Below, in pieces: positions 1 to 64,000 of a stretch of 64,000 bases of DNA. Every line of letters begins with the position of its first letter. Position 1 is the stretch's first letter. Position numbers and translations under genes: made by a program. The notes under the pieces were generated by a model, which searched no databases, was not told the origin of the DNA, and saw only the letters and a list, made by a program, of their open reading frames with translations. This DNA comes from Pedobacter sp. BS3 (GTDB lineage Bacteria > Bacteroidota > Bacteroidia > Sphingobacteriales > Sphingobacteriaceae): assembly GCF_008274585.1 (NCBI RefSeq), contig NZ_VTRT01000001.1, forward strand, positions 62,001 through 126,000, given 5' to 3'.

Positions 1-203
1 TAAAGCACCGAATTATCTTCCGGGTCAGACATACCTTCAAAGCGGTATACATGGGTGATCTTTAGATCTTCGGGGTTGAATTGCTGTCCGAGAGCGCCGC
101 ACACCAGGCAGGTATCTTCAAAATGAAAATTGTAAGTGTAACCGCGGTTTTTTAAATCGTCTGCGGCTTCAGAAAGTGTTTCGTAAGAATGTTTTGGAGT
201 CAT
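1..203 (-). CDS. Small conserved Bacteroidota protein, 3' end cut by window edge
   Basis: An open frame runs leftwards from an ATG at 201-203 off the window edge, giving at least 67 residues. It begins MTPKHSYETLSEAADDLKNR and contains a CLVC cysteine pair and RFEGMSDPEDNSVLY near the cut end. Proteins of about 100 residues with this layout are common in Bacteroidota and are often labelled phosphoribosylpyrophosphate synthetase, although they are far too short to be that enzyme. I would treat the function as unknown. It is too short and truncated for a firmer call. Confidence 0.7.
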   Translation of the reverse strand, partial: MTPKHSYETLSEAADDLKNRGYTYNFHFEDTCLVCGALGQQFNPEDLKITHVYRFEGMSDPEDNSVL

Positions 204-258
204 CGTGTTAAGGTTTTTTAATTAAAACGGTAAAGATTAACGTTTGTTTGCCTCAACT

Positions 259-1131
259 TTATTTTACAGGAATATACATTTCAAGCACGGTGTACCATTT
301 ATAACCGGGCTGTAATTCCCAAACACGAATATAATTATACGAGGTGTTAATGCCGTTTTTAGTAGTTATGGCGTTTCCGTAGGTAAACGCCAGCTCGCCG
401 CTATACGCCCGGTCGGCTTTAACAGGCTCGGAAGTGAGCTTAACGCCTTGTTTTGCCCAGAACGCTTTGACTGCTTTTTTACCGATAATGGGTTCGTAAC
501 CCGGGAAAAGCAGGTGGACTTCGTCGGTTAAAAACTCATTGTAAGCAATGCTGTTATCAGCTTTCAGGATAGTAGCATACAGCTTATCGCTGCTGAAAAC
601 AATATCTTCACGTTGCTGCAGCCGTGCTTCGCTGCGCTGGTGCATAAATTTTTCGCCGGTCGGGTTTAAAAAAGTAAGCTGTGGGTCTTTCACCGGTTTC
701 TTATGCGATATACCGGCATCCAGCGCCAGCTTCCATACCCCTTTGTCGTTTTTTTTCCATACAGAAAGGTATTCGCCGTAGTATACGGCATCGTGTTGCG
801 TGGTATCCCGGTAGGTATATGGCCCCGAAGTAAATCCCCAGTCGTCACTTTTGGATATTTTGGCAAAGGCAGGCTCCCAGCTCAGTATTCCCTTCTCAGG
901 GTTATTTTTATAATAGGTTATTCCGTTTACAGGGTTTGGCCTGAAAACAACCGCATCCTCCAGTGCCAGCTTAAAAAAGGCTTTGTCAAATCCTTTTTCT
1001 TTGGCAAGCACCATAAAATAATTTTCTGCCGCTACCAGCTGACCCACCTTATCGGTTTTAACCTGGGCCCTGAGTGGCTGGCCGGCAATGTGTAATAACA
1101 GGAATATGGCAGCGCAGATGCTTTTCTTCAT
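259..1131 (-). CDS. Secreted NTF2-like (DUF4440/SnoaL-type) protein with two domains
   Basis: The 290-residue product begins with a signal peptide (about residues 1-22, ending GQPLRAQ), so it is probably periplasmic. Two regions, about residues 30-150 and 170-290, each look like a DUF4440/NTF2-like fold. Both have the pattern of an N-terminal helix pair, a segment about the observed activity (DAVVFRPNP in the first, EVHLLFPGYEPIIGKKAV in the second) and a closing strand with a tryptophan-rich end (VWKLALDAG, YKWYTVLEMY). Such proteins bind small ligands or are enzymes of unknown substrate. No catalytic residues can be named. The fold call is moderately sure and the function is unknown. Confidence 0.7.
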   Translation of the reverse strand: MKKSICAAIFLLLHIAGQPLRAQVKTDKVGQLVAAENYFMVLAKEKGFDKAFFKLALEDAVVFRPNPVNGITYYKNNPEKGILSWEPAFAKISKSDDWGFTSGPYTYRDTTQHDAVYYGEYLSVWKKNDKGVWKLALDAGISHKKPVKDPQLTFLNPTGEKFMHQRSEARLQQREDIVFSSDKLYATILKADNSIAYNEFLTDEVHLLFPGYEPIIGKKAVKAFWAKQGVKLTSEPVKADRAYSGELAFTYGNAITTKNGINTSYNYIRVWELQPGYKWYTVLEMYIPVK

Positions 1132-1167
1132 TTGAATATGTTAGCGATGTTTCAAAGGTGAAAATAG

Positions 1168-1200
1168 AAAATTCCGAACGGTTTCAGGATTCGGAATTTT
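1168..1200 (-). terminator. Terminator-like hairpin after cysS
   Basis: An 11-bp perfect inverted repeat (arms 1168-1178 and 1190-1200, AAAATTCCGAA type, 11-nt loop) lies between the cysS stop and the next minus-strand gene. Read leftwards it is followed by TTTTCTATTTT, as expected of an intrinsic terminator for cysS. Confidence 0.7.
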
Positions 1201-1226
1201 TAATAAACGTTATTTTATCCGATTAA

Positions 1227-2687
1227 TTATACTTTGCTCCAGGTAGTGCCTTCCTTGCTGTCTTTTAGCTGGATGCCTAATTCCTGCAGCTGAAGCCGTA
1301 TCTTATCAGATGTTGCATAATCTTTGTTGTTTTTTGCATCCAGCCGTAAACGGATAATGAAATCCATCAGTTTGCCAAAATCATCAGTTTGAGCCACTTC
1401 CTCTGTAAGGCCCAACACATCGAATACAAAATCCCGGATCAGGGTTTTCAGCATATCCAGGTTTTGCTGGTCTAATGAACCTTTACCATCGTAAACGGTG
1501 TTGATAATGCGCACAGCTTCAAACAGCTCGGCAATAAGTACCGGACTGTTAAAATCGTCGTTCATGGCCTGGTAGCAGCGTTCGCGGATATTGGTGATAT
1601 CAAAATCGGATGTTGCAGCAGGCGTTAGCTTATCAAGCAGGGCAATGGCGTTCATCAGCCGTTTGTATCCTTTATCCGAAGCATCGAGCGCCTCGTTAGA
1701 AAAATCAAGCGTACTGCGGTAATGCGCCTGAAGCATAAAAAAACGTACTGTCATGGGCGAATAGCCGCGTTCTAACAAAGGATGATTACCGGTAAACAGC
1801 TCCTGTGGCAGAAATCCGTTACCTGCCGATTTAGACATACGTGCACCGTTTACCGTAAGCATATTGGTATGTACCCAATATCTTGCCGGCTGCACATGAT
1901 GGCATGCCTGCGATTGAGCGATCTCATTGGTATGATGCGTTGCCGCCAGGTCCATACCGCCTCCGTGAATGTCGAACGTATCGCCCAGGTATTTGCTGCT
2001 CATGGCCGAACATTCAATATGCCAGCCCGGAAAGCCCCATCCCCAGGGCGACGGCCAGCGCATGATATGCTCCGGCTTGGCTTTTATCCATAAGGCAAAA
2101 TCCAACCGGCCGTGCTTTTCATCCTGTCCGCCCAGATCGCGGGTGTTGGCTAAAAGATCTTCCAACTGACGATTGGTCAATACAGTGTAGTTGTGACTTT
2201 TGCTGTACTTTTCAACATCAAAGTAAACCGTTCCGTTTACTTCGTACGCATAGCCGTTGTTCATGATGGTTTTTACCATCTCTATCTGCTCGGCAATATG
2301 CCCGGTTGCGGTAGGCTCAATGCTTGGTGGCAGCACATTGAACAGTTGCATAATGTGATGAAACCCCAGCGTATAGCGTTGCACAATTTCCATTGGCTCT
2401 ACTTGCTCCAGGCGTGCTTTTTTTGAAAATTTATCATCACCCTCGTCCTGGTCGCCTTCCAGGTGGCCGGCATCGGTAATGTTTCTTACATACCTTACTT
2501 TATATCCTAAGTGCAGTAAATAACGATAAATTAAATCGAACGAAACAAAAGTGCGGCAGTTACCCAGATGCACGTCGCTGTAAACGGTCGGGCCACAAAC
2601 GTACAATCCTACAAAAGGAGGATTAATGGGCGTAAAATTTTCTTTTGTCCTGGTTAATGTATTGTAGATAACCAATTTGCTCTTCAT
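1227..2687 (-). CDS. cysS: Cysteinyl-tRNA synthetase
   Basis: This cytoplasmic class I aminoacyl-tRNA synthetase charges tRNA-Cys with cysteine. The 486-residue protein has normal length. It shows the zinc/cysteine-binding Cys31 in YVCGPTVY, the HIGH-type signature HLGN at residues 40-43, the GWHIECSAM zinc segment and the KMSKS-type loop RMSKSAGN. The C-terminal part has the helical DALR region and an end typical of CysS. It is transcribed alone and is followed by a hairpin terminator. A short 7-nt-periodic tract (2724-2742, AAAGTTA type) lies about 40 bp before the start codon. Identification is secure. Confidence 0.97.
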
Positions 2688-2723
2688 GCTGCAAACTTAG
2701 CAAAAGCACTTGAGGTATAGGGA

Positions 2724-2742
2724 AAAAGTTAAAAGTTGAATC
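2724..2742. repeat. Short heptad tract upstream of cysS
   Basis: Two to three 7-nt units of the AAAGTTA type sit upstream of the minus-strand cysS start. This is the weakest member of the tract family described in the findings. Confidence 0.4.
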
Positions 2743-2824
2743 CAGGCAGTACAGGAAACTCCCGGCACTTATCCCCGGGTAATTCGGGGTTCGGGATCAA
2801 GATCAAAAGAACAGTATAAAAATC

Positions 2825-2868
2825 GAACGCCATTTCAACCGGCGGGAGCCGTATTGATAATGGCGTTC
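2825..2868. terminator. Nested inverted repeat between cysS and a small ORF
   Basis: Perfect 10-bp arms GAACGCCATT (2825-2834) and AATGGCGTTC (2859-2868) enclose a second small stem CGGC-GGGA-GCCG. It lies just downstream of the minus-strand 60-residue gene and may end that transcript. There is no clear T-run, so a plain structured repeat is also possible. Confidence 0.5.
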
Positions 2869-2890
2869 TAAAGATACAGTTTAGCGATGA

Positions 2891-3073
2891 TTATTTTTTA
2901 GCTGTTGTATCGCTTGGAGCTTTTTGTGTACTATCTGGAGCTTTGGTTGTATCTTTCTTAGTAGTGTCCTGGTACGTAGTTGTGTTTTTAATTGCTGTAT
3001 GATTTACTTTTGCACTTAATGCGCCAATTCCTAATGCAGTTACTAATGCTGCCGAAAAAAATACCTTTTTCAT
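2891..3073 (-). CDS. Tiny secreted Thr/Lys-rich protein, unknown
   Basis: This 60-residue product starts with a convincing signal peptide (MKKVFFSAALVTALGIGALS) followed by a low-complexity tail of threonine, lysine, aspartate and proline (repeated DTTK-like units). Such short exported Thr-rich tails are common in Sphingobacteriaceae and have no known role. The gene has its own upstream spacer and a hairpin after its stop, which supports a real transcription unit. I do not recognise a family. Confidence 0.6.
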   Translation of the reverse strand: MKKVFFSAALVTALGIGALSAKVNHTAIKNTTTYQDTTKKDTTKAPDSTQKAPSDTTAKK

Positions 3074-3422
3074 AATGTTTATTGTTTAAAATGTTAATAC
3101 TCAAACTTGTCCAGGTATATGAAAGGATGATGCCAAAAATTAAGGCGCATCAGGCAACATACTGATAATAAATCATTTATGGTAATTTTTCACTATATCT
3201 CCAAACTAACTTATTGTGGAAACATGCCACACTCTGTAGCAGCATGCAACAATATTTTTGCTGTCAGCTTGTTTCTCCCCGCTTCCCGACTTTCGGACTC
3301 CCCGACTTTCGGACTATAAGCTATTCTTGTTTCTCACCATAAACTTTCCGTCTTGTATCTTCTCTCAGCCTTATAAAAACTAATTCACAATTTTTTCGTA
3401 CTTTGTGCTTATCAAATAAAAT
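3074..3422. promoter_or_regulatory. 349-bp divergent spacer with heptad tract
   Basis: This spacer separates the leftward 60-residue gene from the rightward LacI-type regulator and should hold both promoters. From about 3268 to 3365 it shows a degenerate 7-nt periodic, pyrimidine-rich tract (units such as CTTTCGG, TTCCCGA and TTGTTTC), including the direct repeat CCCGACTTTCGGACT. A poor -7-like TACTTTG lies near 3400. No open frame or RNA gene was recognised. Confidence 0.5.
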
Positions 3423-4439
3423 ATGAGATTCGAGCCAATTACTATAAAAGACATCGCCAAGGCCCTGGGATTATCGACCTCCACCGTATCCAGGGCATTA
3501 CGCGGCGGGTATGAGATCAGTGAAGAAACCCGGAAAACGGTATTGGAATATGCCGAAAAGATCAATTATCAGCCTAATCCCATAGCGCTGAGCTTAAAAG
3601 AACGCCGGAGCTATTCCATTGGTGTTATTATTTGCGAGATAGCCAATAACTTTTTCTCGCAGGTAATTAACGGAATAGAGTCTATTGCGTACGATAAAGG
3701 TTACCATGTCATCATATCGCAAAGCCACGAATCATACCAGCAGGAAGTTATTAACGTACAGCATCTGGCATCGCGTTCTGTTGATGGTTTGCTGATCACC
3801 CTTTCGGCAGAAACCCACGATGTTTCATACCTGAAAGAATTGTATGAAAAAGGCCTGCCTATGGTTTTTTTCGACCGCGTACCACAGGATATACAAACAC
3901 ACAAGGTAATTGCCGATAATTTCCAGGGCGCTTTTGATGCTACCGAGCACCTGATAAAAGAAGGCAACAAAAACATTGCCCACATTACCAATGCTGAGAA
4001 ATTGTCTATCACTACAGAGCGGTTGAACGGCTATAAAGCGGCTTTGGAAAAATATCATATTCCGTACAGACCGGAGCTGGTAAAGTATTGCGACCATGGC
4101 GGTATGTTAACCGATGAAATTGAGGAAGCCATTCAGCAACTGCTGCCACTAAAGCCCGATGGAATGTTCATTGCAAGCGATAAGCTGACTACGGGCTGTC
4201 TGCTGGCGCTTAAAAAAGTCAACAGCAGGCTGGTAAAAGGTATTACCGTAGCCGGATTTACCAATTCAAACCTGGTTAACCTGTTTTCGCCTTCGCTGAC
4301 CTCGGTACGGCAACCGGCTTTTGAGATGGGACAGGTTGCTACCCAACTGCTCATTGAAATGATAGAAAGCAAGCGTCCTGTAACCGAATTTGAAACGCGG
4401 GTGCTTAAAACAGATTTGATTTTACAGCAAACGGAATAA
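3423..4439 (+). CDS. LacI/GalR-family transcriptional regulator
   Basis: The 338-residue protein has an N-terminal LacI helix-turn-helix (residues about 5-55, ITIKDIAKALGLSTSTVSRA followed by the hinge helix region NYQPNPIALSLK). A periplasmic-binding-protein-like sensor domain fills the rest (GVIICEIANNFFSQVINGIE, and a PDGMFIASD segment near residue 245). Family members bind a sugar or nucleoside effector and repress or activate nearby genes. The neighbours are a Fur repressor and a metal ATPase rather than sugar genes, so the target is not obvious. Length and domain order are normal. Confidence 0.93.
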   Translation: MRFEPITIKDIAKALGLSTSTVSRALRGGYEISEETRKTVLEYAEKINYQPNPIALSLKERRSYSIGVIICEIANNFFSQVINGIESIAYDKGYHVIISQSHESYQQEVINVQHLASRSVDGLLITLSAETHDVSYLKELYEKGLPMVFFDRVPQDIQTHKVIADNFQGAFDATEHLIKEGNKNIAHITNAEKLSITTERLNGYKAALEKYHIPYRPELVKYCDHGGMLTDEIEEAIQQLLPLKPDGMFIASDKLTTGCLLALKKVNSRLVKGITVAGFTNSNLVNLFSPSLTSVRQPAFEMGQVATQLLIEMIESKRPVTEFETRVLKTDLILQQTE

Positions 4440-4475
4440 GCGCAGAGAAAGCGGAATGATGCCTGGCTTACGCTT

Positions 4476-4513
4476 GGGCTTTTTGAATTTTAACTTTTGA
4501 ATTTTGACTTACC
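4476..4513. repeat. Heptad tract abutting the fur start codon
   Basis: From about 4480 the sequence divides into consecutive 7-nt units TTTTGAA, TTTTAAC, TTTTGAA, TTTTGAC and then TTACC, directly before the GTG start at 4514. It belongs to the family described in the findings. Confidence 0.75.
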
Positions 4514-4939
4514 GTGAGAAAGGAACTTGAAGAAACGTTAGCTGCCAAAAGCATTCATCCAACCGCTGTGCGGCTTATTGTTCTGGATTACCTCACCAAA
4601 CAGGAGGTGGCGGTTAGCCTTACCGACGCTGAAGAGAATATCGGCACGTTAGACCGTATTACCCTCTACCGTACATTAAAAACTTTCGAAGAAAAAGGTT
4701 TGGTGCACAGCATTGCCGAAGGTGTAAAGACCAAATATGCCTTATGCGGAAATTCCTGCGGCGAAAGCGGTCATCATGATACCCACATCCACTTTTATTG
4801 CAACCGGTGTAAAGAAACCATTTGCCTCCCCAAATCGCGTATAGCCGAGCCGTCCTTACCCGCCCGTTTTCAGGCACAGGAAATCAGCCTGACAGTAAAA
4901 GGCATTTGCAATAAATGCAATTCCATTGCACTCTCCTAA
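4514..4939 (+). CDS. Fur-family metal-responsive repressor
   Basis: This 141-residue DNA-binding repressor has the Fur layout. There is an N-terminal winged helix (residues 1-75, with LDRITLYRTLKTFEEKGLVH as the recognition region), a His cluster (H87, H88, H91, H93) and two CxxC pairs (C96/C99 and C132/C135) that would hold structural zinc. GTG at 4514 is the only sensible start. The metal-exporting ATPase begins 100 bp downstream in the same direction, so a zinc or peroxide/heavy-metal sensor controlling that pump is likely. The exact sub-family (Zur, PerR or Fur) cannot be settled by eye. Confidence 0.9.
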   Translation: MRKELEETLAAKSIHPTAVRLIVLDYLTKQEVAVSLTDAEENIGTLDRITLYRTLKTFEEKGLVHSIAEGVKTKYALCGNSCGESGHHDTHIHFYCNRCKETICLPKSRIAEPSLPARFQAQEISLTVKGICNKCNSIALS

Positions 4940-4987
4940 GCCCTACCTTTGTCATAAATTAAGATTTTGACTTTCAAAATGTAGACT

Positions 4988-5039
4988 GGCCTGTGTGTCT
5001 GGCCTTTTTAACTTTTGACTTTAAACTTTTAACTTTAAA
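4988..5039. repeat. GGCC hairpin plus heptad tract before the ATPase start
   Basis: A small GGCC-9-GGCC stem (4988-5004) and a T-run are followed by 7-nt units CTTTTGA, CTTTAAA, CTTTTAA and CTTTAAA that run into the ATG at 5040. The hairpin portion is nearly repeated before fabD (21760-21780). Confidence 0.65.
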
Positions 5040-6986
5040 ATGGCTTGTAATTGCGCATCGCATAACCATACAGAAGATACAGCGCAGCACCATGAACACG
5101 AACAGGATCATGCATCTGCGAGGTGGAAGACCTATCTGCCTGCCGCGTTAAGCCTCACCATGCTTGTATTGGGCCTGCTGGCTGAGCATGTTATTAAAAT
5201 CGACGGGTTTACCAGCTGGGTTCGTTTTATCTATTATGCTATTGCCTACCTGCCGGTAGGATGGCCGGTGGCTGTACATGGCATAAAGCTGGCTTTTGCA
5301 GGCGATATTTTTACCGAGTTTACGCTGATGTCGCTGGCGGGAATCGGTGCTTTTTATATCGGGGAATATCCCGAAGGAGTCGCCGTGATGGTATTCTATA
5401 CCATTGGTGAGCTTTTCCAGGATGCAGCCGTTAACCGGGCTAAAAAGAATATCAAATCACTGCTGGACATCCGTCCCGACAAAGCTACGGTCATACGGAA
5501 TAATGAGACACTTACTGTTAAACCACAGGACATACAAACCGGCGAAATTTTGCAGGTTAAACCCGGTGAGAAAGTACCTTTGGATGGCGAGCTGCTCAAT
5601 TCCTCTGCGGCATTTAATACCGCAGCGCTTACCGGCGAAAGCCTGCCCAGAACCATTGATGCCGGTCAGCCTGTGCTGGCAGGTATGATTGTGCAGGATA
5701 AGCTCATCCAGATCAGGGTAACCAGATTGTATGAAGACAGCTCATTATCACGCATACTGGATATGGTGCAGCGGGCAACATCGCGTAAAGCCAAAACAGA
5801 AAACTACATCCGCACCATTGCACGCATTTATACGCCGATTGTGGTATTTCTGGCCTTGTGTATTCTGGTATTACCTTACTTTTTCGAGGCTTCATACCAT
5901 TTTAACAACTGGTTATACCGGTCATTAGTTTTCCTGGTGGTTTCATGTCCCTGCGCCCTTGTGATATCAGTTCCGTTGGGCTATTTCGGTGGAATTGGGG
6001 CCGCATCGCAAAACGGCATCCTGTTTAAAGGCTCCAATTACATGGATATCCTCACCCGTGTTAATACCCTGATCTTTGATAAAACCGGCACACTGACCAA
6101 AGGTGTGTTCAAGGTAAATAAAACCGTAGATGTAAGCTTACCCGAACGCGAATGGCTGCCCCTGCTTTTAGCTGTTGAAGCTGGCTCAACGCATCCGGTA
6201 GCATTGGCTGTAGCCGATTATGCAGGACGAAACACACCGCATTTACAGGCCGACCACCTGGAAGAAATTGCCGGGCATGGCCTGAAAGCGCAGGTAGAGG
6301 GCAAAACCGTTCTTGCCGGCAATTTAAAGCTCATGCAGCAGTTTGATATAGCGCTTAACGCGAATATTACTGCAGAAGCCGATACCCTGATTGCGGTTGC
6401 AATTGACGGAAAATTAGCCGGGTACCTGACTTTTGCCGATGAGTTGAAAGCCGACAGCGAGGCAACCATTAAACAGCTGCATGCGCTGGGTATAAAAACC
6501 ATGATGCTGTCTGGCGATAAACAATCCGTAACGGATACCATTGCTAAAAAGCTTGGAGTTGACAAAGCGTACGGCGATCTGCTGCCACAGCACAAGCTGC
6601 AAAAGGTAGAAGAAGTAAAGCAAAACCCGACTGCTATTGTAGCCTTTGCCGGCGATGGAATTAACGATGCCCCGGTACTGGCCTTAAGCGATGTGGGTAT
6701 AGCGATGGGCGGCTTAGGCAGCGATGCCGCCATTGAAACCGCCGATATGGTCATTCAAAATGACCAGCCTTCGCGGATTATACGGGCAATTCGTATAGGA
6801 AAAGCAACACGGCGTATTGTATGGCAAAATATCACGCTGGCCTTTGGTGTAAAGGCCATTGTTATGATTTTAGGCGCCGGCGGACTGGCTAACCTGTGGG
6901 AAGCCGTTTTCGCGGATGTTGGCGTAGCGCTTTTAGCCGTACTGAATGCCATGCGCATTCAACGGATGGATTTTGACCGGTATTGA
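5040..6986 (+). CDS. Heavy-metal-translocating P1B-type ATPase (Zn/Cd/Pb/Co export type)
   Basis: This inner-membrane pump exports a soft metal cation using ATP. The 648-residue protein starts with a short Cys/His-rich segment (residues 1-25, CNC and many His) in place of a full heavy-metal-associated domain. It then has membrane helices, the actuator TGES loop (198-201), the CPC metal-site motif (C303/C305), the phosphorylated Asp347 in DKTGT, an HP motif (STHPVALAV) and the hinge GDGINDAP. This is the class IB signature, most like ZntA/CadA. It follows the Fur-family gene and is probably controlled by it. Metal specificity is inferred only from the family. Confidence 0.95.
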   Translation: MACNCASHNHTEDTAQHHEHEQDHASARWKTYLPAALSLTMLVLGLLAEHVIKIDGFTSWVRFIYYAIAYLPVGWPVAVHGIKLAFAGDIFTEFTLMSLAGIGAFYIGEYPEGVAVMVFYTIGELFQDAAVNRAKKNIKSLLDIRPDKATVIRNNETLTVKPQDIQTGEILQVKPGEKVPLDGELLNSSAAFNTAALTGESLPRTIDAGQPVLAGMIVQDKLIQIRVTRLYEDSSLSRILDMVQRATSRKAKTENYIRTIARIYTPIVVFLALCILVLPYFFEASYHFNNWLYRSLVFLVVSCPCALVISVPLGYFGGIGAASQNGILFKGSNYMDILTRVNTLIFDKTGTLTKGVFKVNKTVDVSLPEREWLPLLLAVEAGSTHPVALAVADYAGRNTPHLQADHLEEIAGHGLKAQVEGKTVLAGNLKLMQQFDIALNANITAEADTLIAVAIDGKLAGYLTFADELKADSEATIKQLHALGIKTMMLSGDKQSVTDTIAKKLGVDKAYGDLLPQHKLQKVEEVKQNPTAIVAFAGDGINDAPVLALSDVGIAMGGLGSDAAIETADMVIQNDQPSRIIRAIRIGKATRRIVWQNITLAFGVKAIVMILGAGGLANLWEAVFADVGVALLAVLNAMRIQRMDFDRY

Positions 6987-7021
6987 GGGCATATTGAGAA
7001 GGCCTCTCCCGCTGCTATTTC

Positions 7022-7054
7022 AACGCAGACAGCGTTCGGAACGCTGTCTGCGTT
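7022..7054. repeat. Perfect 16-bp palindrome with 1-nt centre
   Basis: Arms at 7022-7037 (AACGCAGACAGCGTTC) and 7039-7054 are exactly complementary. It lies about 35 bp after the ATPase stop. No T-run follows, so it may be a REP-like element rather than a normal terminator. Confidence 0.8.
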
Positions 7055-7058
7055 ATCC

Positions 7059-7101
7059 CTCGTTTGCAAAGCAGTGCATAAATATCCGGCGAAGGCAAGC
7101 G
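7059..7101. repeat. Dispersed repeat, copy 1 (partner at 51420)
   Basis: The stretch CTCGTTTGCAAAG...AGTGCATAAATATCCGGCG matches, with a few differences, the stretch at 51420-51456. In that second copy the pieces form clean short hairpins, whereas here the stems are eroded. Confidence 0.6.
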
Positions 7102-7257
7102 AAAAGCACGGGTACATCAAAGCTCTCTGTAGCTAACAGGATCCTGTCAAAGAGATTGCCAAAAAATTGCTATTTTTAGCGTATGAATAACTTGAGTTCC
7201 GGAAAAATTACCTGGAACAAGTAAAGGAAGACAAACGATATCATTAAAAAATTGCTA

Positions 7258-7937
7258 TAATTTTGCAGCAATTTTTAAAAATTTTGCTGCTTTTTTACAG
7301 CAAAACAGATACATGCACTTTTAGGTCTCCAAGCTATTATCCTTTTTTCAGGGAAAATAAAAACACGTATAGTTTACGGCTTGAAAAAGTAGTACGGCTA
7401 ATTATTGAAGATGATCTACAATTTATAGCGGGATTTAATCCGCATCACGCCCGGAAAATTTACCAGCTGCTGTACATTCTTGCCACAAATGTCCCGTTTA
7501 AGCCCAATATTACCAAACTCAGCGAAAAAACCGGCATTCACAGAAATACTATTGTGGAATATATGCACTACCTGGATAGCGCCCGGCTTATCAACTCACT
7601 TACAGCAGCAGGAAAAAGTATCAGCACGTTGCAAAAACCTGATAAAATCTTCTTAGAAAATACGAATCTCCTGTTCACCCTGGCACCCGACAGGGCCAAC
7701 AGGGGCTCTCTGCGGGAAGCGTTTTTCATGAACCAGCTTAGCAATACCAAACATCAAATCAGCTTACCGCTTAAGGGGGACTTTTTAATAGATAACACCT
7801 ATACTTTTGAAACAGGTGGAAAAAACAAAACAACTAAGCAAATCGAGCATATCGGGAATGGATTTGTTGTTTCAGACGACCTCGAAGCAGGCATAAATAA
7901 TAAAATACCATTATGGCTGTTCGGGTTGCTTTATTGA
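7258..7937 (+). pseudogene. Truncated AAA-type ATPase with DUF4143 C-terminus, internally deleted
   Basis: From about 7335 to 7937 the frame encodes a good DUF4143-type C-terminal region. It has a YYPFFRENK start, LSEKTGIHRNTIVEYMHYL as the helix-turn-helix-like segment, PDKIFLENTNLL, and an ending with SDDLEAGINNKIPLWLFGLLY, which is the normal end of this family. The N-terminal ATP-binding half, about 150-200 residues with its Walker motifs, is absent. Just before it a promoter-like TAATTTTG (7258-7265) and an inverted repeat GCAGCAA/TTGCTGC (7265-7271, 7284-7290) followed by six T survive. I infer a deletion that joined the promoter region to the 3' half. The apparent start at 7263 is not a true start. 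Confidence 0.75.
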
Positions 7938-8024
7938 TTCCTTTCTATGTTTTTCGGCGGCAAGCTGAGGAGCTACGACGTTTAAAAATCTGTGACGTTT
8001 ATATATTGTTGCATTGTCCTTGCT

Positions 8025-8130
8025 ACCTAAACCTGATTGAAGCGGACACCGGCCTTGTGCGGTTAGGCCCCACGAGGTATCGGGGCAGGCAGCAGGCGTA
8101 TGAGCGGAAAGCAGGGCCGCATTGACCAAT
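8025..8130 (+). ncRNA. Structured repeat, Flavo-1-like, copy 1
   Basis: The segment carries CCTGATTGAAGCGGACACCGG, an inner stem GGCCT/AGGCC, then AGGTATCGGGGCAGG and GAGCGGAAAGCAGGG. A second copy with the same frame of conserved words lies at 28962-29066, where GATACC and GGTATC pair exactly. From memory this resembles the Flavo-1 RNA motif of Bacteroidota, which is of unknown function. That name is tentative until a covariance search is run. Confidence 0.5.
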
Positions 8131-8224
8131 ATATTACTGCCCTTGCTTTTCTGTAAAAAATATTTGCTTATTTGAGATTTTACTGCTTATTTTACGCCGT
8201 CTTTTGAGAGACGAAAATTTAACG

Positions 8225-8296
8225 ATGTTTAATACTTCAATTATTACCATAACAACCACCACAACCACCGGAATTTTTTCGGAGGAAGGTTTGTAA
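8225..8296 (+). CDS. thrL: Threonine operon leader peptide
   Basis: A 23-codon open frame reads MFNTSIITITTTTTTGIFSE plus EGL. Eight of 23 codons are threonine and four are isoleucine, the same bias as the enterobacterial thr leader. It ends at TAA 8294-8296, about 25 bp before a terminator hairpin and 66 bp before thrA. The last codons (GAGGAAGG, 8281-8289) are exactly complementary to the 5' arm of that terminator. When charged tRNA-Thr or tRNA-Ile is scarce, a stalled ribosome would be expected to change which hairpin forms and allow thrA transcription. The peptide has no other predicted job. Confidence 0.85.
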   Translation: MFNTSIITITTTTTTGIFSEEGL

Positions 8297-8352
8297 TGGA
8301 ATAATATAAGATAGTTACATAGGCCTTCCTCCTGCAAGGGGAAGGCTTTTTT
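8281..8352 (+). promoter_or_regulatory. Transcription attenuator of the thr operon
   Basis: The terminator stem pairs 8323-8331 with 8338-8346 and is followed by six T (8347-8352), just before thrA at 8363. The antiterminator segment GGAGGAAGG (8281-8289) is perfectly complementary over 9 bp to CCTTCCTCC (8324-8332), so the two structures exclude each other. With the Thr/Ile-rich leader this is a complete classical attenuator. Confidence 0.85.
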
Positions 8353-8362
8353 ATTTACGCTG

Positions 8363-10813
8363 ATGAAAGTTTTAAAATTTGGTGGCACTTCGGTTGGTTC
8401 GGTAAACAGCATACTTACCCTGCTTGATATTGTTAAACACGAAAGTTTGGGCAGCGACAAGCCTGTTGTGGTGCTTTCAGCAATGGGTGGTGTTACCAAC
8501 CTGCTGCAGGCTATGGCCGATAAGGCTGCCGCTGGCGGAAGTTATGCCGAACAGCTAAAGGAGCTGGAAAAACGGCATTTTGACACCGTGAAGGCCCTGC
8601 TTGAAGTGCAGAAACAAAACCCGGTATTTACCCGCCTGAAGTTATTTTTTAACGAGCTGGAGGATTTGTTACAAGGCGTTTACAGCTTACGCGAGCTTAC
8701 CCCACGCACCAAAGACCTGATACTGAGCTATGGCGAGCGTTGCTCTGCCTTTATGGTGAGCAAAATTGCTGAACAGCATTTGCCGGAGGTTGTTTTTCTG
8801 GATGCCTCGCAGGTGATTAAAACAGATAACAGCTACGGTAACGCCCGTGTAAATACGGAGTTGAGCAATCTATTAATTCAGGGTTTTGTGGCCGAGCATC
8901 CGGGCAAAGTGATTTTTGTGACCGGCTTCATTGCCAGTGATGATGAGGGCCGGATGACTACTTTAGGTCGTGGGGGAAGTGATTATACCGCGGCTATTTT
9001 CGGCGCTGCATTGCATGCGGAAGAGATTCAGATATGGACCGATGTAAACGGTATGATGACTGCCGACCCACGGCTGGTGAAGAAAGCGTTCCCGTTGCCG
9101 GAATTGTCGTACACTGAGGCGATGGAGCTGTCGTTTTTCGGGGCTAAGGTGATTTACCCGCCCACCATGATTCCGGCATTCCTGAAAAAAATACCGATTG
9201 TTATTAAAAACACGTTCGATACTTCGTTTCCGGGAACCGTTATCCGCCATGATTGTGCCGGCTCAAACCTGGCCATAAAAGGCATTTCATCCATCAACGA
9301 TATCAGCGTAATTAACCTGACCGGAAGCGGTATGGTCGGCAAATCGGGTTTCAGCGGACGCTTATTTTCCTTGTTTGCCCGTGAGCAGATTAACGTTATC
9401 CTCATTACACAGTCTTCGTCAGAGCACAGCATTACGTTTGCCATCAATCCGGCGGATGCGGCTAAAGCCCAGGCCCTGATAGCGCAGGAATTTGAGCTGG
9501 AGCTACAAGCTAAAAAGCTGGAATATCCTGCCGTAGAAAGCGATTTATCGGTGCTGGCTATTGTAGGCGAAAACATGAAGCAAACTCCCGGTATAGCCGG
9601 AAAGCTGTTCCATGCCCTGGGCCGTAACGGTATCAATGTGCGGGCTATAGCGCAAGGCTCGTCAGAGTATAATATTTCGGTGATTATATCCAGGCAGGAT
9701 ATGGCCAAAGCGCTGAACGCCGTTCACGATGCCTATTTCACCGACCTGAAAAAAACACTGAACGTATTCTGCGTGGGAACCGGGAATATCGGCAGCACCT
9801 TGTTTCGCCAGTTGGCCGAGCATAGCGATTTCCTGCAACAACACAATGGCATTGTGGTAAAAATCGCGGGCATCAGCAATCGCCGTAAAATGGTTTTCGA
9901 TGCCAACGGGCTATCGCTGGAACGCTGGCGTGAGCAACTGGAAGAATCGGGCGAACAGGCAAACCTGGCCGAGTTTATTGCACGCATGAAAGCCATGAAC
10001 CTGCCCAACTGCGTATTTATTGACAATACTGCCAGTCCCAACCCCATAGATTTTTACGAAGAGGTACTACGGTCGAACATATCCATTGTTACCTGCAACA
10101 AAATCGGCAATTCGGCATCGTACCAGCAGTATAAAACCTTCCGGGATACCGCTCACAAACACGGCGTTGATTTTTATTATGAAACAAATGTTGGCGCCGG
10201 ACTGCCCATTATCCGCACCTTAAAGGATTTGATGATGAGCGGCGATAAGGTTTCACGCATCGAGGCTATCCTTTCGGGAACTATTTCGTTCATCTTTAAT
10301 AATTATAAGGGCGATGTCGCCTTTCACGAGGTTGTTAAAGAGGCTCAGGATAAAGGTTACACCGAGCCTGACCCGCGTGACGATTTGAACGGAAAGGATT
10401 TTATGCGTAAAATGCTTATCCTGGCCCGGGATGCCGGTTATCCGCTCGAAGCGGAAGATGTGAAAATAGACAACATACTTCCTGAAGCCTGCCTGAAAGC
10501 CGCCACCGTAGAAGATTTTTACAAGGAGCTTGAGGCTAATGCCGGTTATTTCGAGAACCTGAAACAGCAGGCGGAAAGCGCCGGAAAAGTGCTGCGCTAC
10601 ATTGGCAAACTGGAAGACGGCCAGGCTTCTATCAGTCTGCAAATGGTGGATGAAAATCATCCGTTCTACATGCTTTCGGGCAGCGACAATATTATTTCGT
10701 TCACCACCGACCGGTATAAAGACCGGCCAATGGTAGTGAAAGGCCCCGGTGCCGGAGCAGAAGTTACCGCGGCTGGCGTATTTGCCGATTTGATTAACGT
10801 GGGAGCGCATTAA
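8363..10813 (+). CDS. thrA: Bifunctional aspartokinase / homoserine dehydrogenase
   Basis: This cytoplasmic enzyme performs the first and third steps from aspartate to threonine and methionine. The 816-residue protein is a fusion. Residues 1 to about 290 form the aspartokinase (KFGGTSVGS at 4-12, TLGRGGSDYTAA). Two ACT-type regulatory domains follow up to about 455 (GMVGKSGFSGRLFSLFAREQ, GIAGKLFHALGRNGINVRAI). Homoserine dehydrogenase fills the rest, with an NAD(P) motif VGTGNIGS near 466-480 and a catalytic EPDPRDDLNGKD segment. Length matches E. coli ThrA (820). The attenuator directly upstream makes repression by threonine and isoleucine supply likely. Confidence 0.97.
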   Translation: MKVLKFGGTSVGSVNSILTLLDIVKHESLGSDKPVVVLSAMGGVTNLLQAMADKAAAGGSYAEQLKELEKRHFDTVKALLEVQKQNPVFTRLKLFFNELEDLLQGVYSLRELTPRTKDLILSYGERCSAFMVSKIAEQHLPEVVFLDASQVIKTDNSYGNARVNTELSNLLIQGFVAEHPGKVIFVTGFIASDDEGRMTTLGRGGSDYTAAIFGAALHAEEIQIWTDVNGMMTADPRLVKKAFPLPELSYTEAMELSFFGAKVIYPPTMIPAFLKKIPIVIKNTFDTSFPGTVIRHDCAGSNLAIKGISSINDISVINLTGSGMVGKSGFSGRLFSLFAREQINVILITQSSSEHSITFAINPADAAKAQALIAQEFELELQAKKLEYPAVESDLSVLAIVGENMKQTPGIAGKLFHALGRNGINVRAIAQGSSEYNISVIISRQDMAKALNAVHDAYFTDLKKTLNVFCVGTGNIGSTLFRQLAEHSDFLQQHNGIVVKIAGISNRRKMVFDANGLSLERWREQLEESGEQANLAEFIARMKAMNLPNCVFIDNTASPNPIDFYEEVLRSNISIVTCNKIGNSASYQQYKTFRDTAHKHGVDFYYETNVGAGLPIIRTLKDLMMSGDKVSRIEAILSGTISFIFNNYKGDVAFHEVVKEAQDKGYTEPDPRDDLNGKDFMRKMLILARDAGYPLEAEDVKIDNILPEACLKAATVEDFYKELEANAGYFENLKQQAESAGKVLRYIGKLEDGQASISLQMVDENHPFYMLSGSDNIISFTTDRYKDRPMVVKGPGAGAEVTAAGVFADLINVGAH

Positions 10814-11066
10814 ATAGAAACAAGAATATAGAGACAAGAAACAAGAATAGCTTATAGTCCGGAAGTTGGGAAGACCGAAAGTCCGGAAGCAAAATAGAAA
10901 CAAGAAGATAGAAACAAGAAAGGTTAAAGGCGGAAAGGAAGAAGGTTGTAGGGTTTAAGTTTTAGGTTTTAGCCTCGCGACAGGAGACTCATAACCTGCA
11001 GCAATTTAGCAATAGAACAATTCAGCAATCTAAAATCGCAATACTCAATACCCACTACTCAATACC
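10813..11066. repeat. Long degenerate heptad tract between thrA and methyltransferase
   Basis: The 267-bp spacer can be read almost entirely in steps of seven: AGAAACA, AGAATAT, AGAGACA, AGAAACA, AGAATAG, later TTTAAGT, TTTAGGT and ATACTCA, ATACCCA, CTACTCA, ATACCGG. It includes a stretch (AGCTTATAGTCCGGAAG) that is the reverse complement of text found at 3302-3325 and 51755-51770. It has no open frame. Confidence 0.65.
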
Positions 11067-11080
11067 GGATTAAGAGGCTT

Positions 11081-11932
11081 ATGGAACAAAACAAAAAGAT
11101 AGCAGAACCAGACAATACAGCAGTGAGAACGGCTTTATGGCGGGCGTTGCATAGGCAGGTTGATGCTGAACCACATATCCTTGAAGATGAGGTTGGGTTA
11201 CAATTGATAGCTCCGCCTGATGGCTGGCAGGAACGTCCCGATATGAAATTTACCAAACGCCTGCGAGCTTCTATCATAGCCCGAGCCCGTTTTATTGAGG
11301 ACTTAATTATTGAGCAAAGCCAACAGGGAATCAGTCAGTATGTTATTCTTGGTGCGGGATTGGACACCTTTGCACAACGCCGGCCGGATATCGCGTCTAA
11401 GCTTCATATCTATGAAATCGACCAGCCGGATACGCAAATCTGGAAACAGCAACGGTTAACTGAACTCGGTTTCGGTATCCCGGAAGGGTTGCATTTTGTT
11501 TCCGTTAATTTTGAGACTTCGTCCTGGTGGGAAGAATTATTAAAAGCAGGATTTGACATCAGTAAGCCCGCTGTTGTTGCCTGTACAGGAGTTACACTGT
11601 ATCTCACAAAAGAAGCAATTAGTTCTACGCTAAGGCAGATTGCAATGCTTGCCCCTGGCTCTACACTGGCTATGACCTTTTACCTGCCCATAGAGCTGCT
11701 TGATGAGGAAGACCAGCCTATGCAGGAAATAGCAGAAAAAGGTGCCCGTGCGGCAGGGACCCCGTTTGTGAGCTTTTTTGCACCGGATGAAATATTGGCC
11801 ATGGCCCGTGAAGCAGGCTTTAAAGACGCCAAAACCATATCAACAAAAGATATGGAGCAATACTATTTTACAAACAGAACCGATAATCTGTTACCCGCAA
11901 GCGGGGAAGTATTTTTATTGGCAGCAACATAG
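11081..11932 (+). CDS. Class I SAM-dependent methyltransferase (LCM/PPM-like family)
   Basis: The 283-residue protein shows a SAM-binding motif I QYVILGAGLDTFAQRRPD (about residues 86-103), an acidic post-motif IYEIDQPDTQIWKQQ, and VVACTGVTLYLTKEAISSTL as a later strand-helix unit. This is typical of the leucine carboxyl methyltransferase-like family (TIGR00027 type), whose members methylate varied small molecules; the substrate here is unknown. It sits between thrA and thrB in the same direction but is separated from thrA by 267 bp of repeat tract, so it may be a passenger in the operon. No role in threonine synthesis is known for this family. Confidence 0.85.
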   Translation: MEQNKKIAEPDNTAVRTALWRALHRQVDAEPHILEDEVGLQLIAPPDGWQERPDMKFTKRLRASIIARARFIEDLIIEQSQQGISQYVILGAGLDTFAQRRPDIASKLHIYEIDQPDTQIWKQQRLTELGFGIPEGLHFVSVNFETSSWWEELLKAGFDISKPAVVACTGVTLYLTKEAISSTLRQIAMLAPGSTLAMTFYLPIELLDEEDQPMQEIAEKGARAAGTPFVSFFAPDEILAMAREAGFKDAKTISTKDMEQYYFTNRTDNLLPASGEVFLLAAT

Positions 11933-11936
11933 AAGC

Positions 11937-11996
11937 AAGAGAGGTGGAAGGTAGAAGGCGTAAGGCGAACAACAAACAACGAAAGATGAACAACAA
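11937..11996. repeat. Heptad tract abutting the thrB start
   Basis: The spacer reads in 7-nt units AGGTGGA, AGGTAGA, AGGCGTA, AGGCGAA, CAACAAA, CAACGAA, AGATGAA, CAACAA and ends at the ATG of thrB. It is a purine-rich form of the family. Confidence 0.75.
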
Positions 11997-12932
11997 ATGA
12001 AAAATTCTATAAAGGTTTTTGCACCGGCTACTGTAGCCAACGTGGTATGCGGTTTTGATGTGCTGGGCTTTGCCGTGAATGAGCCCGGCGACGAAGTCAT
12101 CATGCAGCTAACAGACAAGCCCGGTGTAGTTATTACCAAAATTACCGGCGATAACGGTCGTTTGCCGCTGGATGCATCAAAAAATACCGTAAGTGCCAGC
12201 GTACAACATTATTTGCATCATATTAACCGTCCGGATATCGGTGTCAGCATTGAGCTGCACAAAAAAATGCCTATCGGCAGCGGACTGGGCTCCAGCTCTG
12301 CCAGTACGGTTGCCGGTTTGTTTGCCATTAATTCGTTAATGAATAACCAGCTTTCTGCCAACGAGCTGCTCCCTTTCGCTATGAAAGGCGAAGAATTGGC
12401 CTGCGGATATGGTCATGCTGATAATGTAGCCCCGGCCCTGATGGGTGGTTTTGTACTGATACGCAGTTATGAGCCGCTGGATATCATCCGTTTGCCGCAT
12501 CCCGACAATATGTATGCCGCTATCGTTTATCCCGAAGTGGATGTTCCTACCAAAGATGCCCGGCAAATGATACGAAGCAAGGTTTTATTGAAAGATGCCG
12601 TTACCCAGTGGGGAAATATTGCCGGCCTGGTGAGCGGACTTTTCATGAAAGATTTCGACCTGATTGGCCGCAGCATGACCGATGTGCTGGTTGAGCCAAC
12701 CCGCTCTATTCTCATTCCCGATTTTTATAAGCTGCGGGAAATTGCCCTCAGCAATGGCGGTATCAGCTTTGGTATTTCGGGCTCCGGCCCGTCGGTTTTT
12801 GCTTTCGCGAAAGATGAGAACACAGCCCATAACATCACTCAACAAATACAACAACATCTTTCCGGGTTAAAAATCGGAAGCAAAGCGTTTATTTCTAAAG
12901 TAAACGAAGGAGGCCCAAGAATATTAGACTAA
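11997..12932 (+). CDS. thrB: Homoserine kinase
   Basis: This cytoplasmic GHMP-family kinase phosphorylates homoserine, the fourth step of threonine synthesis. The 311-residue protein has the ATP-binding GHMP motif PIGSGLGSSSAS near residues 92-103, an N-terminal FAPATVANVVCGFDVLG substrate-binding region and the C-terminal ISGSGPSVFAF glycine loop. Length is normal. It lies between thrA and thrC, the standard gene order. Confidence 0.97.
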   Translation: MKNSIKVFAPATVANVVCGFDVLGFAVNEPGDEVIMQLTDKPGVVITKITGDNGRLPLDASKNTVSASVQHYLHHINRPDIGVSIELHKKMPIGSGLGSSSASTVAGLFAINSLMNNQLSANELLPFAMKGEELACGYGHADNVAPALMGGFVLIRSYEPLDIIRLPHPDNMYAAIVYPEVDVPTKDARQMIRSKVLLKDAVTQWGNIAGLVSGLFMKDFDLIGRSMTDVLVEPTRSILIPDFYKLREIALSNGGISFGISGSGPSVFAFAKDENTAHNITQQIQQHLSGLKIGSKAFISKVNEGGPRILD

Positions 12933-12937
12933 AGGTA

Positions 12938-13013
12938 TATGGTTGCAAGGTATAGGATTGAAGGCACTGGCCTGAACCTTAGACCTTAAACCTTAAACCT
13001 TAAACCTTAAATT
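12938..13013. repeat. Heptad tract abutting the thrC start
   Basis: After loose AAGGTAT-type units, the heptamer ACCTTAA recurs about five times in nearly perfect tandem (12976-13009) and ends four bases before the ATG of thrC. It is one of the cleanest members of the family. Confidence 0.85.
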
Positions 13014-14324
13014 ATGGAATTATACAGCACCAATAATAAAAATACCCGCGTTTCTTTTAAGGAAGCCGTTTTTAACAGCATGCCGCAGGATAAAGGCCTG
13101 TACATGCCGGTAGAAATACCGCAACTGGAACAGGATTTTATCGATAATATCGGACAATATTCATTACAGGAAATTGCTTTTAAGGTAGCATCTGCACTTT
13201 TGCAGGACAGTATACCTGCTGGTGATTTGAAGGCCATTGTTGAAGATGCTACCAATTTCCCGGCGCCGGTGGTATCGCTTAATGAACGAACTGCCGTACT
13301 GGAATTATTCCACGGGCCATCGCTGGCTTTCAAGGATTTCGGAGCACGCTTTATGAGCCGGGTAATGAGCTATTTCCTGAAACCCGGTGAAAAACAGCTG
13401 GATGTGCTGGTCGCCACTTCGGGCGATACCGGCGGAGCTGTAGCACTCGGCTTTTTAGGCGTCCCGGGAACCCGCGTAACCATTCTATATCCTAAAGGCA
13501 AGGTAAGTCCCATACAGGAATTACAGCTGACCACTAACGGACAAAACATCCGTGCCATAGAAGTCGACGGTACTTTCGACGATTGCCAGGCACTGGTTAA
13601 GCAAGCCTTTACCGATGCTGAACTGAACGAAAAATTCCGCTTAACTTCGGCTAACTCCATCAATATATCCCGGCTGATACCGCAAACATTCTATTATTTT
13701 AACGCGTACGCTCAATTGCAGCGACAAGGAAAAAAAGATGTGGTATTCTCTGTCCCGAGCGGTAACTTCGGCAATATCGGGGCCGGTTTCCTGGCATACA
13801 AAATGGGTCTGCCGGTAAAGCAATTTATTGCCGCAACCAATATTAACGATACCGTTCCGCGTTTCCTCGAAAGCGGAAAGTACCAACCTAAACCATCCGT
13901 ACAAACCTATGCCAACGCCATGGACGTGGGTGCTCCGAGTAACTGGGTGCGTATTATGGATATGTTTGATAACAAACGGGAAAAGGTTTTAGAGATATTA
14001 GAGGGTTATCGTTTTACCGATGAGGAAACCTTGCAAGCTATAAAAATCCTGCATGGACAGTTTCATTATATCGCCTGTCCGCATACGGCTATTGCCTGGC
14101 TGGCAACACAAGCCTATTTCAAAAAACATCCTGAAAGTACGGCCACAGCGGTTTTCCTGTCAACAGCGCATCCCTGCAAATTCCCGGATATTTTCCCTGC
14201 TGATATAGCTGCTGAGATTGAAATACCGGAGCAGGTACAATCCCTGGAAGGCAAGCCGAAACAGGTACATCAATCAGGCGCTGATTTTGCCGGATTTAAG
14301 CGGTATTTGCTTGCGGAGGGATAA
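13014..14324 (+). CDS. thrC: Threonine synthase
   Basis: This PLP enzyme turns phosphohomoserine into threonine, the last step of the pathway, in the cytoplasm. The 436-residue protein has the PLP lysine K107 in GPSLAFKDFGARF, a phosphate-binding ATSGDTGGA loop and the SANSINISRLIPQ segment typical of the long (fungal/proteobacterial-type) threonine synthases. It is the last gene of the thr operon and is followed by an unusual hairpin-rich tandem repeat. Identification is secure. Confidence 0.97.
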   Translation: MELYSTNNKNTRVSFKEAVFNSMPQDKGLYMPVEIPQLEQDFIDNIGQYSLQEIAFKVASALLQDSIPAGDLKAIVEDATNFPAPVVSLNERTAVLELFHGPSLAFKDFGARFMSRVMSYFLKPGEKQLDVLVATSGDTGGAVALGFLGVPGTRVTILYPKGKVSPIQELQLTTNGQNIRAIEVDGTFDDCQALVKQAFTDAELNEKFRLTSANSINISRLIPQTFYYFNAYAQLQRQGKKDVVFSVPSGNFGNIGAGFLAYKMGLPVKQFIAATNINDTVPRFLESGKYQPKPSVQTYANAMDVGAPSNWVRIMDMFDNKREKVLEILEGYRFTDEETLQAIKILHGQFHYIACPHTAIAWLATQAYFKKHPESTATAVFLSTAHPCKFPDIFPADIAAEIEIPEQVQSLEGKPKQVHQSGADFAGFKRYLLAEG

Positions 14325-14332
14325 TCTCAAAC

Positions 14333-14964
14333 CAGCAGCGGGTTTAGCTTAACTGTCCGGAGTGTTCAGCGGGAGCGTCACTCCGGATTAGTAAGATGAT
14401 GATGAGTTTTTGAACTCATAGAAATATACGTGGCATATCGGCGTGAGATTTTGTATTTATTTTACGAGAGTATAACGCCCCGGTTTGTGTCTTCACGAAC
14501 CGCTATAAGGAAGCTTCGTGAAGACACGAAGCTTGGCTTTGGCAGCAGCGGGTTTAGCTTAACTAGTCCGGAGTGTTTAGCGGGAGCGTCACTCCGGATT
14601 AGTAAGATGATGATGAGTTTTTGAACTCATAGAAATATACGTGGCATATCGGCGTGAGATTTTGCATTTATTTTACGAGAGTATAACGCCCCGGTTTGTG
14701 TCTTCACGAACCGCTATAAGGAAGCTTCGTGAAGACACGAAGCTTGGCTTTGGCAGCAGCGGGTTTAGCTTAACTAGTCCGGAGTGTTCAGCGGGAGCGT
14801 CACTCCGGATTAGTAAGATGATGATGAGTTTTTGAACTCATAGAAACATACGTGGCATACCGGCGTGAGATTTTGCATTTATTTTACGAGAGTATAACGC
14901 CCCGGTTTGTGTCTTCACGAACCGCTATAAGGAAGCTTCGTGAAGACACGAAGCTTGGCTTTGG
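14333..14964. repeat. Three tandem copies of a 210-211-bp hairpin-rich unit
   Basis: Units lie at 14333-14542, 14543-14753 and 14754-14964 and differ at only a handful of positions (one missing A in the first copy; C/T changes). Each unit holds two strong inverted repeats: TCCGGAGTG/CACTCCGGA (9 bp) and GTGTCTTCACGAA/TTCGTGAAGACAC (13 bp), plus a small GAGTT/AACTC stem. A 64-residue open frame recurs in the first two units, but it spans the palindromes, has no family look and is unlikely to be a gene. It lies directly downstream of thrC. Confidence 0.9.
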
Positions 14965-15207
14965 TGATTTTTAAAGTTTCGAACACTCCTAATTATAAAT
15001 CCAAAATAGCAAAACTGAGGCTGATAATCAATATGATTATGCCAATTCTAAATAATTTATTAACTGAAAATTACAGCACCTTAGCCTCAACTAACCCAGG
15101 CGAACAAAATGCCTGTATCTATAATAACAAGTATTTTAATGCTTTTTAGATAGAACGAAATAAGCAGACTATTTTAACTAACGTATAATCTTATAAACTC
15201 AATTAAT
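14965..15207. other. AT-rich spacer, no gene seen
   Basis: This spacer between the tandem repeats and the secreted-protein cassette is strongly AT-rich. A 69-residue frame that begins inside the last repeat unit (14940-15149) has no recognisable features and I do not support it. The promoter for the cassette should be here, but no clear TAnnTTTG was found. Confidence 0.5.
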
Positions 15208-15921
15208 ATGAAGAAAATTTTATTTTCTATTTTATGCTGCCCTGCTTTTATGCTTTTTGTAAAAGCACAGGTATATACTTACCCTATTCAGTCCGGCACA
15301 GAAAACTGGAAAAAATTAAAAAGCCATTCTGAAATGCTAAAAGCAACAAAGTTGCCTATGGAATATCTAAATGTTCAATCAGCAGATTTGCTTCAAAGTT
15401 GTTTGTCATATCCTCTGCTATTCGACTATACAGCTTATAATAACCCATATTATGGCTTCAAAAAAGTGGTTCTCCAATCAAATGTTCTTTCAGAATTCAT
15501 GAAAAGAAAGGACAACGGTATGGCCCTGCTGAATTATTATAAGAGTGTCGATATTAATTCCATCAATCTCTTGAAAAATGAGATTGAGCAGGGTAACCTG
15601 ACACTTACGCTCACTGCGGTTGAATTTATGATGAGTGACAGCACAGCGCTACGTAGTTTAAGTAAGGATAAAAGAACTGAATTAATGGATTACCTTAAGG
15701 ACGTCATTATTTTAAAAGAGAAAAACGTACATACTTTTGGAACCAATGGGATAATAAGCAGTTTGTTTTTAGCATCGCGAATTTTAGACCTGTCAGGTAA
15801 TGCTGAATGGAAAGAATTTTGTATCCGTAACGAAAGCATAGTAACCTTTATGAATAACTATGTACCCAATAAAGAACTCATCTCCAATATACAGGCATTT
15901 ATAACACAATTAAAGAATTAA
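15208..15921 (+). CDS. Secreted protein of unknown function
   Basis: The 237-residue product starts with a signal peptide (about residues 1-21, MKKILFSILCCPAFMLFVKA). The remainder is mostly helical-looking, with many Lys, Ser and Leu and no motif I recognise. It is the first of three genes with tight spacing (2 bp to the next, which overlaps the third), so the three are probably co-expressed. The DNA is noticeably more AT-rich than the flanking housekeeping genes, which suggests horizontal gain. Function unknown. Confidence 0.75.
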   Translation: MKKILFSILCCPAFMLFVKAQVYTYPIQSGTENWKKLKSHSEMLKATKLPMEYLNVQSADLLQSCLSYPLLFDYTAYNNPYYGFKKVVLQSNVLSEFMKRKDNGMALLNYYKSVDINSINLLKNEIEQGNLTLTLTAVEFMMSDSTALRSLSKDKRTELMDYLKDVIILKEKNVHTFGTNGIISSLFLASRILDLSGNAEWKEFCIRNESIVTFMNNYVPNKELISNIQAFITQLKN

Positions 15922-15923
15922 AA

Positions 15924-16319
15924 ATGAAAAAAATACTGCTTATAATACTGGTCTCCTGTACCATGATGTTTTCATGCAAAAAAACTAAACCGGTTAAAGA
16001 AACCAATGAACAAACCACACTACCTTTTACCATAGCTACTTTTTGTGATGAAAAAACAATAGATACGATGCAATGGGTTCAGGATATTAAAGACGGGAAA
16101 ACAGAATGTCAGCTTTACAAGGGGGCTACTTTAACTATGTTCTCTTCCGATAAAGGAAATATATTCTGCTTGGGGAATAATGCATCCTCTATAGGGGTGT
16201 GTAATGACATATTATACGACTGTTCCGGCAACAAACTTGGCAATTTGCCAGGAGGAAAAGTAGACGAAATATTTTATTCAACTTATTCTAAAGTAAAAAT
16301 TATATGGCAAAAAGAATAA
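15924..16319 (+). CDS. Small lipoprotein of unknown function
   Basis: The 131-residue product has a lipoprotein signal (MKKILLIILVSCTMMFSC) with the lipidated Cys at about residue 18, followed by KKTKPVK. The mature part has four more cysteines in a spread pattern (CDEKT, CQLY, CLGN, CNDILYDC), perhaps disulfide-bonded. It begins 2 bp after the previous stop, and its own stop overlaps the start of the next gene by 16 bp, so translation is probably coupled. I recognise no family. Confidence 0.75.
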   Translation: MKKILLIILVSCTMMFSCKKTKPVKETNEQTTLPFTIATFCDEKTIDTMQWVQDIKDGKTECQLYKGATLTMFSSDKGNIFCLGNNASSIGVCNDILYDCSGNKLGNLPGGKVDEIFYSTYSKVKIIWQKE

Positions 16320-17626
16320 TACTTGTAATAGCCGCTATTGTAGGTTTTGCAATTAGCCATAGTAACACATTACAAGGGCAAACGTTAACATACATATACA
16401 CCCCTAAGGGTTCTGTCGTAAGTGATACCTATCTTGACCCTGAGTATACCAGTACAGAAATTGCAGCATACAACAACTATGTCGCTACTACTTATCCGTT
16501 AGCAACAAAGATAGCTGATGCCAGTCATACGTATAATTGCCATGCTTATGCATGGCACATGACCGAGGGCGGAAACGCTGTTTGGATCGGTGCGTCCAGC
16601 TCAACAGCCGAGGATATTTACTGGACAGATGGCAGCTACATGGAGGTTTGTAATCCTACTTTTCCTGCAAAGGTTTCATACGATTCAGACGACCATTCTG
16701 CCGTTACCACTTCAACCACAGGTATATTCCGCTCTAAATGGGGTCCATGGCCTTTAATGGAACATGATAAAGATTATACACCATATAATTCATCAAGTTT
16801 AATATATTATGTCAGAACCCCGTCTATCTCTATCTCCGGCCCATCCGCTTTTTGCGAAACAGCTACATATAGCATAGACAACCTACCCACGGGATTAAAC
16901 GTAACCTGGTCGGCAACAGGAAATACAATATTTTCAGGCCCCAACACGGGTTCTACTGTTACCATTGCTAACAGTAGTACTGAAGTCATTACTTTAACTG
17001 TTACTAACGATTGTGGTATTACTTTACTGACAAAAAACATCCAGGTTGGAACTCCGTCTTTCCCCTATACGCCTGTGGGGGAGCTACACCCCAACGTTTT
17101 CGGAGATTCGTATGGTTATTACGCTCCTGATTATGCGGGAGCGGTATATGAATACAAGTGGCATGTTAACCGCACTACTGACGGTTTATCCGCTTCTGTT
17201 TGGAACGGTCCGCCCTTAGTTAACGCTGCCGATGTTGTTTTTAATTTCCCCGGATATTATATCGTGCAGGTGGAAATAATAACAGACTGTATGGAAAGCA
17301 TTTGGAGCGACCCGCTACTTATTGAAGTTGATAACAGCGGGGCAGAGTGGAGGTCATATAGCTATTTCCCTAACCCTGCCAATAAAGAGCTAACTATCCA
17401 ATATGTCGGAGAACAGGGAGCAGAAAAAACAGCAGTAACTGAAAAGGCAAAAGCAACCAAACAGTTTGAAGTGCTTTTAATCGACAATAAGGGCAATATA
17501 TTGCGTTCAGCTAAAAATAGCAACCCAATAACTTTTAACACCCACGATATCTCTGACGGAATTTATTATTTGCACATTAAAGAAAAGGAGAAAACGGTTA
17601 AAAAACAGATAATAATAAAGCATTGA
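16304..17626 (+). CDS. T9SS-exported protein with Cys/His peptidase-like domain and Ig-like repeats
   Basis: The 440-residue protein has a signal peptide (1-24). Next is a domain (about 30-170) with YNCHAYAW (Cys79) and DSDDHSAV (His131), spaced like the catalytic pair of NlpC/P60- or CHAP-type thiol enzymes. It ends in SKWGPWPLMEHDKDYTPY, a pattern I have seen in secreted amidase-like domains. Two Ig/PKD-like segments follow (about 173-250 and 255-345). A type IX secretion C-terminal domain (about 355-440, SYFPNPANKELTIQY to ISDGIYYLHI) directs export to the cell surface or outside. The enzymatic role is inferred from two residues only. The region is AT-rich and forms a cassette with the two preceding genes. 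Confidence 0.75.
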   Translation: MAKRIILVIAAIVGFAISHSNTLQGQTLTYIYTPKGSVVSDTYLDPEYTSTEIAAYNNYVATTYPLATKIADASHTYNCHAYAWHMTEGGNAVWIGASSSTAEDIYWTDGSYMEVCNPTFPAKVSYDSDDHSAVTTSTTGIFRSKWGPWPLMEHDKDYTPYNSSSLIYYVRTPSISISGPSAFCETATYSIDNLPTGLNVTWSATGNTIFSGPNTGSTVTIANSSTEVITLTVTNDCGITLLTKNIQVGTPSFPYTPVGELHPNVFGDSYGYYAPDYAGAVYEYKWHVNRTTDGLSASVWNGPPLVNAADVVFNFPGYYIVQVEIITDCMESIWSDPLLIEVDNSGAEWRSYSYFPNPANKELTIQYVGEQGAEKTAVTEKAKATKQFEVLLIDNKGNILRSAKNSNPITFNTHDISDGIYYLHIKEKEKTVKKQIIIKH

Positions 17627-17690
17627 CAAGCGCTGGTTCCTAAATAGCAAAAGAGATTATGTAAACAAAAGAATACTAAAACTTAGGTTA

Positions 17691-17858
17691 TTAATGCTTT
17701 ATATACAGCCCTATAATGGCCAACATTAATGCTACAAAAAAGCCAAACACCCAGCGAATAATATCGGTTTTAGATTCGGCTATTTTTACTTCAACTTTGG
17801 CGATATCCTCTTTGGTTGCAAGCATTTTGAGATTATCTTCATTACTCTTTTCAAGCAT
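17691..17858 (-). CDS. 55-residue coiled-coil plus transmembrane protein
   Basis: A minus-strand frame from ATG 17856-17858 to TAA 17691-17693 encodes 55 residues. The first 34 (with LATKEDIAKVEVKIAESKTD) look like an amphipathic coiled coil, and residues about 35-53 (WVFGFFVALMLAIIGLYI) form one membrane helix. Small proteins with a TKEDIAKLE-type helix and a TM tail are widespread and poorly understood (DUF1640-like). It begins 14 bp after the hldD stop on the same strand, so it is probably the last gene of the mqnB-mqnD-hldD unit. Confidence 0.75.
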   Translation of the reverse strand: MLEKSNEDNLKMLATKEDIAKVEVKIAESKTDIIRWVFGFFVALMLAIIGLYIKH

Positions 17859-17872
17859 GATCTACTATAAAT

Positions 17873-18838
17873 TTAATAATACCTCTGCGGCGCCAGGTAA
17901 TTTTTTACGTAATCATCAATACCCTCTTCCAGACTGTGAAATGGTTTATGATAACCAATGGAAGCCAGCTTATCCATCGTAGCTTCGGTAAAATACTGGT
18001 ATTTATCACGTATATCTTCCGGCGTAGGCACAAAAGTAATTTCAGGCTCTTTGCCAAGCGCTTTAAATGTATTGATGGCCAGGTCTAAAAAGGTGCGTGC
18101 TTTGCCTGACCCCAGGTTGTAAATCCCTGAGTCTTTACGGTGGTGCATGAAGAAATACAGCACTTCTACCACATCTTTCACATATACAAAATCGCGTTTT
18201 TGCTCGCCGTCCTTAACGTCTGCCCGGTGCGATTGGAAAAGCTTCATTTCGCCATTTTTCATGATCTGGTTATAGGTATGAAATATAACCGAAGCCATAC
18301 GTCCCTTGTGATATTCATTGGGGCCATACACATTAAAGAATTTAATACCGGCCCAGAAATAGGGCTTTCGCTCCTGTTGCAAAGCCCAGATATCGAAATC
18401 ATTTTTTGATTCACCGTAGGGATTTAACGGCTTGAGCTGAGGAATAATATCCTCCCTGTCTTCATATCCAAGCTCACCCAAACCATACGTTGCCGCCGAA
18501 GACGCGTACACCAGTGGCAGGCCAAATTCCACGCAAAGATTCCAGATAGTTTTAGAATATTCCAGGTTGAGCCTGTTTAAAATTGCATAATCAAACTCGG
18601 TGGTATCGGTACGTGCCCCTAAGTGAAATATAAACTGGATGTGAAGCTGATTTTCGCGTATCCATTGCGGCAGTTCATCACGATTTACCTGTTGCGAGAA
18701 CCGCTTTCCGGCAAAATTTTTATTTTGTTCTTCACTGGAAAAATCATCAGCCAGTACCAGGTCATAATAACCTTCGTCGTTTAGTTTCTGTACCAGACAA
18801 CTGCCAATAAAGCCGGCTGCACCTGTAATAACAATCAT
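17873..18838 (-). CDS. hldD: ADP-L-glycero-D-manno-heptose 6-epimerase
   Basis: This cytoplasmic SDR-family epimerase makes the heptose donor for lipopolysaccharide core. The 321-residue protein has the Rossmann motif TGAAGFIGS (residues 5-13), the active-site YGESK (Tyr-x-x-x-Lys) and family segments FHLGARTDTTEFDYAIL and GIKFFNVYGPNEYHKG. Length is normal for HldD. It follows mqnD with an 11-bp gap on the same strand, so the two are probably co-transcribed although the pathways are unrelated. Confidence 0.95.
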   Translation of the reverse strand: MIVITGAAGFIGSCLVQKLNDEGYYDLVLADDFSSEEQNKNFAGKRFSQQVNRDELPQWIRENQLHIQFIFHLGARTDTTEFDYAILNRLNLEYSKTIWNLCVEFGLPLVYASSAATYGLGELGYEDREDIIPQLKPLNPYGESKNDFDIWALQQERKPYFWAGIKFFNVYGPNEYHKGRMASVIFHTYNQIMKNGEMKLFQSHRADVKDGEQKRDFVYVKDVVEVLYFFMHHRKDSGIYNLGSGKARTFLDLAINTFKALGKEPEITFVPTPEDIRDKYQYFTEATMDKLASIGYHKPFHSLEEGIDDYVKNYLAPQRYY

Positions 18839-18849
18839 TTGCTTAAAAA

Positions 18850-19749
18850 TTATAAGGAGGTCAAAAATAGGTCTTTTTTTATTTCGGGGATGAACTTTTT
18901 CTGTAAGGCGATATCAAAAAGCCGGGTAATTGCCTTGCGCCCCTCTGCACCAAGATTTACCGAATACTGGTTAACGTAAAGCTCAATGTGTTTATACATT
19001 ACGGCCTCGTCCATTTCCTGTGCGTGCTGCCTGATAAACTCCAATCCCGATTTTGGATTTTCAAAGGCAAAATCAACACTGCGCCGCAATACCCGGTTTA
19101 CTTTAAGCTTTACATCTTCAGGCAAATTACGGTTAATCACAATTCCGCCAAGCGGAATGGCACAACCGGTCTCTTTTTCCCAATAATCGCCCAGGTCGAT
19201 AATCTTTTTCAGGCCTTTATCCTGGTAAGTGAACCGGTTTTCATGGATAATCAGTCCCACATCAATACGTTCATCCAGAAGCGATTGCTCGATGTCCGAA
19301 AAAAGCATTTCGATTTTATTCTGAAGTCCGGGAAAGGCTATCCCCATCAAAAAGTTGGCCGTGGTATATTTACCGGGAATACCAACTCGGAGATTTGAGA
19401 TTTGAGATTTGAGATTTGAGACTTCGGATATACCGTCTAAAGCATCATGCCTAACATCTAATATCTTACGTCTGACATCCTCCTTTTTACAAATCAGTAA
19501 TGGTCCCACGCCAAAACCCAAAGCGCTACCGGAGTCCAGTAAAACATACTTATCTACAGCGTAGGCAAAGGCATGAAAGCTCAGCTTGGTAATGTCCAGC
19601 TCGCCACGAAAGGCTTTTTGGTTAAGTGTTTCCACATCGTCAAAGAACACCTCAAATTCCAGGCCTTCGGTATCAATTTTATGATGAATCAGTGCATCGA
19701 ATATGAAGGTATCGTTAGGACAGGGTGAAAAACCAAGACTTAATTTCAT
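18850..19749 (-). CDS. mqnD: 1,4-dihydroxy-6-naphthoate synthase with heptad-encoded insertion
   Basis: MqnD carries out the late futalosine-pathway step giving 1,4-dihydroxy-6-naphthoate for menaquinone. The fold is periplasmic-binding-protein-like, with an N-terminal SPCPNDTFIF and GIPGKYTTANFL. The protein is 299 residues, about 25 longer than the roughly 270-275 usual for the family. The excess sits between LGFGVGPLLICKK and VGIPGKYTT, at about residues 90-119. The DNA there (19391-19484) is a 7-nt-periodic tract (AGATTTG four times, then CTAACAT-like units), so the insertion looks like a repeat element that landed in frame. Its start overlaps the mqnB stop by 4 bp (ATGA). Activity is probably kept because the frame is intact. 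Confidence 0.93.
   Translation of the reverse strand: MKLSLGFSPCPNDTFIFDALIHHKIDTEGLEFEVFFDDVETLNQKAFRGELDITKLSFHAFAYAVDKYVLLDSGSALGFGVGPLLICKKEDVRRKILDVRHDALDGISEVSNLKSQISNLRVGIPGKYTTANFLMGIAFPGLQNKIEMLFSDIEQSLLDERIDVGLIIHENRFTYQDKGLKKIIDLGDYWEKETGCAIPLGGIVINRNLPEDVKLKVNRVLRRSVDFAFENPKSGLEFIRQHAQEMDEAVMYKHIELYVNQYSVNLGAEGRKAITRLFDIALQKKFIPEIKKDLFLTSL
19391..19484. repeat. Heptad tract inside the mqnD coding sequence
   Basis: AGATTTG occurs four times in perfect tandem at 19391-19418, followed after a short gap by degenerate units CATCATG, CCTAACA, TCTAATA, TCTTACG and TCTGACA up to 19484. In the mqnD frame the perfect part encodes the heptapeptide SNLKSQI and part of a repeat of it. The unit type matches intergenic tracts such as the one at 63856-63890. 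Confidence 0.85.
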
Positions 19750-20384
19750 GGGTTACCGGTTAATTGGTCAAGATAGGTACTTACAAATTCATTCAGCTTT
19801 TTAATGGCTAACGGGATGTTCCAGTTATCGCGGTCACGCTGCTCTACAACATTAGAAATGGCACGAACCTGGACACAAGGCACATTGTTTTGGGCACAGG
19901 CATAGAAAAACGCGGCGCCTTCCATACTTTCTATGTCGGGATTATATTGCTGCATGGTTTTTTTGATGGTTGGTATATGCCCGTGAACTTTGTTTACAGT
20001 AATGGCCTTAGCTAAAGGCAAACCGGTTTCCGGGCTGCCCTTAATGGGATATTGTACTGCTGTGCCAAAACCAAGTGCATCTATCGGGATAAACTGCTCA
20101 CCATCTTCGGCTCCCAATTCGGCAAACACGTCCTGTTCTACCTGCACGATATCGCCTAAAGCCAAAGAGCGATTGAAGCTGCCGGCTATGCCAGGATTAA
20201 TGGCCAATTGATAGGTTGCTGTAGCAAGTTGTTTACCCATCGCGTAAGCGGTGGCTACCATACCCACGCCTGTAATCAGGATAGTGATACGATGCCGGTT
20301 GCGGTAATTATCACCAACAATAAACCCGGTATCTAACAACGGACTTATTTCGGCTTCGGTTGCAGCAACAAGCAGAATATCCAT
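19746..20384 (-). CDS. mqnB: Futalosine hydrolase
   Basis: MqnB removes the base from futalosine in the alternative menaquinone pathway. The 212-residue protein belongs to the nucleoside phosphorylase/MTAN fold: an N-terminal MDILLVAATEAEISPLL, the ITGVGMVATAYAMG glycine region, and DIESMEGAAFFYAC and VRAISNVVEQRDR in the C-terminal part. I place the start at 20384 rather than at an ATG 99 bp further out. MDILLV is the usual N-terminus, and the longer form would run across the queD promoter and start. It overlaps mqnD by 4 bp. Confidence 0.93.
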   Translation of the reverse strand: MDILLVAATEAEISPLLDTGFIVGDNYRNRHRITILITGVGMVATAYAMGKQLATATYQLAINPGIAGSFNRSLALGDIVQVEQDVFAELGAEDGEQFIPIDALGFGTAVQYPIKGSPETGLPLAKAITVNKVHGHIPTIKKTMQQYNPDIESMEGAAFFYACAQNNVPCVQVRAISNVVEQRDRDNWNIPLAIKKLNEFVSTYLDQLTGNP

Positions 20385-20421
20385 GCCGCAAAGATACGGC
20401 AACCTTTCGGGTTTTAACCCG

Positions 20422-20448
20422 TTGCTTTCAGCATTATCCGTATATTTG
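20422..20448 (+). promoter_or_regulatory. Bacteroidota-type promoter for queD
   Basis: TTG at 20422-20424 and TATATTTG at 20441-20448 match the -33 and TAnnTTTG -7 elements of Bacteroidota promoters at a fitting distance, 20 bp before the queD start. The site lies between the divergent mqnB and queD genes. Confidence 0.65.
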
Positions 20449-20467
20449 CACCACATTTTAAATTCAG

Positions 20468-20881
20468 ATGATTTATATAACACGCAGAGAACGGTTTAAT
20501 GCAGCTCACAAGCTGTTTCGTGAGGATTGGAGCGATGAACAAAACCTGGAGACTTTCGGTAAATGCTCAAACCCAAACTGGCACGGGCATAATTATGAGC
20601 TTTTTGTAACGGTTAAAGGCGAAGTTAACCCGGAAACGGGCTTTGTAATTGACCTTAAGGCACTAAAAAACATTATTTGCACACAGGTTACCAATAAGCT
20701 TGACCATCGCAATGTAAATCTTGATGTGGATTTCATGAAAGGTAAGATGGCCTCGACGGAAGTGCTGGCTATAGAAATTTTTAAGCAGTTGAAGCCGCAT
20801 ATTGAGCAACACGGCGCCGCATTACACAAAATCCTGCTTCGGGAAACCGAAAATAATTATGTTGAGTATTATGGAGAGTAA
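20468..20881 (+). CDS. queD: 6-carboxy-5,6,7,8-tetrahydropterin synthase / PTPS family
   Basis: This zinc enzyme converts dihydroneopterin triphosphate to 6-carboxytetrahydropterin for queuosine and other deazaguanine synthesis. The 137-residue protein has the zinc histidines H14 (FNAAHKLF) and H39/H41 (NWHGHNYEL), the catalytic Cys33 (FGKCSNPN) and the LDHRNVNLD segment. Its neighbour folE supplies the substrate from GTP. PTPS-family members can have other roles, so the exact product is inferred from family and context. Confidence 0.9.
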   Translation: MIYITRRERFNAAHKLFREDWSDEQNLETFGKCSNPNWHGHNYELFVTVKGEVNPETGFVIDLKALKNIICTQVTNKLDHRNVNLDVDFMKGKMASTEVLAIEIFKQLKPHIEQHGAALHKILLRETENNYVEYYGE

Positions 20882-20883
20882 GT

Positions 20884-20919
20884 TAAGAAAGTCAAAATTA
20901 AAAAGTTAAAAGTCAAAAG
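20884..20919. repeat. Heptad tract between queD and folE (inverted orientation)
   Basis: Units AAAGTCA, AAATTAA, AAAGTTA, AAAGTCA and AAAGG follow each other here. This is the reverse complement of the CTTTTGA-type tracts seen before other genes. A partial forward counterpart (TTTTTGACTTTTG) follows near 20976-20988, so the two flank the spacer as a loose inverted pair. Confidence 0.65.
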
Positions 20920-21006
20920 GCCCATATCTTATTCTACTGAAATAACACTATTCAAGGGTAAAAGTTAAAAATACGTTTTTGACTTTTGCTGGCTAAAACG
21001 ACAATA

Positions 21007-21648
21007 ATGAATGAACCTGTAATTAACCACATGGCCGAAGAGAATGAAATGGACGGCTATGTTAAGATAGACCGGTATAATGATGCCAAAATAAAAGATA
21101 TTGCCAATCATTATACCAGTATTCTGGCCGATATTGGCGAAGACCCAAGTCGCGAAGGTTTATTAAAAACTCCTGAACGGGTGGCAAAAGCGCTCCAGTT
21201 TTTAACGCATGGCTATGATATTAAGCCGGATGAGATTTTAAAAAGCGCCATGTTTAAGGAAGACTACAGCCAGATGGTTGTGGTTAAGGATATCGAAGTA
21301 TATTCCATGTGCGAGCATCACATGCTTCCGTTTTTTGGCAAGGCGCATGTAGCGTATATTCCTAATGGGCATATTGTTGGCCTGAGCAAAATTCCACGTG
21401 TGGTAGATGCCTACGCCCGGCGCTTGCAGGTTCAGGAGCGCTTAACCAACGAAATACGCGACTGTATTCAAAATACCCTCAAACCAGCTGGTGTTGCCGT
21501 AGTAATTGAATGTAAGCATTTATGCATGGCTATGCGTGGCGCCCAGAAGCAAAATTCAGTGACTACCACATCGGCGTTTACCGGGGAATTTGTGAACGAA
21601 AAGACCAGGGCCGAGTTTTTACGATTAATCACGGCAAGCCTTGATTAA
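21007..21648 (+). CDS. folE: GTP cyclohydrolase I
   Basis: FolE opens GTP to dihydroneopterin triphosphate, the entry to tetrahydrofolate and pterin pathways. The 213-residue protein shows [20 protein letters not shown] (zinc Cys and His), [20 protein letters not shown] and the second zinc cysteine in [12 protein letters not shown] choose ATG 21007 over a TTG 21 bp upstream because the extra residues are not family-like and that region belongs to the repeat tract. Its position next to queD fits shared use of the product. Confidence 0.96.
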
Positions 21649-21759
21649 TATGATTCATCCTACCGAACTTTACAGTGTTTTGAATTATCGATATATTTTT
21701 ATTGCTTTATAAGGCATTAATGAGCCTTACGGGATTTTAAATTTGTAAACTATTAAGGT

Positions 21760-21845
21760 GGCTTGTGCGCATGGCCTTTTGACTTTTTAACCGAGCTTTA
21801 GCGAGCTCATCGAAGATAATTTTAACTTTTGACTTAATATAAAAC
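21760..21845. repeat. Leader-like repeat and heptad tract before fabD
   Basis: GGCTTGTGCGCATGGCCTTTT (21760-21780) closely matches the hairpin region before the ATPase at 4988. It is followed by heptads TTTTGAC and TTTTTAA, a 30-bp interruption with GAGCTttaGCGAGCTC, then TTTTAAC, TTTTGAC and TTAATAT before the ATG at 21846. Confidence 0.6.
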
Positions 21846-22730
21846 ATGAAAGCATATATTTTCCCCGGACAGGGTGCTCAGTTTACCGGTATGGGTAAAG
21901 ACCTTTACGACAACTCTGCCGAAGCTAAAGATTTGTTTGAAAAGGCGAATGACATTTTAGGCTTCCGCATTACCGATATCATGTTTACCGGAACCGAGGA
22001 AGAGCTTAAACAAACCAAAGTAACCCAACCGGCCATATTTTTACATTCGGTAATATTAGCTAAGGTATTAGGACATAGTTTTAAACCCGATATGGTTGCC
22101 GGGCATTCGTTAGGCGAATTTTCTGCCCTGGTTGCTGCGGGTGCGCTATCGTTTGAGGATGGATTACGCCTGGTTTCCATCCGGGCCAACGCCATGCAAA
22201 AAGCCTGCGAAATCCAGCCATCAACTATGGCTGCTATTTTAGGCCTGGATGATTATACGGTTGAGGATGTTTGCCAGATGATTAGCGATGTGGTTGTTCC
22301 GGCTAATTATAACTGTCCCGGCCAGCTGGTTATTTCAGGCACTATTGCCGGTGTGGATAAAGCCTGTGCAATGCTTACCGAACGTGGCGCTAAGCGTGCC
22401 CTGAAATTAAATGTGGGCGGAGCTTTTCACTCTCCGCTAATGGAATCGGCCCGTATGGAATTGGAAAAGGCGATTGACGCCACAACAATTAACGAGCCCA
22501 TTTGCTCCATATACCAGAACATTGATGCCAAACCGTACAAAGACCCGAAAAGCATCCGGCATAACCTGATTGAACAACTTACCGGCGCTGTGCGCTGGAC
22601 ACAAACGATAGAAAAAATGCTGCATGACGGCGCTACTTCATTCACCGAAGTTGGTCCCGGAAATATATTGCAGGGTTTGGTAAAAAAAGTAGACCGTTCT
22701 ATTGAAACGAATAGCGCTTCGATTGCTTAA
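21846..22730 (+). CDS. fabD: Malonyl-CoA:ACP transacylase
   Basis: FabD loads malonate onto acyl carrier protein for fatty-acid synthesis in the cytoplasm. The 294-residue protein has FPGQGAQFTGMG at the start, the nucleophile Ser88 in AGHSLGEFSAL, an IRANAMQKAC arginine segment, and GGAFHSPLM with the catalytic histidine. Length is normal. It stands apart from the fabH/plsX/acc cluster near 58-62 kb. Identification is secure. Confidence 0.96.
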   Translation: MKAYIFPGQGAQFTGMGKDLYDNSAEAKDLFEKANDILGFRITDIMFTGTEEELKQTKVTQPAIFLHSVILAKVLGHSFKPDMVAGHSLGEFSALVAAGALSFEDGLRLVSIRANAMQKACEIQPSTMAAILGLDDYTVEDVCQMISDVVVPANYNCPGQLVISGTIAGVDKACAMLTERGAKRALKLNVGGAFHSPLMESARMELEKAIDATTINEPICSIYQNIDAKPYKDPKSIRHNLIEQLTGAVRWTQTIEKMLHDGATSFTEVGPGNILQGLVKKVDRSIETNSASIA

Positions 22731-22767
22731 CTCACGGATTTTGATAAGCCGGGCAGCTTAAGAGCTG

Positions 22768-23604
22768 TCACAGCTCAGACGATGAGAAGGTATCGCCCTG
22801 GTTAATATCGCCGGTTTCGTACCCTTTTTTAAACCAGTACATCCGTTGGGCCGATGTACCGTGGGTAAATGCATCGGGAACAACCTCACCTCCGGCCTGC
22901 TGCTGAAGCTTATCATCGCCAACAGCGCTGGCTGCATTCAGGGCCTCTTCAATATCGCCTGGTTCCAGTTCAAACTCTTTCAGGTTCCTGGCCTTATTGG
23001 CCCATACACCTGCCAGAAAATCAGCCTGCAGCTCCAGCTTTACCGAAAGGCGGTTATATTCCTTTTCACTAACACGACCTCTTACCCGGTCTAATTTCTC
23101 TGAAATTCCCAGTAAGTTCTGCACATGATGGCCTACCTCATGCGCAATAACATAAGCCTGTGCAAAATCGCCGGCAGCGCCGAAACGCTCCTTCAATTCG
23201 TTATAAAATGATAAGTCGATATACACTTTATGATCACCGGGACAATAAAACGGGCCAACGGCAGAGCTGGCGTTTCCGCAGGCAGACTGTACCATATTGG
23301 TGAATAATACCAGCCTGGGTTTCTCGTATTCACGGCCCATGTTACTGAATTCCTTTTCCCAAACCATCTCGGTAGATTCCAGCACACCCGATACAAACTT
23401 GCCTTCCTCATCGCTTGGCGTACCTGTTTTCGCTTCGGTTTGTGTAGCATCGCCAACAGGCAGCTGACTCACAAGCGAGGTAAAATCTTTTCCAAAAAAT
23501 AATCCCAGGATAACCAGTATAACACCTAAACCGCCGCCAATAGCCAGACCACCGCCACCGCGGCGATCTTCAACATTGCTGCTGCCTTTACCTAACCAGC
23601 GCAT
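22768..23604 (-). CDS. ypfJ: Membrane-anchored neutral zinc metallopeptidase (YpfJ family)
   Basis: The 278-residue protein has the zinc motif HEVGHH (155-160) with a third ligand region KLELQADFLAGVWA downstream, and one membrane helix at about residues 18-38 (LAIGGGLGVILVILGLFFG). This is the putative neutral zinc metallopeptidase family (YpfJ/KPN_02809), with most of the protein predicted outside the inner membrane. The substrate is unknown. It follows the cytochrome gene by 9 bp and is probably in one transcript with it. Confidence 0.92.
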   Translation of the reverse strand: MRWLGKGSSNVEDRRGGGGLAIGGGLGVILVILGLFFGKDFTSLVSQLPVGDATQTEAKTGTPSDEEGKFVSGVLESTEMVWEKEFSNMGREYEKPRLVLFTNMVQSACGNASSAVGPFYCPGDHKVYIDLSFYNELKERFGAAGDFAQAYVIAHEVGHHVQNLLGISEKLDRVRGRVSEKEYNRLSVKLELQADFLAGVWANKARNLKEFELEPGDIEEALNAASAVGDDKLQQQAGGEVVPDAFTHGTSAQRMYWFKKGYETGDINQGDTFSSSEL

Positions 23605-23613
23605 AGCTTGATC

Positions 23614-24063
23614 TTATTTTGTTTTTTTATAAGGTTGCGTTTCGTTGGTTGTGCCGTGCACATCCGGAGGTAAAGATAATATATATTTCACCATTAATTC
23701 GGCATCCTGCTGGTTCAAATCCGGATGTGGTGTCATCTCTTGTTTGCCCCAAACGCCTTCGTTCATTTTCACGCCATCAATAACCCGCTTTGCCAAATGC
23801 GAAATATTGGCATCATTAAACGTGTATCTGGCGGCAATTTGCGCTAACGACGGGCCTATGATGTTATTCTGCCGGTCGTGACAGCTTTTACAATCTGACT
23901 GCATAAACAGCGCTTCGCCACTGGTGGCTTCCTCAGAGTTCTGTGTTGCTGCATGCGGCACATCGGTACTATCTGAAACTTTTTTAGGATTAGTTGATGT
24001 ATTACAGGCAATAATATATGCTAAAAATAATGCAATGGGTAAAAGTAATAATCGGGTATTCAT
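23614..24063 (-). CDS. Lipoprotein c-type cytochrome
   Basis: The 149-residue protein has a lipoprotein signal ending in Cys20 (YIIAC), a low-complexity linker and one class I cytochrome c domain. Heme attaches at CKSCH (C58, C61, H62), and a distal Met ligand is likely M110 in GKQEMTPHP. It should sit on the outer face of a membrane and carry single electrons. Partners are not visible here; the next gene is a metallopeptidase. The CKSCH-NNIIGPSLAQIAARY pattern resembles the cytochrome c551/c552 group. Confidence 0.92.
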   Translation of the reverse strand: MNTRLLLLPIALFLAYIIACNTSTNPKKVSDSTDVPHAATQNSEEATSGEALFMQSDCKSCHDRQNNIIGPSLAQIAARYTFNDANISHLAKRVIDGVKMNEGVWGKQEMTPHPDLNQQDAELMVKYILSLPPDVHGTTNETQPYKKTK

Positions 24064-24146
24064 ATCGGTAGAGACAATTTGTTTACTGATATAAATGCGA
24101 TTGACCGGTAAAATGTTTTATAATGGACAGTATTACTAAAGAAAAA

Positions 24147-24175
24147 GCTGCCAGTCGGATTAACCAACTGGCAGC
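24147..24175 (-). terminator. Intrinsic terminator of nrdJ
   Basis: A perfect 9-bp stem (GCTGCCAGT 24147-24155, ACTGGCAGC 24167-24175, 11-nt loop) is followed, reading leftwards, by TTTTTCTTT. It lies 44 bp after the nrdJ stop. Confidence 0.85.
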
Positions 24176-24218
24176 CTTCTATTACCTTTTACACTGACAA
24201 GTCAGCGTAGGAGGATTT

Positions 24219-27200
24219 TTAACTGCATCCACCTTGCGTACCGCAGTTTAAGCATTTATAACAAGTGCCTGAACGTACGGTAATGTGACCGCAATTGGTA
24301 CATGCGGGAGCATCACTTTGTCCGCCGCCTGAGATATCCAGAACAGGTTTCAGCTGTTTGTTAGAAACTTTAACTGATTCCTGTTGCGGAACAGCCACGT
24401 TGGTAGTATCCGGGTTTACATCCTCATCGGCCATTTGCGGATTTCCTAAAACCGCTTTTTGCTCGGTAATTACATGAACCAGATCGGTACGGTTCAGATA
24501 TTCATAACCCAGCATGCGGAACATATAGTCGATGATGGAGGTTGCGCTCTTGATATTATCATGGCCTGAAACCATTCCCGACGGCTCAAAGCGGGTAAAG
24601 GTAAATTTATCTACAAATTCTTCCAGCGGTACGCCGTACTGTAAACCAACCGAAACGGCAATAGCAAAACAGTTCATCAGCGAACGGAATGTTGCACCTT
24701 CCTTGTGCATATCCACAAAGATCTCACCTAAAGTTCCGTCTTCATACTCCCCGGTACGAACGAAGATGGTTTGTCCGCCAACCGAAGCCTTTTGCGTAAA
24801 TCCACCACGTTTAGCCGGTAAGTTCTTACGCTCTACAACCGAAGAAAGCTGGCGTTTAAACGTAGTGTCGGTAGATTTTTCAAGGATGGCACGGGCGGCT
24901 TCCAACACCTGGTCGGGAGTAAGATCGCTCAATTTTACATTGGCGGCTTCACCCAACACTTCCTCAACGCTGTCCAGCTTATCGTCTTTGGTATCAGCCT
25001 TGGTTGAAAGCGGCTGAGAAAGTTTGCATCCATCGCGATAAAGCGCATTGGCTTTCAACGCCAGCTTCCACGAAAGCTCGTAGCAATCTTTTATTTCCTC
25101 AACCGTTGCCTCGTTAGGCAGGTTAATGGTTTTTGAGATAGCGCCCGACAGGAACGGCTGAGCGGCAGCCATCATTTTGATATGTCCGTGCGCATGGATA
25201 TACCGCTGACCTTTTGATCCGCATTTGTTAGCGCAGTCAAATACCGGGTAATGCTCCTCTTTAAGATATGGCGCACCTTCTATGGTCATTGTTCCGCAGA
25301 TATATTCATTGGCTTCAGCAATTTGCTGACGGCTAAACCCTAACGAACGCAGCAGGTTAAAATCAGTGGCATTGTATTGCTCCGGTTTAAATCCTAAACG
25401 TTTCAGGCACTCTTCGCCCAATGTCCATTGGTTAAACACAAAGCCTATTTCAAAAGCAGCCAGCAATGACTTGTCAATTTTTTCAAGCTCGTTTTGCGTA
25501 AAGCCTTTGGCCGACAGGCTGTCAAAATTGATGTGCGGAGCGCCTTTTAACGTAGCAGAGCCTTTGGCGTAATTTACAATCGCCTCAATTTCGTGTTCCT
25601 GGTAACCCAGGTTGCGTAACGCAGTTGGAACGCCCTGGTTGATGATCTTAAAGTAACCACCGCCAGAAAGTTTTTTGAATTTCACCAAAGCAAAATCAGG
25701 CTCAATACCGGTTGTATCGCAATCCATTACCAAACCAATGGTTCCGGTTGGTGCAATTACGGTAGTTTGCGCATTGCGGTAACCGTATTTTTCACCAAGC
25801 TCAAGCGCTTTATCCCATGCGTTGCATGCGGCAGAAAGCAGGTAATCGGGGCAATATTTAGGGTCGATTCCCGGAGGAGCGATCTCCAGATTTTCGTAAT
25901 TATCGGTAGCGTTATATGCGGCGTAACGATGATTGCGCATTACGCGAAGCATGTGTTTCTTGTTTTTCTCGTATTCGCGGAAAGCGCCCAGCTCTTTGGC
26001 CATTTCGGCCGATGTAGCGTAAGCCGTTCCGGTCATGATAGCGGTAATTGCACCGCCAATAGCACGGGCTTTGTCGCTATCGTACGGTATACCGGCAACC
26101 ATCAGCATAGAGCCTAAATTAGCGTAGCCTAAACCTAATGTGCGGTAGTCATACGATAATTGCGCTACTTCTTTAGACGGGAACTGTGCCATCAGTACCG
26201 ATATTTCAAGCACTACAGTCCATACGCGGCAGGCATGCTCAAAGCCTTTTACATCAAATGCCAGCGTTTTCGGGTCAAAGAAATGCGCCAGATTAACAGA
26301 TGCCAGGTTACAAGCCGTATTATCCAGGAACATGTACTCTGAACATGGGTTAGACGCGTTAATACGGCCACCTTCGGGACAGGTATGCCACTCGTTAATG
26401 GTAGTGTCGTATTGTACACCCGGATCGGCGCAAGCCCAGGCTGCAAAAGCAATATCCTGCCAGAGCTTTTCGGACGAAATGGATTTGACAACCTTACCGT
26501 TGGTACGACCAATTAAATCCCATGGTTTTCCCTGCTCAAGCGCTCTGAAAAACGCATTGGGAATACGAACTGAGTTATTGGAGTTCTGCCCGGAAACGGT
26601 ACGGTAAGCTTCGCCCTCGTAATCTGATGAATAACCGGCAGCAATTAATGCGGCAACTTTTTTCTCTTCTTCAACTTTCCAGTTTACAAAGCTTTCAATT
26701 TCAGGGTGATCTAAATCCAGGCACACCATTTTAGCGGCACGGCGTGTTGTTCCGCCAGATTTAATAGCTCCTGCGGCACGGTCGCCAATTTTCAGGAACG
26801 ACATCAGCCCTGAAGAGTAACCCCCGCCGGAAAGACGCTCATTCTCGCCACGAATGGATGAGAAGTTGGTTCCCACGCCTGAACCATATTTGAATATACG
26901 GGCCTCACGTACCCACAAGTCCATAATACCGCCATCATTTACCAGGTCATCGGTAACCGATAAAATAAAGCAGGCATGTGGCTGAGGACGCTCATAAGCG
27001 GATGTTGATCTGGTTAATTTTTCGGTTTCGGGATCAACGTAATAATGGCCTTGTGGTTTCCCGGTAATACCGTAGGCAGAATGTAATCCTGTATTGAACC
27101 ATTGCGGCGAGTTTGGCGCAGCCAATTGTCCTATAATGGTATAAACCAGCTCATCGTAAAAAATATCGGCATCCTGCTTGCTGGCAAAATAGCCATAGCG

Positions 27201-27530
27201 CTCGCCCCATTGTCTCCAGCAATCGGCCATACGGTGAGCCACCTGTTTAATACTTTTTTCAGAACCGGTGGTGCCGTCGGGTTGTGGCACACCTGCTTTA
27301 CGGAAATATTTCTGTGCAAGAATATCGGTAGCAACCTGACTCCACGCAGCAGGCACCTCTACGTCGTTCATTTCAAATACCGCATCGCCGGAAGGATTTC
27401 TGATTACCGACGAGCGCTTTTCATACGTGAAAAGATCGTAAACATTCACATTATCTTTTGTGAAGTAGCGCTGAAATTTCAAGCCTTTGCCGGCCGCTTT
27501 CCCGTTTTTTGTTGCAGATGTCTTACCCAT
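24219..27530 (-). CDS. nrdJ: Adenosylcobalamin-dependent (class II) ribonucleotide reductase
   Basis: This cytoplasmic enzyme makes deoxyribonucleotides using adenosylcobalamin to create a thiyl radical. The 1103-residue protein shows the radical-site triad N394, C396, E398 in NPCSE, with the redox partner Cys407 eleven residues on and Cys187 in PQPHACFIL. That is the same spacing as in the class II enzyme of Thermotoga. The C-terminus ends in a cysteine-rich zinc-ribbon tail ([17 protein letters not shown] and CGTQGGC) that would relay electrons. The promoter carries two DnaA-box-like sites. No cobalamin riboswitch was seen upstream. Confidence 0.96.
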
Positions 27531-27983
27531 ATTCTTTATTATTAATTGTTTCTCAATATTTTAACTCTCCGAAGGAAAGTGGAGTCGTTTTTTACCAAAT
27601 TTATTCTTCTGTTATACGCAACTCAACCCAGAGTTTTCCACATTAACATAGTGTATGGTTAACTACAGGATAAAAAAACGAACAAAGGGCTGGTTTTTAA
27701 ATTGTTGACCTGTGGAAAACTATAAAAAATCACAGTTGACAAGCTATTTTATGTACACTTTATTAAAATCTGTTAAATTAAGCGTGTCTGATAATTCCAG
27801 GCAACGCATTAACTAACGAATTTAGCAAATTTAAATGTATTTTAAAAGCTATCTCCGCGTATTATTGCGCTCTGCTGACGTTTGAAACAGGCTTAGAAAA
27901 GCAGGGTTCCGAAGGCTTAGGTTCCGGTAACCTTTGTCCATAGGACTCCTTCGGAGGACATTCCAACGCACAAATCCGGCTCT
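27531..27983. promoter_or_regulatory. Upstream region of nrdJ, 453 bp without genes
   Basis: Reading leftwards, a promoter with TAAATTTG (27603-27596) and TTG (27621-27619) precedes nrdJ. Upstream of it, AGTTTTCCACA (27632-27642) and its exact reverse complement TGTGGAAAACT (27711-27721) form an 11-bp inverted pair 68 bp apart. Each contains TTTTCCACA, one mismatch from the DnaA box TTATCCACA. The far part (27890-27970) holds GC-rich palindromic text of unclear purpose. No open frame was found. Confidence 0.6.
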
Positions 27984-28133
27984 TTACCCTATCTCTGTTA
28001 AAATTGCCCGGATATTGCCTTTTACTTCATCTACTGTGTAAAAATTACCCGCTTCAATTTCTTTTTCAGCATCTTCAAGCTCCTGGTTGTATTGTTCTAT
28101 ACGTACTCTCTCAGGGTTTATCACTTTTTTCAT
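27984..28133 (-). CDS. 49-residue antitoxin-like protein, no partner toxin
   Basis: A minus-strand frame from ATG 28131-28133 to TAA 27984-27986 encodes 49 residues (MKKVINPERVRIEQYNQELE, then DAEKEIEAGNFYTVDEVKGN). The pattern of an N-terminal basic strand, an amphipathic helix with EQYN.E...A..EIE.G.FYT..EV resembles short type II antitoxins common in Bacteroidota. No RelE/ParE-like frame follows or precedes it, so it may be a solitary antitoxin left after toxin loss. The assignment is by resemblance only. Confidence 0.55.
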   Translation of the reverse strand: MKKVINPERVRIEQYNQELEDAEKEIEAGNFYTVDEVKGNIRAILTEIG

Positions 28134-28315
28134 GTATCGGAGCATAGAGCAGCAGATAGAAAAACCCGGAGGCTTTTAAGTAACAGCACTAAGCTGGGGC
28201 TTAGCGCTATCGGGCCCATAAAACTAAATTTTTCAGAGAGTTTGCACAACTTCAATTTCAAAAGCCGGCGATAGGTTTGCAAGCGAATATCATGAGATCA
28301 GTCTAAAAAGAATTT

Positions 28316-28882
28316 TTACAGGAAAAATAAAAAGGATGAGATTTTTGCGATAGATGTTTTAAGCTTTCTTATTGCAATGGTCATTTGATTTTCTACGGTC
28401 TTTACAGAGATTCCCAAGCGTGAGGCAATTTCCTTGTTTGTGAGGTATTCATGCCTGCTTAGCAGAAAAATCTCCCGGCATTTATCGGGCAATTGATTGG
28501 CATAATGCGCTATTATAGCTGATAGCTCTTTTACTTCAACGTTGTCTGTAGCTAATTCGCCGGGCGCTTCTGCTTCTTTTAACCTGTCAAAAAATGAAGC
28601 TCTTACTTTTCCGTTGCGTATGTAGTTAGCTACCTTAAATTTAACGGCGCTTAATAAGTATGATTGGAGAGAATCTACTGTTACGCCGTACCGGTGCTCC
28701 CACAACCAGATAAAGATCTCCTGCAAAATATCCATACAGGCTTCTCTATCCCTGAGCATGTTATAGGCTGAGCTAAACATACCATTCCAGTAACGCCGAT
28801 AAATTTCGTCAAAAGCTCTTTTATCGTCATTGCCGAGCTTTACCAGCAGCTCATGATCTGAAATGTGTTTGTATTCTGTCAA
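28316..28882 (-). CDS. ECF sigma-70-family RNA polymerase sigma factor (Bacteroidota type)
   Basis: The 188-residue protein has sigma region 2 (about 20-90, with ILQEIFIWLWEHRY) and region 4 (about 125-180, LPDKCREIFLLSRHEYLTNK followed by EIASRLGISVKTVENQMTIA). This is the class (TIGR02985-like) that normally sits before a FecR-type anti-sigma factor and a SusC/FecA-type receptor. Neither is adjacent here, so it is an orphan. Its signal and targets are unknown. Confidence 0.92.
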   Translation of the reverse strand: MTEYKHISDHELLVKLGNDDKRAFDEIYRRYWNGMFSSAYNMLRDREACMDILQEIFIWLWEHRYGVTVDSLQSYLLSAVKFKVANYIRNGKVRASFFDRLKEAEAPGELATDNVEVKELSAIIAHYANQLPDKCREIFLLSRHEYLTNKEIASRLGISVKTVENQMTIAIRKLKTSIAKISSFLFFL

Positions 28883-28961
28883 TGAAAGTTCAAAACTTTA
28901 ACACAAGTTTAACAATTTAGGATAAAAAAAGAAATTTTTAGTAACCCATGTTGCACCGGCC

Positions 28962-29066
28962 CTGATCTGCTAAACCTGGGTGAAGCGGATACCGGCCTGG
29001 TGGCCAAGGCGCCCGCGAGGTATCGGGGCAGGTCGCAGGCGTATGAGCGTAACACAGGACTACCAT
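28962..29066 (+). ncRNA. Structured repeat, Flavo-1-like, copy 2
   Basis: This copy carries CCCTGATCTGCTAAACCTGG, GTGAAGCGGATACCGGCCT, AGGTATCGGGGCAGG and GCGTATGAGCG. The words GATACC and GGTATC pair exactly around a GC-rich loop. It resembles the segment at 8025-8130 over about 90 bp. It lies between the divergent sigma factor and glnS. A Flavo-1 identity is proposed from memory. Confidence 0.5.
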
Positions 29067-29142
29067 AACCTAACCGCTACGGGTTTTGCTTTTCAAACAT
29101 GGTTAGGCAGGTGTATTGCACACATCAGAAGCTTATTTTTAC

Positions 29143-29150
29143 TACTTTTG
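29143..29150 (+). promoter_or_regulatory. Likely -7 element of glnS
   Basis: TACTTTTG fits the TAnnTTTG consensus and lies 20 bp before the glnS ATG. A TTG at 29116-29118 is slightly too far upstream to be a perfect -33 element. Confidence 0.5.
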
Positions 29151-29169
29151 CAGTCCTGTTTTATAATTT

Positions 29170-30843
29170 ATGATAGCTAACGAGGAAAAGAGCTTAAACT
29201 TCCTGGAGGAAATACTGGAAGAGGATATCCGTGCTAATAAAAATGGCGGGGCTGTGCTGACCCGCTTTCCGCCCGAACCTAATGGTTACCTGCACATTGG
29301 GCACGCTAAATCGATATGCCTTAATTTCGGTATTGCCCAGCGCTATAATGGAAAAACCAATCTTCGTTTTGACGATACCAACCCGGTAACGGAAGATACT
29401 GAATATGTTGAAAGCATTAAGGAAGATATTAAATGGCTGGGATTTGAGTGGGCTAATGAGTTTTATGCTTCTGATTATTTTGATACGTTATATGACTTTG
29501 CCGTTAAGCTGATTGAAAAGGGGCTGGCGTATGTGGATGATAGCTCTGCCGAAGAGATTGCCCGGTTGAAAGGCACACCCACAGAACCCGGTCAGCCGTC
29601 GGTTTACCGCAGCAGGTCGGTAGAGGAAAACCTGCGTTTATTTGCCGAAATGAAAGCGGGCAACTATGCTGATGGTGAGAAAGTACTGCGGGCTAAAATA
29701 GACCTGGCATCGCCTAATATGCACATGCGTGACCCGATTATGTACCGCATTAAACATGCGCATCATCACCGTACCGGCGATAAATGGTGCATTTACCCGA
29801 TGTATGATTTTGCGCATGGTCAATCGGACGCTATTGAGCACATTACGCATTCTATTTGTACGCTGGAGTTTATACCGCATCGCCCGCTGTACGACTGGTT
29901 TATCGAGAAGCTGGAAATTTTCCCGTCAAAACAATATGAATTTGCCCGCCTGAACCTGAACTATACCGTAACCAGCAAGCGTAAGCTGTTGCAACTGGTT
30001 AACGAGGGTTTTGTAAGCGGCTGGGATGACCCGCGAATGCCTACCATCAGCGCCTTACGTCGCCGGGGCTATACACCTGCGTCGATACGCGATTTCTGCG
30101 ACCGCATCGGCATCGCTAAACGCGAAAATGTGATTGATGTAAGCCTGCTGGAGTTTTGCATTCGCGAGGATTTGAATAAAACTGCATGGCGCCGCATGGC
30201 TGTGCTTGACCCGGTTAAGCTGGTAATTACCAATTATCCCGAAGATAAAACCGAGGTATTACATGGTGAAAATAACCCTGAAGCCGAAGATGGCGACGGT
30301 TATCGTGAGATTCCGTTCAGCAGGGAGCTGTGGATTGAACGTGAGGACTTTATGGAGCATCCGCCAAAGAAATTCTTCCGCCTGGGCCCCGGCCTGATGG
30401 TGCGCTTAAAGCATGCTTATATTATTAAGTGCGAGGATTTTGTGAAGGATGAGCACGATATGGTTACCGAAATCAGGGCTACCTATATTCCCGAATCAAA
30501 AAGCGGACAGGATACCAGCGGCATTCATGTAAAGGGAACTATTCACTGGGTAAGTGTTCCGCATGCAAAAACGGCTGAAATCCGCCTGTATGACCGCTTG
30601 TTTTCGGTAGAAGACCCCGGCAGTGAAGAACGTGATTTTAAGGAATATATTAATCCGCAAAGTCTTAATGTTTTACCGGCGGCATACATTGAACCCGACC
30701 TGGAGCATGCGGCTAACCGTGGTTACCAGTTTATCCGCAAAGGATATTTTACGCTGGATAAAGATTCCCAACCCGGAAAACTGGTGTTTAACCGCACGGT
30801 AACGCTTAAAGATACCTGGGCAAAGGAGACGAAGAAGGCGTAA
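29170..30843 (+). CDS. glnS: Glutaminyl-tRNA synthetase
   Basis: This cytoplasmic class I synthetase charges tRNA-Gln directly with glutamine. The 557-residue protein has the HIGH motif at H42-H45 within PEPNGYLHIGHAKS and the KMSKS-type loop VTSKRKLLQLV, then the anticodon-binding beta-barrel domains (to EYINPQSLNVLPAAYIEPDL and the end). Length and order match bacterial GlnS. RFPPEPNG with this spacing separates it from GltX. Confidence 0.97.
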   Translation: MIANEEKSLNFLEEILEEDIRANKNGGAVLTRFPPEPNGYLHIGHAKSICLNFGIAQRYNGKTNLRFDDTNPVTEDTEYVESIKEDIKWLGFEWANEFYASDYFDTLYDFAVKLIEKGLAYVDDSSAEEIARLKGTPTEPGQPSVYRSRSVEENLRLFAEMKAGNYADGEKVLRAKIDLASPNMHMRDPIMYRIKHAHHHRTGDKWCIYPMYDFAHGQSDAIEHITHSICTLEFIPHRPLYDWFIEKLEIFPSKQYEFARLNLNYTVTSKRKLLQLVNEGFVSGWDDPRMPTISALRRRGYTPASIRDFCDRIGIAKRENVIDVSLLEFCIREDLNKTAWRRMAVLDPVKLVITNYPEDKTEVLHGENNPEAEDGDGYREIPFSRELWIEREDFMEHPPKKFFRLGPGLMVRLKHAYIIKCEDFVKDEHDMVTEIRATYIPESKSGQDTSGIHVKGTIHWVSVPHAKTAEIRLYDRLFSVEDPGSEERDFKEYINPQSLNVLPAAYIEPDLEHAANRGYQFIRKGYFTLDKDSQPGKLVFNRTVTLKDTWAKETKKA

Positions 30844-30883
30844 CGAATTTATGGATGAGCAGAAGCTCGTCCATAAGTTTGTT

Positions 30884-31885
30884 TTAATTATTTTTCTTCA
30901 ACCGTTTTATATCCTGTTCCAACTCATTTAAACTTTGTTCTTTTTCAAGTGCCTTTTGGGCCAAACGGTATTTTTCCAGCTCTTCTTCTGATTTTTTTGT
31001 TGCCATTTCATGGCTTATTTTACCGGCATGTGTCAGCAACTCACGGCCGTTTAGCTGCAAAATAGCGTCTAAACGCTGTATCCAGTCTTTCATATACATT
31101 GGCGTTTGCTGTTGCGCCATTGTTTCGGCAAAGGCAAGATATTGTTCTACCAATAATCCCAGCAATCGCATTTCGTCTTCATTCAAATAATTTTTAGCAA
31201 TGTTTACGTCCGACTTTTTGATTGCCGATGCATTCTTTTTGTCGAACGATTGCATGCCAAGCAAAGGTAAACGGGCATCAACACGACGATATACCAATTC
31301 TGCCGCGGTTTGGCTGCTGATAGCCCAAAGCAATTTATTTTGTACGGTTTTAAAAAATGCTATTGTTTTTTCATCTCTGGGGTCATAATCAATACTTGTA
31401 GTGTAAATGTCTTTTATTTTCTGATAGAAAAAACGTTCGCTTAAACGGATTTCACGAATACGCTCCTGCAATTCCGTGAAATAGTTCATAGAATTGCCGG
31501 TTTTAAAACGCTCATCGTTCAGGGCAAAACCTTTTATGATGTATTCTTTGAGACGTTGCGTGGCCCATATACGAAACTGTGTACCCTGAACCGATTTTAC
31601 ACGATAGCCTACCGAAATAATCACGTCAAGATTGTAATGTTCTACCTCTCGCTCTATTGTTCTGTTGCCTTCTAATCGAACCAGTCGGAATTTCCGACTA
31701 GTTCGATTTTGCTCTAGTTCGCCTTCGCTGTACACATTTCCAATGTGCTCTGTTATGGTGCTTCTGCCTTTTCCAAAAAGCTGTGCCATTTGGTCTTGAG
31801 TAAGCCAAACGGTTTCTTCTTCCAAACGGACATCTATGGTAATGTTTCCTTCGCTATTTCGATAGATTAAAATTTCGCTTTCCAT
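30884..31885 (-). CDS. rhuM: RhuM-family protein
   Basis: The 333-residue protein has the typical RhuM beginning (EILIYRNSEGNITIDVRLEE and TVWLTQDQMAQLFGKGRSTI), a DNA-binding-like N-terminal domain, then YNLDVIISVGYRV and QFRIWATQRLKEYIIKGFAL. RhuM was named for a Salmonella pathogenicity-island gene. The family is scattered across accessory regions and its biochemical role is not settled. It lies 67 bp after the Fic gene on the same strand. The coding sequence contains a 35-bp near-perfect palindrome (31674-31708). The last 50 residues form a Glu/Lys-rich coiled coil. Confidence 0.92.
   Translation of the reverse strand: MESEILIYRNSEGNITIDVRLEEETVWLTQDQMAQLFGKGRSTITEHIGNVYSEGELEQNRTSRKFRLVRLEGNRTIEREVEHYNLDVIISVGYRVKSVQGTQFRIWATQRLKEYIIKGFALNDERFKTGNSMNYFTELQERIREIRLSERFFYQKIKDIYTTSIDYDPRDEKTIAFFKTVQNKLLWAISSQTAAELVYRRVDARLPLLGMQSFDKKNASAIKKSDVNIAKNYLNEDEMRLLGLLVEQYLAFAETMAQQQTPMYMKDWIQRLDAILQLNGRELLTHAGKISHEMATKKSEEELEKYRLAQKALEKEQSLNELEQDIKRLKKNN
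31674..31708. repeat. 35-bp near-perfect palindrome inside rhuM
   Basis: Arms AATCGAACCAGTCGGAA (31674-31690) and TTCCGACTAGTTCGATT (31692-31708) are complementary except at one position, with a single T at the centre. On the coding strand it encodes NRTSRKFRLVRL. Confidence 0.85.
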
Positions 31886-31952
31886 GATTGCTCATCTTTG
31901 TGCCTGTTTTATATTAGGGACTTTATCTATAGCTTTTTATCTTCTATATCCA

Positions 31953-33077
31953 TTAGCTAAATAAATTCAAATATTTTTTAAAGGCATACATCTTACCTCT
32001 TTTCCCACCGGTGAGTTCTTCCAATATGCCCAAAGCCTCTAAATCATTGATAATATTATAGGCCGTACGCTGTGAAACACCCGTAATGTCTACTACAGTA
32101 AGCACATTGATGATAGGTCGTTTTAATAAGTAATTTAATATTTTTTGCGCATTGCTGGCCTTTGGCCCTAAATTCTGGACTTCAATTTCGGATTGAGTTT
32201 TAAGCTTTAATATTTCATCAAATGTTTTAACCCCTTTTTTAGCTGTCTCGATGACACCAACCATAAAAAACTTCAGCCACTGTTTTAAATCATGGTGCGT
32301 CCGGACACGCATCAGATTATCATAATACAATGATTTATTGCGCTCAAAGAAATCGGATAAATAAAGTATAGGTTTTTTCAATATCTCCTTGTCAACTAAA
32401 TACAAGGTAATAAGCAATCTTCCGACACGGCCATTCCCGTCTAAAAATGGGTGAATGGTTTCAAACTGATAATGTATGATTCCTATTTTAATCAAATCCG
32501 GCAGAAGAAATTCAGTATTATGTGTGAATTTCTCCAAATCACTCATTAATTCACCGATGCTACTATGAACAGGGGGAACAAATACGGCATCATTTATTGA
32601 AGCGCCACCAATCCAATTCTGGCTTGTCCTGAATTCTCCCGGCAGTTTATACTCTCCGCGAACGCCTTGTAATAAAACCTTATGTGTTTCCTTAATCAAG
32701 CGGCTTGAAAACGGAATTTCCTTTAACATCTTGATTGCACGATGCATCGCCGTTATATAGTTCTGAACCTCTTCCCAATCATTCCTCCTTTCCTGGCTGA
32801 TATCTTCTTTATCTAAAAGGGCTTCCTCCATATTAGTCTGTGTGCCCTCTATCCGGCTACTTTGTGTAGCTTCTTTAAGTACGTGCATACTAATGTATAA
32901 ATCAATATCAGGGATATGTTCGCTATACATATCCAATCGGCCCAACTGTCTATCTGCCTGGGATAATAAGTTCAACAATTCCATATCATCCAATAACCAC
33001 TCCCGGTTAATGAACGTAGGCTGAAAGCTTTTATAATATCCTTGGTTTATATATTGCCCTGAGTTGAAGCTCTTCAT
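31953..33077 (-). CDS. Fic-domain AMP-transferase with inhibitory helix and C-terminal winged helix
   Basis: Fic proteins usually transfer AMP from ATP to a target protein side chain. The 374-residue protein has the full catalytic motif HPFLDGNGR (209-217). An N-terminal inhibitory motif SSRIEG (73-78) marks class II, in which Glu77 blocks ATP until relieved. The Fic/DOC N-terminal domain leads, and a C-terminal winged helix (about 315-370, VVDITGVSQRTAYNIINDLE) probably binds DNA. Five evenly spaced TTGCAA palindromes lie before the start codon and could be its own operator. The target is unknown. It sits with rhuM in an accessory patch between glnS and the murein amidase. Confidence 0.93.
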   Translation of the reverse strand: MKSFNSGQYINQGYYKSFQPTFINREWLLDDMELLNLLSQADRQLGRLDMYSEHIPDIDLYISMHVLKEATQSSRIEGTQTNMEEALLDKEDISQERRNDWEEVQNYITAMHRAIKMLKEIPFSSRLIKETHKVLLQGVRGEYKLPGEFRTSQNWIGGASINDAVFVPPVHSSIGELMSDLEKFTHNTEFLLPDLIKIGIIHYQFETIHPFLDGNGRVGRLLITLYLVDKEILKKPILYLSDFFERNKSLYYDNLMRVRTHHDLKQWLKFFMVGVIETAKKGVKTFDEILKLKTQSEIEVQNLGPKASNAQKILNYLLKRPIINVLTVVDITGVSQRTAYNIINDLEALGILEELTGGKRGKMYAFKKYLNLFS

Positions 33078-33081
33078 AATC

Positions 33082-33169
33082 TTGCAACTAAAATTTTGTT
33101 ATTGCAAATATGAGTGTAAAATTTGCAATAACGATTTTTTTGTTGCAATAAAATAGGTATTTTTTGCAA
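33082..33169 (-). promoter_or_regulatory. Array of five TTGCAA palindromes before the Fic gene
   Basis: TTGCAA occurs at 33082-33087, 33102-33107, 33123-33128, 33143-33148 and 33164-33169, with start-to-start spacings of 20, 21, 20 and 21 bp, close to two helical turns. The second and third copies lie in a perfect inverted repeat GTTATTGCAAAT/ATTTGCAATAAC. The first copy ends about 5 bp before the Fic start codon, and others overlap a CATATTTG -7-like element. This looks like an operator for a protein that binds one DNA face cooperatively. Confidence 0.75.
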
Positions 33170-33186
33170 CAAGAGAATCCCTTATT

Positions 33187-33205
33187 GTAAAAGTGACGCT
33201 TTTAC
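33187..33205 (-). terminator. Hairpin between the Fic and amidase genes
   Basis: GTAAAAG and CTTTTAC form a 7-bp stem with a 5-nt loop just after the minus-strand amidase stop. There is no clean T-run, so a terminator role is only likely. Confidence 0.4.
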
Positions 33206-33238
33206 CGCTTAATAAACTCTACTTTAGTCCAGCTACCC

Positions 33239-34078
33239 CTAATACTTCATTGACAAATTATACAGTATCGCCATATCCGAAGGGCTAAGTACCGGGCTGA
33301 TATCGGTTTGTATAAAATGCCGTTTAAAGGCAACAATAGCCGCGTTAAGGTTGCTGGTGTCATACCCGATAAGCCGTAGCGCTATGGCAGGGTCAAAACC
33401 TGCAGGTGGTAAATCCATGGTATCATCGTACCACAGTCCAAAGCCTTTTTCGGCCAGGGTTTTCCATGGGAAGTAAACGCCCGGGTCAGGTTTGCGGGTC
33501 GGCGCCATATCGCCATGACCAATGAAGTTTTGCGCAGGAATGTTATAATTCTGTTTCAGGTTACCCAACAATTTGAGCAAACTTGTTATCTGGGCTTCCG
33601 CAAACGGCTCGCTGCCATTATTATCTAACTCAATACCAATAGAGGACGAATTGATGTCGGCATCTTTACCCCATTTACCCGTTCCGGCATGCCATGCCCG
33701 CATATAATCGTTCAGCATGTGATAAATAGTACCATCTCTGCTTACCACATAATGAGCGCTCACCTGTGTCCGCGTAAGCGTAAATGTGCGTAAGGTTTGT
33801 TCTACACTGTTTTGAGCGGTGTAATGTATTACCACAAAATTGGGCTTCCGCAGATTAAAATTTGTTGTGCCGGCCCAGGTAGACGAAATGTTGAGCGAAT
33901 CCTGTCCGGCGTTAACCGGTGGAATTTGCCGTAAGGATTGGGCCAGCTGCTTCGCCTGCCGTTTGTAAATCCGGTTAGTGGGTGCATACGGATTACCCGA
34001 ACAAGCCGACAAAACAGCCAGCACCGCTAATGCCGCAGTCTGTATAAACCGGGCTTTATTGTTTATTTTTATCAGCAT
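33239..34078 (-). CDS. amiD: Lipoprotein N-acetylmuramoyl-L-alanine amidase (AmiD-like)
   Basis: This enzyme would cut the bond between MurNAc and the stem peptide in murein or murein fragments. I start it at 34078 (MLIKINNKARFIQ), which gives a proper lipoprotein signal ending VLSAC, rather than 42 bp further out. The catalytic domain is Amidase_2: FVVIHYTAQ (zinc His), SAHYVVSRDGTIYHMLND, IGIELDNNG and GHGDMAPTRKPDPG with the second zinc His and the Lys/Asp active-site pair. The AmiD-like C-terminal extension is present. Its start overlaps the preceding gene's end by 23 bp, so translation is probably coupled. Confidence 0.92.
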   Translation of the reverse strand: MLIKINNKARFIQTAALAVLAVLSACSGNPYAPTNRIYKRQAKQLAQSLRQIPPVNAGQDSLNISSTWAGTTNFNLRKPNFVVIHYTAQNSVEQTLRTFTLTRTQVSAHYVVSRDGTIYHMLNDYMRAWHAGTGKWGKDADINSSSIGIELDNNGSEPFAEAQITSLLKLLGNLKQNYNIPAQNFIGHGDMAPTRKPDPGVYFPWKTLAEKGFGLWYDDTMDLPPAGFDPAIALRLIGYDTSNLNAAIVAFKRHFIQTDISPVLSPSDMAILYNLSMKY

Positions 34079-34787
34079 AGCCGAACACTTTTTGAAGCAG
34101 CGAGGTTGTACGTGACGCAAAGTTGGTGCGGATATTCAGTTCTTCCTGCGCAACCTGAACAAACAGGCCGTCAATAGCTTTTTGCGTCACATAATCATCC
34201 AGGTCGGGGTTGATTTTGGTGACCAGCGGGAGTTTGTTGTAGCTGGTCATGGCGGTATTCCAGTACTTGGTTGCATCTACCTTACTCAGGCTGTTGGCAA
34301 TAATGGGATTAAATTTAGCCCGAAGCTGGTCGCTGGTTACCCGTTTAAAATATTGCGTTGCCGCATCCTGCTGACCGCTTAACAGGATATTGCTGGCATC
34401 GGCAATGGTCATTTGCTTTATGGCCGACAGGAATATTGGTTTTGCTTCGGTAGCCGCATCTTCGGCAGCACGGTTAAGGCTTAGAATTACATTATCACAA
34501 AGCTGGCCTAAGCCTACAGAGCGTAAGGTCTTTTCAACTTTCTGCGCTTCGGGCGGAAAGAATATTTTAACAGCCAGGTTACCAAAAAAGCCGTCTTTTG
34601 CCGACAGGCGGTCTGCACCGGCTGATGTGCCTATTTCAAGCGCTTGCTTTAAGCCACTGGCAATTTCTGCTGTACTGGGATTTCCAAGACCTTGTTGAGC
34701 TAACACTTGCGCAGTCTGATTCAGTGTATCGCATCCGCAAAAAAGAATTAAAAAGGCGGTAATTATCGAAAAGTTAAATTTCTTCAT
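34056..34787 (-). CDS. DUF4197 lipoprotein
   Basis: The 243-residue protein has a lipoprotein signal (ITAFLILFCGC). The mature part is an all-helical DUF4197 domain with EIASGLKQALEIGTSAGADR, FFGNLAVKIFFPPEAQKVEK and LDDYVTQKAIDGLFVQVAQE, which are hallmarks of the family. Function is unknown; members are periplasmic or outer-membrane lipoproteins found in many Gram-negatives. It is the first gene of a two-gene unit with the murein amidase, which hints at an envelope role. Confidence 0.9.
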   Translation of the reverse strand: MKKFNFSIITAFLILFCGCDTLNQTAQVLAQQGLGNPSTAEIASGLKQALEIGTSAGADRLSAKDGFFGNLAVKIFFPPEAQKVEKTLRSVGLGQLCDNVILSLNRAAEDAATEAKPIFLSAIKQMTIADASNILLSGQQDAATQYFKRVTSDQLRAKFNPIIANSLSKVDATKYWNTAMTSYNKLPLVTKINPDLDDYVTQKAIDGLFVQVAQEELNIRTNFASRTTSLLQKVFGYADKNKQ

Positions 34788-34899
34788 AACTGTTTGTATG
34801 GTATTAACGTTAAAAAATCAAATATTGCATTTTATCTTTAAGTTTTAAGTTCATCTTTTAAATAAATCTCAACACAATACACGCTCATTAAATATAAAC

Positions 34900-34933
34900 A
34901 TCCTGATAACAACAGCGAGCGCCGCTTGTTGGG
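34900..34933. repeat. Short dispersed palindromic repeat, copy 1
   Basis: ATCCTGATAACAACAGCGAG followed by CGCCGCTTGTTGGGA matches 51604-51637 with a few changes that mostly keep the stem CAACA.GCG/CGC.TTGTTG. Confidence 0.6.
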
Positions 34934-35104
34934 AGAATATTAATAATCCGGTAATTATGGTATCCATTTCGTGCGTACAAATTCATACTAAAAGAATTTA
35001 AATTTCCGTTTTTTGAGTGAAAATGTAACGTGAATACCTATCTTCTGCAACCATTTTACTTGTAAACAGAGCCTTATTAGCCTCAACTTTGAAACTGAAA
35101 AACT

Positions 35105-35137
35105 TCGGAATAATGAAGTCTGTTCAGAATTAAAGCA
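35105..35137 (+). promoter_or_regulatory. Shared PUL promoter element, receptor copy
   Basis: TCGGAATAA, then after a short variable piece GTCTGTTCAGAATT, then AAAGCA are all repeated at 46339-46372 upstream of the GH2 gene. The core TCTG-TT-CAGA is an inverted repeat. The site ends 76 bp before the receptor start and is a candidate operator for the hybrid regulator. Confidence 0.65.
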
Positions 35138-35148
35138 TTATCAATGAC

Positions 35149-35169
35149 AGAGAGGTTTCATACCTCTCT
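35149..35169 (+). promoter_or_regulatory. Hairpin in the receptor leader
   Basis: AGAGAGGT (35149-35156) and ACCTCTCT (35162-35169) form a perfect 8-bp stem with loop TTCAT about 45 nt before the receptor ATG. It has no T-run. A 5'-leader structure affecting translation or mRNA stability is possible. Confidence 0.55.
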
Positions 35170-35213
35170 TCATGATAATTTAAACAAGTATTAACCAATT
35201 ACTAAAAACCAAT

Positions 35214-38054
35214 ATGATTAAACAAACAACTTATTGTTTTCTGTTCGCATTCATCTTTATGTGTGGTTTTGTATCTGCTCAAACAGGTGTAGGCGTAATT
35301 ACCGGAAAGGTAACAGATTCGCAAACCGGCGAATCGCTGCCGGGCGCTTCTGTAACTGTTGAAGGATTACAAAGCGGCGCTGCTACAGATTTAAACGGTA
35401 CTTATATTTTAAGGAACGTTCCGGCAGGGCATGTTAAAATACGGGTTGCTTATATGGGTTTCGAGCCCAAAACGCTGGAAGCCGACGTACAAAGCAATGG
35501 AACCGCTGTGGTAAATTTTGCAATAAAAGCTTCGGTTAAGCTTTTAAAAGAAGTAACTGTTGGCGGAACCCTGGAAGGGCAGCAAAGGGCGCTAAACCAG
35601 CAGCGTTCTGCCGACAATATTAAAAACGTAATTTCTGCCGATTTAATTGGCCGTTTTCCGGATTTGAATGTTGCCGAAGCCTTGCAACGGGTTCCGGGAA
35701 TTAACATTCAGCGGGACAAAGGTGAAGGCTCTACGGTTGCATTACGTGGAACGCCGCCCAACTTTACTACCGTTGAGATTAATGGCGAACAATTGCCCAG
35801 CGTTCAGCAAAGCGGAACTCGTAACGAAGCTCTTGACCTGATACCGGCAGACCAGCTTGCATCTATTGAAATTACCAAGGCAGCTACACCCGATATGGAT
35901 GGCGACGCCATTGGCGGGGTGGTAAACCTGAAAACTCCTACTGCGAAAAATACCCGCTTAAACTTCAGGGCAGAAAGCGGGCTGGGGTACAGCGATATAT
36001 CCGGCCAGCTGAACGGCATTGGCAAAATACGTGCAGATAAACGGTTTTTTGCTACCGATAAGGTTTCTTCCGGAAGATTAGGGGTAATGGTTAGCGGCAG
36101 CTATTTCAGTAACAATAATGCCGAAGACCGCATCGATGCTACCTGGCAGGGTTTTGCCAGCCCTATTGGCACTTCCGGCGATACGAAGATTATGCCTTCC
36201 ATGTATGCTTTCCGGAAAACCGATAACATCCGGAAACGGATGGGCATAACCGGTACGCTGGATTATAAATTCAATGAAAAATCGCAGCTTATATTTAACT
36301 ATATGTACAATAACCGCGATGATTCTGATGACCAGAACCGGCTCCGGTATGACTTTGACCGAAGCGGCTCAGTATGGACATCGCAAAGTACCATTAACGC
36401 GGCCCGCATACGCAGGGACGTAAACCTGTGGGATGAAACCAAACAGAATCACAGCTTTAACCTTCAGGGATTCCACACGCTAAACCGCTGGCAACTGGAC
36501 TGGGGCGCTTATTACACCAAATCCAAACGTGATTTTACGTCCACTCGTGGTGATTTTGCTTTTGATGGTATTAATCTTAAATCCGATACAGAACTGGGCC
36601 CTTATGCCATGTACCCGGTGTTTACCGCCGCCGATGCATCCCAGGATGTTAACAATCCACTCTTGTTAAACGATTTCAGAAGATATGAAGAAGATGCCGA
36701 GACCACTAAAGCCAACAATTTTGTTTGGAAAACAGATATAACCCGGTATTTCAACTTCGCAGGCAAATACCAGGCCTATTTTAAATTCGGCGGAAAGCTG
36801 CGCAGTCAGAACAATGATAAATTCAGGGATAACAGGGTATTGCGTTTCTACGACCCCAACCATGTGTTGAACAATGCCGAAGCGTTTACACGGATTATTA
36901 AAACCGAACAGCCTGCCAATTTTCTATACCGGCATTACAATTATGGCCCGCGTATAGACCGGGATAAATTTTTGACCTATATGGACGATAACCGTTTTCT
37001 GCTTACAGAAGCCGACGACGCCTGGGATTCTAAACGGTTGTCATTAAATGATACCTATTACACTTCCGAGGATATTTATGCAGGTTACGCCATGACACGT
37101 ATCCAGTTCAACAAACTTATGTTTTTAGGCGGTGTACGTGTAGAATACAATGATGTGAACTACAGGGCGTTTGATGTGGTGCGCAAAGGTACAGACGTAC
37201 AGGGAAATCCCATTAAAGGAGGTACAGATTACACCTATGTGTTGCCCAATATTCATTTAAAATACAGCCTTTCAAAGCTTTCCAACTTACGTTTTTCGGC
37301 ATTGCTTAATTATGCCCGGCCAAACTTTGTAGATATTGTACCTTATATTAATTATGATGCCGATGCTCTGACGCTAAGCATCGGTAATCCGGACCTGAAA
37401 CCCGCAAAAGCGCTTAACCTGGATTTGATGTATGAACATTACTTCAACAACGTGGGCATTATCTCGGTAGGCGGTTTCTATAAGAATATTGACCAGTTCC
37501 AGTTTCAACGCATTACACCATCTCTATCCGAAGATTATCCCGGCTATCCAAACACCAAAGGCTTCGCTTTCAGCCAGGCTCAAAACGGCGAAAATGCCAT
37601 TGTTGCCGGACTTGAAGTTAACCTGTATCGCAACCTCAGTTTTCTGCCCGGTTTTCTTAAATGGTTCGGCGTTAACTTAAATTATACCTACGCCTATTCA
37701 GATGCCTTTACACAAGACAGAACCAATATTTCATTACCGGGGCAGGCAAAGCACACGCTTAATGCAGCCCTCAGTTATGATTATAAGGCGTTTAGCATAA
37801 AAGCATCTGTAAACTATAATGGTTCATTTGTTAATTCGCTGGCCAGCCAGGCACAGGATGACATTGTGCAGGACGACCGTTTACAACTGGATATGAATGC
37901 TTCTTATATCTACAAAAAACACTGGCGGATATTTGCAGAATTTGTAAATCTTACCAATTCACCCAGCATACGCTACCAGGGAGAAAAAGACCGCATATCC
38001 CGCATAGCCTATTTCGGTTATAACTGCCGTACAGGTATTGGTTACAGTTTTTAA
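35214..38054 (+). CDS. TonB-dependent outer-membrane receptor (carboxypeptidase-like N-domain)
   Basis: The 946-residue protein has a signal peptide (1-22) and a CarboxypepD_reg-like domain (about 27-115, ITGKVTDSQTGESLPGASVT). The plug follows (about 130-235, LNVAEALQRVPGINIQRDKG, then DQLASIEITKAATPDMDGDA), then a 22-strand type barrel ending in an aromatic residue (GIGYSF). The AEALQRVPGI...TPDMDGDAIGG text resembles the TonB-Xanth-Caul (TIGR01782) group, not the usual SusC group. It would import an oligosaccharide using TonB energy. Two lipoproteins and two glycosidases follow, so an alpha/beta-galactoside is the likely cargo. No SusD partner is present. Confidence 0.93.
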   Translation: MIKQTTYCFLFAFIFMCGFVSAQTGVGVITGKVTDSQTGESLPGASVTVEGLQSGAATDLNGTYILRNVPAGHVKIRVAYMGFEPKTLEADVQSNGTAVVNFAIKASVKLLKEVTVGGTLEGQQRALNQQRSADNIKNVISADLIGRFPDLNVAEALQRVPGINIQRDKGEGSTVALRGTPPNFTTVEINGEQLPSVQQSGTRNEALDLIPADQLASIEITKAATPDMDGDAIGGVVNLKTPTAKNTRLNFRAESGLGYSDISGQLNGIGKIRADKRFFATDKVSSGRLGVMVSGSYFSNNNAEDRIDATWQGFASPIGTSGDTKIMPSMYAFRKTDNIRKRMGITGTLDYKFNEKSQLIFNYMYNNRDDSDDQNRLRYDFDRSGSVWTSQSTINAARIRRDVNLWDETKQNHSFNLQGFHTLNRWQLDWGAYYTKSKRDFTSTRGDFAFDGINLKSDTELGPYAMYPVFTAADASQDVNNPLLLNDFRRYEEDAETTKANNFVWKTDITRYFNFAGKYQAYFKFGGKLRSQNNDKFRDNRVLRFYDPNHVLNNAEAFTRIIKTEQPANFLYRHYNYGPRIDRDKFLTYMDDNRFLLTEADDAWDSKRLSLNDTYYTSEDIYAGYAMTRIQFNKLMFLGGVRVEYNDVNYRAFDVVRKGTDVQGNPIKGGTDYTYVLPNIHLKYSLSKLSNLRFSALLNYARPNFVDIVPYINYDADALTLSIGNPDLKPAKALNLDLMYEHYFNNVGIISVGGFYKNIDQFQFQRITPSLSEDYPGYPNTKGFAFSQAQNGENAIVAGLEVNLYRNLSFLPGFLKWFGVNLNYTYAYSDAFTQDRTNISLPGQAKHTLNAALSYDYKAFSIKASVNYNGSFVNSLASQAQDDIVQDDRLQLDMNASYIYKKHWRIFAEFVNLTNSPSIRYQGEKDRISRIAYFGYNCRTGIGYSF

Positions 38055-38084
38055 TACAGTTGAACAATTAATACAAGATATACC

Positions 38085-39695
38085 ATGAAATTAATACACT
38101 ATATTTTATTTTCGGTTGGGATGCTGGCTTTTTCCGCCTGTGAGAAAGAAAAAGCATTTACCTTCCCCGAACCGCAGATTCTCATAACCAGTCCGGCCCA
38201 GCCCGTAATAACACAGGAGCCCGGCCGAAGCGTTTCCGTTTCCTTTACCTTACAGGCCGCTTCGGGACTCAGCCAGTTAGACGTTACCCAAAACAACACC
38301 AGCTATGCGCATATCGATTTCGTAAAGAACGAGATAACTTCTGCTTATGATTTCAATTATACCATTCCTGCAGATGCCGTTCCAGGCACCAACTATACAT
38401 TCAGGTTTGAGCTTAAAGACAAAGACGGCCGCACTGCCGATTACCAGTTTGTGGTAAACGTAAATCCCACGTACACCATTACCGATGGAACCATTGGTTC
38501 AACAGCCGTTAAATACATCAAGGGAAAAATCAACGGCAGCTTTACCATCCAGGCAACGGATGTCTATGTGGTAGACAGCATCCTTTCCATTAACGAAGGC
38601 GGAACCCTGACCATTGCCGCCGGCAGCACCATCTATTTCAAAACCAGCGATGATTTAAACGATATATCCAGATTGGTCATTGCCCAGGGATGTAAAATAA
38701 AAGCCGAAGGCAGCCGCACAGCACCTATTGTATTCACATCCGATAAGCTGCTGAAAGGTCAAACCCCGGCCAGCACAGATTGGGGCGGCATTTTCCTTTA
38801 TGGCAAGGCGCCCACCAACAAAGGCTCTGTTGTACAGGAAAACGGATTTAACTACGGGGGAACAATAACCAATGACGATTCGGGCGTACTCCAGTTTGTG
38901 CGCATAGAATATGCCGGTAAAAATAGCAGTAACGCACTGAACTTTTATGGCGTAGGCTCCAGAACCAAGGTGAACTATGTAGAAATATATCAGAACGAGA
39001 ATATTGCCTTCCGGGTTAAAGGAGGTGTATTCAATATGAAGAACATTGCCGGCATAGCACATGGCGGTTACGGAATATGGGCCGAAAACGGATGGCAGGG
39101 CAATGGCCAGTTCTGGATTTTTCAAACAAACCGGCCGGCAACGTTAACACCGGTAAATTTCTGGAACCAGGCCCGCTCCATTGAGTTTAGAAATGACGAT
39201 ACATTCTACACCAATACTCCCAGAACACAGTTTAATATTGCCAATATAACCCTCATTGGAAATGGCTATGCTTCCGGAGTCGATATGGGCACACGTCGTG
39301 GCATACGCATACGTACCGGCGCATTTGGCAACGTACAAAATTTAATTGTTACCCAGTTTGCGAATGATGGCGTGCGGGTAGAAGACCTGAGCACAGCAGA
39401 ATTAGGTACGACCATGATACTCGGCAATACCCGTGCCTACAATAACAGCGTAAATTATGAAGGCGATGCCGAAGATATCTTCTTTAACAAAGGAAGCTAC
39501 AACGCAACCGATACACCGGTATCAGGTATCAGCACCACCAATTATGTAGGTTCTGCCACATCTACGTTTGACCCTTCGACCTGGGGAAGCTTCTTTAGCT
39601 CAGCAAAATACATTGGCGCCGTAGAAAATGATACCAATGACTGGACAAGAGGCGGAACCTGGTTTAAGAATCTTGATGGAACATTACGTCAATAA
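38085..39695 (+). CDS. Surface lipoprotein with beta-helix-like domain, paralogue A
   Basis: The 536-residue protein has a lipoprotein signal ending FSAC (Cys19) followed by EKEK, an acidic/lysine start that suits surface export in Bacteroidota. After an Ig-like N-terminal part (about 35-125) there is a beta-rich region with repeated short strands typical of a right-handed beta-helix (GGTLTIAAGSTIYFKTSDDL, WGGIFLYGKAPTNKGS, VRIEYAGKNSSNALNFYGVG). A C-terminal tail ends in DWTRGGTWFKNLDGTLRQ. The next gene encodes a paralogue with the same plan. Their place just after the receptor suggests glycan capture in place of SusD, which is an inference. Confidence 0.75.
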   Translation: MKLIHYILFSVGMLAFSACEKEKAFTFPEPQILITSPAQPVITQEPGRSVSVSFTLQAASGLSQLDVTQNNTSYAHIDFVKNEITSAYDFNYTIPADAVPGTNYTFRFELKDKDGRTADYQFVVNVNPTYTITDGTIGSTAVKYIKGKINGSFTIQATDVYVVDSILSINEGGTLTIAAGSTIYFKTSDDLNDISRLVIAQGCKIKAEGSRTAPIVFTSDKLLKGQTPASTDWGGIFLYGKAPTNKGSVVQENGFNYGGTITNDDSGVLQFVRIEYAGKNSSNALNFYGVGSRTKVNYVEIYQNENIAFRVKGGVFNMKNIAGIAHGGYGIWAENGWQGNGQFWIFQTNRPATLTPVNFWNQARSIEFRNDDTFYTNTPRTQFNIANITLIGNGYASGVDMGTRRGIRIRTGAFGNVQNLIVTQFANDGVRVEDLSTAELGTTMILGNTRAYNNSVNYEGDAEDIFFNKGSYNATDTPVSGISTTNYVGSATSTFDPSTWGSFFSSAKYIGAVENDTNDWTRGGTWFKNLDGTLRQ

Positions 39696-39713
39696 CCATT
39701 AATAAAGAGCAAC

Positions 39714-41288
39714 ATGAAAACTCATTATAAAATATCACAGTTTTTTGTACCGGCAGCCTTGCTGCTTATCTGGATAACCGGTTTAACCTCGTGCAAAAAA
39801 GATAAGGATAATTACCCGGCAATGCCGGCAATTACCATCGAGGGCGACAGTACCGTATCATTAAAGCCTGGCGATGCCATTGTGGTTACTGTTAAGTTTG
39901 ATGCTCCGGGCCCGGATACCCGTTTATTAATTAATAAGAATAGCGGGCCGTACCGCAGCATCCGTTTAGATGAAAACGCCGTTAGCTATACCTTTAATGA
40001 AGATATGGTGAGCGAAACCGCCGCGGAAGGCGACAGCATAACGTATGAGTTTGTGCTGACCAATGGCGCCAATCAGAAAAAATCATCCACAGTTAGCTTT
40101 ACAGCGAATGTAGAAGTGTATCCTACCATCACCATAGGGTCTGAAACATTATACAATGTAACCATTCCCGAAGATGGGATATTAACCAGCGGAGCCATCA
40201 CCCTGGCGCCAAAACGCAAATATTACATTTCGTCGTCCATAGAATTTTCTGAAACAACAAAGTTTTCGGCAGGAACCGGAACCGAAATTTACCTGAATTC
40301 CGCAGCCACAAACAAAATCAACCTGACATTTGATGCCGGCTCACAGGTAAATATCAATGGAACTGCAACCGAGCCTGTAGTTATTACCAGCGATAAGACG
40401 CTGCTGGGTACAGGTGCAGCAGCTGGCGACTGGGGTGTGTTTAATATAAAAGGAGATGGAAATGGCAGCAACAGCGGCAGCGTAAATCATCTCCGGCTTG
40501 AATACGGAGGCTCCCGGGCATTCCGGCTGCAGGATGTAGGTAACGGCACACAGGTGGATTATGTACAGGTATATAAATCGCTCGAAGAGGCCATAATGGT
40601 TACCAATGGCGATGTAAACATGTCGCACCTGATAACTACCGATTGTCAGGGAGCCGGATACCGTCTTGGTGATGCCTATGCCGGAAAAATCCAGTTTGCC
40701 ATAGCGCTTACTACGATTTATACCGCCGAGCTCGATGAATTTACGGTACGCGAAACCGCCTCGCCGGTTATTGCCAACCTGAGTATTATTGGCCCGGGCG
40801 AAACAGTAAACAATACCTCCGGCATGAGACTGCGTGCAGCAAGCGCAGCGAAAATTTATAATGCCATTGTTGCATTTTATCCGCGAAGAGGCGTACGCCT
40901 GAATGATGATGTGGTTATAACCGATTTAAACGGGCCCACTGTTTTTGCTTATTCCTATGTATTTAAAGTACCAAAAGACCCTTTCAGGGATGACCGCACA
41001 GGCGGAACAAATCCCTTTGCAGGCACATATTCCGGCGGCGTGGGTAGTAATCCGTTTTTTAACAATATCACTTTTAGCAGCACAGGTGTACGTTCTTACG
41101 AAGAGATTGATGGTATAGCTGTGGGCGATTATACCCCAACAGCTACAAAAGCAAGCGCTTTTAACCCGGCAATATTAAACTCTTTCTTTAAGGAAGCCGC
41201 ATTTGTAGGTGCAATAGAAAGCCCGGATAAAGACTGGACCGTAGGTTGGGTACGCAATCCTGATGGAACCATCAGAACGGCCAACTGA
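39714..41288 (+). CDS. Surface lipoprotein with beta-helix-like domain, paralogue B
   Basis: The 524-residue protein has a lipoprotein signal ending LTSC followed by KKDKD, then an Ig-like part and a beta-helix-like part (ITSDKTLLGTGAAAGDWGVF, LRLEYGGSRAFRLQDVGNGT, VDYVQVYKSLEEAIMVTNGD). It ends in DWTVGWVRNPDGTIRT, parallel to the end of paralogue A. The gene starts 18 bp after the previous stop. The two proteins probably work side by side on the cell surface with the receptor. No enzymatic residues can be named. Confidence 0.75.
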   Translation: MKTHYKISQFFVPAALLLIWITGLTSCKKDKDNYPAMPAITIEGDSTVSLKPGDAIVVTVKFDAPGPDTRLLINKNSGPYRSIRLDENAVSYTFNEDMVSETAAEGDSITYEFVLTNGANQKKSSTVSFTANVEVYPTITIGSETLYNVTIPEDGILTSGAITLAPKRKYYISSSIEFSETTKFSAGTGTEIYLNSAATNKINLTFDAGSQVNINGTATEPVVITSDKTLLGTGAAAGDWGVFNIKGDGNGSNSGSVNHLRLEYGGSRAFRLQDVGNGTQVDYVQVYKSLEEAIMVTNGDVNMSHLITTDCQGAGYRLGDAYAGKIQFAIALTTIYTAELDEFTVRETASPVIANLSIIGPGETVNNTSGMRLRAASAAKIYNAIVAFYPRRGVRLNDDVVITDLNGPTVFAYSYVFKVPKDPFRDDRTGGTNPFAGTYSGGVGSNPFFNNITFSSTGVRSYEEIDGIAVGDYTPTATKASAFNPAILNSFFKEAAFVGAIESPDKDWTVGWVRNPDGTIRTAN

Positions 41289-41300
41289 TAACAAGAGCCT

Positions 41301-43466
41301 ATGAAACTCCTGTTATGGTGTGCCTTATCAGGCATTTCGCTGAGCATATCAGCCAACACCAAAAGCATTAAAACTCCAAACCGGGAGACAGTCACAAACA
41401 GGCTGTCTCCCGGTTCTGTTAAAATATGCCATCAAAGCCTGCCGGATTCTTCCGGAAGGAAAACTTCTATCACCAGCCTTTGCTCGGCACTCATCCGCCA
41501 GGACACACTGGTTATTAAAAATGATGTCATTACATTATATTACAGCTTGGCAAATGGGAATGTTGCATTTACCGGCTACCAGCTTACCGACAGTGAAAAA
41601 GTTAATTTCACTCATCCGGTTAACGATTTAAACGTTAGTACCGATACTATAATTAAACAACCGCCTTTACTTCAAACCGCCGTAAACAGGCATTTTAAGG
41701 GCGAAAAAGACTTTCTTGAAATAAGCCTGCTGTTCCATACTGCTAACATGGACATAAAAAAGGTTTGGGAAATCTATCCCGGTATTCCGGCTATTGCCAC
41801 CTATTATCTTTTTAACGGGAAGGCCGACCATTGGTTATCGCCTGTAAAATCAGGAAATTCCACAACTATAATTGAAACCAGCCTGTTATTTAACGACAAG
41901 CAACCGGCTCCGTATTTTGGAGCAATTCCGCTCGATAGGCTGCACTGGAAAGCGAAAGTTATTGCATTTACGGATGCCACAGACCACCATAATAACCTGG
42001 TAAACGAAACATCATTTATTCCATACATCAGCCCGTCGGCTTATAGCGGAAACGTTATGCTGCTTCAGAACAAGCTGGCGAACCGGGGCATCTTTATAGT
42101 AAAATCGGCTCCGTTGAATGACAGTCAGCAGGCTTATCCTGGTTATGATTTTGTAGCAGACTGTAACAAAATATTGATTGCCGGTTCGGGTATTTTGCCG
42201 GCAGATATTAAGCCCGGCAAGTGGGTTAAAACGTATGCCTATACCATGGGTTTTGGCAATGCAGACGAAACCGGGATATTACTGGCCTTACGTTCATGGC
42301 AAAAAACAGCACGTGCATTACATGCCGACCGCGATGAAATGATAATGAGTAATACCTGGGGCGACCGCAGCAAGGATGCAAAAATGAATGAAACGTTTAT
42401 CATGCAGGAGCTGGAAGCTGCATCGCGATTAGGAATTACATACGTGCAGCTCGATGACGGCTGGCAGGAAGGATTGTCGCGAAATTCGGCAGAAAAGCAT
42501 GGCAAACGCTGGAACAACTGGACTGCCGAAGACTGGCAGCCCAGCAAAACGCGTTTTCCAAATGGCTTAAACCCCATAGTTGAAAAAGCCAGGAGCCTGG
42601 GAGTAGAACTGGCACTGTGGTTTAATCCCGGTAGCGGCAACCATTACAGCGATTGGCAGACCAGCGCCAACATTCTGCTGAATTATTATCATAAATACAA
42701 TATCCGGGTATTCAAAATTGATGGTGTAGACCTTGCCGATAAAGAGAGCGAGACCAACCTGGGCAAGTTTCTGCAATATATTACCGATGCCTCGGATGGA
42801 AAAATTACCTTTAATTTAGATGTTACAGCAGGCAGACGAGGCGGTTTTTTCTTCTTTAACCAGTATGGCAATATCTTTCTTGAGAACCGTTATACCGATT
42901 GGGCTAATTATTATCCCTATCAAACCTTAAGAAACCTTTGGGATTTATCAAGATACATGCCTGTTGAAAAATTACAGGCAGAGTGGCTCAACTCCTGGCG
43001 CAACATAAACAAATATCCTTTAAACGACCCCTTAGCGCCCGGAAAAATAAACTGGGAATACCAGATGGCGACTACATTTATTGCCCAGCCGCTGGCATGG
43101 ATGGAAGTTAGCGCTCTGCCCAAAGAAGCATTTCAATACGCCGAAGTACTAAAAAAATATCGCAGCGTTCAGCACGAATTGCATAACGGGTTGATAATGC
43201 CTGTTGGCGATGAGCCTGATGGCACTTCATGGACGGGCTTTCAATCCATTGATAAAAACAAAGGCTATTTCCTGCTATTCAGGGAAAATTCAGAATCTTC
43301 GGAGGCGTTGATAAACGTCCACCTGCCTGCCGGAAGCAGGGTAAAGCTAACGCCTGTTTTTGGACAAGGCAAGGCATTTAAAACACATTTAACCAAATCT
43401 TCACAGATTAAATTTACTCTGCCTCAAACGTTTAGCTACGCCTTGTATCGTTACGAGATTTATTAG
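41301..43466 (+). CDS. Clan GH-D glycoside hydrolase, alpha-galactosidase-like
   Basis: The 721-residue protein has a signal peptide (1-18) and an N-terminal beta-sandwich of about 300 residues. A TIM-barrel follows with YVQLDDGWQEG (Asp385, Asp386), WFNPGSGNH and FKIDGVD. Asp474 fits the clan GH-D nucleophile (Lys-x-Asp), and Asp533 in ENRYTDWANY, 59 residues on, fits the acid/base spacing. A C-terminal beta domain ends the protein. GH36 or a close relative is most likely, acting on alpha-galactosides in the periplasm or at the surface. It is the fourth gene of the receptor operon, 12 bp after paralogue B. Confidence 0.82.
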   Translation: MKLLLWCALSGISLSISANTKSIKTPNRETVTNRLSPGSVKICHQSLPDSSGRKTSITSLCSALIRQDTLVIKNDVITLYYSLANGNVAFTGYQLTDSEKVNFTHPVNDLNVSTDTIIKQPPLLQTAVNRHFKGEKDFLEISLLFHTANMDIKKVWEIYPGIPAIATYYLFNGKADHWLSPVKSGNSTTIIETSLLFNDKQPAPYFGAIPLDRLHWKAKVIAFTDATDHHNNLVNETSFIPYISPSAYSGNVMLLQNKLANRGIFIVKSAPLNDSQQAYPGYDFVADCNKILIAGSGILPADIKPGKWVKTYAYTMGFGNADETGILLALRSWQKTARALHADRDEMIMSNTWGDRSKDAKMNETFIMQELEAASRLGITYVQLDDGWQEGLSRNSAEKHGKRWNNWTAEDWQPSKTRFPNGLNPIVEKARSLGVELALWFNPGSGNHYSDWQTSANILLNYYHKYNIRVFKIDGVDLADKESETNLGKFLQYITDASDGKITFNLDVTAGRRGGFFFFNQYGNIFLENRYTDWANYYPYQTLRNLWDLSRYMPVEKLQAEWLNSWRNINKYPLNDPLAPGKINWEYQMATTFIAQPLAWMEVSALPKEAFQYAEVLKKYRSVQHELHNGLIMPVGDEPDGTSWTGFQSIDKNKGYFLLFRENSESSEALINVHLPAGSRVKLTPVFGQGKAFKTHLTKSSQIKFTLPQTFSYALYRYEIY

Positions 43467-43474
43467 GCTTTATA

Positions 43475-43611
43475 GAGGTCGTCTCAAAAGTCTCCTATGG
43501 TCATCCTGAGCCTGTCGAAGGATTGGTTCATCATGCTACAGACGCTTCCCCCGAGTCTTCGGGGGAAGCGTGACTGCAATAGATGGCTTTACTGGCTTTT
43601 GAGACAACCTC
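43475..43611. mobile_element. 137-bp MITE-like element with nested inverted repeats
   Basis: Outer arms GAGGTCGTCTCAAAAG (43475-43490) and CTTTTGAGACAACCTC (43596-43611) are 16-bp inverted repeats with one mismatch. Inside is a perfect 13-bp hairpin (ACGCTTCCCCCGA 43542-43554, partner 43559-43571). It also holds GTCATCCTGAGCCTGTCGAA, text familiar from intergenic repeats in many Bacteroidota. It sits exactly between two convergent genes and may double as their terminator. It encodes no protein. Confidence 0.75.
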
Positions 43612-43617
43612 CAGAGC

Positions 43618-46275
43618 TTATTCAACAGCCCTTACCCGTATTCCACTCACAATAGCGTTGGGCGTAAAATCAAGTGTAATTCCGTTTCCATTGCTGGCTT
43701 TTACCATTATTTTTTCCCTAAGCGGATTGTTGTACCCATAATCTTTAATCAAATCTACATCGTGCAGAAACGGCATGTTATTTATCATAACCGACATAAT
43801 TCGCAGTCCGCCGGGATGAGGAGGAGGCTCCGGGCTATCGGCAAAGCGACGCATTTTAGGCAGCGGCTCGACACATAATAGTTCTACTTCATACCAGCCA
43901 TCGGCCACATCAAATTTATACTGCTTCATACCGGTACGCATACTTTGATACAAAGGGTCTAAATCGGTATTATTTATATCTTCCAGCGAGGCTATTTTTT
44001 CGATTTTGGGTTTTTTATCCGGATTGATATATCCCCAGCTTCCCGGCTGATAAGGTTGGTCGGGCAGCCATATTGTGCCGGAATGGTCATCCCGGAAGGA
44101 ATAATGAGAACCGGCATTAATGGCTAAATCCATATTTTTTATAGTTTTTAAATCTGAGGGAACCAGGTTTACAGTAATAGGTAAACGGTCTTCATAAGTA
44201 GCGGTATCGCCCTGAGCGACTATTTTCAGCATATATTCACCAGACTGCTTAAACAGCACATCCCAGCTTATTTTATGGTCGGCAGTTGCTTTACTACCCA
44301 ATGACTGGTTATTTAAGAAAAGCTCGGCTTTGGCTAAATTGGTATAAATATCAATAGTTTGTATGGCTTCCTGCTGCCCGGATTTTAACTGGATGCATCG
44401 CTGTTGATAATCGGTTTCCGCGATTTTCAATACCGGCTTTTTGGATAGGGCCGCCTGGTAGAGGTAATAGGCATCTTTGGGTGTGCGATTCACTGTAGTA
44501 AGTCCCTTATTGTTGATGCGTGGCGTGGCATCAACACGCATCTCCGAGCTAAAGTCAATTAAATTCCATACCGTTGCCCCGGCAATATACGGTCGCTCCT
44601 GGATTTGTTTAATAAAGCTTTCAAGAAACCGTTTCTGCCCTTCTATGCTGAAATCAAACCGGACGGGCTTATCGGTGTGTACCCTGGGGTCGCTGCCTGC
44701 GCCGTATTCGCTGATAAGGTGTATGCGTTTGGGATGCAGCTTATGCTGGGCATCCATAAATTTGCCAAAATCTTCAAAATTATCGTAATACCAGCCATGA
44801 TACAGGTTCCAGCCGGCAATCATGGGAATATCGCTCAAGCCACTTTTTTCATAAAGCGGATAGTTATGCATGGCCATTGCCGTATAGCGGTTTTTATCTT
44901 CTGAACGGGCAATGGCTTCAAGCTGCTTTGCAAGCTCAATGGTTTTTTGCGTATGTAAATTCACCAGGCTGCTGTCTATAAAGCGGTGTTTCCAGTAAAT
45001 CTCATTCATATATCCCCATAAAATAACCGATGGATGATTGTAATGCTGGCGTATCATTTCGTGAAGCATATTCCTGGCATTATCATTATAGGCTTTGCTA
45101 ATGGTTATTTCGTTAACCAGCGGAATTTCCTCCCAAACCAGTAAGCCAAGCTCATCGGCAGCATGCAGCACAGCGGGGTCCTGCGGATAATGGGCAAGAC
45201 GTACAAAATTGGCTCCCATATCCTTTAGAAGTTTCATGTCCGAGTAATGGATTTCATCGGGCAGGGCATTACCCATACCGGGATAATCCTGATGCCTGTT
45301 TGCTCCCATCAGTTTCAACGGTTTTCCGTTAAGCTGAAAGCCGCTGTCGGGGCCGAATTTAAACCACCTGAAACCAATAGGATTTGTTACCTCATCAATT
45401 ACCTGGTTATTCAGTAACAACTGTGTTTCTGCACGGTACAGGTAAGGTTTATCCGGCGACCACAATCTAATTCCTGTTATGTTATTACTTAATTGCTCTG
45501 CTGTTAATTGCTGGCCTGCTGCTATAACCAGTTCTTTATTAAGCCTGGAAATCTCTTTATTTTCCTGGTCGGTAATAATGGTTTGCAGCACAAATTTCTG
45601 GCTAACAGGCGTTTGATTAACAATGGTGCTTTTCACTTTTACAGTGCCATTAGTATTATTAACTGCAGGCGTTTCTATGTACACACCGCTCGAAGCATAA
45701 TCGCTGAGGGTAAAATGCAAACCGGCCGTGGTAATCATATACACATCGCGGTATATGCCGCCAAAAAAAGTAAAATCGGCCGATAAGGGTGGTATATCTG
45801 CATTAAAAAGGCTGTTTACCCTGATAGTAATAACATTATCGCCGGTTTTTAGATAAGAGGTAATATCAAAGCAGAAAGCAGTATAGCCTCCTTTATGATT
45901 ACCTGCTTTTTGATTGTTGATATAAAGGTCGGTTTCCTGGTTAGCTCCCTCGAAATACAAGTAATACCGTTGGTCATTTTGTTTAACAAAATTCCTGATG
46001 GTTTTTTTGTAGAAACCAATATCCCGGTAAGGAGTACGCTTATGCTGCGGTAAAATATCGGTGGCATTCCAGGTGTGCGGAATGTTAATTGTTTGCCACT
46101 GAGTATTATCAGTTGCGGGAGAACGCAGGAAGTAATTCTTAATATCGCCCCTGTGAAACTGCCATCCGGCATTTAATGTTTCCACTTTTCGGGATTGTGA
46201 TAATGCTGAAATAACGTTACACTGCAAGAACAAAAAAAGGGCAATCGCCAGAAAATTTTTACAAGACCTTTCCAT
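43618..46275 (-). CDS. Glycoside hydrolase family 2, beta-galactosidase-like
   Basis: I start at 46275 (MERSCKNFLAIALFLFLQCN), which gives a clean signal peptide, rather than 51 bp further out; the product is 885 residues. Domain order is a GH2 jelly-roll (about 30-200), an immunoglobulin-like domain, then a TIM barrel with acid/base Glu425 in GYMNEIYW and nucleophile Glu523 in ISEYGAGSDPR. C-terminal Ig/malectin-like modules follow (DIYTNLAKAELFLNNQSLGS). It should cleave beta-galactosides or related sugars in the periplasm. It is convergent to the receptor operon and shares its promoter element, so it belongs to the same regulon. Exact substrate is unknown. Confidence 0.9.
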   Translation of the reverse strand: MERSCKNFLAIALFLFLQCNVISALSQSRKVETLNAGWQFHRGDIKNYFLRSPATDNTQWQTINIPHTWNATDILPQHKRTPYRDIGFYKKTIRNFVKQNDQRYYLYFEGANQETDLYINNQKAGNHKGGYTAFCFDITSYLKTGDNVITIRVNSLFNADIPPLSADFTFFGGIYRDVYMITTAGLHFTLSDYASSGVYIETPAVNNTNGTVKVKSTIVNQTPVSQKFVLQTIITDQENKEISRLNKELVIAAGQQLTAEQLSNNITGIRLWSPDKPYLYRAETQLLLNNQVIDEVTNPIGFRWFKFGPDSGFQLNGKPLKLMGANRHQDYPGMGNALPDEIHYSDMKLLKDMGANFVRLAHYPQDPAVLHAADELGLLVWEEIPLVNEITISKAYNDNARNMLHEMIRQHYNHPSVILWGYMNEIYWKHRFIDSSLVNLHTQKTIELAKQLEAIARSEDKNRYTAMAMHNYPLYEKSGLSDIPMIAGWNLYHGWYYDNFEDFGKFMDAQHKLHPKRIHLISEYGAGSDPRVHTDKPVRFDFSIEGQKRFLESFIKQIQERPYIAGATVWNLIDFSSEMRVDATPRINNKGLTTVNRTPKDAYYLYQAALSKKPVLKIAETDYQQRCIQLKSGQQEAIQTIDIYTNLAKAELFLNNQSLGSKATADHKISWDVLFKQSGEYMLKIVAQGDTATYEDRLPITVNLVPSDLKTIKNMDLAINAGSHYSFRDDHSGTIWLPDQPYQPGSWGYINPDKKPKIEKIASLEDINNTDLDPLYQSMRTGMKQYKFDVADGWYEVELLCVEPLPKMRRFADSPEPPPHPGGLRIMSVMINNMPFLHDVDLIKDYGYNNPLREKIMVKASNGNGITLDFTPNAIVSGIRVRAVE

Positions 46276-46338
46276 TAACCAGTTAGTGTTTAAATAGTAA
46301 ATAAATAACAGAAAAACACACCTCAAAGAATATTGAGG

Positions 46339-46372
46339 TCGGAATAAAAGGTCTGTTCAGAATTGTAAAGCA
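46339..46372 (-). promoter_or_regulatory. Shared PUL promoter element, GH2 copy
   Basis: This is the second copy of the element described at 35105-35137: TCGGAATAA, a 4-nt variable piece, GTCTGTTCAGAATT, GT, AAAGCA. It lies 63 bp before the leftward GH2 start, in the opposite orientation relative to its gene. Confidence 0.65.
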
Positions 46373-46622
46373 CTCAAATATACTACTGTTATGTTAAAGT
46401 AAAAAGTAAAATCCAATTTAGTTCCCAGTTAACTTGACTCTACTATATTTTATTCTTGCATTGCCTTTGTAGGACGCTGTCCCCCCTTTGGGGGGCAGGG
46501 GGGAGAAGCCTTTTTCTCCCCCCTGCTCCCCTGAAGAGGGCAACTGTATATCCACAATTATTCCAGTACCTCCAGTTATTACTTGTACTGTTTTTGTTTT
46601 ATTGCAAATACCGTTGTAGAAC

Positions 46623-47050
46623 GGTATCCCCCTTTGGAGCTATCGTGTGTACACAAATATTATTTCGCTCTATGCCGCGGGGCATCCTACTTTTGAGGCA
46701 TCAAAAGTAGGCAAAAATGCTTGTCAATCCCACTAGGAGCCTTTATCCACATAGCCTGCGCTCATCAAAAAACAGCGGCGCTTCGTTTTGTTCGTCAGTA
46801 CAGAACGAACGCTTTATGCAACCTTGTTCACAAAACCACTACGTTTAAGGCTTGGCTGCGCTAAAGATACTACGCTGCAACTGTTTTTTTGATTTGTCCG
46901 GCTCTTGGGGATTGACGGCGTACTTCGGAAAATCTCTTACTTTCATCAAAGTAACCTGACGATTTGCTTGGTAGGCATACCGCATACATAACAACGGCTT
47001 CATAGCTAAGAGTGATAGGAGGTATACACACGATAGCTCCAGCGGGGGAC
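46623..47050. mobile_element. About 425-bp non-coding element with 20-bp terminal inverted repeats
   Basis: TGGAGCTATCGTGTGTACAC (46635-46654) and GTATACACACGATAGCTCCA (47022-47041) are inverted with one mismatch, and both are flanked outwards by runs of C or G. Inside is a perfect palindrome CCTACTTTTGA/TCAAAAGTAGG around 46689-46714. No open frame of note lies inside. A non-autonomous transposable element or a large structured repeat are both possible. Confidence 0.6.
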
Positions 47051-47228
47051 AATGATTAACAAAGGTAGTGAGAGGACAAGGCAGAGTGCAGGCGAGGGCT
47101 GTAAATATTGTTAAAGATGTGGGTACACGGTAGCTCCAAAGTCAGACAGGCTGTGATTTCATTTTTGTTGCGTACTAAGCATCAGAACAGAAAATTAATG
47201 TGTACTTTTAATCGTCAAATCTGCAACG

Positions 47229-50200
47229 TTGTCAAGCAAAATATTCTTATTCACAACTCTCCTGTTATTTTTTGTGCTGCATGGTGTGGCCCAGCCTGTT
47301 GAACAACAAGCCCGGGAATATTCGTTCAAAATGGTAGGGATAAAGGAAGGTTTGTCTCAAAGTACGGTGTTAAGCATTTACCAGGACCATTATGGATTTA
47401 TATGGCTTGGAACACGTAACGGGTTAAACAGGTATGATGGCCATTCCATGACAACGTTCCTGAATAAAATTGGTGATAAAACATCATTAGCAGGAAATAT
47501 TATCAATAAAATACAAGAAGACGGCAACCATAATGTATGGGTTGCCACCAATAAAGGTCTTAGTGTTTTTGACCGCAAACGGGAAATATTTACCAATTAT
47601 AGTATACGCGGTGCGGAAAAACCCGAAGTTTTAGACCTGGAAATAGATAAGGCCGGCTTTATCTGGATAGGTTGCGCCGGCGGATTGTTTACTTTCGAAC
47701 CTTCCTCTTCTACATTTACACCGGCAGCAAAACGGTTTGAGGCCTTTCGTGAAATAAACAGCCAATATATATCATCTCTCCATATACAACGGGGCAGCCT
47801 GTTTATTGGTACGAATGTTAACGGCGTATACATTGTTAACCTGAAATCAAAAAAAATCAGGCATATTGCCTATAGCGAATTTGAGAAATCCGGCCAGAGT
47901 CCGGCACGGGTTAATGATGTTATTGAAGATAACCGGCATGCTATCTGGGTGGGTACAAAGGGCAATGGTTTATATCGTTTCAATGCAGACGGCTCAGTTA
48001 ACCATTTCAGTCAGTCTGCTCCCTCAGAAGCATTTCAAATTACCAACGATAACGTACGGGCGCTAACTATTGATAAGACTGGTAATGTATGGGTAGGTAC
48101 ATTTGACGGTCTTAATGTAATATGGCCTGGAGGACAAATTGACCGCATCACTTATCAGGATAAAAAACCGGAAGGACTTTCCCACGGTTCAATACGTGCA
48201 TTATTTACAGACCGCAATGGCAGTGTATGGATTGGTACTTATTTTGGCGGTGTAAACATTTATGACCGTCAAAACCAGCAGTTCAATCATTATTATCATG
48301 TTTCAGGCGATAATAAGTCGTTAAGTTTTAATGTTATCGGGGCATTTACAGAGGCCGCTCCCGGAAGATTAATCATCGGTACAGAACGGGGCGGCATTAA
48401 TTTGTTTAATCCGTATTCCGGAAAAGTTATTCCTGCCGGGATGGGACCACAAAATAACCTGACGATTAAATCATTGTATACATCGCATCAGGGTGCTGTT
48501 TGGGCAGGTGTGTTTAAAGAAGGATTGCAGCAGGTAAATCCCCAAACCGGGCAGCTTACGCCTGTGCGCATCGCCGGAAAAAATCCGCTAAGCAACGTTA
48601 TTATTAATGCCATAACCGAAGATAAGCAGGGCAATTTATGGCTGGCTACTGATGACCTGGGCGGAATCCAGGTCTTTAATCCGCGGGAAATGCGTTACCA
48701 GGCTTTTTTAAATGATAAAGCTTTGCATACCCTGCTGGCTGCAACACCGGTAAGGCATCTATTGCTGGATAAAAACAGGCTTTGGATAGCCACAAGAGGT
48801 AAGGGTTTGCTAAGCTATGATTTAGCAACAGGCGTTATAAAAACCTACAAGCAGGTTGAAAAAATATCAGTCAATATAAACAGTGTTTTCTGTGATAAAG
48901 ACGGCAATCTCTGGCTGGCCACCAATGGCGATGGAATAATCCGCTTTAATCCTGCAACAAATGCTGTCAGCCATATACATGCGGTACATGGACTTTTAAA
49001 TAATATTACTTACGGGATTATACAGGATGGCAACGATGATTTATGGATATCTACTTTAACAGGATTGTCCCGTTATATCATCCGCAGTAAAAAATTTAAA
49101 AATTATAGCGCTTCCTCAGGATTTCCGCTGCTGGAATTAAACGAAGGCCTGATTTACCAGGCATCTAACGGCGACTTCTTTGTGGGAGGGAATAATGGTT
49201 TTGTTTCGTTCAATCCGTTGCAAATAACAGAGAATGAGCAACCCGCTCCAGTTATTATAACCCGGCTGAACCTGCTCGGACAACATACCAAAAGTATTTC
49301 GGCTTTAGGGAGCAACGATACAAATGAGCTTCATGTCGAACTAACCCATCGGCAGCCGGTATTTACCATCGAATATGCTTCATTAAACTACCTTCGGCCG
49401 GAAAACGAGCAGTATGCGTACCGGCTACTGGGGCTTGATGATACCTGGTATCCGTTAAAAGACAGGCGCAATATTACATTCAGCAATCTGCCGGCCGGCC
49501 GGTACACATTCCAGGTCAGGGCATCGTCAGACGGTGTGAACTGGTATACCGCCAAAAAGGCTGTTGATATCCGCATTCTTCCTGCTCCATGGCTTAGCTG
49601 GTGGGCCATCGGTTTATATATCATAGCAGCTATTGCTATCATCTTTGCCATCCGCCACAGCGAAATCAGGAAAAATAAGCTGGCACATAACCTCCGGATA
49701 GAACAACTGGAGAAGAACCGGTGGAAAGAAGTGCACGATATTAAGCTGAAATATTTTACAGACGTTTCGCACGAGTTCAGAACACCGCTCACGTTAATTA
49801 CCAACCCGGTTGAAGACCTGGTGAATGATGAAAACAATCCGCCCGAAACCAGGGAAAAGCTCGGGTTGATTTACCAGAACAGTAAACGTTTGCTGCTGCT
49901 GATAGACCAGATACTGGATATAAACCGGTTAGATGCCGGTCGGCTTGCTCTTAATTTAAGCAGTGTTTCCATTTCTACTTTATTGCAGAACATTGTACAT
50001 AATTTTAAATCGCTCGCAGACAAACAGCATATCACACTCAACTTTATACCCGGCGATGAAACCGGTTATTTTATGGCTGATGTGGATAAGCTGGAGAAAA
50101 TATTTTATAACCTGTTGTCCAACGCTTTTAAATTCACGCCTTCCGGTGGCATAATCTCTTTAAGCTATATCACTACCACGATCGCGGATAAAAAAACAGG

Positions 50201-51302
50201 ATTTTGTTTTGACGTTACCGATACCGGGAAAGGATTTTCGCCCGAAGAACGCGAACGAATATTTGAACGGTTCTATAAAGTGAATAAGGAAGATGCCGGT
50301 GCGGGAGTAGGACTTTCATTAACACGTTCTTTAATTGAATTGATGGGTGGAACTATTGAAGCAAACAGTACTCCCGGCAAGGGCAGTACTTTTAAAATTA
50401 ACCTGTCTTTTGAAAAAAATATTTCTTCAACAGCTACGCCAGAAAATTTTCTAAAAACGCTCCTTTCCGGGTACGAACAGGAGGTTCACAACGAACCGGC
50501 TTTACCTGCCGGTAATCCGGCCGGGGGTAAAGAAATCATTCTTATTGCCGAAGATAATGTGGAAATAAATAATTACCTCTATAAAGAGCTAAATGCCGCC
50601 GGTTTTAAAGTAATTACCGCAACAAACGGCGCTAAAGCCTGGGAAAAAGTACAGAAAGTTATCCCGGATATTGTAATAACAGATGTGCTTATGCCCGAAA
50701 TGGACGGATTGGAACTTTGCAGCAAGCTGAAAAACGATGTTCTGACCAGCCATATTCCCGTAATTATGCTAACGGCAAAAACAGATGATTACAGCCGCAT
50801 CAATGGGCTTGAAACAGGCGCTGATGACTACCTGGCCAAGCCTTTCCTTACCAGGGAATTAAAGATACGCATACATAACCTGCTGCAAAACCGTAAACGC
50901 TTGCAGGAAAAGCTGCGGCAAGGCAATCCCGCCGCTTTAACCGGCATATCGGTAAACAGGCATGACCAGCAACTGCTTGAAAAGATTACTCATATTATTG
51001 ATAAAAATATCAGCCAACCCAATTTAAGCGTAGAATTTATTGGCGATAAAATAGGAATGAGCAGGGAACATTTATTCAGGAAACTGAAAGCTATAACCGG
51101 TCTTTCGCCTTCTGATTTTATACGCGATTACCGTTTAAACAAAGCCGCTGCGCTGCTTATTGAAAAACAGCTTAAGGTAGCAGAGGCAGCCTTTGAAGTA
51201 GGCTACCAGGATGTACAATATTTCAGCAAATGTTTTAAAAAGAAATTTAACTGTTCGCCGCAGCATTATTACCGGCATGTTGTAAGCGCATCCGGGAATT
51301 AG
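47229..51302 (+). CDS. Hybrid two-component system sensor/regulator (HTCS) of the PUL
   Basis: This single-protein two-component regulator senses a sugar in the periplasm and activates its locus. The 1357 residues hold a signal peptide (1-22), about 14 propeller repeats of the Reg_prop type (30-690, units such as GNVWVGTFDGLNVI), a Y_Y_Y domain and one TM helix (about 788-810). Then come HisKA with His848 in DVSHEFRTPLT, HATPase (DTGKGFSPEERERIFERFYK), a receiver with Asp1152 in IVITDVLMPEMDG and a C-terminal AraC-type HTH (about 1255-1350). TTG at 47229 is the likely start since no ATG fits the signal peptide. It probably controls the receptor operon and the GH2 gene. Confidence 0.95.
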   Translation: MSSKIFLFTTLLLFFVLHGVAQPVEQQAREYSFKMVGIKEGLSQSTVLSIYQDHYGFIWLGTRNGLNRYDGHSMTTFLNKIGDKTSLAGNIINKIQEDGNHNVWVATNKGLSVFDRKREIFTNYSIRGAEKPEVLDLEIDKAGFIWIGCAGGLFTFEPSSSTFTPAAKRFEAFREINSQYISSLHIQRGSLFIGTNVNGVYIVNLKSKKIRHIAYSEFEKSGQSPARVNDVIEDNRHAIWVGTKGNGLYRFNADGSVNHFSQSAPSEAFQITNDNVRALTIDKTGNVWVGTFDGLNVIWPGGQIDRITYQDKKPEGLSHGSIRALFTDRNGSVWIGTYFGGVNIYDRQNQQFNHYYHVSGDNKSLSFNVIGAFTEAAPGRLIIGTERGGINLFNPYSGKVIPAGMGPQNNLTIKSLYTSHQGAVWAGVFKEGLQQVNPQTGQLTPVRIAGKNPLSNVIINAITEDKQGNLWLATDDLGGIQVFNPREMRYQAFLNDKALHTLLAATPVRHLLLDKNRLWIATRGKGLLSYDLATGVIKTYKQVEKISVNINSVFCDKDGNLWLATNGDGIIRFNPATNAVSHIHAVHGLLNNITYGIIQDGNDDLWISTLTGLSRYIIRSKKFKNYSASSGFPLLELNEGLIYQASNGDFFVGGNNGFVSFNPLQITENEQPAPVIITRLNLLGQHTKSISALGSNDTNELHVELTHRQPVFTIEYASLNYLRPENEQYAYRLLGLDDTWYPLKDRRNITFSNLPAGRYTFQVRASSDGVNWYTAKKAVDIRILPAPWLSWWAIGLYIIAAIAIIFAIRHSEIRKNKLAHNLRIEQLEKNRWKEVHDIKLKYFTDVSHEFRTPLTLITNPVEDLVNDENNPPETREKLGLIYQNSKRLLLLIDQILDINRLDAGRLALNLSSVSISTLLQNIVHNFKSLADKQHITLNFIPGDETGYFMADVDKLEKIFYNLLSNAFKFTPSGGIISLSYITTTIADKKTGFCFDVTDTGKGFSPEERERIFERFYKVNKEDAGAGVGLSLTRSLIELMGGTIEANSTPGKGSTFKINLSFEKNISSTATPENFLKTLLSGYEQEVHNEPALPAGNPAGGKEIILIAEDNVEINNYLYKELNAAGFKVITATNGAKAWEKVQKVIPDIVITDVLMPEMDGLELCSKLKNDVLTSHIPVIMLTAKTDDYSRINGLETGADDYLAKPFLTRELKIRIHNLLQNRKRLQEKLRQGNPAALTGISVNRHDQQLLEKITHIIDKNISQPNLSVEFIGDKIGMSREHLFRKLKAITGLSPSDFIRDYRLNKAAALLIEKQLKVAEAAFEVGYQDVQYFSKCFKKKFNCSPQHYYRHVVSASGN

Positions 51303-51419
51303 GAGCTATTCAGGACAAACGCATCTAAAAAAATGTAATGTCATTGCCCCGAAGCCTCGCAATGACGAAAGATTTTAAATAACGTGAGTTCGGGATAGGA
51401 AACGCACAGCCTGTTTGCG

Positions 51420-51549
51420 CTCGTTTGTAAAACGAGTGCATAAATCTCCGGCGTTTGTAACGCCGCAATGTTGCTTAAGACAATCAAAGGCAGCGATTAT
51501 CGGCGTTGCAAACGCCGTTTTATGGCATCCCGATTGCAAATCGGGACGA
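51420..51549. repeat. Cluster of four short hairpins with TTTGYAA centres
   Basis: CTCGTTT-gta-AAACGAG, CGGCGTT-tgt-AACGCCG, CGGCGTT-gca-AACGCCG and CCCGATT-gca-AATCGGG follow one another, each with TTGYAA-like text at the loop. The first part (with AGTGCATAAATCTCCGGCG) is a copy of 7059-7101. Confidence 0.7.
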
Positions 51550-51603
51550 GCCTGCGCCTTAACCCGAAATCACGTTAAATTACGTTTATTCTGAGATGTA
51601 ATC

Positions 51604-51637
51604 ATCCCGATAACATCAGCGGGCGCCGGTTGTTGGA
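51604..51637. repeat. Short dispersed palindromic repeat, copy 2
   Basis: ATCCCGATAACATCAGCGGG then CGCCGGTTGTTGGA matches the segment at 34900-34933. Confidence 0.6.
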
Positions 51638-51714
51638 GCTTCCAGGGACAGATTGTTATATTACCTGTTAGACTGATGCTATGAGCCCGGCAACTCATAA
51701 CACGTCCCTGTTTT

Positions 51715-51778
51715 CAGACTTTCTCTACTTTTGGACTTTCCCGACTTCCGGACTACAAGCTATGAACTATAAGCCTTT
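51715..51778. repeat. Heptad tract at the 3' end of the M16 peptidase gene
   Basis: Units such as GACTTTC, TTCCCGA, CTTCCGG, ACTACAA, GCTATGA and ACTATAA follow each other. Its text overlaps that of the tracts at 3268-3365 and, inverted, 10850-10890. This copy follows a stop rather than precedes a start. Confidence 0.55.
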
Positions 51779-51783
51779 TAGTC

Positions 51784-54612
51784 TTACTTCTTCTCGGGCA
51801 GCAGTACAAAGCGGATGTAATTATTGCCGCTAAGGTATTTGTTTGCCGCTTCCTTCAAGCCCTGAACATTCAGCTTTTTGAGCGAATCCAGGTATGATAA
51901 GATCTCGGCAGGGTCTTCATGATTCTGGTATTGCCCGCTCAGGTACGAAAGCCAGAAGCTGTTTTGTTTCAGCTGCGTTTCTGTCGACCGGCGTTCTTCT
52001 GCAACAAACTTTTGCAGGTCTGTTTCCTGCGGGCCGTTGGCTTTTATCTTATTAATTTCATCCAATGCAGCGCTAATCAGTTTTTCTACGTTTGCCGGCG
52101 CACAACTAAATACAATGGTGTACGAATAGCGGTTTTTAGGATATTTTACGTAATTAGTGCGCACTCCGGGACTATATACACCACTTTCTTCTTCGCGTAA
52201 GCGCTCAATCAGCTTGATCTGCAACACTTCGCCTAAAGCATCGATCTCATTGTTATTTTCGGGGCTATAGGTATAATCTCCGCTAAATACCAGGCGTACG
52301 CTTGCTTTCTCTTCGCGGCCTTTATAAACGCTTTTAGCTATTTTTCCTTCGGGAATGTGTATGCCCAGGTCGCGGGCTTCGGTATTTTTATCGCCGGAAG
52401 GCAACGAACCGATATATTGTTCAATAAGCGGTTTGAGCTTCTCCTTATCAAAATTGCCTACAAAGGTAAACGTGAAGTTTTTGGCGTTGGCAAAGCTTTC
52501 GCGATAAATGTTGTAGGCTTTGTTTAAGTCGATCTGGTTGATTTTTTCGATACTTGGGCCGGTGTTGCGTTCATTATAATTGCTTAACACAGCGGCAATA
52601 GTATCGGCAAATACACTCGAAGGGTCGTCGCTGCGGTTGGCCAGACTGGCTTTTGCTTTGGCAATGGAACTGTTAAATATCGAGCTGTCTTTACGCGGCG
52701 AGGTAAAATACAGGTAGGTAAGCTGCAAAGCCGTTTCCAGATCTTTTGGGGTAGCAAAACCATTCAATCCCTGAGTACGCTCCGAAATGTATGGCGATAC
52801 AAAGGCTTGTTTATCCGACAGGTATTTGGTTAGCTGTACCGGTGTGTAATTGCCTACTCCGCTACGGCCGATAATATTTGCCGAATTGGCTGCAGACTGG
52901 TAATCGGCATCGCTGTAGCGGGATGTTCCCCCGGGGCTGAATGCGTTGAACTGGATTTCATCATTTTTAAAATCGGTAGGTTTCAGGTAAACTTTAACGC
53001 CGTTGCTCAGAACCAGCTCTGTAGTACCTAATGTGGCATCGGTTTTCTCGCTGACGATTTTACCTGCTACCGGCTTTTGGGCCAGCAGCGGGTCTTTATT
53101 AACATCATCCACGTAAGGGGTGATATTGCTTGTTTTTATATCGTTTATCCACTGGTTCACCTTAGTTTCATCCGGAAGGGAAGCCTTATCCTTTTCCGGT
53201 GCCATAATCAATATGTCGCGGTTGGTATCGGTAATATACGATGAAGCTAGTTGGTTAACTTCAGCCAGTTTGATGCCTCCGATAGTTGATTTGGCAAAAT
53301 TATATTCATAGGCAATGCCCGGACTGGCTTCGCCCTTTAAAAACAGCTGGACGTATTCCTGCACATAATTTTCGGAGTTGGTTTTATCCCGCTCGTTATA
53401 GCTGGTTTCCATAGCTGTCAGGTAGGATTGTTTTGCCCGGTCTAATTCGGTTTGGGTAAACCCGAATTTTTTAACCCGTTCTACTTCGGTTAAAACGGCT
53501 TTAAAACCACGCTCCAACTCGCCGGGACGGGCCACCACATAAGCACTGGCAACATCCAGTCCTGCCAGGAAGCCGCTGATGCTGCTGCCGCCCTGTACAA
53601 ACGGCGGATTAGCCTGTTTGCTCAGCTCGCTGAAACGCTCTGCAAACATACGGTTGTATAAACCCTGAATAATATTATTGCGCAGGTTGGTGGTTGTTTT
53701 AACTACTTCTTCGGGATGCTTGATCAATATCTGCGCTACAGTAACCGGCCATTCGTTATCGGTAACCGCTATAAACTGGTTTTTATTTAATAGCGGGATA
53801 GTATATTTGGTGCGCACTGCCGGTTTTGCCGGATTTTTCAGGTCCGAGAATTTGGCTTTTATCTGTTGCTCTACCTGGTTTACGTCAATATCGCCAACAA
53901 CAATCAATGCCTGTAAATTGGGGCGGTACCAGGTTTTATAAAAATTGTATAACGTTGCCCGGTTAAATGATTTGAGCACTTCTTCCGTGCCAATGGGCAG
54001 GCGCTTTGAGTATCGCGAATTGTTAAGCAGCACAGGTAAATATTTATTCTGCATCCGTTCCTGTGCACCTTTTCCCAGGCGTTTTTCTTCCAGAACCACG
54101 CCCCGCTCTTTGTTAATTTCGGTAGTATCTAAGGTAGCATCCTGGGCCCAGTCACGCATAATTTGCATAGCATTTTTGAACACTTCCGGGTCGTCAGTTG
54201 GTATAGGCAACTGGTAAACGGTTTCATCAAACCCGGTATATGCGTTCAGGTCGGCGCCGAACCGAACGCCGTTTTTCTGCAAGTAGTTCACCAACTCATT
54301 TTTAGGAAAATGTTTGGTTCCGTTAAAGCTCATGTGCTCCATGAAATGCGCCAGGCCAAGCTGTTCGTCGGTTTCTAAAACAGAACCCACTTTATTAACC
54401 AGGTACAGCTGCGCCCGTTTTTGCGGTTCAGTATTGCGGCGTATATAATACGTGAAACCATTGGCCAGCTTGCCAATCCGCAGGTTGGGGTCTACAGGTA
54501 AAACCTGTCCGGCGGAAGGCTGCTTTTTACTTTTTGCTGTTTGTGAGAAAGCGTTGCAGGAAATGAGCAGGGCCAGAACAATACCGGCGCTGTATTTGAG
54601 GTATGTACTCAT
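51784..54612 (-). CDS. M16-family zinc peptidase (pitrilysin type), secreted
   Basis: The 942-residue protein has a signal peptide (1-24) and the inverted zinc motif HFMEH (89-93) within LAHFMEHMSFNGTKHFP, with the distant Glu ligand expected in the INKERGVVLEEKRL segment. Four M16 repeats fill the length, the second half being the inactive partner domain. Such periplasmic or surface peptidases cut short unfolded peptides. It begins 6 bp after the DUF2059 gene, so they share a transcript. Confidence 0.93.
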   Translation of the reverse strand: MSTYLKYSAGIVLALLISCNAFSQTAKSKKQPSAGQVLPVDPNLRIGKLANGFTYYIRRNTEPQKRAQLYLVNKVGSVLETDEQLGLAHFMEHMSFNGTKHFPKNELVNYLQKNGVRFGADLNAYTGFDETVYQLPIPTDDPEVFKNAMQIMRDWAQDATLDTTEINKERGVVLEEKRLGKGAQERMQNKYLPVLLNNSRYSKRLPIGTEEVLKSFNRATLYNFYKTWYRPNLQALIVVGDIDVNQVEQQIKAKFSDLKNPAKPAVRTKYTIPLLNKNQFIAVTDNEWPVTVAQILIKHPEEVVKTTTNLRNNIIQGLYNRMFAERFSELSKQANPPFVQGGSSISGFLAGLDVASAYVVARPGELERGFKAVLTEVERVKKFGFTQTELDRAKQSYLTAMETSYNERDKTNSENYVQEYVQLFLKGEASPGIAYEYNFAKSTIGGIKLAEVNQLASSYITDTNRDILIMAPEKDKASLPDETKVNQWINDIKTSNITPYVDDVNKDPLLAQKPVAGKIVSEKTDATLGTTELVLSNGVKVYLKPTDFKNDEIQFNAFSPGGTSRYSDADYQSAANSANIIGRSGVGNYTPVQLTKYLSDKQAFVSPYISERTQGLNGFATPKDLETALQLTYLYFTSPRKDSSIFNSSIAKAKASLANRSDDPSSVFADTIAAVLSNYNERNTGPSIEKINQIDLNKAYNIYRESFANAKNFTFTFVGNFDKEKLKPLIEQYIGSLPSGDKNTEARDLGIHIPEGKIAKSVYKGREEKASVRLVFSGDYTYSPENNNEIDALGEVLQIKLIERLREEESGVYSPGVRTNYVKYPKNRYSYTIVFSCAPANVEKLISAALDEINKIKANGPQETDLQKFVAEERRSTETQLKQNSFWLSYLSGQYQNHEDPAEILSYLDSLKKLNVQGLKEAANKYLSGNNYIRFVLLPEKK

Positions 54613-54618
54613 TGTGGA

Positions 54619-55074
54619 TTATTCTTCGTTTTTAAGATATTTTTGCATTAAGGTTTGTAGTTCATCCTGATGCCTGAGAACTAACTGATGGCCAATTTCC
54701 ATTCCTTTTTTCATTAGCTCAGGAGATTTTTCGAGCATTTTCTTCCCTATAGGTGATTCATAAAATGTAGCCAGTTGCGCCAGTTCATCATCGGTAAAAG
54801 TTTCCTGGTACACTTTAATAAACTCGGGCTTCACTGCTTTCCAGTTCATGGCAATTTCAAAAAACTCGGTTGCCGCCTGTTTGAATCCTTCCTGCTTATC
54901 TTCGGGGATACTTTTACTTAAGACCGGAATCATAGTTGTTCTGATATTTTCTATGATTTTATCAAGCTGCATAACAGTAACAAGCCTTTCGGCAATTTCT
55001 GTCGACCGTTGCTGAGCATTAGCCAGCAATCCGGCCGGACACAACAAAAGCAAGAATAGAAACTTTTTAAGCAT
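54619..55074 (-). CDS. DUF2059 secreted protein
   Basis: The 151-residue protein has a signal peptide (1-20, ending GLLANAQ) and the helical DUF2059 region, in which FIKVYQETFTDDELAQLATF and YESPIGKKMLEKSPELMKKG are the typical signature. The family is periplasmic and of unknown function. It is the first gene of a pair with the M16 peptidase, perhaps helping it or acting on the same envelope process. Confidence 0.9.
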   Translation of the reverse strand: MLKKFLFLLLLCPAGLLANAQQRSTEIAERLVTVMQLDKIIENIRTTMIPVLSKSIPEDKQEGFKQAATEFFEIAMNWKAVKPEFIKVYQETFTDDELAQLATFYESPIGKKMLEKSPELMKKGMEIGHQLVLRHQDELQTLMQKYLKNEE

Positions 55075-55272
55075 ACGCGTAATTGCAGCAGGCGAATAAA
55101 ACGATTATTTATTCATGTTGGATAAATAAGCTTTAGCAAATATAGAACTTCATCCGAAAAAATTGTGCTAATGGTTGGTAGAAGCAAATGTTATTATATT
55201 TAACCATAATTCAACTATGCGGATGATTTCTTGTTTATTAAACGTTAATTAGTTGCCATATCCTGTTTATTA

Positions 55273-55854
55273 ATGGAAAAGTTACGTAAGTACATCACAT
55301 CGTTAACTGAATTTTCGGAAGAAAGCTGGAATATCTTATTACCGGTTTTAAGCAGGCTGGAGTTTAGAAAGGGTGAATACTTATTGAGAGCGGGTGAAGT
55401 ATGTAACGCGTTGTTTTTTATTGAAAATGGCTGTTGCAGAAGCTATTATGAAAAAGACGGAGTGGAGAAGAATACCGCGTTTTACTTTGAAAATGATATT
55501 GCTACCAATATCCGGAGTTTTGGTAGCGGGGAAAAATCCTTATATTTTATCAGGGCAGTTGAACCGTTAATAATTATTGCTTTCGACAAAAAGAAACTAA
55601 TGGAAGCTACCAAAGCAGCACCGCAAATTGAGGCTTTGGGCAGATGTTGTATCCGGGTATTCGCTGCCAGACAGGATGAGTTTGCCAGTTTATTGAATTT
55701 ATACACTGCACAGGAACGATATGAATATTTGGAGAAGCATTATCCTGCAATGCTGCAACGAGTTTCATTAACACAGCTATCATCCTTTCTGGGTGTTGCC
55801 CGCGAAACCTTAAGCCGAATACGTCGAAAAAGAGTTCATCCTTCTGTTTTGTGA
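55273..55854 (+). CDS. Crp/Fnr-family transcriptional regulator
   Basis: The 193-residue protein has a cyclic-nucleotide-binding-like beta-roll (about 15-110, LEFRKGEYLLRAGEVCNALF then FIENGCCRSYYEKDG) and a short C-terminal helix-turn-helix (VSLTQLSSFLGVARETLSRI). In the recognition helix, RETLSR keeps the three residues (Arg, Glu, Arg) that in E. coli CRP read the TGTGA half-site. A perfect TGTGA-N6-TCACA overlaps its own stop codon, just before the next gene. The effector pocket lacks the clear cAMP arginine-serine pair, so the signal is unknown. Confidence 0.9.
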   Translation: MEKLRKYITSLTEFSEESWNILLPVLSRLEFRKGEYLLRAGEVCNALFFIENGCCRSYYEKDGVEKNTAFYFENDIATNIRSFGSGEKSLYFIRAVEPLIIIAFDKKKLMEATKAAPQIEALGRCCIRVFAARQDEFASLLNLYTAQERYEYLEKHYPAMLQRVSLTQLSSFLGVARETLSRIRRKRVHPSVL

Positions 55855-55865
55855 TATATGTCACA
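55850..55865 (+). promoter_or_regulatory. Perfect CRP-type operator TGTGA-N6-TCACA
   Basis: TGTGA (55850-55854, including the regulator's stop TGA), TATATG and TCACA (55861-55865) match the E. coli CRP consensus half-sites exactly. A -7-like CAACTTTG lies at 55888-55895. With a start of transcription near 55900 the operator centre would be near -42, the class II activator position. The VOC gene starts at 55917. Confidence 0.7.
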
Positions 55866-55916
55866 GTGAAAAATCGTCTGTTAGCGGCAACTTTGCAGCA
55901 ATAAAAATGTTGAAAA

Positions 55917-56333
55917 ATGCAAAAGTTAAGAAAAATAGACGCCCAAACAAATGTTATCAATTGGTTTGAAATTGCTGTGCTGGATTCAGACCGGGCCCGG
56001 ACTTTTTACGAGACCATCCTTGATATTAAAATGCACACCATATTTGTAGAAGAGACGGATGAAGAACTCACTTTTTTCCCTTCAGACCCCGCGGTCATCC
56101 AGGCCACTTCTGGCAGAGTAACCGGGTGCCTGACTAAGAATAACCGGGTTAAACCTTCACAAAACGGTACATTAATTTATTTAAATGCCAGCCCAAATAT
56201 CCAGACTGTAATTGATAGAATTGAACCTGCAGGTGGAAAAGTTATTACATCTAAAACTTTGATAAAGGCAGGTTACATTTGTGTATTTACCGATACAGAG
56301 GGTAACCGGGTGGCTCTGCATGCCGAAGCGTAA
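55917..56333 (+). CDS. VOC-superfamily (glyoxalase-like) protein
   Basis: The 138-residue protein has the vicinal-oxygen-chelate fold: NWFEIAVLDSDRARTFYETI at the start, LTFFPSDPAVIQAT in the middle and ICVFTDTEGNRVALHAEA at the end. A metal site using a central Glu is plausible, but the substrate is not known; the family includes dioxygenases, lyases and antibiotic-binding proteins. The CRP-type operator before it suggests control by the adjacent regulator. Confidence 0.88.
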   Translation: MQKLRKIDAQTNVINWFEIAVLDSDRARTFYETILDIKMHTIFVEETDEELTFFPSDPAVIQATSGRVTGCLTKNNRVKPSQNGTLIYLNASPNIQTVIDRIEPAGGKVITSKTLIKAGYICVFTDTEGNRVALHAEA

Positions 56334-56455
56334 AGCGGATAAAAGTAAAAATATTTTCTGACTTGGACTGTCTCCTTGATAGGCCGGATATTTGAAACCT
56401 CTTTCCTTATCGCTATTTGCAATTTTCTTATTTTTGTAAGAAGAAAACGTGAAAT

Positions 56456-56656
56456 ATGGTAACAGTAACAATAAACGAGAAAGGCAAGGGAGCTAAAGCG
56501 CTAATCGAATTGCTTAGTACATTTAGTTATGTTAAAATCCATAAAAAAAACCGGTACAATGCTGAAACGGAAAAAGCTATCGAGGAGGCACGTGCGGGAA
56601 TTGGTATTATAAAAACCAAAAGCCATGCTGATTTAATGAAAAAGCTAAGAAGCTAA
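56456..56656 (+). CDS. Antitoxin-like protein of a YafQ/RelE-type pair
   Basis: The 66-residue protein (MVTVTINEKGKGAKALIELL...) is a short antitoxin-type product with an N-terminal beta strand and a C-terminal AIEEARAG...KSHADLMKKL tail. The start of a YafQ-like toxin frame follows directly at 56657, with no gap after the stop, which is the usual arrangement. A TATTTTTG -7 element lies at 56429-56436. The DNA-binding part would repress its own promoter. Confidence 0.78.
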   Translation: MVTVTINEKGKGAKALIELLSTFSYVKIHKKNRYNAETEKAIEEARAGIGIIKTKSHADLMKKLRS

Positions 56657-56986
56657 ATGTACGACATTGATGTAAAAAATAGCTTCAAAAAAGACTTTAA
56701 GCTTGCCTTAAAAAGAGGGTTGGATGAAAGCAAACTTGAGGTTGTTTTAAAGCTTCTTAGAAAAGATGGTAAGCTTCCTGCCAAATAACTCCATACTCTA
56801 AAAGGCGAATATAAGGGCTTGCGGGAGTGTCATATTGAGTCTGATTGGCTGCTGATATGGGAACAAAACGAAGTTATTAGGCTTATTACTCTTATCAGAA
56901 CGGGAACTCATTCTGACCTTTTTAATTTTCTCCCAATTTTCAGCTCTTACCTGCCCCCCGCCAGTCCGGAATTAAAAGGACTATAA
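56657..56986 (+). pseudogene. YafQ/RelE-family toxin interrupted by an in-frame stop
   Basis: From ATG 56657 the frame encodes 43 residues (MYDIDVKNSFKKDFKLALKR... DGKLPAK), then TAA at 56786-56788, then continues in the same frame with LHTLKGEYKGLRECHIESDW, LLIWEQNEVI and RTGTHSDLF. Both pieces match the usual YafQ toxin plan, whose text normally runs LP..Y..H.L.GEYKG without a stop. The stop falls where the family has about PAKYK.H. The full-length frame extends to a stop at 56984-56986, past the usual LF end. I infer an inactive toxin, with the antitoxin still intact. Confidence 0.82.
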
Positions 56987-57245
56987 AAAACCTCACGAGG
57001 TTCAGGAACATAGCAGCATTGTTTTAACCAAAATAAACCCGGCAGCAGCGGCAGCCCGATTGCAATGAGGGCTATAGCGAATGACGGGACTATCGGAGCC
57101 GATGCACTACCGCAGGTGCTTTTCAAAAAACAAATTTTATGCCCGGATAATGTAAATTCATCACCCTCTATTATAAATATAAATACCCCTGCTCAAACAA
57201 TCGTTTTTTATTAGCTGTTAAACCAGAACATCAATTTACAAAACC

Positions 57246-57449
57246 ATGAAAAACAACATGTTAAAATTAGGATTAGCCCTGTTCATAATGGGCATTGCAG
57301 CCGCGGGATGCGGTTCATCCAGGGAAACTTCGGGAAGCAGCGACTCTACCATGGTGGATTCATCTACCACTACCCCGCCCGATCCCACACGAATGGACAC
57401 TACCAGGAGCAGAGGTGCCGATACCGTCCGGACAGATAGTACCATGTAA
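57246..57449 (+). CDS. Small Ser/Thr/Asp-rich lipoprotein
   Basis: The 67-residue product has a lipoprotein signal ending IAAAGC (Cys about 21), followed by a low-complexity tail rich in Ser, Thr, Asp and Pro (DSSTTTPPDPTRMDTTRS). It resembles the 60-residue secreted Thr-rich protein at 2891-3073 in style. I see no known family. An opposing frame on the other strand is judged to be its shadow. Confidence 0.6.
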   Translation: MKNNMLKLGLALFIMGIAAAGCGSSRETSGSSDSTMVDSSTTTPPDPTRMDTTRSRGADTVRTDSTM

Positions 57450-57591
57450 ACCACTGCGTAAAAGTTTTCAGGCAGTTTAACAGATCATATAACAAAGCAA
57501 TTGCCGGCAGATTTGTATCTTAGCCCCGGTATTGCTTTGCTTAGCTGGCAGGCATATCAAAAAAACATTTTTCCACAATTTAAATTTTACC

Positions 57592-57599
57592 TAACTTTG
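57592..57599 (+). promoter_or_regulatory. -7 element of the yceD-rpmF-fab-acc cluster
   Basis: TAACTTTG followed by CAGG is a strong TAnnTTTG match 20 bp before the TTG start of yceD at 57619. It supports that start, since little leader is left. No clear -33 TTG was found. Confidence 0.6.
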
Positions 57600-57618
57600 C
57601 AGGCTCAATTGTCGTGCT

Positions 57619-58143
57619 TTGAAATCGTTAAAACAATATCACATTCCGTTTACCGGATTGAAAACCGGCAAGCATCAGTTTGATTTTGATGTTGATGAGC
57701 TTTTTTTCAACGAGTTTGAATACTCGCTGGTAAAAAAGGGCAGGTTAAAGGTGAACCTCGACCTGGATAAGCAGGCAACCATGCTGATCTTAGATTTCAG
57801 CATTGCCGGCGAGATTTACCTGAGCTGTGATGTTTGCCTGGCCGATTTTCCGACCCCGGTAAACATTACCGAGCGGCAGATTGTGAAGTTTGGAGAAGAG
57901 GATATAGATGAGACCGAAGAGATCATGGTGCTGAATAGAAATGAGCACGAGATTGATGTTTCGGGGCTGATCTATGAGTTTATAAACCTGGCCACACCAT
58001 ACATCAGCCGGTGCGAAAATGAAGGTAAAACACCCTGGTGCGATATGGAAATGGTAGAAAAGCTTAAAGCGCTGTCAGAAAAAGAAGCAATTAACACTGG
58101 CGACCCACGTTGGGAAGCTCTAAAAAAGATAAAAAATAATTAA
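57619..58143 (+). CDS. yceD: YceD family (DUF177) protein
   Basis: The 174-residue protein has the YceD/DUF177 plan: [20 protein letters not shown] at the start, [13 protein letters not shown] in the middle and [20 protein letters not shown] near the end. It is a conserved partner of rpmF and may help 23S rRNA or fatty-acid gene expression; its exact role is unclear. I use the TTG start at 57619 because the family begins MKSLKQY and the promoter lies only 20 bp upstream. It heads a co-directional cluster. Confidence 0.9.
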
Positions 58144-58154
58144 AAAAGGAAGCG

Positions 58155-58346
58155 ATGGCACATCCAAAACGTAAGTTATCTAAATCAAGAAGGGATAAGA
58201 GAAGAACGCATTATAAAGCTGAAGCCCCTACATTAACCACCTGTAAAGTTACAGGAGCTGTGCACTTACCGCACCGTGCATACAATGTAGACGGAAACCT
58301 GTACTACAACGGCAAATTAGTTATTGAAAATACCTCGATCGCGTAA
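58155..58346 (+). CDS. rpmF: 50S ribosomal protein L32
   Basis: The 63-residue product matches L32: [20 protein letters not shown] at the start and [20 protein letters not shown] at the end. It has no zinc-cysteine pairs (only one Cys), so it is the zinc-free form. It lies 11 bp after yceD and 15 bp before plsX, the standard order. Confidence 0.95.
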
Positions 58347-58360
58347 GGTAATTTCTGTAA

Positions 58361-59299
58361 ATGAAAATTGGCTTAGACATTATGGGCGGAGATTACGCTC
58401 CCAAAGCAACCGTTTTGGGAGCCATTTCAGCCTACAAAGCGCTATCAGACCAAGAAAAAATTGTGCTGATAGGTGATAAAGATCAAGCGCTGCCCTTTTT
58501 CGCCGAACAGGACTTTAACCCCGATCTTTTTGAGTTTATTCATACCACCGAGACCATTGGTATGGGCGAACACCCCACCAAGGCAATTCTACAAAAGCCC
58601 GATTCAAGTCTTGGGCTCGGTTTTCAGCTGCTTAAAGAAGCAAAGATAGATTCCTTTGCTTCGGCCGGCAATACCGGGGCCATGATGGTTGGCGCCATGT
58701 TCAGCATCAAAAACATTCCCGGCATTCTCAGGCCGGCAATAGCAACCGTAGTGCCCAAGTTAAAAGGCGGCTATGGCGTTATGCTTGATGTAGGCGCCAA
58801 TGCCGATTGTAAACCCGATACCTTATTGCAGTTTGGCATGCTGGGCAGCCTGTTTGCCGAAAATATACTGAACATTGAAAACCCCAAAGTGGGTTTAATG
58901 AACATTGGCGAGGAAGAAGAAAAAGGCAATATGGCCACACAGGCAACCTATCCGCTGATGAAAGAAACCAGCCTCTTTAATTTTATCGGGAACATTGAAG
59001 GCAGGGATCTGTTTAACGATAAAGCCGATGTTATTGTATGCGACGGCTTTACCGGCAACGTTATTTTGAAACTGGCCGAAACGTTTTACATATTAACGCT
59101 CAAAAAAGGTTTAAAAGACGAATTTTTTGATCGTTTTAATTATGAGCAATACGGCGGAAGCCCGTTTTTGGGTGTTAATGCCCCGGTTATCATCGGGCAT
59201 GGGATCTCAAGCCCCGAAGCGATCAAGAACATGATTCTCCTCTCGAAAAACATGATCGAAGCACAATTAATTGACAAGATCAGGGCAGTGTTTAAATAA
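58361..59299 (+). CDS. plsX: Phosphate acyltransferase
   Basis: PlsX moves acyl groups from acyl-ACP to phosphate, the first step of phospholipid synthesis. The 312-residue protein has [20 protein letters not shown] at the start, [22 protein letters not shown]-type text ([14 protein letters not shown]) and [16 protein letters not shown]. Length is slightly shorter than E. coli PlsX and normal for Bacteroidota. It ends 10 bp before fabH. Confidence 0.96.
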
Positions 59300-59309
59300 A
59301 AATTTGGCA

Positions 59310-60305
59310 ATGCAGAAAATTCATGCCGCTATTACCGCGGTTGGGGGATACACCCCGGACTATATTTTAACTAACCATGAGCTTGAAACCATGGTTGATA
59401 CCAACGACGAGTGGATCACCACCCGTACCGGTATCAAAGAACGCCGTATTTTAAAAGGCGAGGGATTAGCCACGTCAGACATGGCGGTTCCGGCCGTTAA
59501 TGAGCTACTAAAAAAACGCGGTATCAGTGCCGAAGAAATTGAGCTGATCATTTTCTGCACGGTAACGCCCGATATGCCCTTTCCGGCAACAGCTAACATT
59601 CTTGCCGATAAAATTGGTGCTAAAAACGCCTGGGGATTTGACCTTAGTGCAGCCTGCTCGGGCTTCATCTTCGGCCTCACAACCGGCGCCCAGTTCATTG
59701 AATCGGGCAAGCATAAAAAAGTATTGGTTGTAGGTGGCGATAAAATGTCGTCCATTATCAATTACGAAGACCGTACCACCTGCATTATTTTCGGCGATGG
59801 CTGCGGCGCCGTATTACTGGAGCCCACTACCGAAAATGAAGGCGTTCTGGATTCTGTGCTATACAGCGATGGCTCTGGCCGCGACCTGCTTAACATCAGG
59901 GCCGGAGGCTCATTAAGGCCAGCGTCGCACGAAACCGTAGATGCCAAAGAGCACTTTACTTACCAGGAAGGCAAAACAGTGTTCAAGTTTGCCGTAACCA
60001 ATATGGCCGATGCCGCTGCCGAAATTATGGAACGCAATAACCTGACCGCCGATGACGTAGCCTGGCTGGTGCCCCATCAGGCCAATAAGCGCATTATTGA
60101 TGCCACAGCAAACCGTATGGGCGTAAGCTCAGATAAGGTAATGATCAACATTGACCATTTTGGCAATACCACGGCAGGCACTATTCCACTTTGCTTGTGG
60201 GAATGGGAAAACCGGCTTAAAAAAGGCGATAACATTATTCTCGCCGCTTTTGGCGGAGGCTTTACCTGGGGCGCTGTTTACCTTAAATGGGCATATACAT
60301 TATAA
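59310..60305 (+). CDS. fabH: 3-oxoacyl-ACP synthase III
   Basis: FabH starts fatty-acid chains by condensing acyl-CoA with malonyl-ACP. I use ATG 59310 ([20 protein letters not shown]), 39 bp inside the longest frame, giving 331 residues. The catalytic triad is visible: Cys116 in DLSAACSGF, His in VPHQANKRI and Asn in GNTTAGTIP. Cytoplasmic; part of the plsX-fabH-accB-accC cluster. Confidence 0.97.
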
Positions 60306-60395
60306 CATTAACCCCACATTTGTGTTAGGGGGATATTATTTCCTATTTTTAAATTTATTTTTTGATTTTTGTCAAGATAACCAAAACCCAACAAA

Positions 60396-60887
60396 ATGGA
60401 TATTAAGCAAATTCAGGAACTGATAAAGTTTGTCTCCAAATCCGGAGTAAATGAAGTTTCTATTGAGCAGGAAAACTTTAAAATCACCATAAAAACCAAC
60501 CAGACGCCTACCTATGTTACCGCATCGGTGCCTGCACCCGTAGCTGCACAACCGCAAATAGCACAACAGGCAACGGCCGCTGTACCACAAGCCGAAGCGC
60601 CGCAGGTATCTGCCGCACCAGCCACCACAGATGCCGCAGCAGCAAACTATATCACCATTAAATCGCCGATGATCGGTACATTTTACCGTTCATCAAGTCC
60701 GGATAAACCGGCTTTTGTTAACGTAGGCGATGAAATTAAAGCCGGACAGGTGATCTGCATCGTAGAGGCCATGAAACTGTTTAACGAGATAGAAGCCGAA
60801 GTTTCGGGCCGTGTTGTAAAGATCCTGACCGATAATGCCAGCCCCGTAGAGTACGATCAGCCTTTATTCCTGGTAGAACCTATATAA
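60396..60887 (+). CDS. accB: Biotin carboxyl carrier protein of acetyl-CoA carboxylase
   Basis: The 163-residue protein carries biotin on Lys127 within [12 protein letters not shown], a common variant of EAMKM. It has a helical N-terminus (1-35), an Ala/Pro/Gln-rich flexible linker (about 37-85) and the biotinyl domain (about 86-163). It joins accC and the transferase subunits to make malonyl-CoA. The unit follows fabH in the cluster, as usual. Confidence 0.96.
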
Positions 60888-61059
60888 ACTATTAATCGCA
60901 AATATGTCCGTGACTCAATGCAGGCGCATATTTCACATTCGCAAAATTATCATCATACCAGCGAAATAATGTCTAATGCAAATGTTCAAAAATATAGGCT
61001 GCTGTGTACAGGTTACTGAGGCATTTTTAGTTTTTTAAGGCATCAATGAACCCTTGCAG

Positions 61060-61098
61060 GGCTTTTGATTTTTTAATTTTTACTTTTGACTTAACACC
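61060..61098. repeat. Heptad tract abutting the accC start
   Basis: After a small CCCT-TGC-AGGG stem (61051-61061), units TTTTGAT, TTTTTAA, TTTTTAC and TTTTGAC and then TTAACACC run up to the ATG at 61099. Confidence 0.75.
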
Positions 61099-62439
61099 AT
61101 GTTTAAAAAGATATTAATTGCCAACCGGGGAGAAATAGCGTTACGCATTATCCGTACCTGCAAAGAGATGGGCATAAAAACCGTTGCCGTGTACTCTACT
61201 GCCGACCGCGACAGCCTGCACGTACGTTTTGCTGATGAAGCTGTTTGTATCGGCCCGCCGCCAAGCAAAGATTCTTACCTCAACATTCCCAATATTATTT
61301 CTGCTGCCGAGTTAACCAATGCCGATGCTATTCATCCCGGCTATGGTTTCCTGTCAGAAAATGCCAAATTCTCTGCAATATGCCGCGATTACGGCATCAA
61401 ATTTATCGGGGCTACACCAGAGCAGATCAATGGCATGGGCGATAAGGCATCGGCCAAAGAAACCATGAAACAGGCCGGCGTGCCTACCATTCCAGGATCT
61501 GACGGCCTGCTTAACGATGTTAATGAGGGAATAAAAATTGCCAACGAGATCGGTTATCCCGTTATTCTGAAAGCTACTGCCGGTGGCGGCGGTCGCGGGA
61601 TGCGCATTGTCTGGAAAGATGAAGATTTTGAACCGGCCTGGGATTCTGCCCGCCAGGAAGCCGGAGCCGCCTTTGGCAATGAAGGCATTTACCTTGAAAA
61701 ATTTGTAGAAGATCCACGCCACATCGAGATACAAGTTATCGGAGACCAGTACGGCACAGTTTGTCATCTCTCGGAACGCGATTGCTCCATACAGCGCCGT
61801 CACCAGAAGCTGGTGGAAGAATCACCTTCGCCATTTATGACAGAAGACCTGCGCAAGCGCATGGGCGAAGCTGCTATTAAAGGCGCACAGGCGGTAAATT
61901 ACGAAGGCGCCGGAACCATTGAGTTCCTGGTAGACAAGCATCGCAACTTTTACTTCATGGAAATGAACACCCGTATCCAGGTTGAGCATCCCGTAACCGA
62001 AGAAGTGATCAACTTCGATCTGATCAAAGAGCAGATCAAAGTAGCATCGGGCATTCCTATTTCCGGCAAAAACTATACTCCCGAAATGCATGCCATTGAA
62101 TGCCGCATCAATGCCGAAGATCCATTTAACGGGTTCCGGCCTTCACCCGGGCGCATCACCAATTTCCACTCGCCGGGAGGTCATGGCGTACGTGTAGATA
62201 CACACGTTTATTCCGGTTACCAGATCCCGCCCAATTACGATTCCATGATCGCTAAGCTCATCTGCGTAGCTCAAACCCGCGATGAAGCCATTTCTACCAT
62301 GGAGCGGGCGCTAAGCGAATTTGTGATAGAAGGCATAAAGACCACCATACCTTTTCATTTAAAGCTGATGAAAGACCCTAACTTCAGGGCCGGTAATTTC
62401 ACCACGAAATTTATGGAAACATTTGAGTACAGCGAGTAG
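61099..62439 (+). CDS. accC: Biotin carboxylase subunit of acetyl-CoA carboxylase
   Basis: AccC carboxylates biotin on AccB using bicarbonate and ATP. The 446-residue protein has an ATP-grasp layout: the [20 protein letters not shown] start, [12 protein letters not shown] as the flexible glycine loop, the [14 protein letters not shown] segment, [20 protein letters not shown] with the active-site region, and a normal C-terminal domain. Length is normal. It ends in a hairpin terminator at 62467-62498. Confidence 0.97.
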
Positions 62440-62466
62440 CCATAATGTCCATGTAAAATAACTGAT

Positions 62467-62502
62467 AATACCATTCTATAATTAAACAGAATGGTATTTT
62501 TG
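62467..62502 (+). terminator. Terminator after accC, overlapping the tatC leader
   Basis: AATACCATTCT (62467-62477) and AGAATGGTATT (62488-62498) form a perfect 11-bp stem, followed by TTTGCTTTT. The tail also spells TATTTTTG (62495-62502), a possible tatC -7 element. This favours starting tatC downstream at 62512. Confidence 0.75.
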
Positions 62503-62511
62503 CTTTTAACA

Positions 62512-63381
62512 ATGAGCGAGAGAACACAAAACCTGATAGAGACCATTAAGCAAAAAGGGAAGAATATAGAGGCAGAAATGTCTTTTTTCGACCATTTGGA
62601 AGTACTCCGCTGGCACCTGATACGGGCGAGTGTGGCCATCGTGGTATTTACCGTACTGGCCTTTGTATATTACGATTTTATTTTCGATACCATTATTATG
62701 GGGCCCAAAAGTCCATCATTCTGGACTTACCGGATGATGTGCATTATTGGCGATAAATTTAATCTGGGACCCGATTTTTGCATCAAAGAAATTCCCTTCA
62801 ATATTATCAATACCGATATGGCCGGGCAGTTTACCCTGCAAATGAACTCCTCGCTGATCATCGGTCTGGTATTGGGCATCCCCTACCTGTTATATGAATT
62901 ATGGCGCTTCATTAAACCCGGCCTTACAGAACTTGAAGCAAAATCGGCCAGTGGTTTTGTATTTTACGCCAGCCTGCTCTTTATGCTGGGCGTATTGTTC
63001 GGGTATTACATCATATCGCCATTATCCATTAACTTTTTGGCTAATTACAAGGTAAGCCAGGTTATACAAAACCAGATCACCATCGATTCGTATTTGTCGT
63101 CGGTGGCTACGCTTACGCTGGGTACAGGTGTAGTTTTTGAATTGCCGATAATCATTTATATCCTGTCAAAGATCGGTATCATGACTCCGGCTTTTATGCG
63201 CTCATCCAGGCGGTACGCTATTGTAATTATACTAATCATTGCGGCCGTGGTAACACCCACGCCCGACATTCTGACCATGATGACCGTAAGCTTCCCACTA
63301 TTTATTTTATATGAGATCAGTATCCTGATCTCGGCCCGGGTGGATAAAAAACGGCAGAGGGAAATTATGGGTAAGGGATAA
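62512..63381 (+). CDS. tatC: Sec-independent protein translocase subunit TatC
   Basis: TatC is the receptor core of the twin-arginine system that moves folded proteins across the inner membrane. I start at 62512 (MSERTQNLIETIK), since the longer frame begins inside the accC terminator; this gives 289 residues. It has the typical cytoplasmic N-terminus with FFDHLEVLRWHLIRA (the first helix with the conserved Glu), six membrane helices and PFVE-like text at the periplasmic side. No tatA/B gene lies next to it. Confidence 0.94.
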   Translation: MSERTQNLIETIKQKGKNIEAEMSFFDHLEVLRWHLIRASVAIVVFTVLAFVYYDFIFDTIIMGPKSPSFWTYRMMCIIGDKFNLGPDFCIKEIPFNIINTDMAGQFTLQMNSSLIIGLVLGIPYLLYELWRFIKPGLTELEAKSASGFVFYASLLFMLGVLFGYYIISPLSINFLANYKVSQVIQNQITIDSYLSSVATLTLGTGVVFELPIIIYILSKIGIMTPAFMRSSRRYAIVIILIIAAVVTPTPDILTMMTVSFPLFILYEISILISARVDKKRQREIMGKG

Positions 63382-63411
63382 ATTTATAGGAAAAACTAAA
63401 ATCACACAATA

Positions 63412-63849
63412 ATGGAAAATATATCAATAGCCATAGGCGGCGACCATGCGGGATTCGAGTATAAAAAAGCGTTAATGGATTTCCTGGCCGGTTACCCGGT
63501 TACCGTAAAAGATTTTGGCACCTACAGTTCAGAGTCTGTGGATTACCCTGATTTTGCCCACCCGGTAGCCAGTGCAGTAGAAAACGGCGAGTTTACCTTT
63601 GGGATATTAATCTGCGGAAGCGCCAATGGCGTTGCTATAACCGCTAACAAACATCAGGGCATTCGTGCGGCTATTTGCTGGACAAAAGAGCTTGCCCAAC
63701 TGGCCCGCGGGCATAATAATGCTAATATTCTGTGCATACCGGCACGTTTTATTTCAGTAGAAGATGCTAAAGCCATTACGCACACCTTTTTAGATACCGA
63801 ATTTGAAGGCGGCCGTCATGCCAATCGTGTGAATAAAATTGTATGCTGA
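63412..63849 (+). CDS. rpiB: Ribose-5-phosphate isomerase B
   Basis: RpiB interconverts ribose-5-phosphate and ribulose-5-phosphate in the pentose phosphate pathway. The 145-residue protein shows GGDHAGFEYKK, YSSESVDYPDFAHPVASAVE, ICGSANGVAITANKHQGIRA and an RGHNNANILCIPARF segment, with Cys in ICGSANG as the likely catalytic residue. Length is normal. It starts 30 bp after tatC. Confidence 0.95.
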   Translation: MENISIAIGGDHAGFEYKKALMDFLAGYPVTVKDFGTYSSESVDYPDFAHPVASAVENGEFTFGILICGSANGVAITANKHQGIRAAICWTKELAQLARGHNNANILCIPARFISVEDAKAITHTFLDTEFEGGRHANRVNKIVC

Positions 63850-63855
63850 TGAATT

Positions 63856-63962
63856 AGATGTGAGATATGAGATGCGAGACATGAGACGGTTTTCCGAACT
63901 ATGACCATGAACCTATCGGCTATCTTCATACCTATAACTTACAACTTTTAACCTACAACGCT
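63856..63962. repeat. Heptad tracts before the last, truncated gene
   Basis: Units AGATGTG, AGATATG, AGATGCG, AGACATG and AGACGGT (63856-63890) are followed after a gap by ATGACCA, TGAACCT, ATCGGCT, ATCTTCA, TACCTAT, AACTTAC, AACTTTT, AACCTAC and AACGCT up to an ATG at 63963. The AGATATG units are the same type as those within mqnD. Confidence 0.75.
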
Positions 63963-64000
63963 ATGGTACGGTTTGTGAAATGCGGTCTGTTATCCCTTGC
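63963..64000 (+). CDS. Start of a further gene, cut by window edge
   Basis: An ATG directly after a heptad tract opens a frame reading MVRFVKCGLLSL to the window edge. It could be the beginning of a signal peptide. Only 12 residues are visible, so the call rests mainly on position after rpiB and the tract. Confidence 0.45.
   Translation, partial: MVRFVKCGLLSL

Follow-up and report, generated by a model that had tools for sequence, protein, structure and literature searches.

An array of TTGCAA palindromes at the promoter of a Pedobacter fic gene is very probably a private operator read by the Fic protein itself

The window, i.e., the whole stretch of 64,000 nucleotides of Pedobacter sp. BS3 that was analyzed, contains on its minus strand a fic gene followed by a gene of the RhuM family. 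The coding features considered here are the following.

30884..31885, minus strand: RhuM-family gene, 67 bp downstream of fic and on the same strand
31953..33077, minus strand: fic gene encoding 374 aa (class II Fic of the SoFic type, predicted winged helix at the C-terminus)
32034..32072, minus strand: recognition helix of the winged helix, residues 336-348, including R337 and N341
32427..32453, minus strand: catalytic motif HPFLDGNGR (residues 209-217), intact
32844..32861, minus strand: inhibitory motif SSRIEG (S73-G78), class II alpha-inh signature

By its sequence, the window Fic belongs to the SoFic type of class II Fic enzymes; it has a winged helix at its C-terminus and is predicted to act against phages. 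Both class II motifs are found, i.e., HPFx(D/E)GN(G/K)R and the N-terminal (S/T)xxxE(G/N). Among 61 relatives, S73, I76, E77 and G78 of the inhibitory motif are invariant, as is almost every position of HPFLDGNGR. The PADLOC SoFic profile matches the protein over its full length (residues 14-373, E 3.9e-122). The NCBIfam SoFic equivalog gives 180 bits, under its cut-off of 550: the window Fic is a relative of that equivalog and not the equivalog itself. The C-terminal winged helix, already proposed in a reading made from the sequence alone, is borne out by three results: (i) Pfam detects Fic_N, Fic and a low-scoring winged helix; (ii) the SoFic match is full-length; (iii) the AlphaFold2 model (mean pLDDT 91.6) displays a helix (325-332), a turn, the recognition helix (336-348) and a wing. 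Shewanella oneidensis SoFic provides the nearest solved chains, whether compared by sequence or by fold (top PDB matches 3EQX and 3ZCN).

The RhuM-family gene matches the PADLOC candidate defence model PDC-S05 (E 5.5e-135) and may form with fic a small defence pair in this genome. RhuM as a fixed partner of fic was ruled out, as it is missing beside most relatives. The AS1 antitoxin gene downstream of fic has been described for an E. coli example only. An AS1-like small gene, which is not known as universal and is thus not defining for SoFic, is absent here (no minus-strand open reading frame of at least 20 aa between fic and the RhuM-family gene). In several relatives (L246, L141, L236, L149) fic is interrupted by stop codons, which suggests frequent loss.

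The intergenic region upstream of fic contains the following features.

33082..33087: TTGCAA site 1, closest to the fic start codon
33098..33109, plus strand: left arm of a 12-bp inverted repeat, GTTATTGCAAAT
33102..33107: TTGCAA site 2, overlapping a -7-like box and one arm of the inverted repeat
33105..33112, minus strand: CATATTTG, candidate -7 box 28-35 bp ahead of the ATG, deviating from TAnnTTTG at one position and overlapping site 2; read by eye
33121..33132, minus strand: right arm of the 12-bp inverted repeat
33123..33128: TTGCAA site 3, within the other arm of the inverted repeat
33143..33148: TTGCAA site 4
33164..33169: TTGCAA site 5, most distant from the fic start codon

The sequence-only reading had described five TTGCAA copies at 20/21/20/21-bp spacing running from the start codon, two of them forming a 12-bp inverted repeat. 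The copies and their spacings are exact (starts at 33082, 33102, 33123, 33143 and 33164; span 33082-33169, i.e., 88 bp). The inverted repeat is exact as well, its arms being separated by 11 bp. The lower limit of the array has to be corrected, as the nearest site stops 4 bp short of the ATG (A at 33077); from there the array extends to 92 bp upstream. No more than three copies were obtained in any of 20,000 dinucleotide shuffles of the 161-bp intergenic region, versus five in the real one, and TTGCAA is depleted across the whole window (29 observed vs. 42 expected). A whole-genome search (4.8 Mb) found no second triple TTGCAA array with the same spacing. The spacers between sites are dissimilar among themselves and the orientation of the sites alternates. 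The Fic paralogue encoded in the same genome (32% identity) has no obvious array, as judged by eye.

The TTGCAA word is common to the window fic and to two genes whose proteins are about 82% identical (genomes G104 and G519); each of these has six upstream copies 20-21 bp apart, except for one proximal 40-bp step in G104. At 60-70% identity the arrays are made of different words, e.g., CTTATTTAAG, CTAAAATAAG or TTAACTAAG. A search for the array before related fic genes, as had been suggested, thus succeeds family-wide for the spacing, and for the word TTGCAA only in the relatives at about 82%. Public genomes were also scanned for triple TTGCAA (116 stretches, 78 of them in open frames, and only one locus with a weak Fic-like match); this is uninformative about relatives of fic, since it is the word and not the geometry that changes between them. 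At G109:C6:172624-172881 a 21-bp unit, TTGCAACGGAAACATAGGGCT, is repeated in tandem; this repeat is unrelated and resembles the TTGCAA array in its spacing.

The geometry was analyzed in the upstream regions of 175 non-redundant Fic genes, mainly from Bacteroidota and up to 29 from viral contigs. The lag between repeated 10-mers peaks at 40 and 41 bp in all identity classes. In one class a lag of 41 bp is found in 32 of 42 upstream sequences (1.2 expected from shuffles), in a second class a lag of 40 bp in 36 of 69 (0.9 expected), and in the third both lags, in 13 and 17 of 64 for 40 and 41 bp respectively (0.3-0.4 expected). These lags are near zero within coding sequence. In every class the dyad axes of the inverted repeats are 20.0-20.5 bp apart. 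The shared architecture is that of alternately oriented sites placed every half period of 20-20.5 bp, with a full period of 40/41 bp. TTGCAA being itself a palindrome, such an alternating array appears in the window as a plain 20/21 array.

Strict arrays, i.e., at least three alternating sites with a period of 39-42, were found in 79 of 170 upstream regions and in 28 of 38 in the closest identity class. In the controls the counts were 1-2 of 170 for shuffles, 0 of 170 for the start and for the end of the coding sequence, and 2 of 166 for DNA lying farther upstream. The median number of sites per array is four and the maximum nine, within 180 bp, and all full periods are 40 or 41. About half of the genes fail the strict criterion; by a looser one about a third, chiefly the most distant, are without an array. 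Among SoFic genes from the phyla of an Acinetobacter and a Cytobacillus genome, 17 of 47 have strict arrays; none was found among 14 Fic genes of the mob_myst_B family, which are without winged helix (Bacteroidota). Upstream of a SoFic gene of Acinetobacter beijerinckii (L329), TATGTCGA and TCGACATA alternate with a period of about 40-41, and more distant Bacteroidota Fic paralogues (L153, L237) have CATGTCGA/TCGACACG arrays of similar period (about 40-41).

In four relatives (L175, L195, L261, L279) the word of the upstream array forms a second array past the fic stop codon, at most about 100 bp from it; in three others (L204, L249, L278) the sole array found is downstream of fic. Simple autorepression does not account for the downstream arrays of these four and three genes.

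The word profiles of the array-bearing genes were compared with the columns of the protein alignment, the effect of overall Fic-domain identity being removed. With 112 genes, columns 341 and 337 are the two best predictors of the word out of 349, and 335, 340 and 334 are within the top eleven. With 132 genes, other phyla included, 341 again comes first and 337 second, and bootstrapping keeps them among the top five in 91% and 83% of replicates, respectively. When words were permuted within clusters of related proteins, none of 300 trials matched the observed scores of 337 and 341. In the AlphaFold2 model these two residues both lie on the recognition helix, separated by one turn. The recognition-helix residues are SQRTAYN in TTGCAA genes and mostly xxxTAYK or xxxSAYK in CTTATTTAA genes. 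The signal comes from pairs above about 55-60% Fic-domain identity and more distant pairs are led by other columns; below about 60%, where words can scarcely be aligned, 337 and 341 do not lead, which probably reflects a loss of word alignment. Some columns of the catalytic domain also score, presumably as residual phylogeny. The covariation indicates that the words are probably read by the Fic protein itself, word and protein evolving together, and the two residues 337 and 341 of the recognition helix appear to set the word.

The consensus of the Bacteroidota -7 box is TAnnTTTG. It was found in 44 of 106 relatives (7.5 expected), most often about 30 bp from the ATG on the upstream side; of 45 such boxes in Bacteroidota relatives, 34 fall within the span of the array. 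In the three genomes with TTGCAA arrays (that of the window, G104 and G519) the triple array occurs solely at fic, as does the paired motif in three relatives with CTAAAATAAG arrays. The operators thus look private in these six genomes, which fits autoregulation rather than a regulon.

Taken together, the family-wide geometry, the covariation of word and recognition helix, the overlap with promoter boxes in relatives, the privacy of the array and the precedent of CccR (see below) argue that the array is very probably a private, self-recognized operator through which fic would be cooperatively autorepressed by the winged helix of its own product. The sequence-only reading, which had proposed autorepression by a DNA-binding Fic protein, is thereby supported. 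Each TTGCAA site would be bound by the recognition helix of the C-terminal winged helix of the SoFic-type protein. Fic molecules would occupy adjacent sites, which alternate in orientation and, being separated by two helical turns, share one face of the DNA; neighbouring molecules would be in contact across both kinds of dyad. The filled array would cover the promoter, so that fic would stay repressed by its own product and be released when the latter becomes scarce or is drawn off. We infer binding, repression rather than activation, and cooperativity, as well as any coupling with phage infection or AMPylation.

Two other origins of the pattern were considered. As a simple palindrome with 29 copies in the window, TTGCAA could be recognized by many regulators, and a different one, encoded by the host or by a prophage, might bind the array and control fic. 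This is very improbable: the word varies from gene to gene and follows Fic's own recognition helix, the array is solely at fic in the six genomes, and arrays are found in three phyla amid different neighbour genes. It is hardly credible that the array is a functionless, neutral tandem repeat produced by slippage. Many TTGCAA triples of public genomes do resemble plain tandem repeats or sit within open reading frames, but at fic the spacers are dissimilar, the orientation alternates, and the period is kept while the word changes.

A further alternative keeps the Fic protein on its array and changes the purpose of binding: the array would chiefly control the enzyme, as a multivalent holster from which phage infection would free the toxin; while held there the toxin would be dimeric and either inactive or deAMPylating, and repression would be secondary. 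CbFic2, a related wHTH-Fic, toggles between AMPylation and deAMPylation by DNA binding and dimerisation (PMC10628234), up to nine sites in 180 bp exceed the needs of a minimal operator, and some arrays are downstream of fic. Nevertheless, arrays are positioned over promoters, and the regulatory and toxic activities of CccR are reported to be independent (PMC9755527); we consider this alternative very unlikely. In a combined form, judged rather unlikely, the array would serve as the site of repression and also store the toxin: SoFic proteins would polymerise along the alternating sites of a private, fast-changing operator code, occupancy would keep the enzyme inactive, and phage infection would simultaneously free the protein and derepress fic.

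The sequence-only reading had stated that no such operator was described for a Fic gene. This does not stand for autorepression as such, since autorepression of a Fic-wHTH protein through two inverted boxes is published (CccR, PMC9755527); it stands, within the literature searched, for the multi-site array. Neither multi-site arrays nor covariation of operator and recognition helix in Fic genes are described in the literature searched, subscription journals and preprints being mostly outside it. As far as seen, what is new is the array architecture, together with its spread through the family and an apparent specificity code; autorepression by Fic-wHTH proteins was already known. Winged-helix class II Fic proteins make up a large class among bacterial Fic enzymes, and how their toxicity is restrained is largely open according to PMC9755527. 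The comparison of about 200 related genes yields a family-wide operator architecture and predicted operators for about 100 SoFic genes, and autoregulation, specificity swaps and the coupling of DNA binding with AMPylation become directly testable in laboratory strains.

Among known systems, plasmid iterons, which Rep proteins bind at replication origins, share with the window array short sites evenly placed about two helical turns apart; iterons are direct repeats, whereas the window sites alternate in orientation and lie before a promoter. In Phd-Doc and other type II toxin-antitoxin systems, DNA is bound by a separate antitoxin and not by the Fic-fold toxin chain (see also PMC2686095). In these operons, as is proposed for fic, the locus of a toxin is repressed by what it encodes, through palindromic sites in the promoter; at the window locus there is no separate small antitoxin gene on the fic strand between fic and its neighbour, i.e., no type II partner. 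A possible role in regulating fic expression was already suggested in 2009 for the HTH domains that are fused to Fic, in an analysis of Fido proteins (PMC2686095).

The SoFic anti-phage defence proteins (PADLOC PDLC03963; S. oneidensis SO_4266, 3EQX/3ZCN; EcSofic, PMC12249575) belong to the same family over their full length and provide the closest solved fold. DNA binding by SoFic is not yet demonstrated according to PMC10628234, and operator binding is not described in the published SoFic work examined. CbFic2 of Coxiella burnetii is, like the window Fic, a wHTH-Fic, and its DNA binding is demonstrated; random DNA was used, no operator is known for it, and the DNA regulates the activity of the enzyme (PMC10628234).

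The closest precedent for the proposed autorepression is CccR of Yersinia pseudotuberculosis, a class II Fic with a wHTH whose autorepression was established by footprint, EMSA, ITC and reporter (PMC9755527). CccR and the window Fic have in common the Fic enzyme, the C-terminal wHTH, the N-terminal inhibitory motif and inverted boxes at the promoter. CccR differs in being a secreted T6SS effector, and in having two 10-bp boxes with a 26-bp spacer, versus 3-9 sites (five in the window) with a dyad spacing of 20.5 bp in the SoFic family. The boxes of CccR are 36 bp apart, centre to centre, and its recognition helices 70.2 A apart (PMC9755527). The SoFic spacing corresponds to about 70 A of B-DNA (20.5 bp x 3.4 A), i.e., it matches the distance between the recognition helices of CccR.
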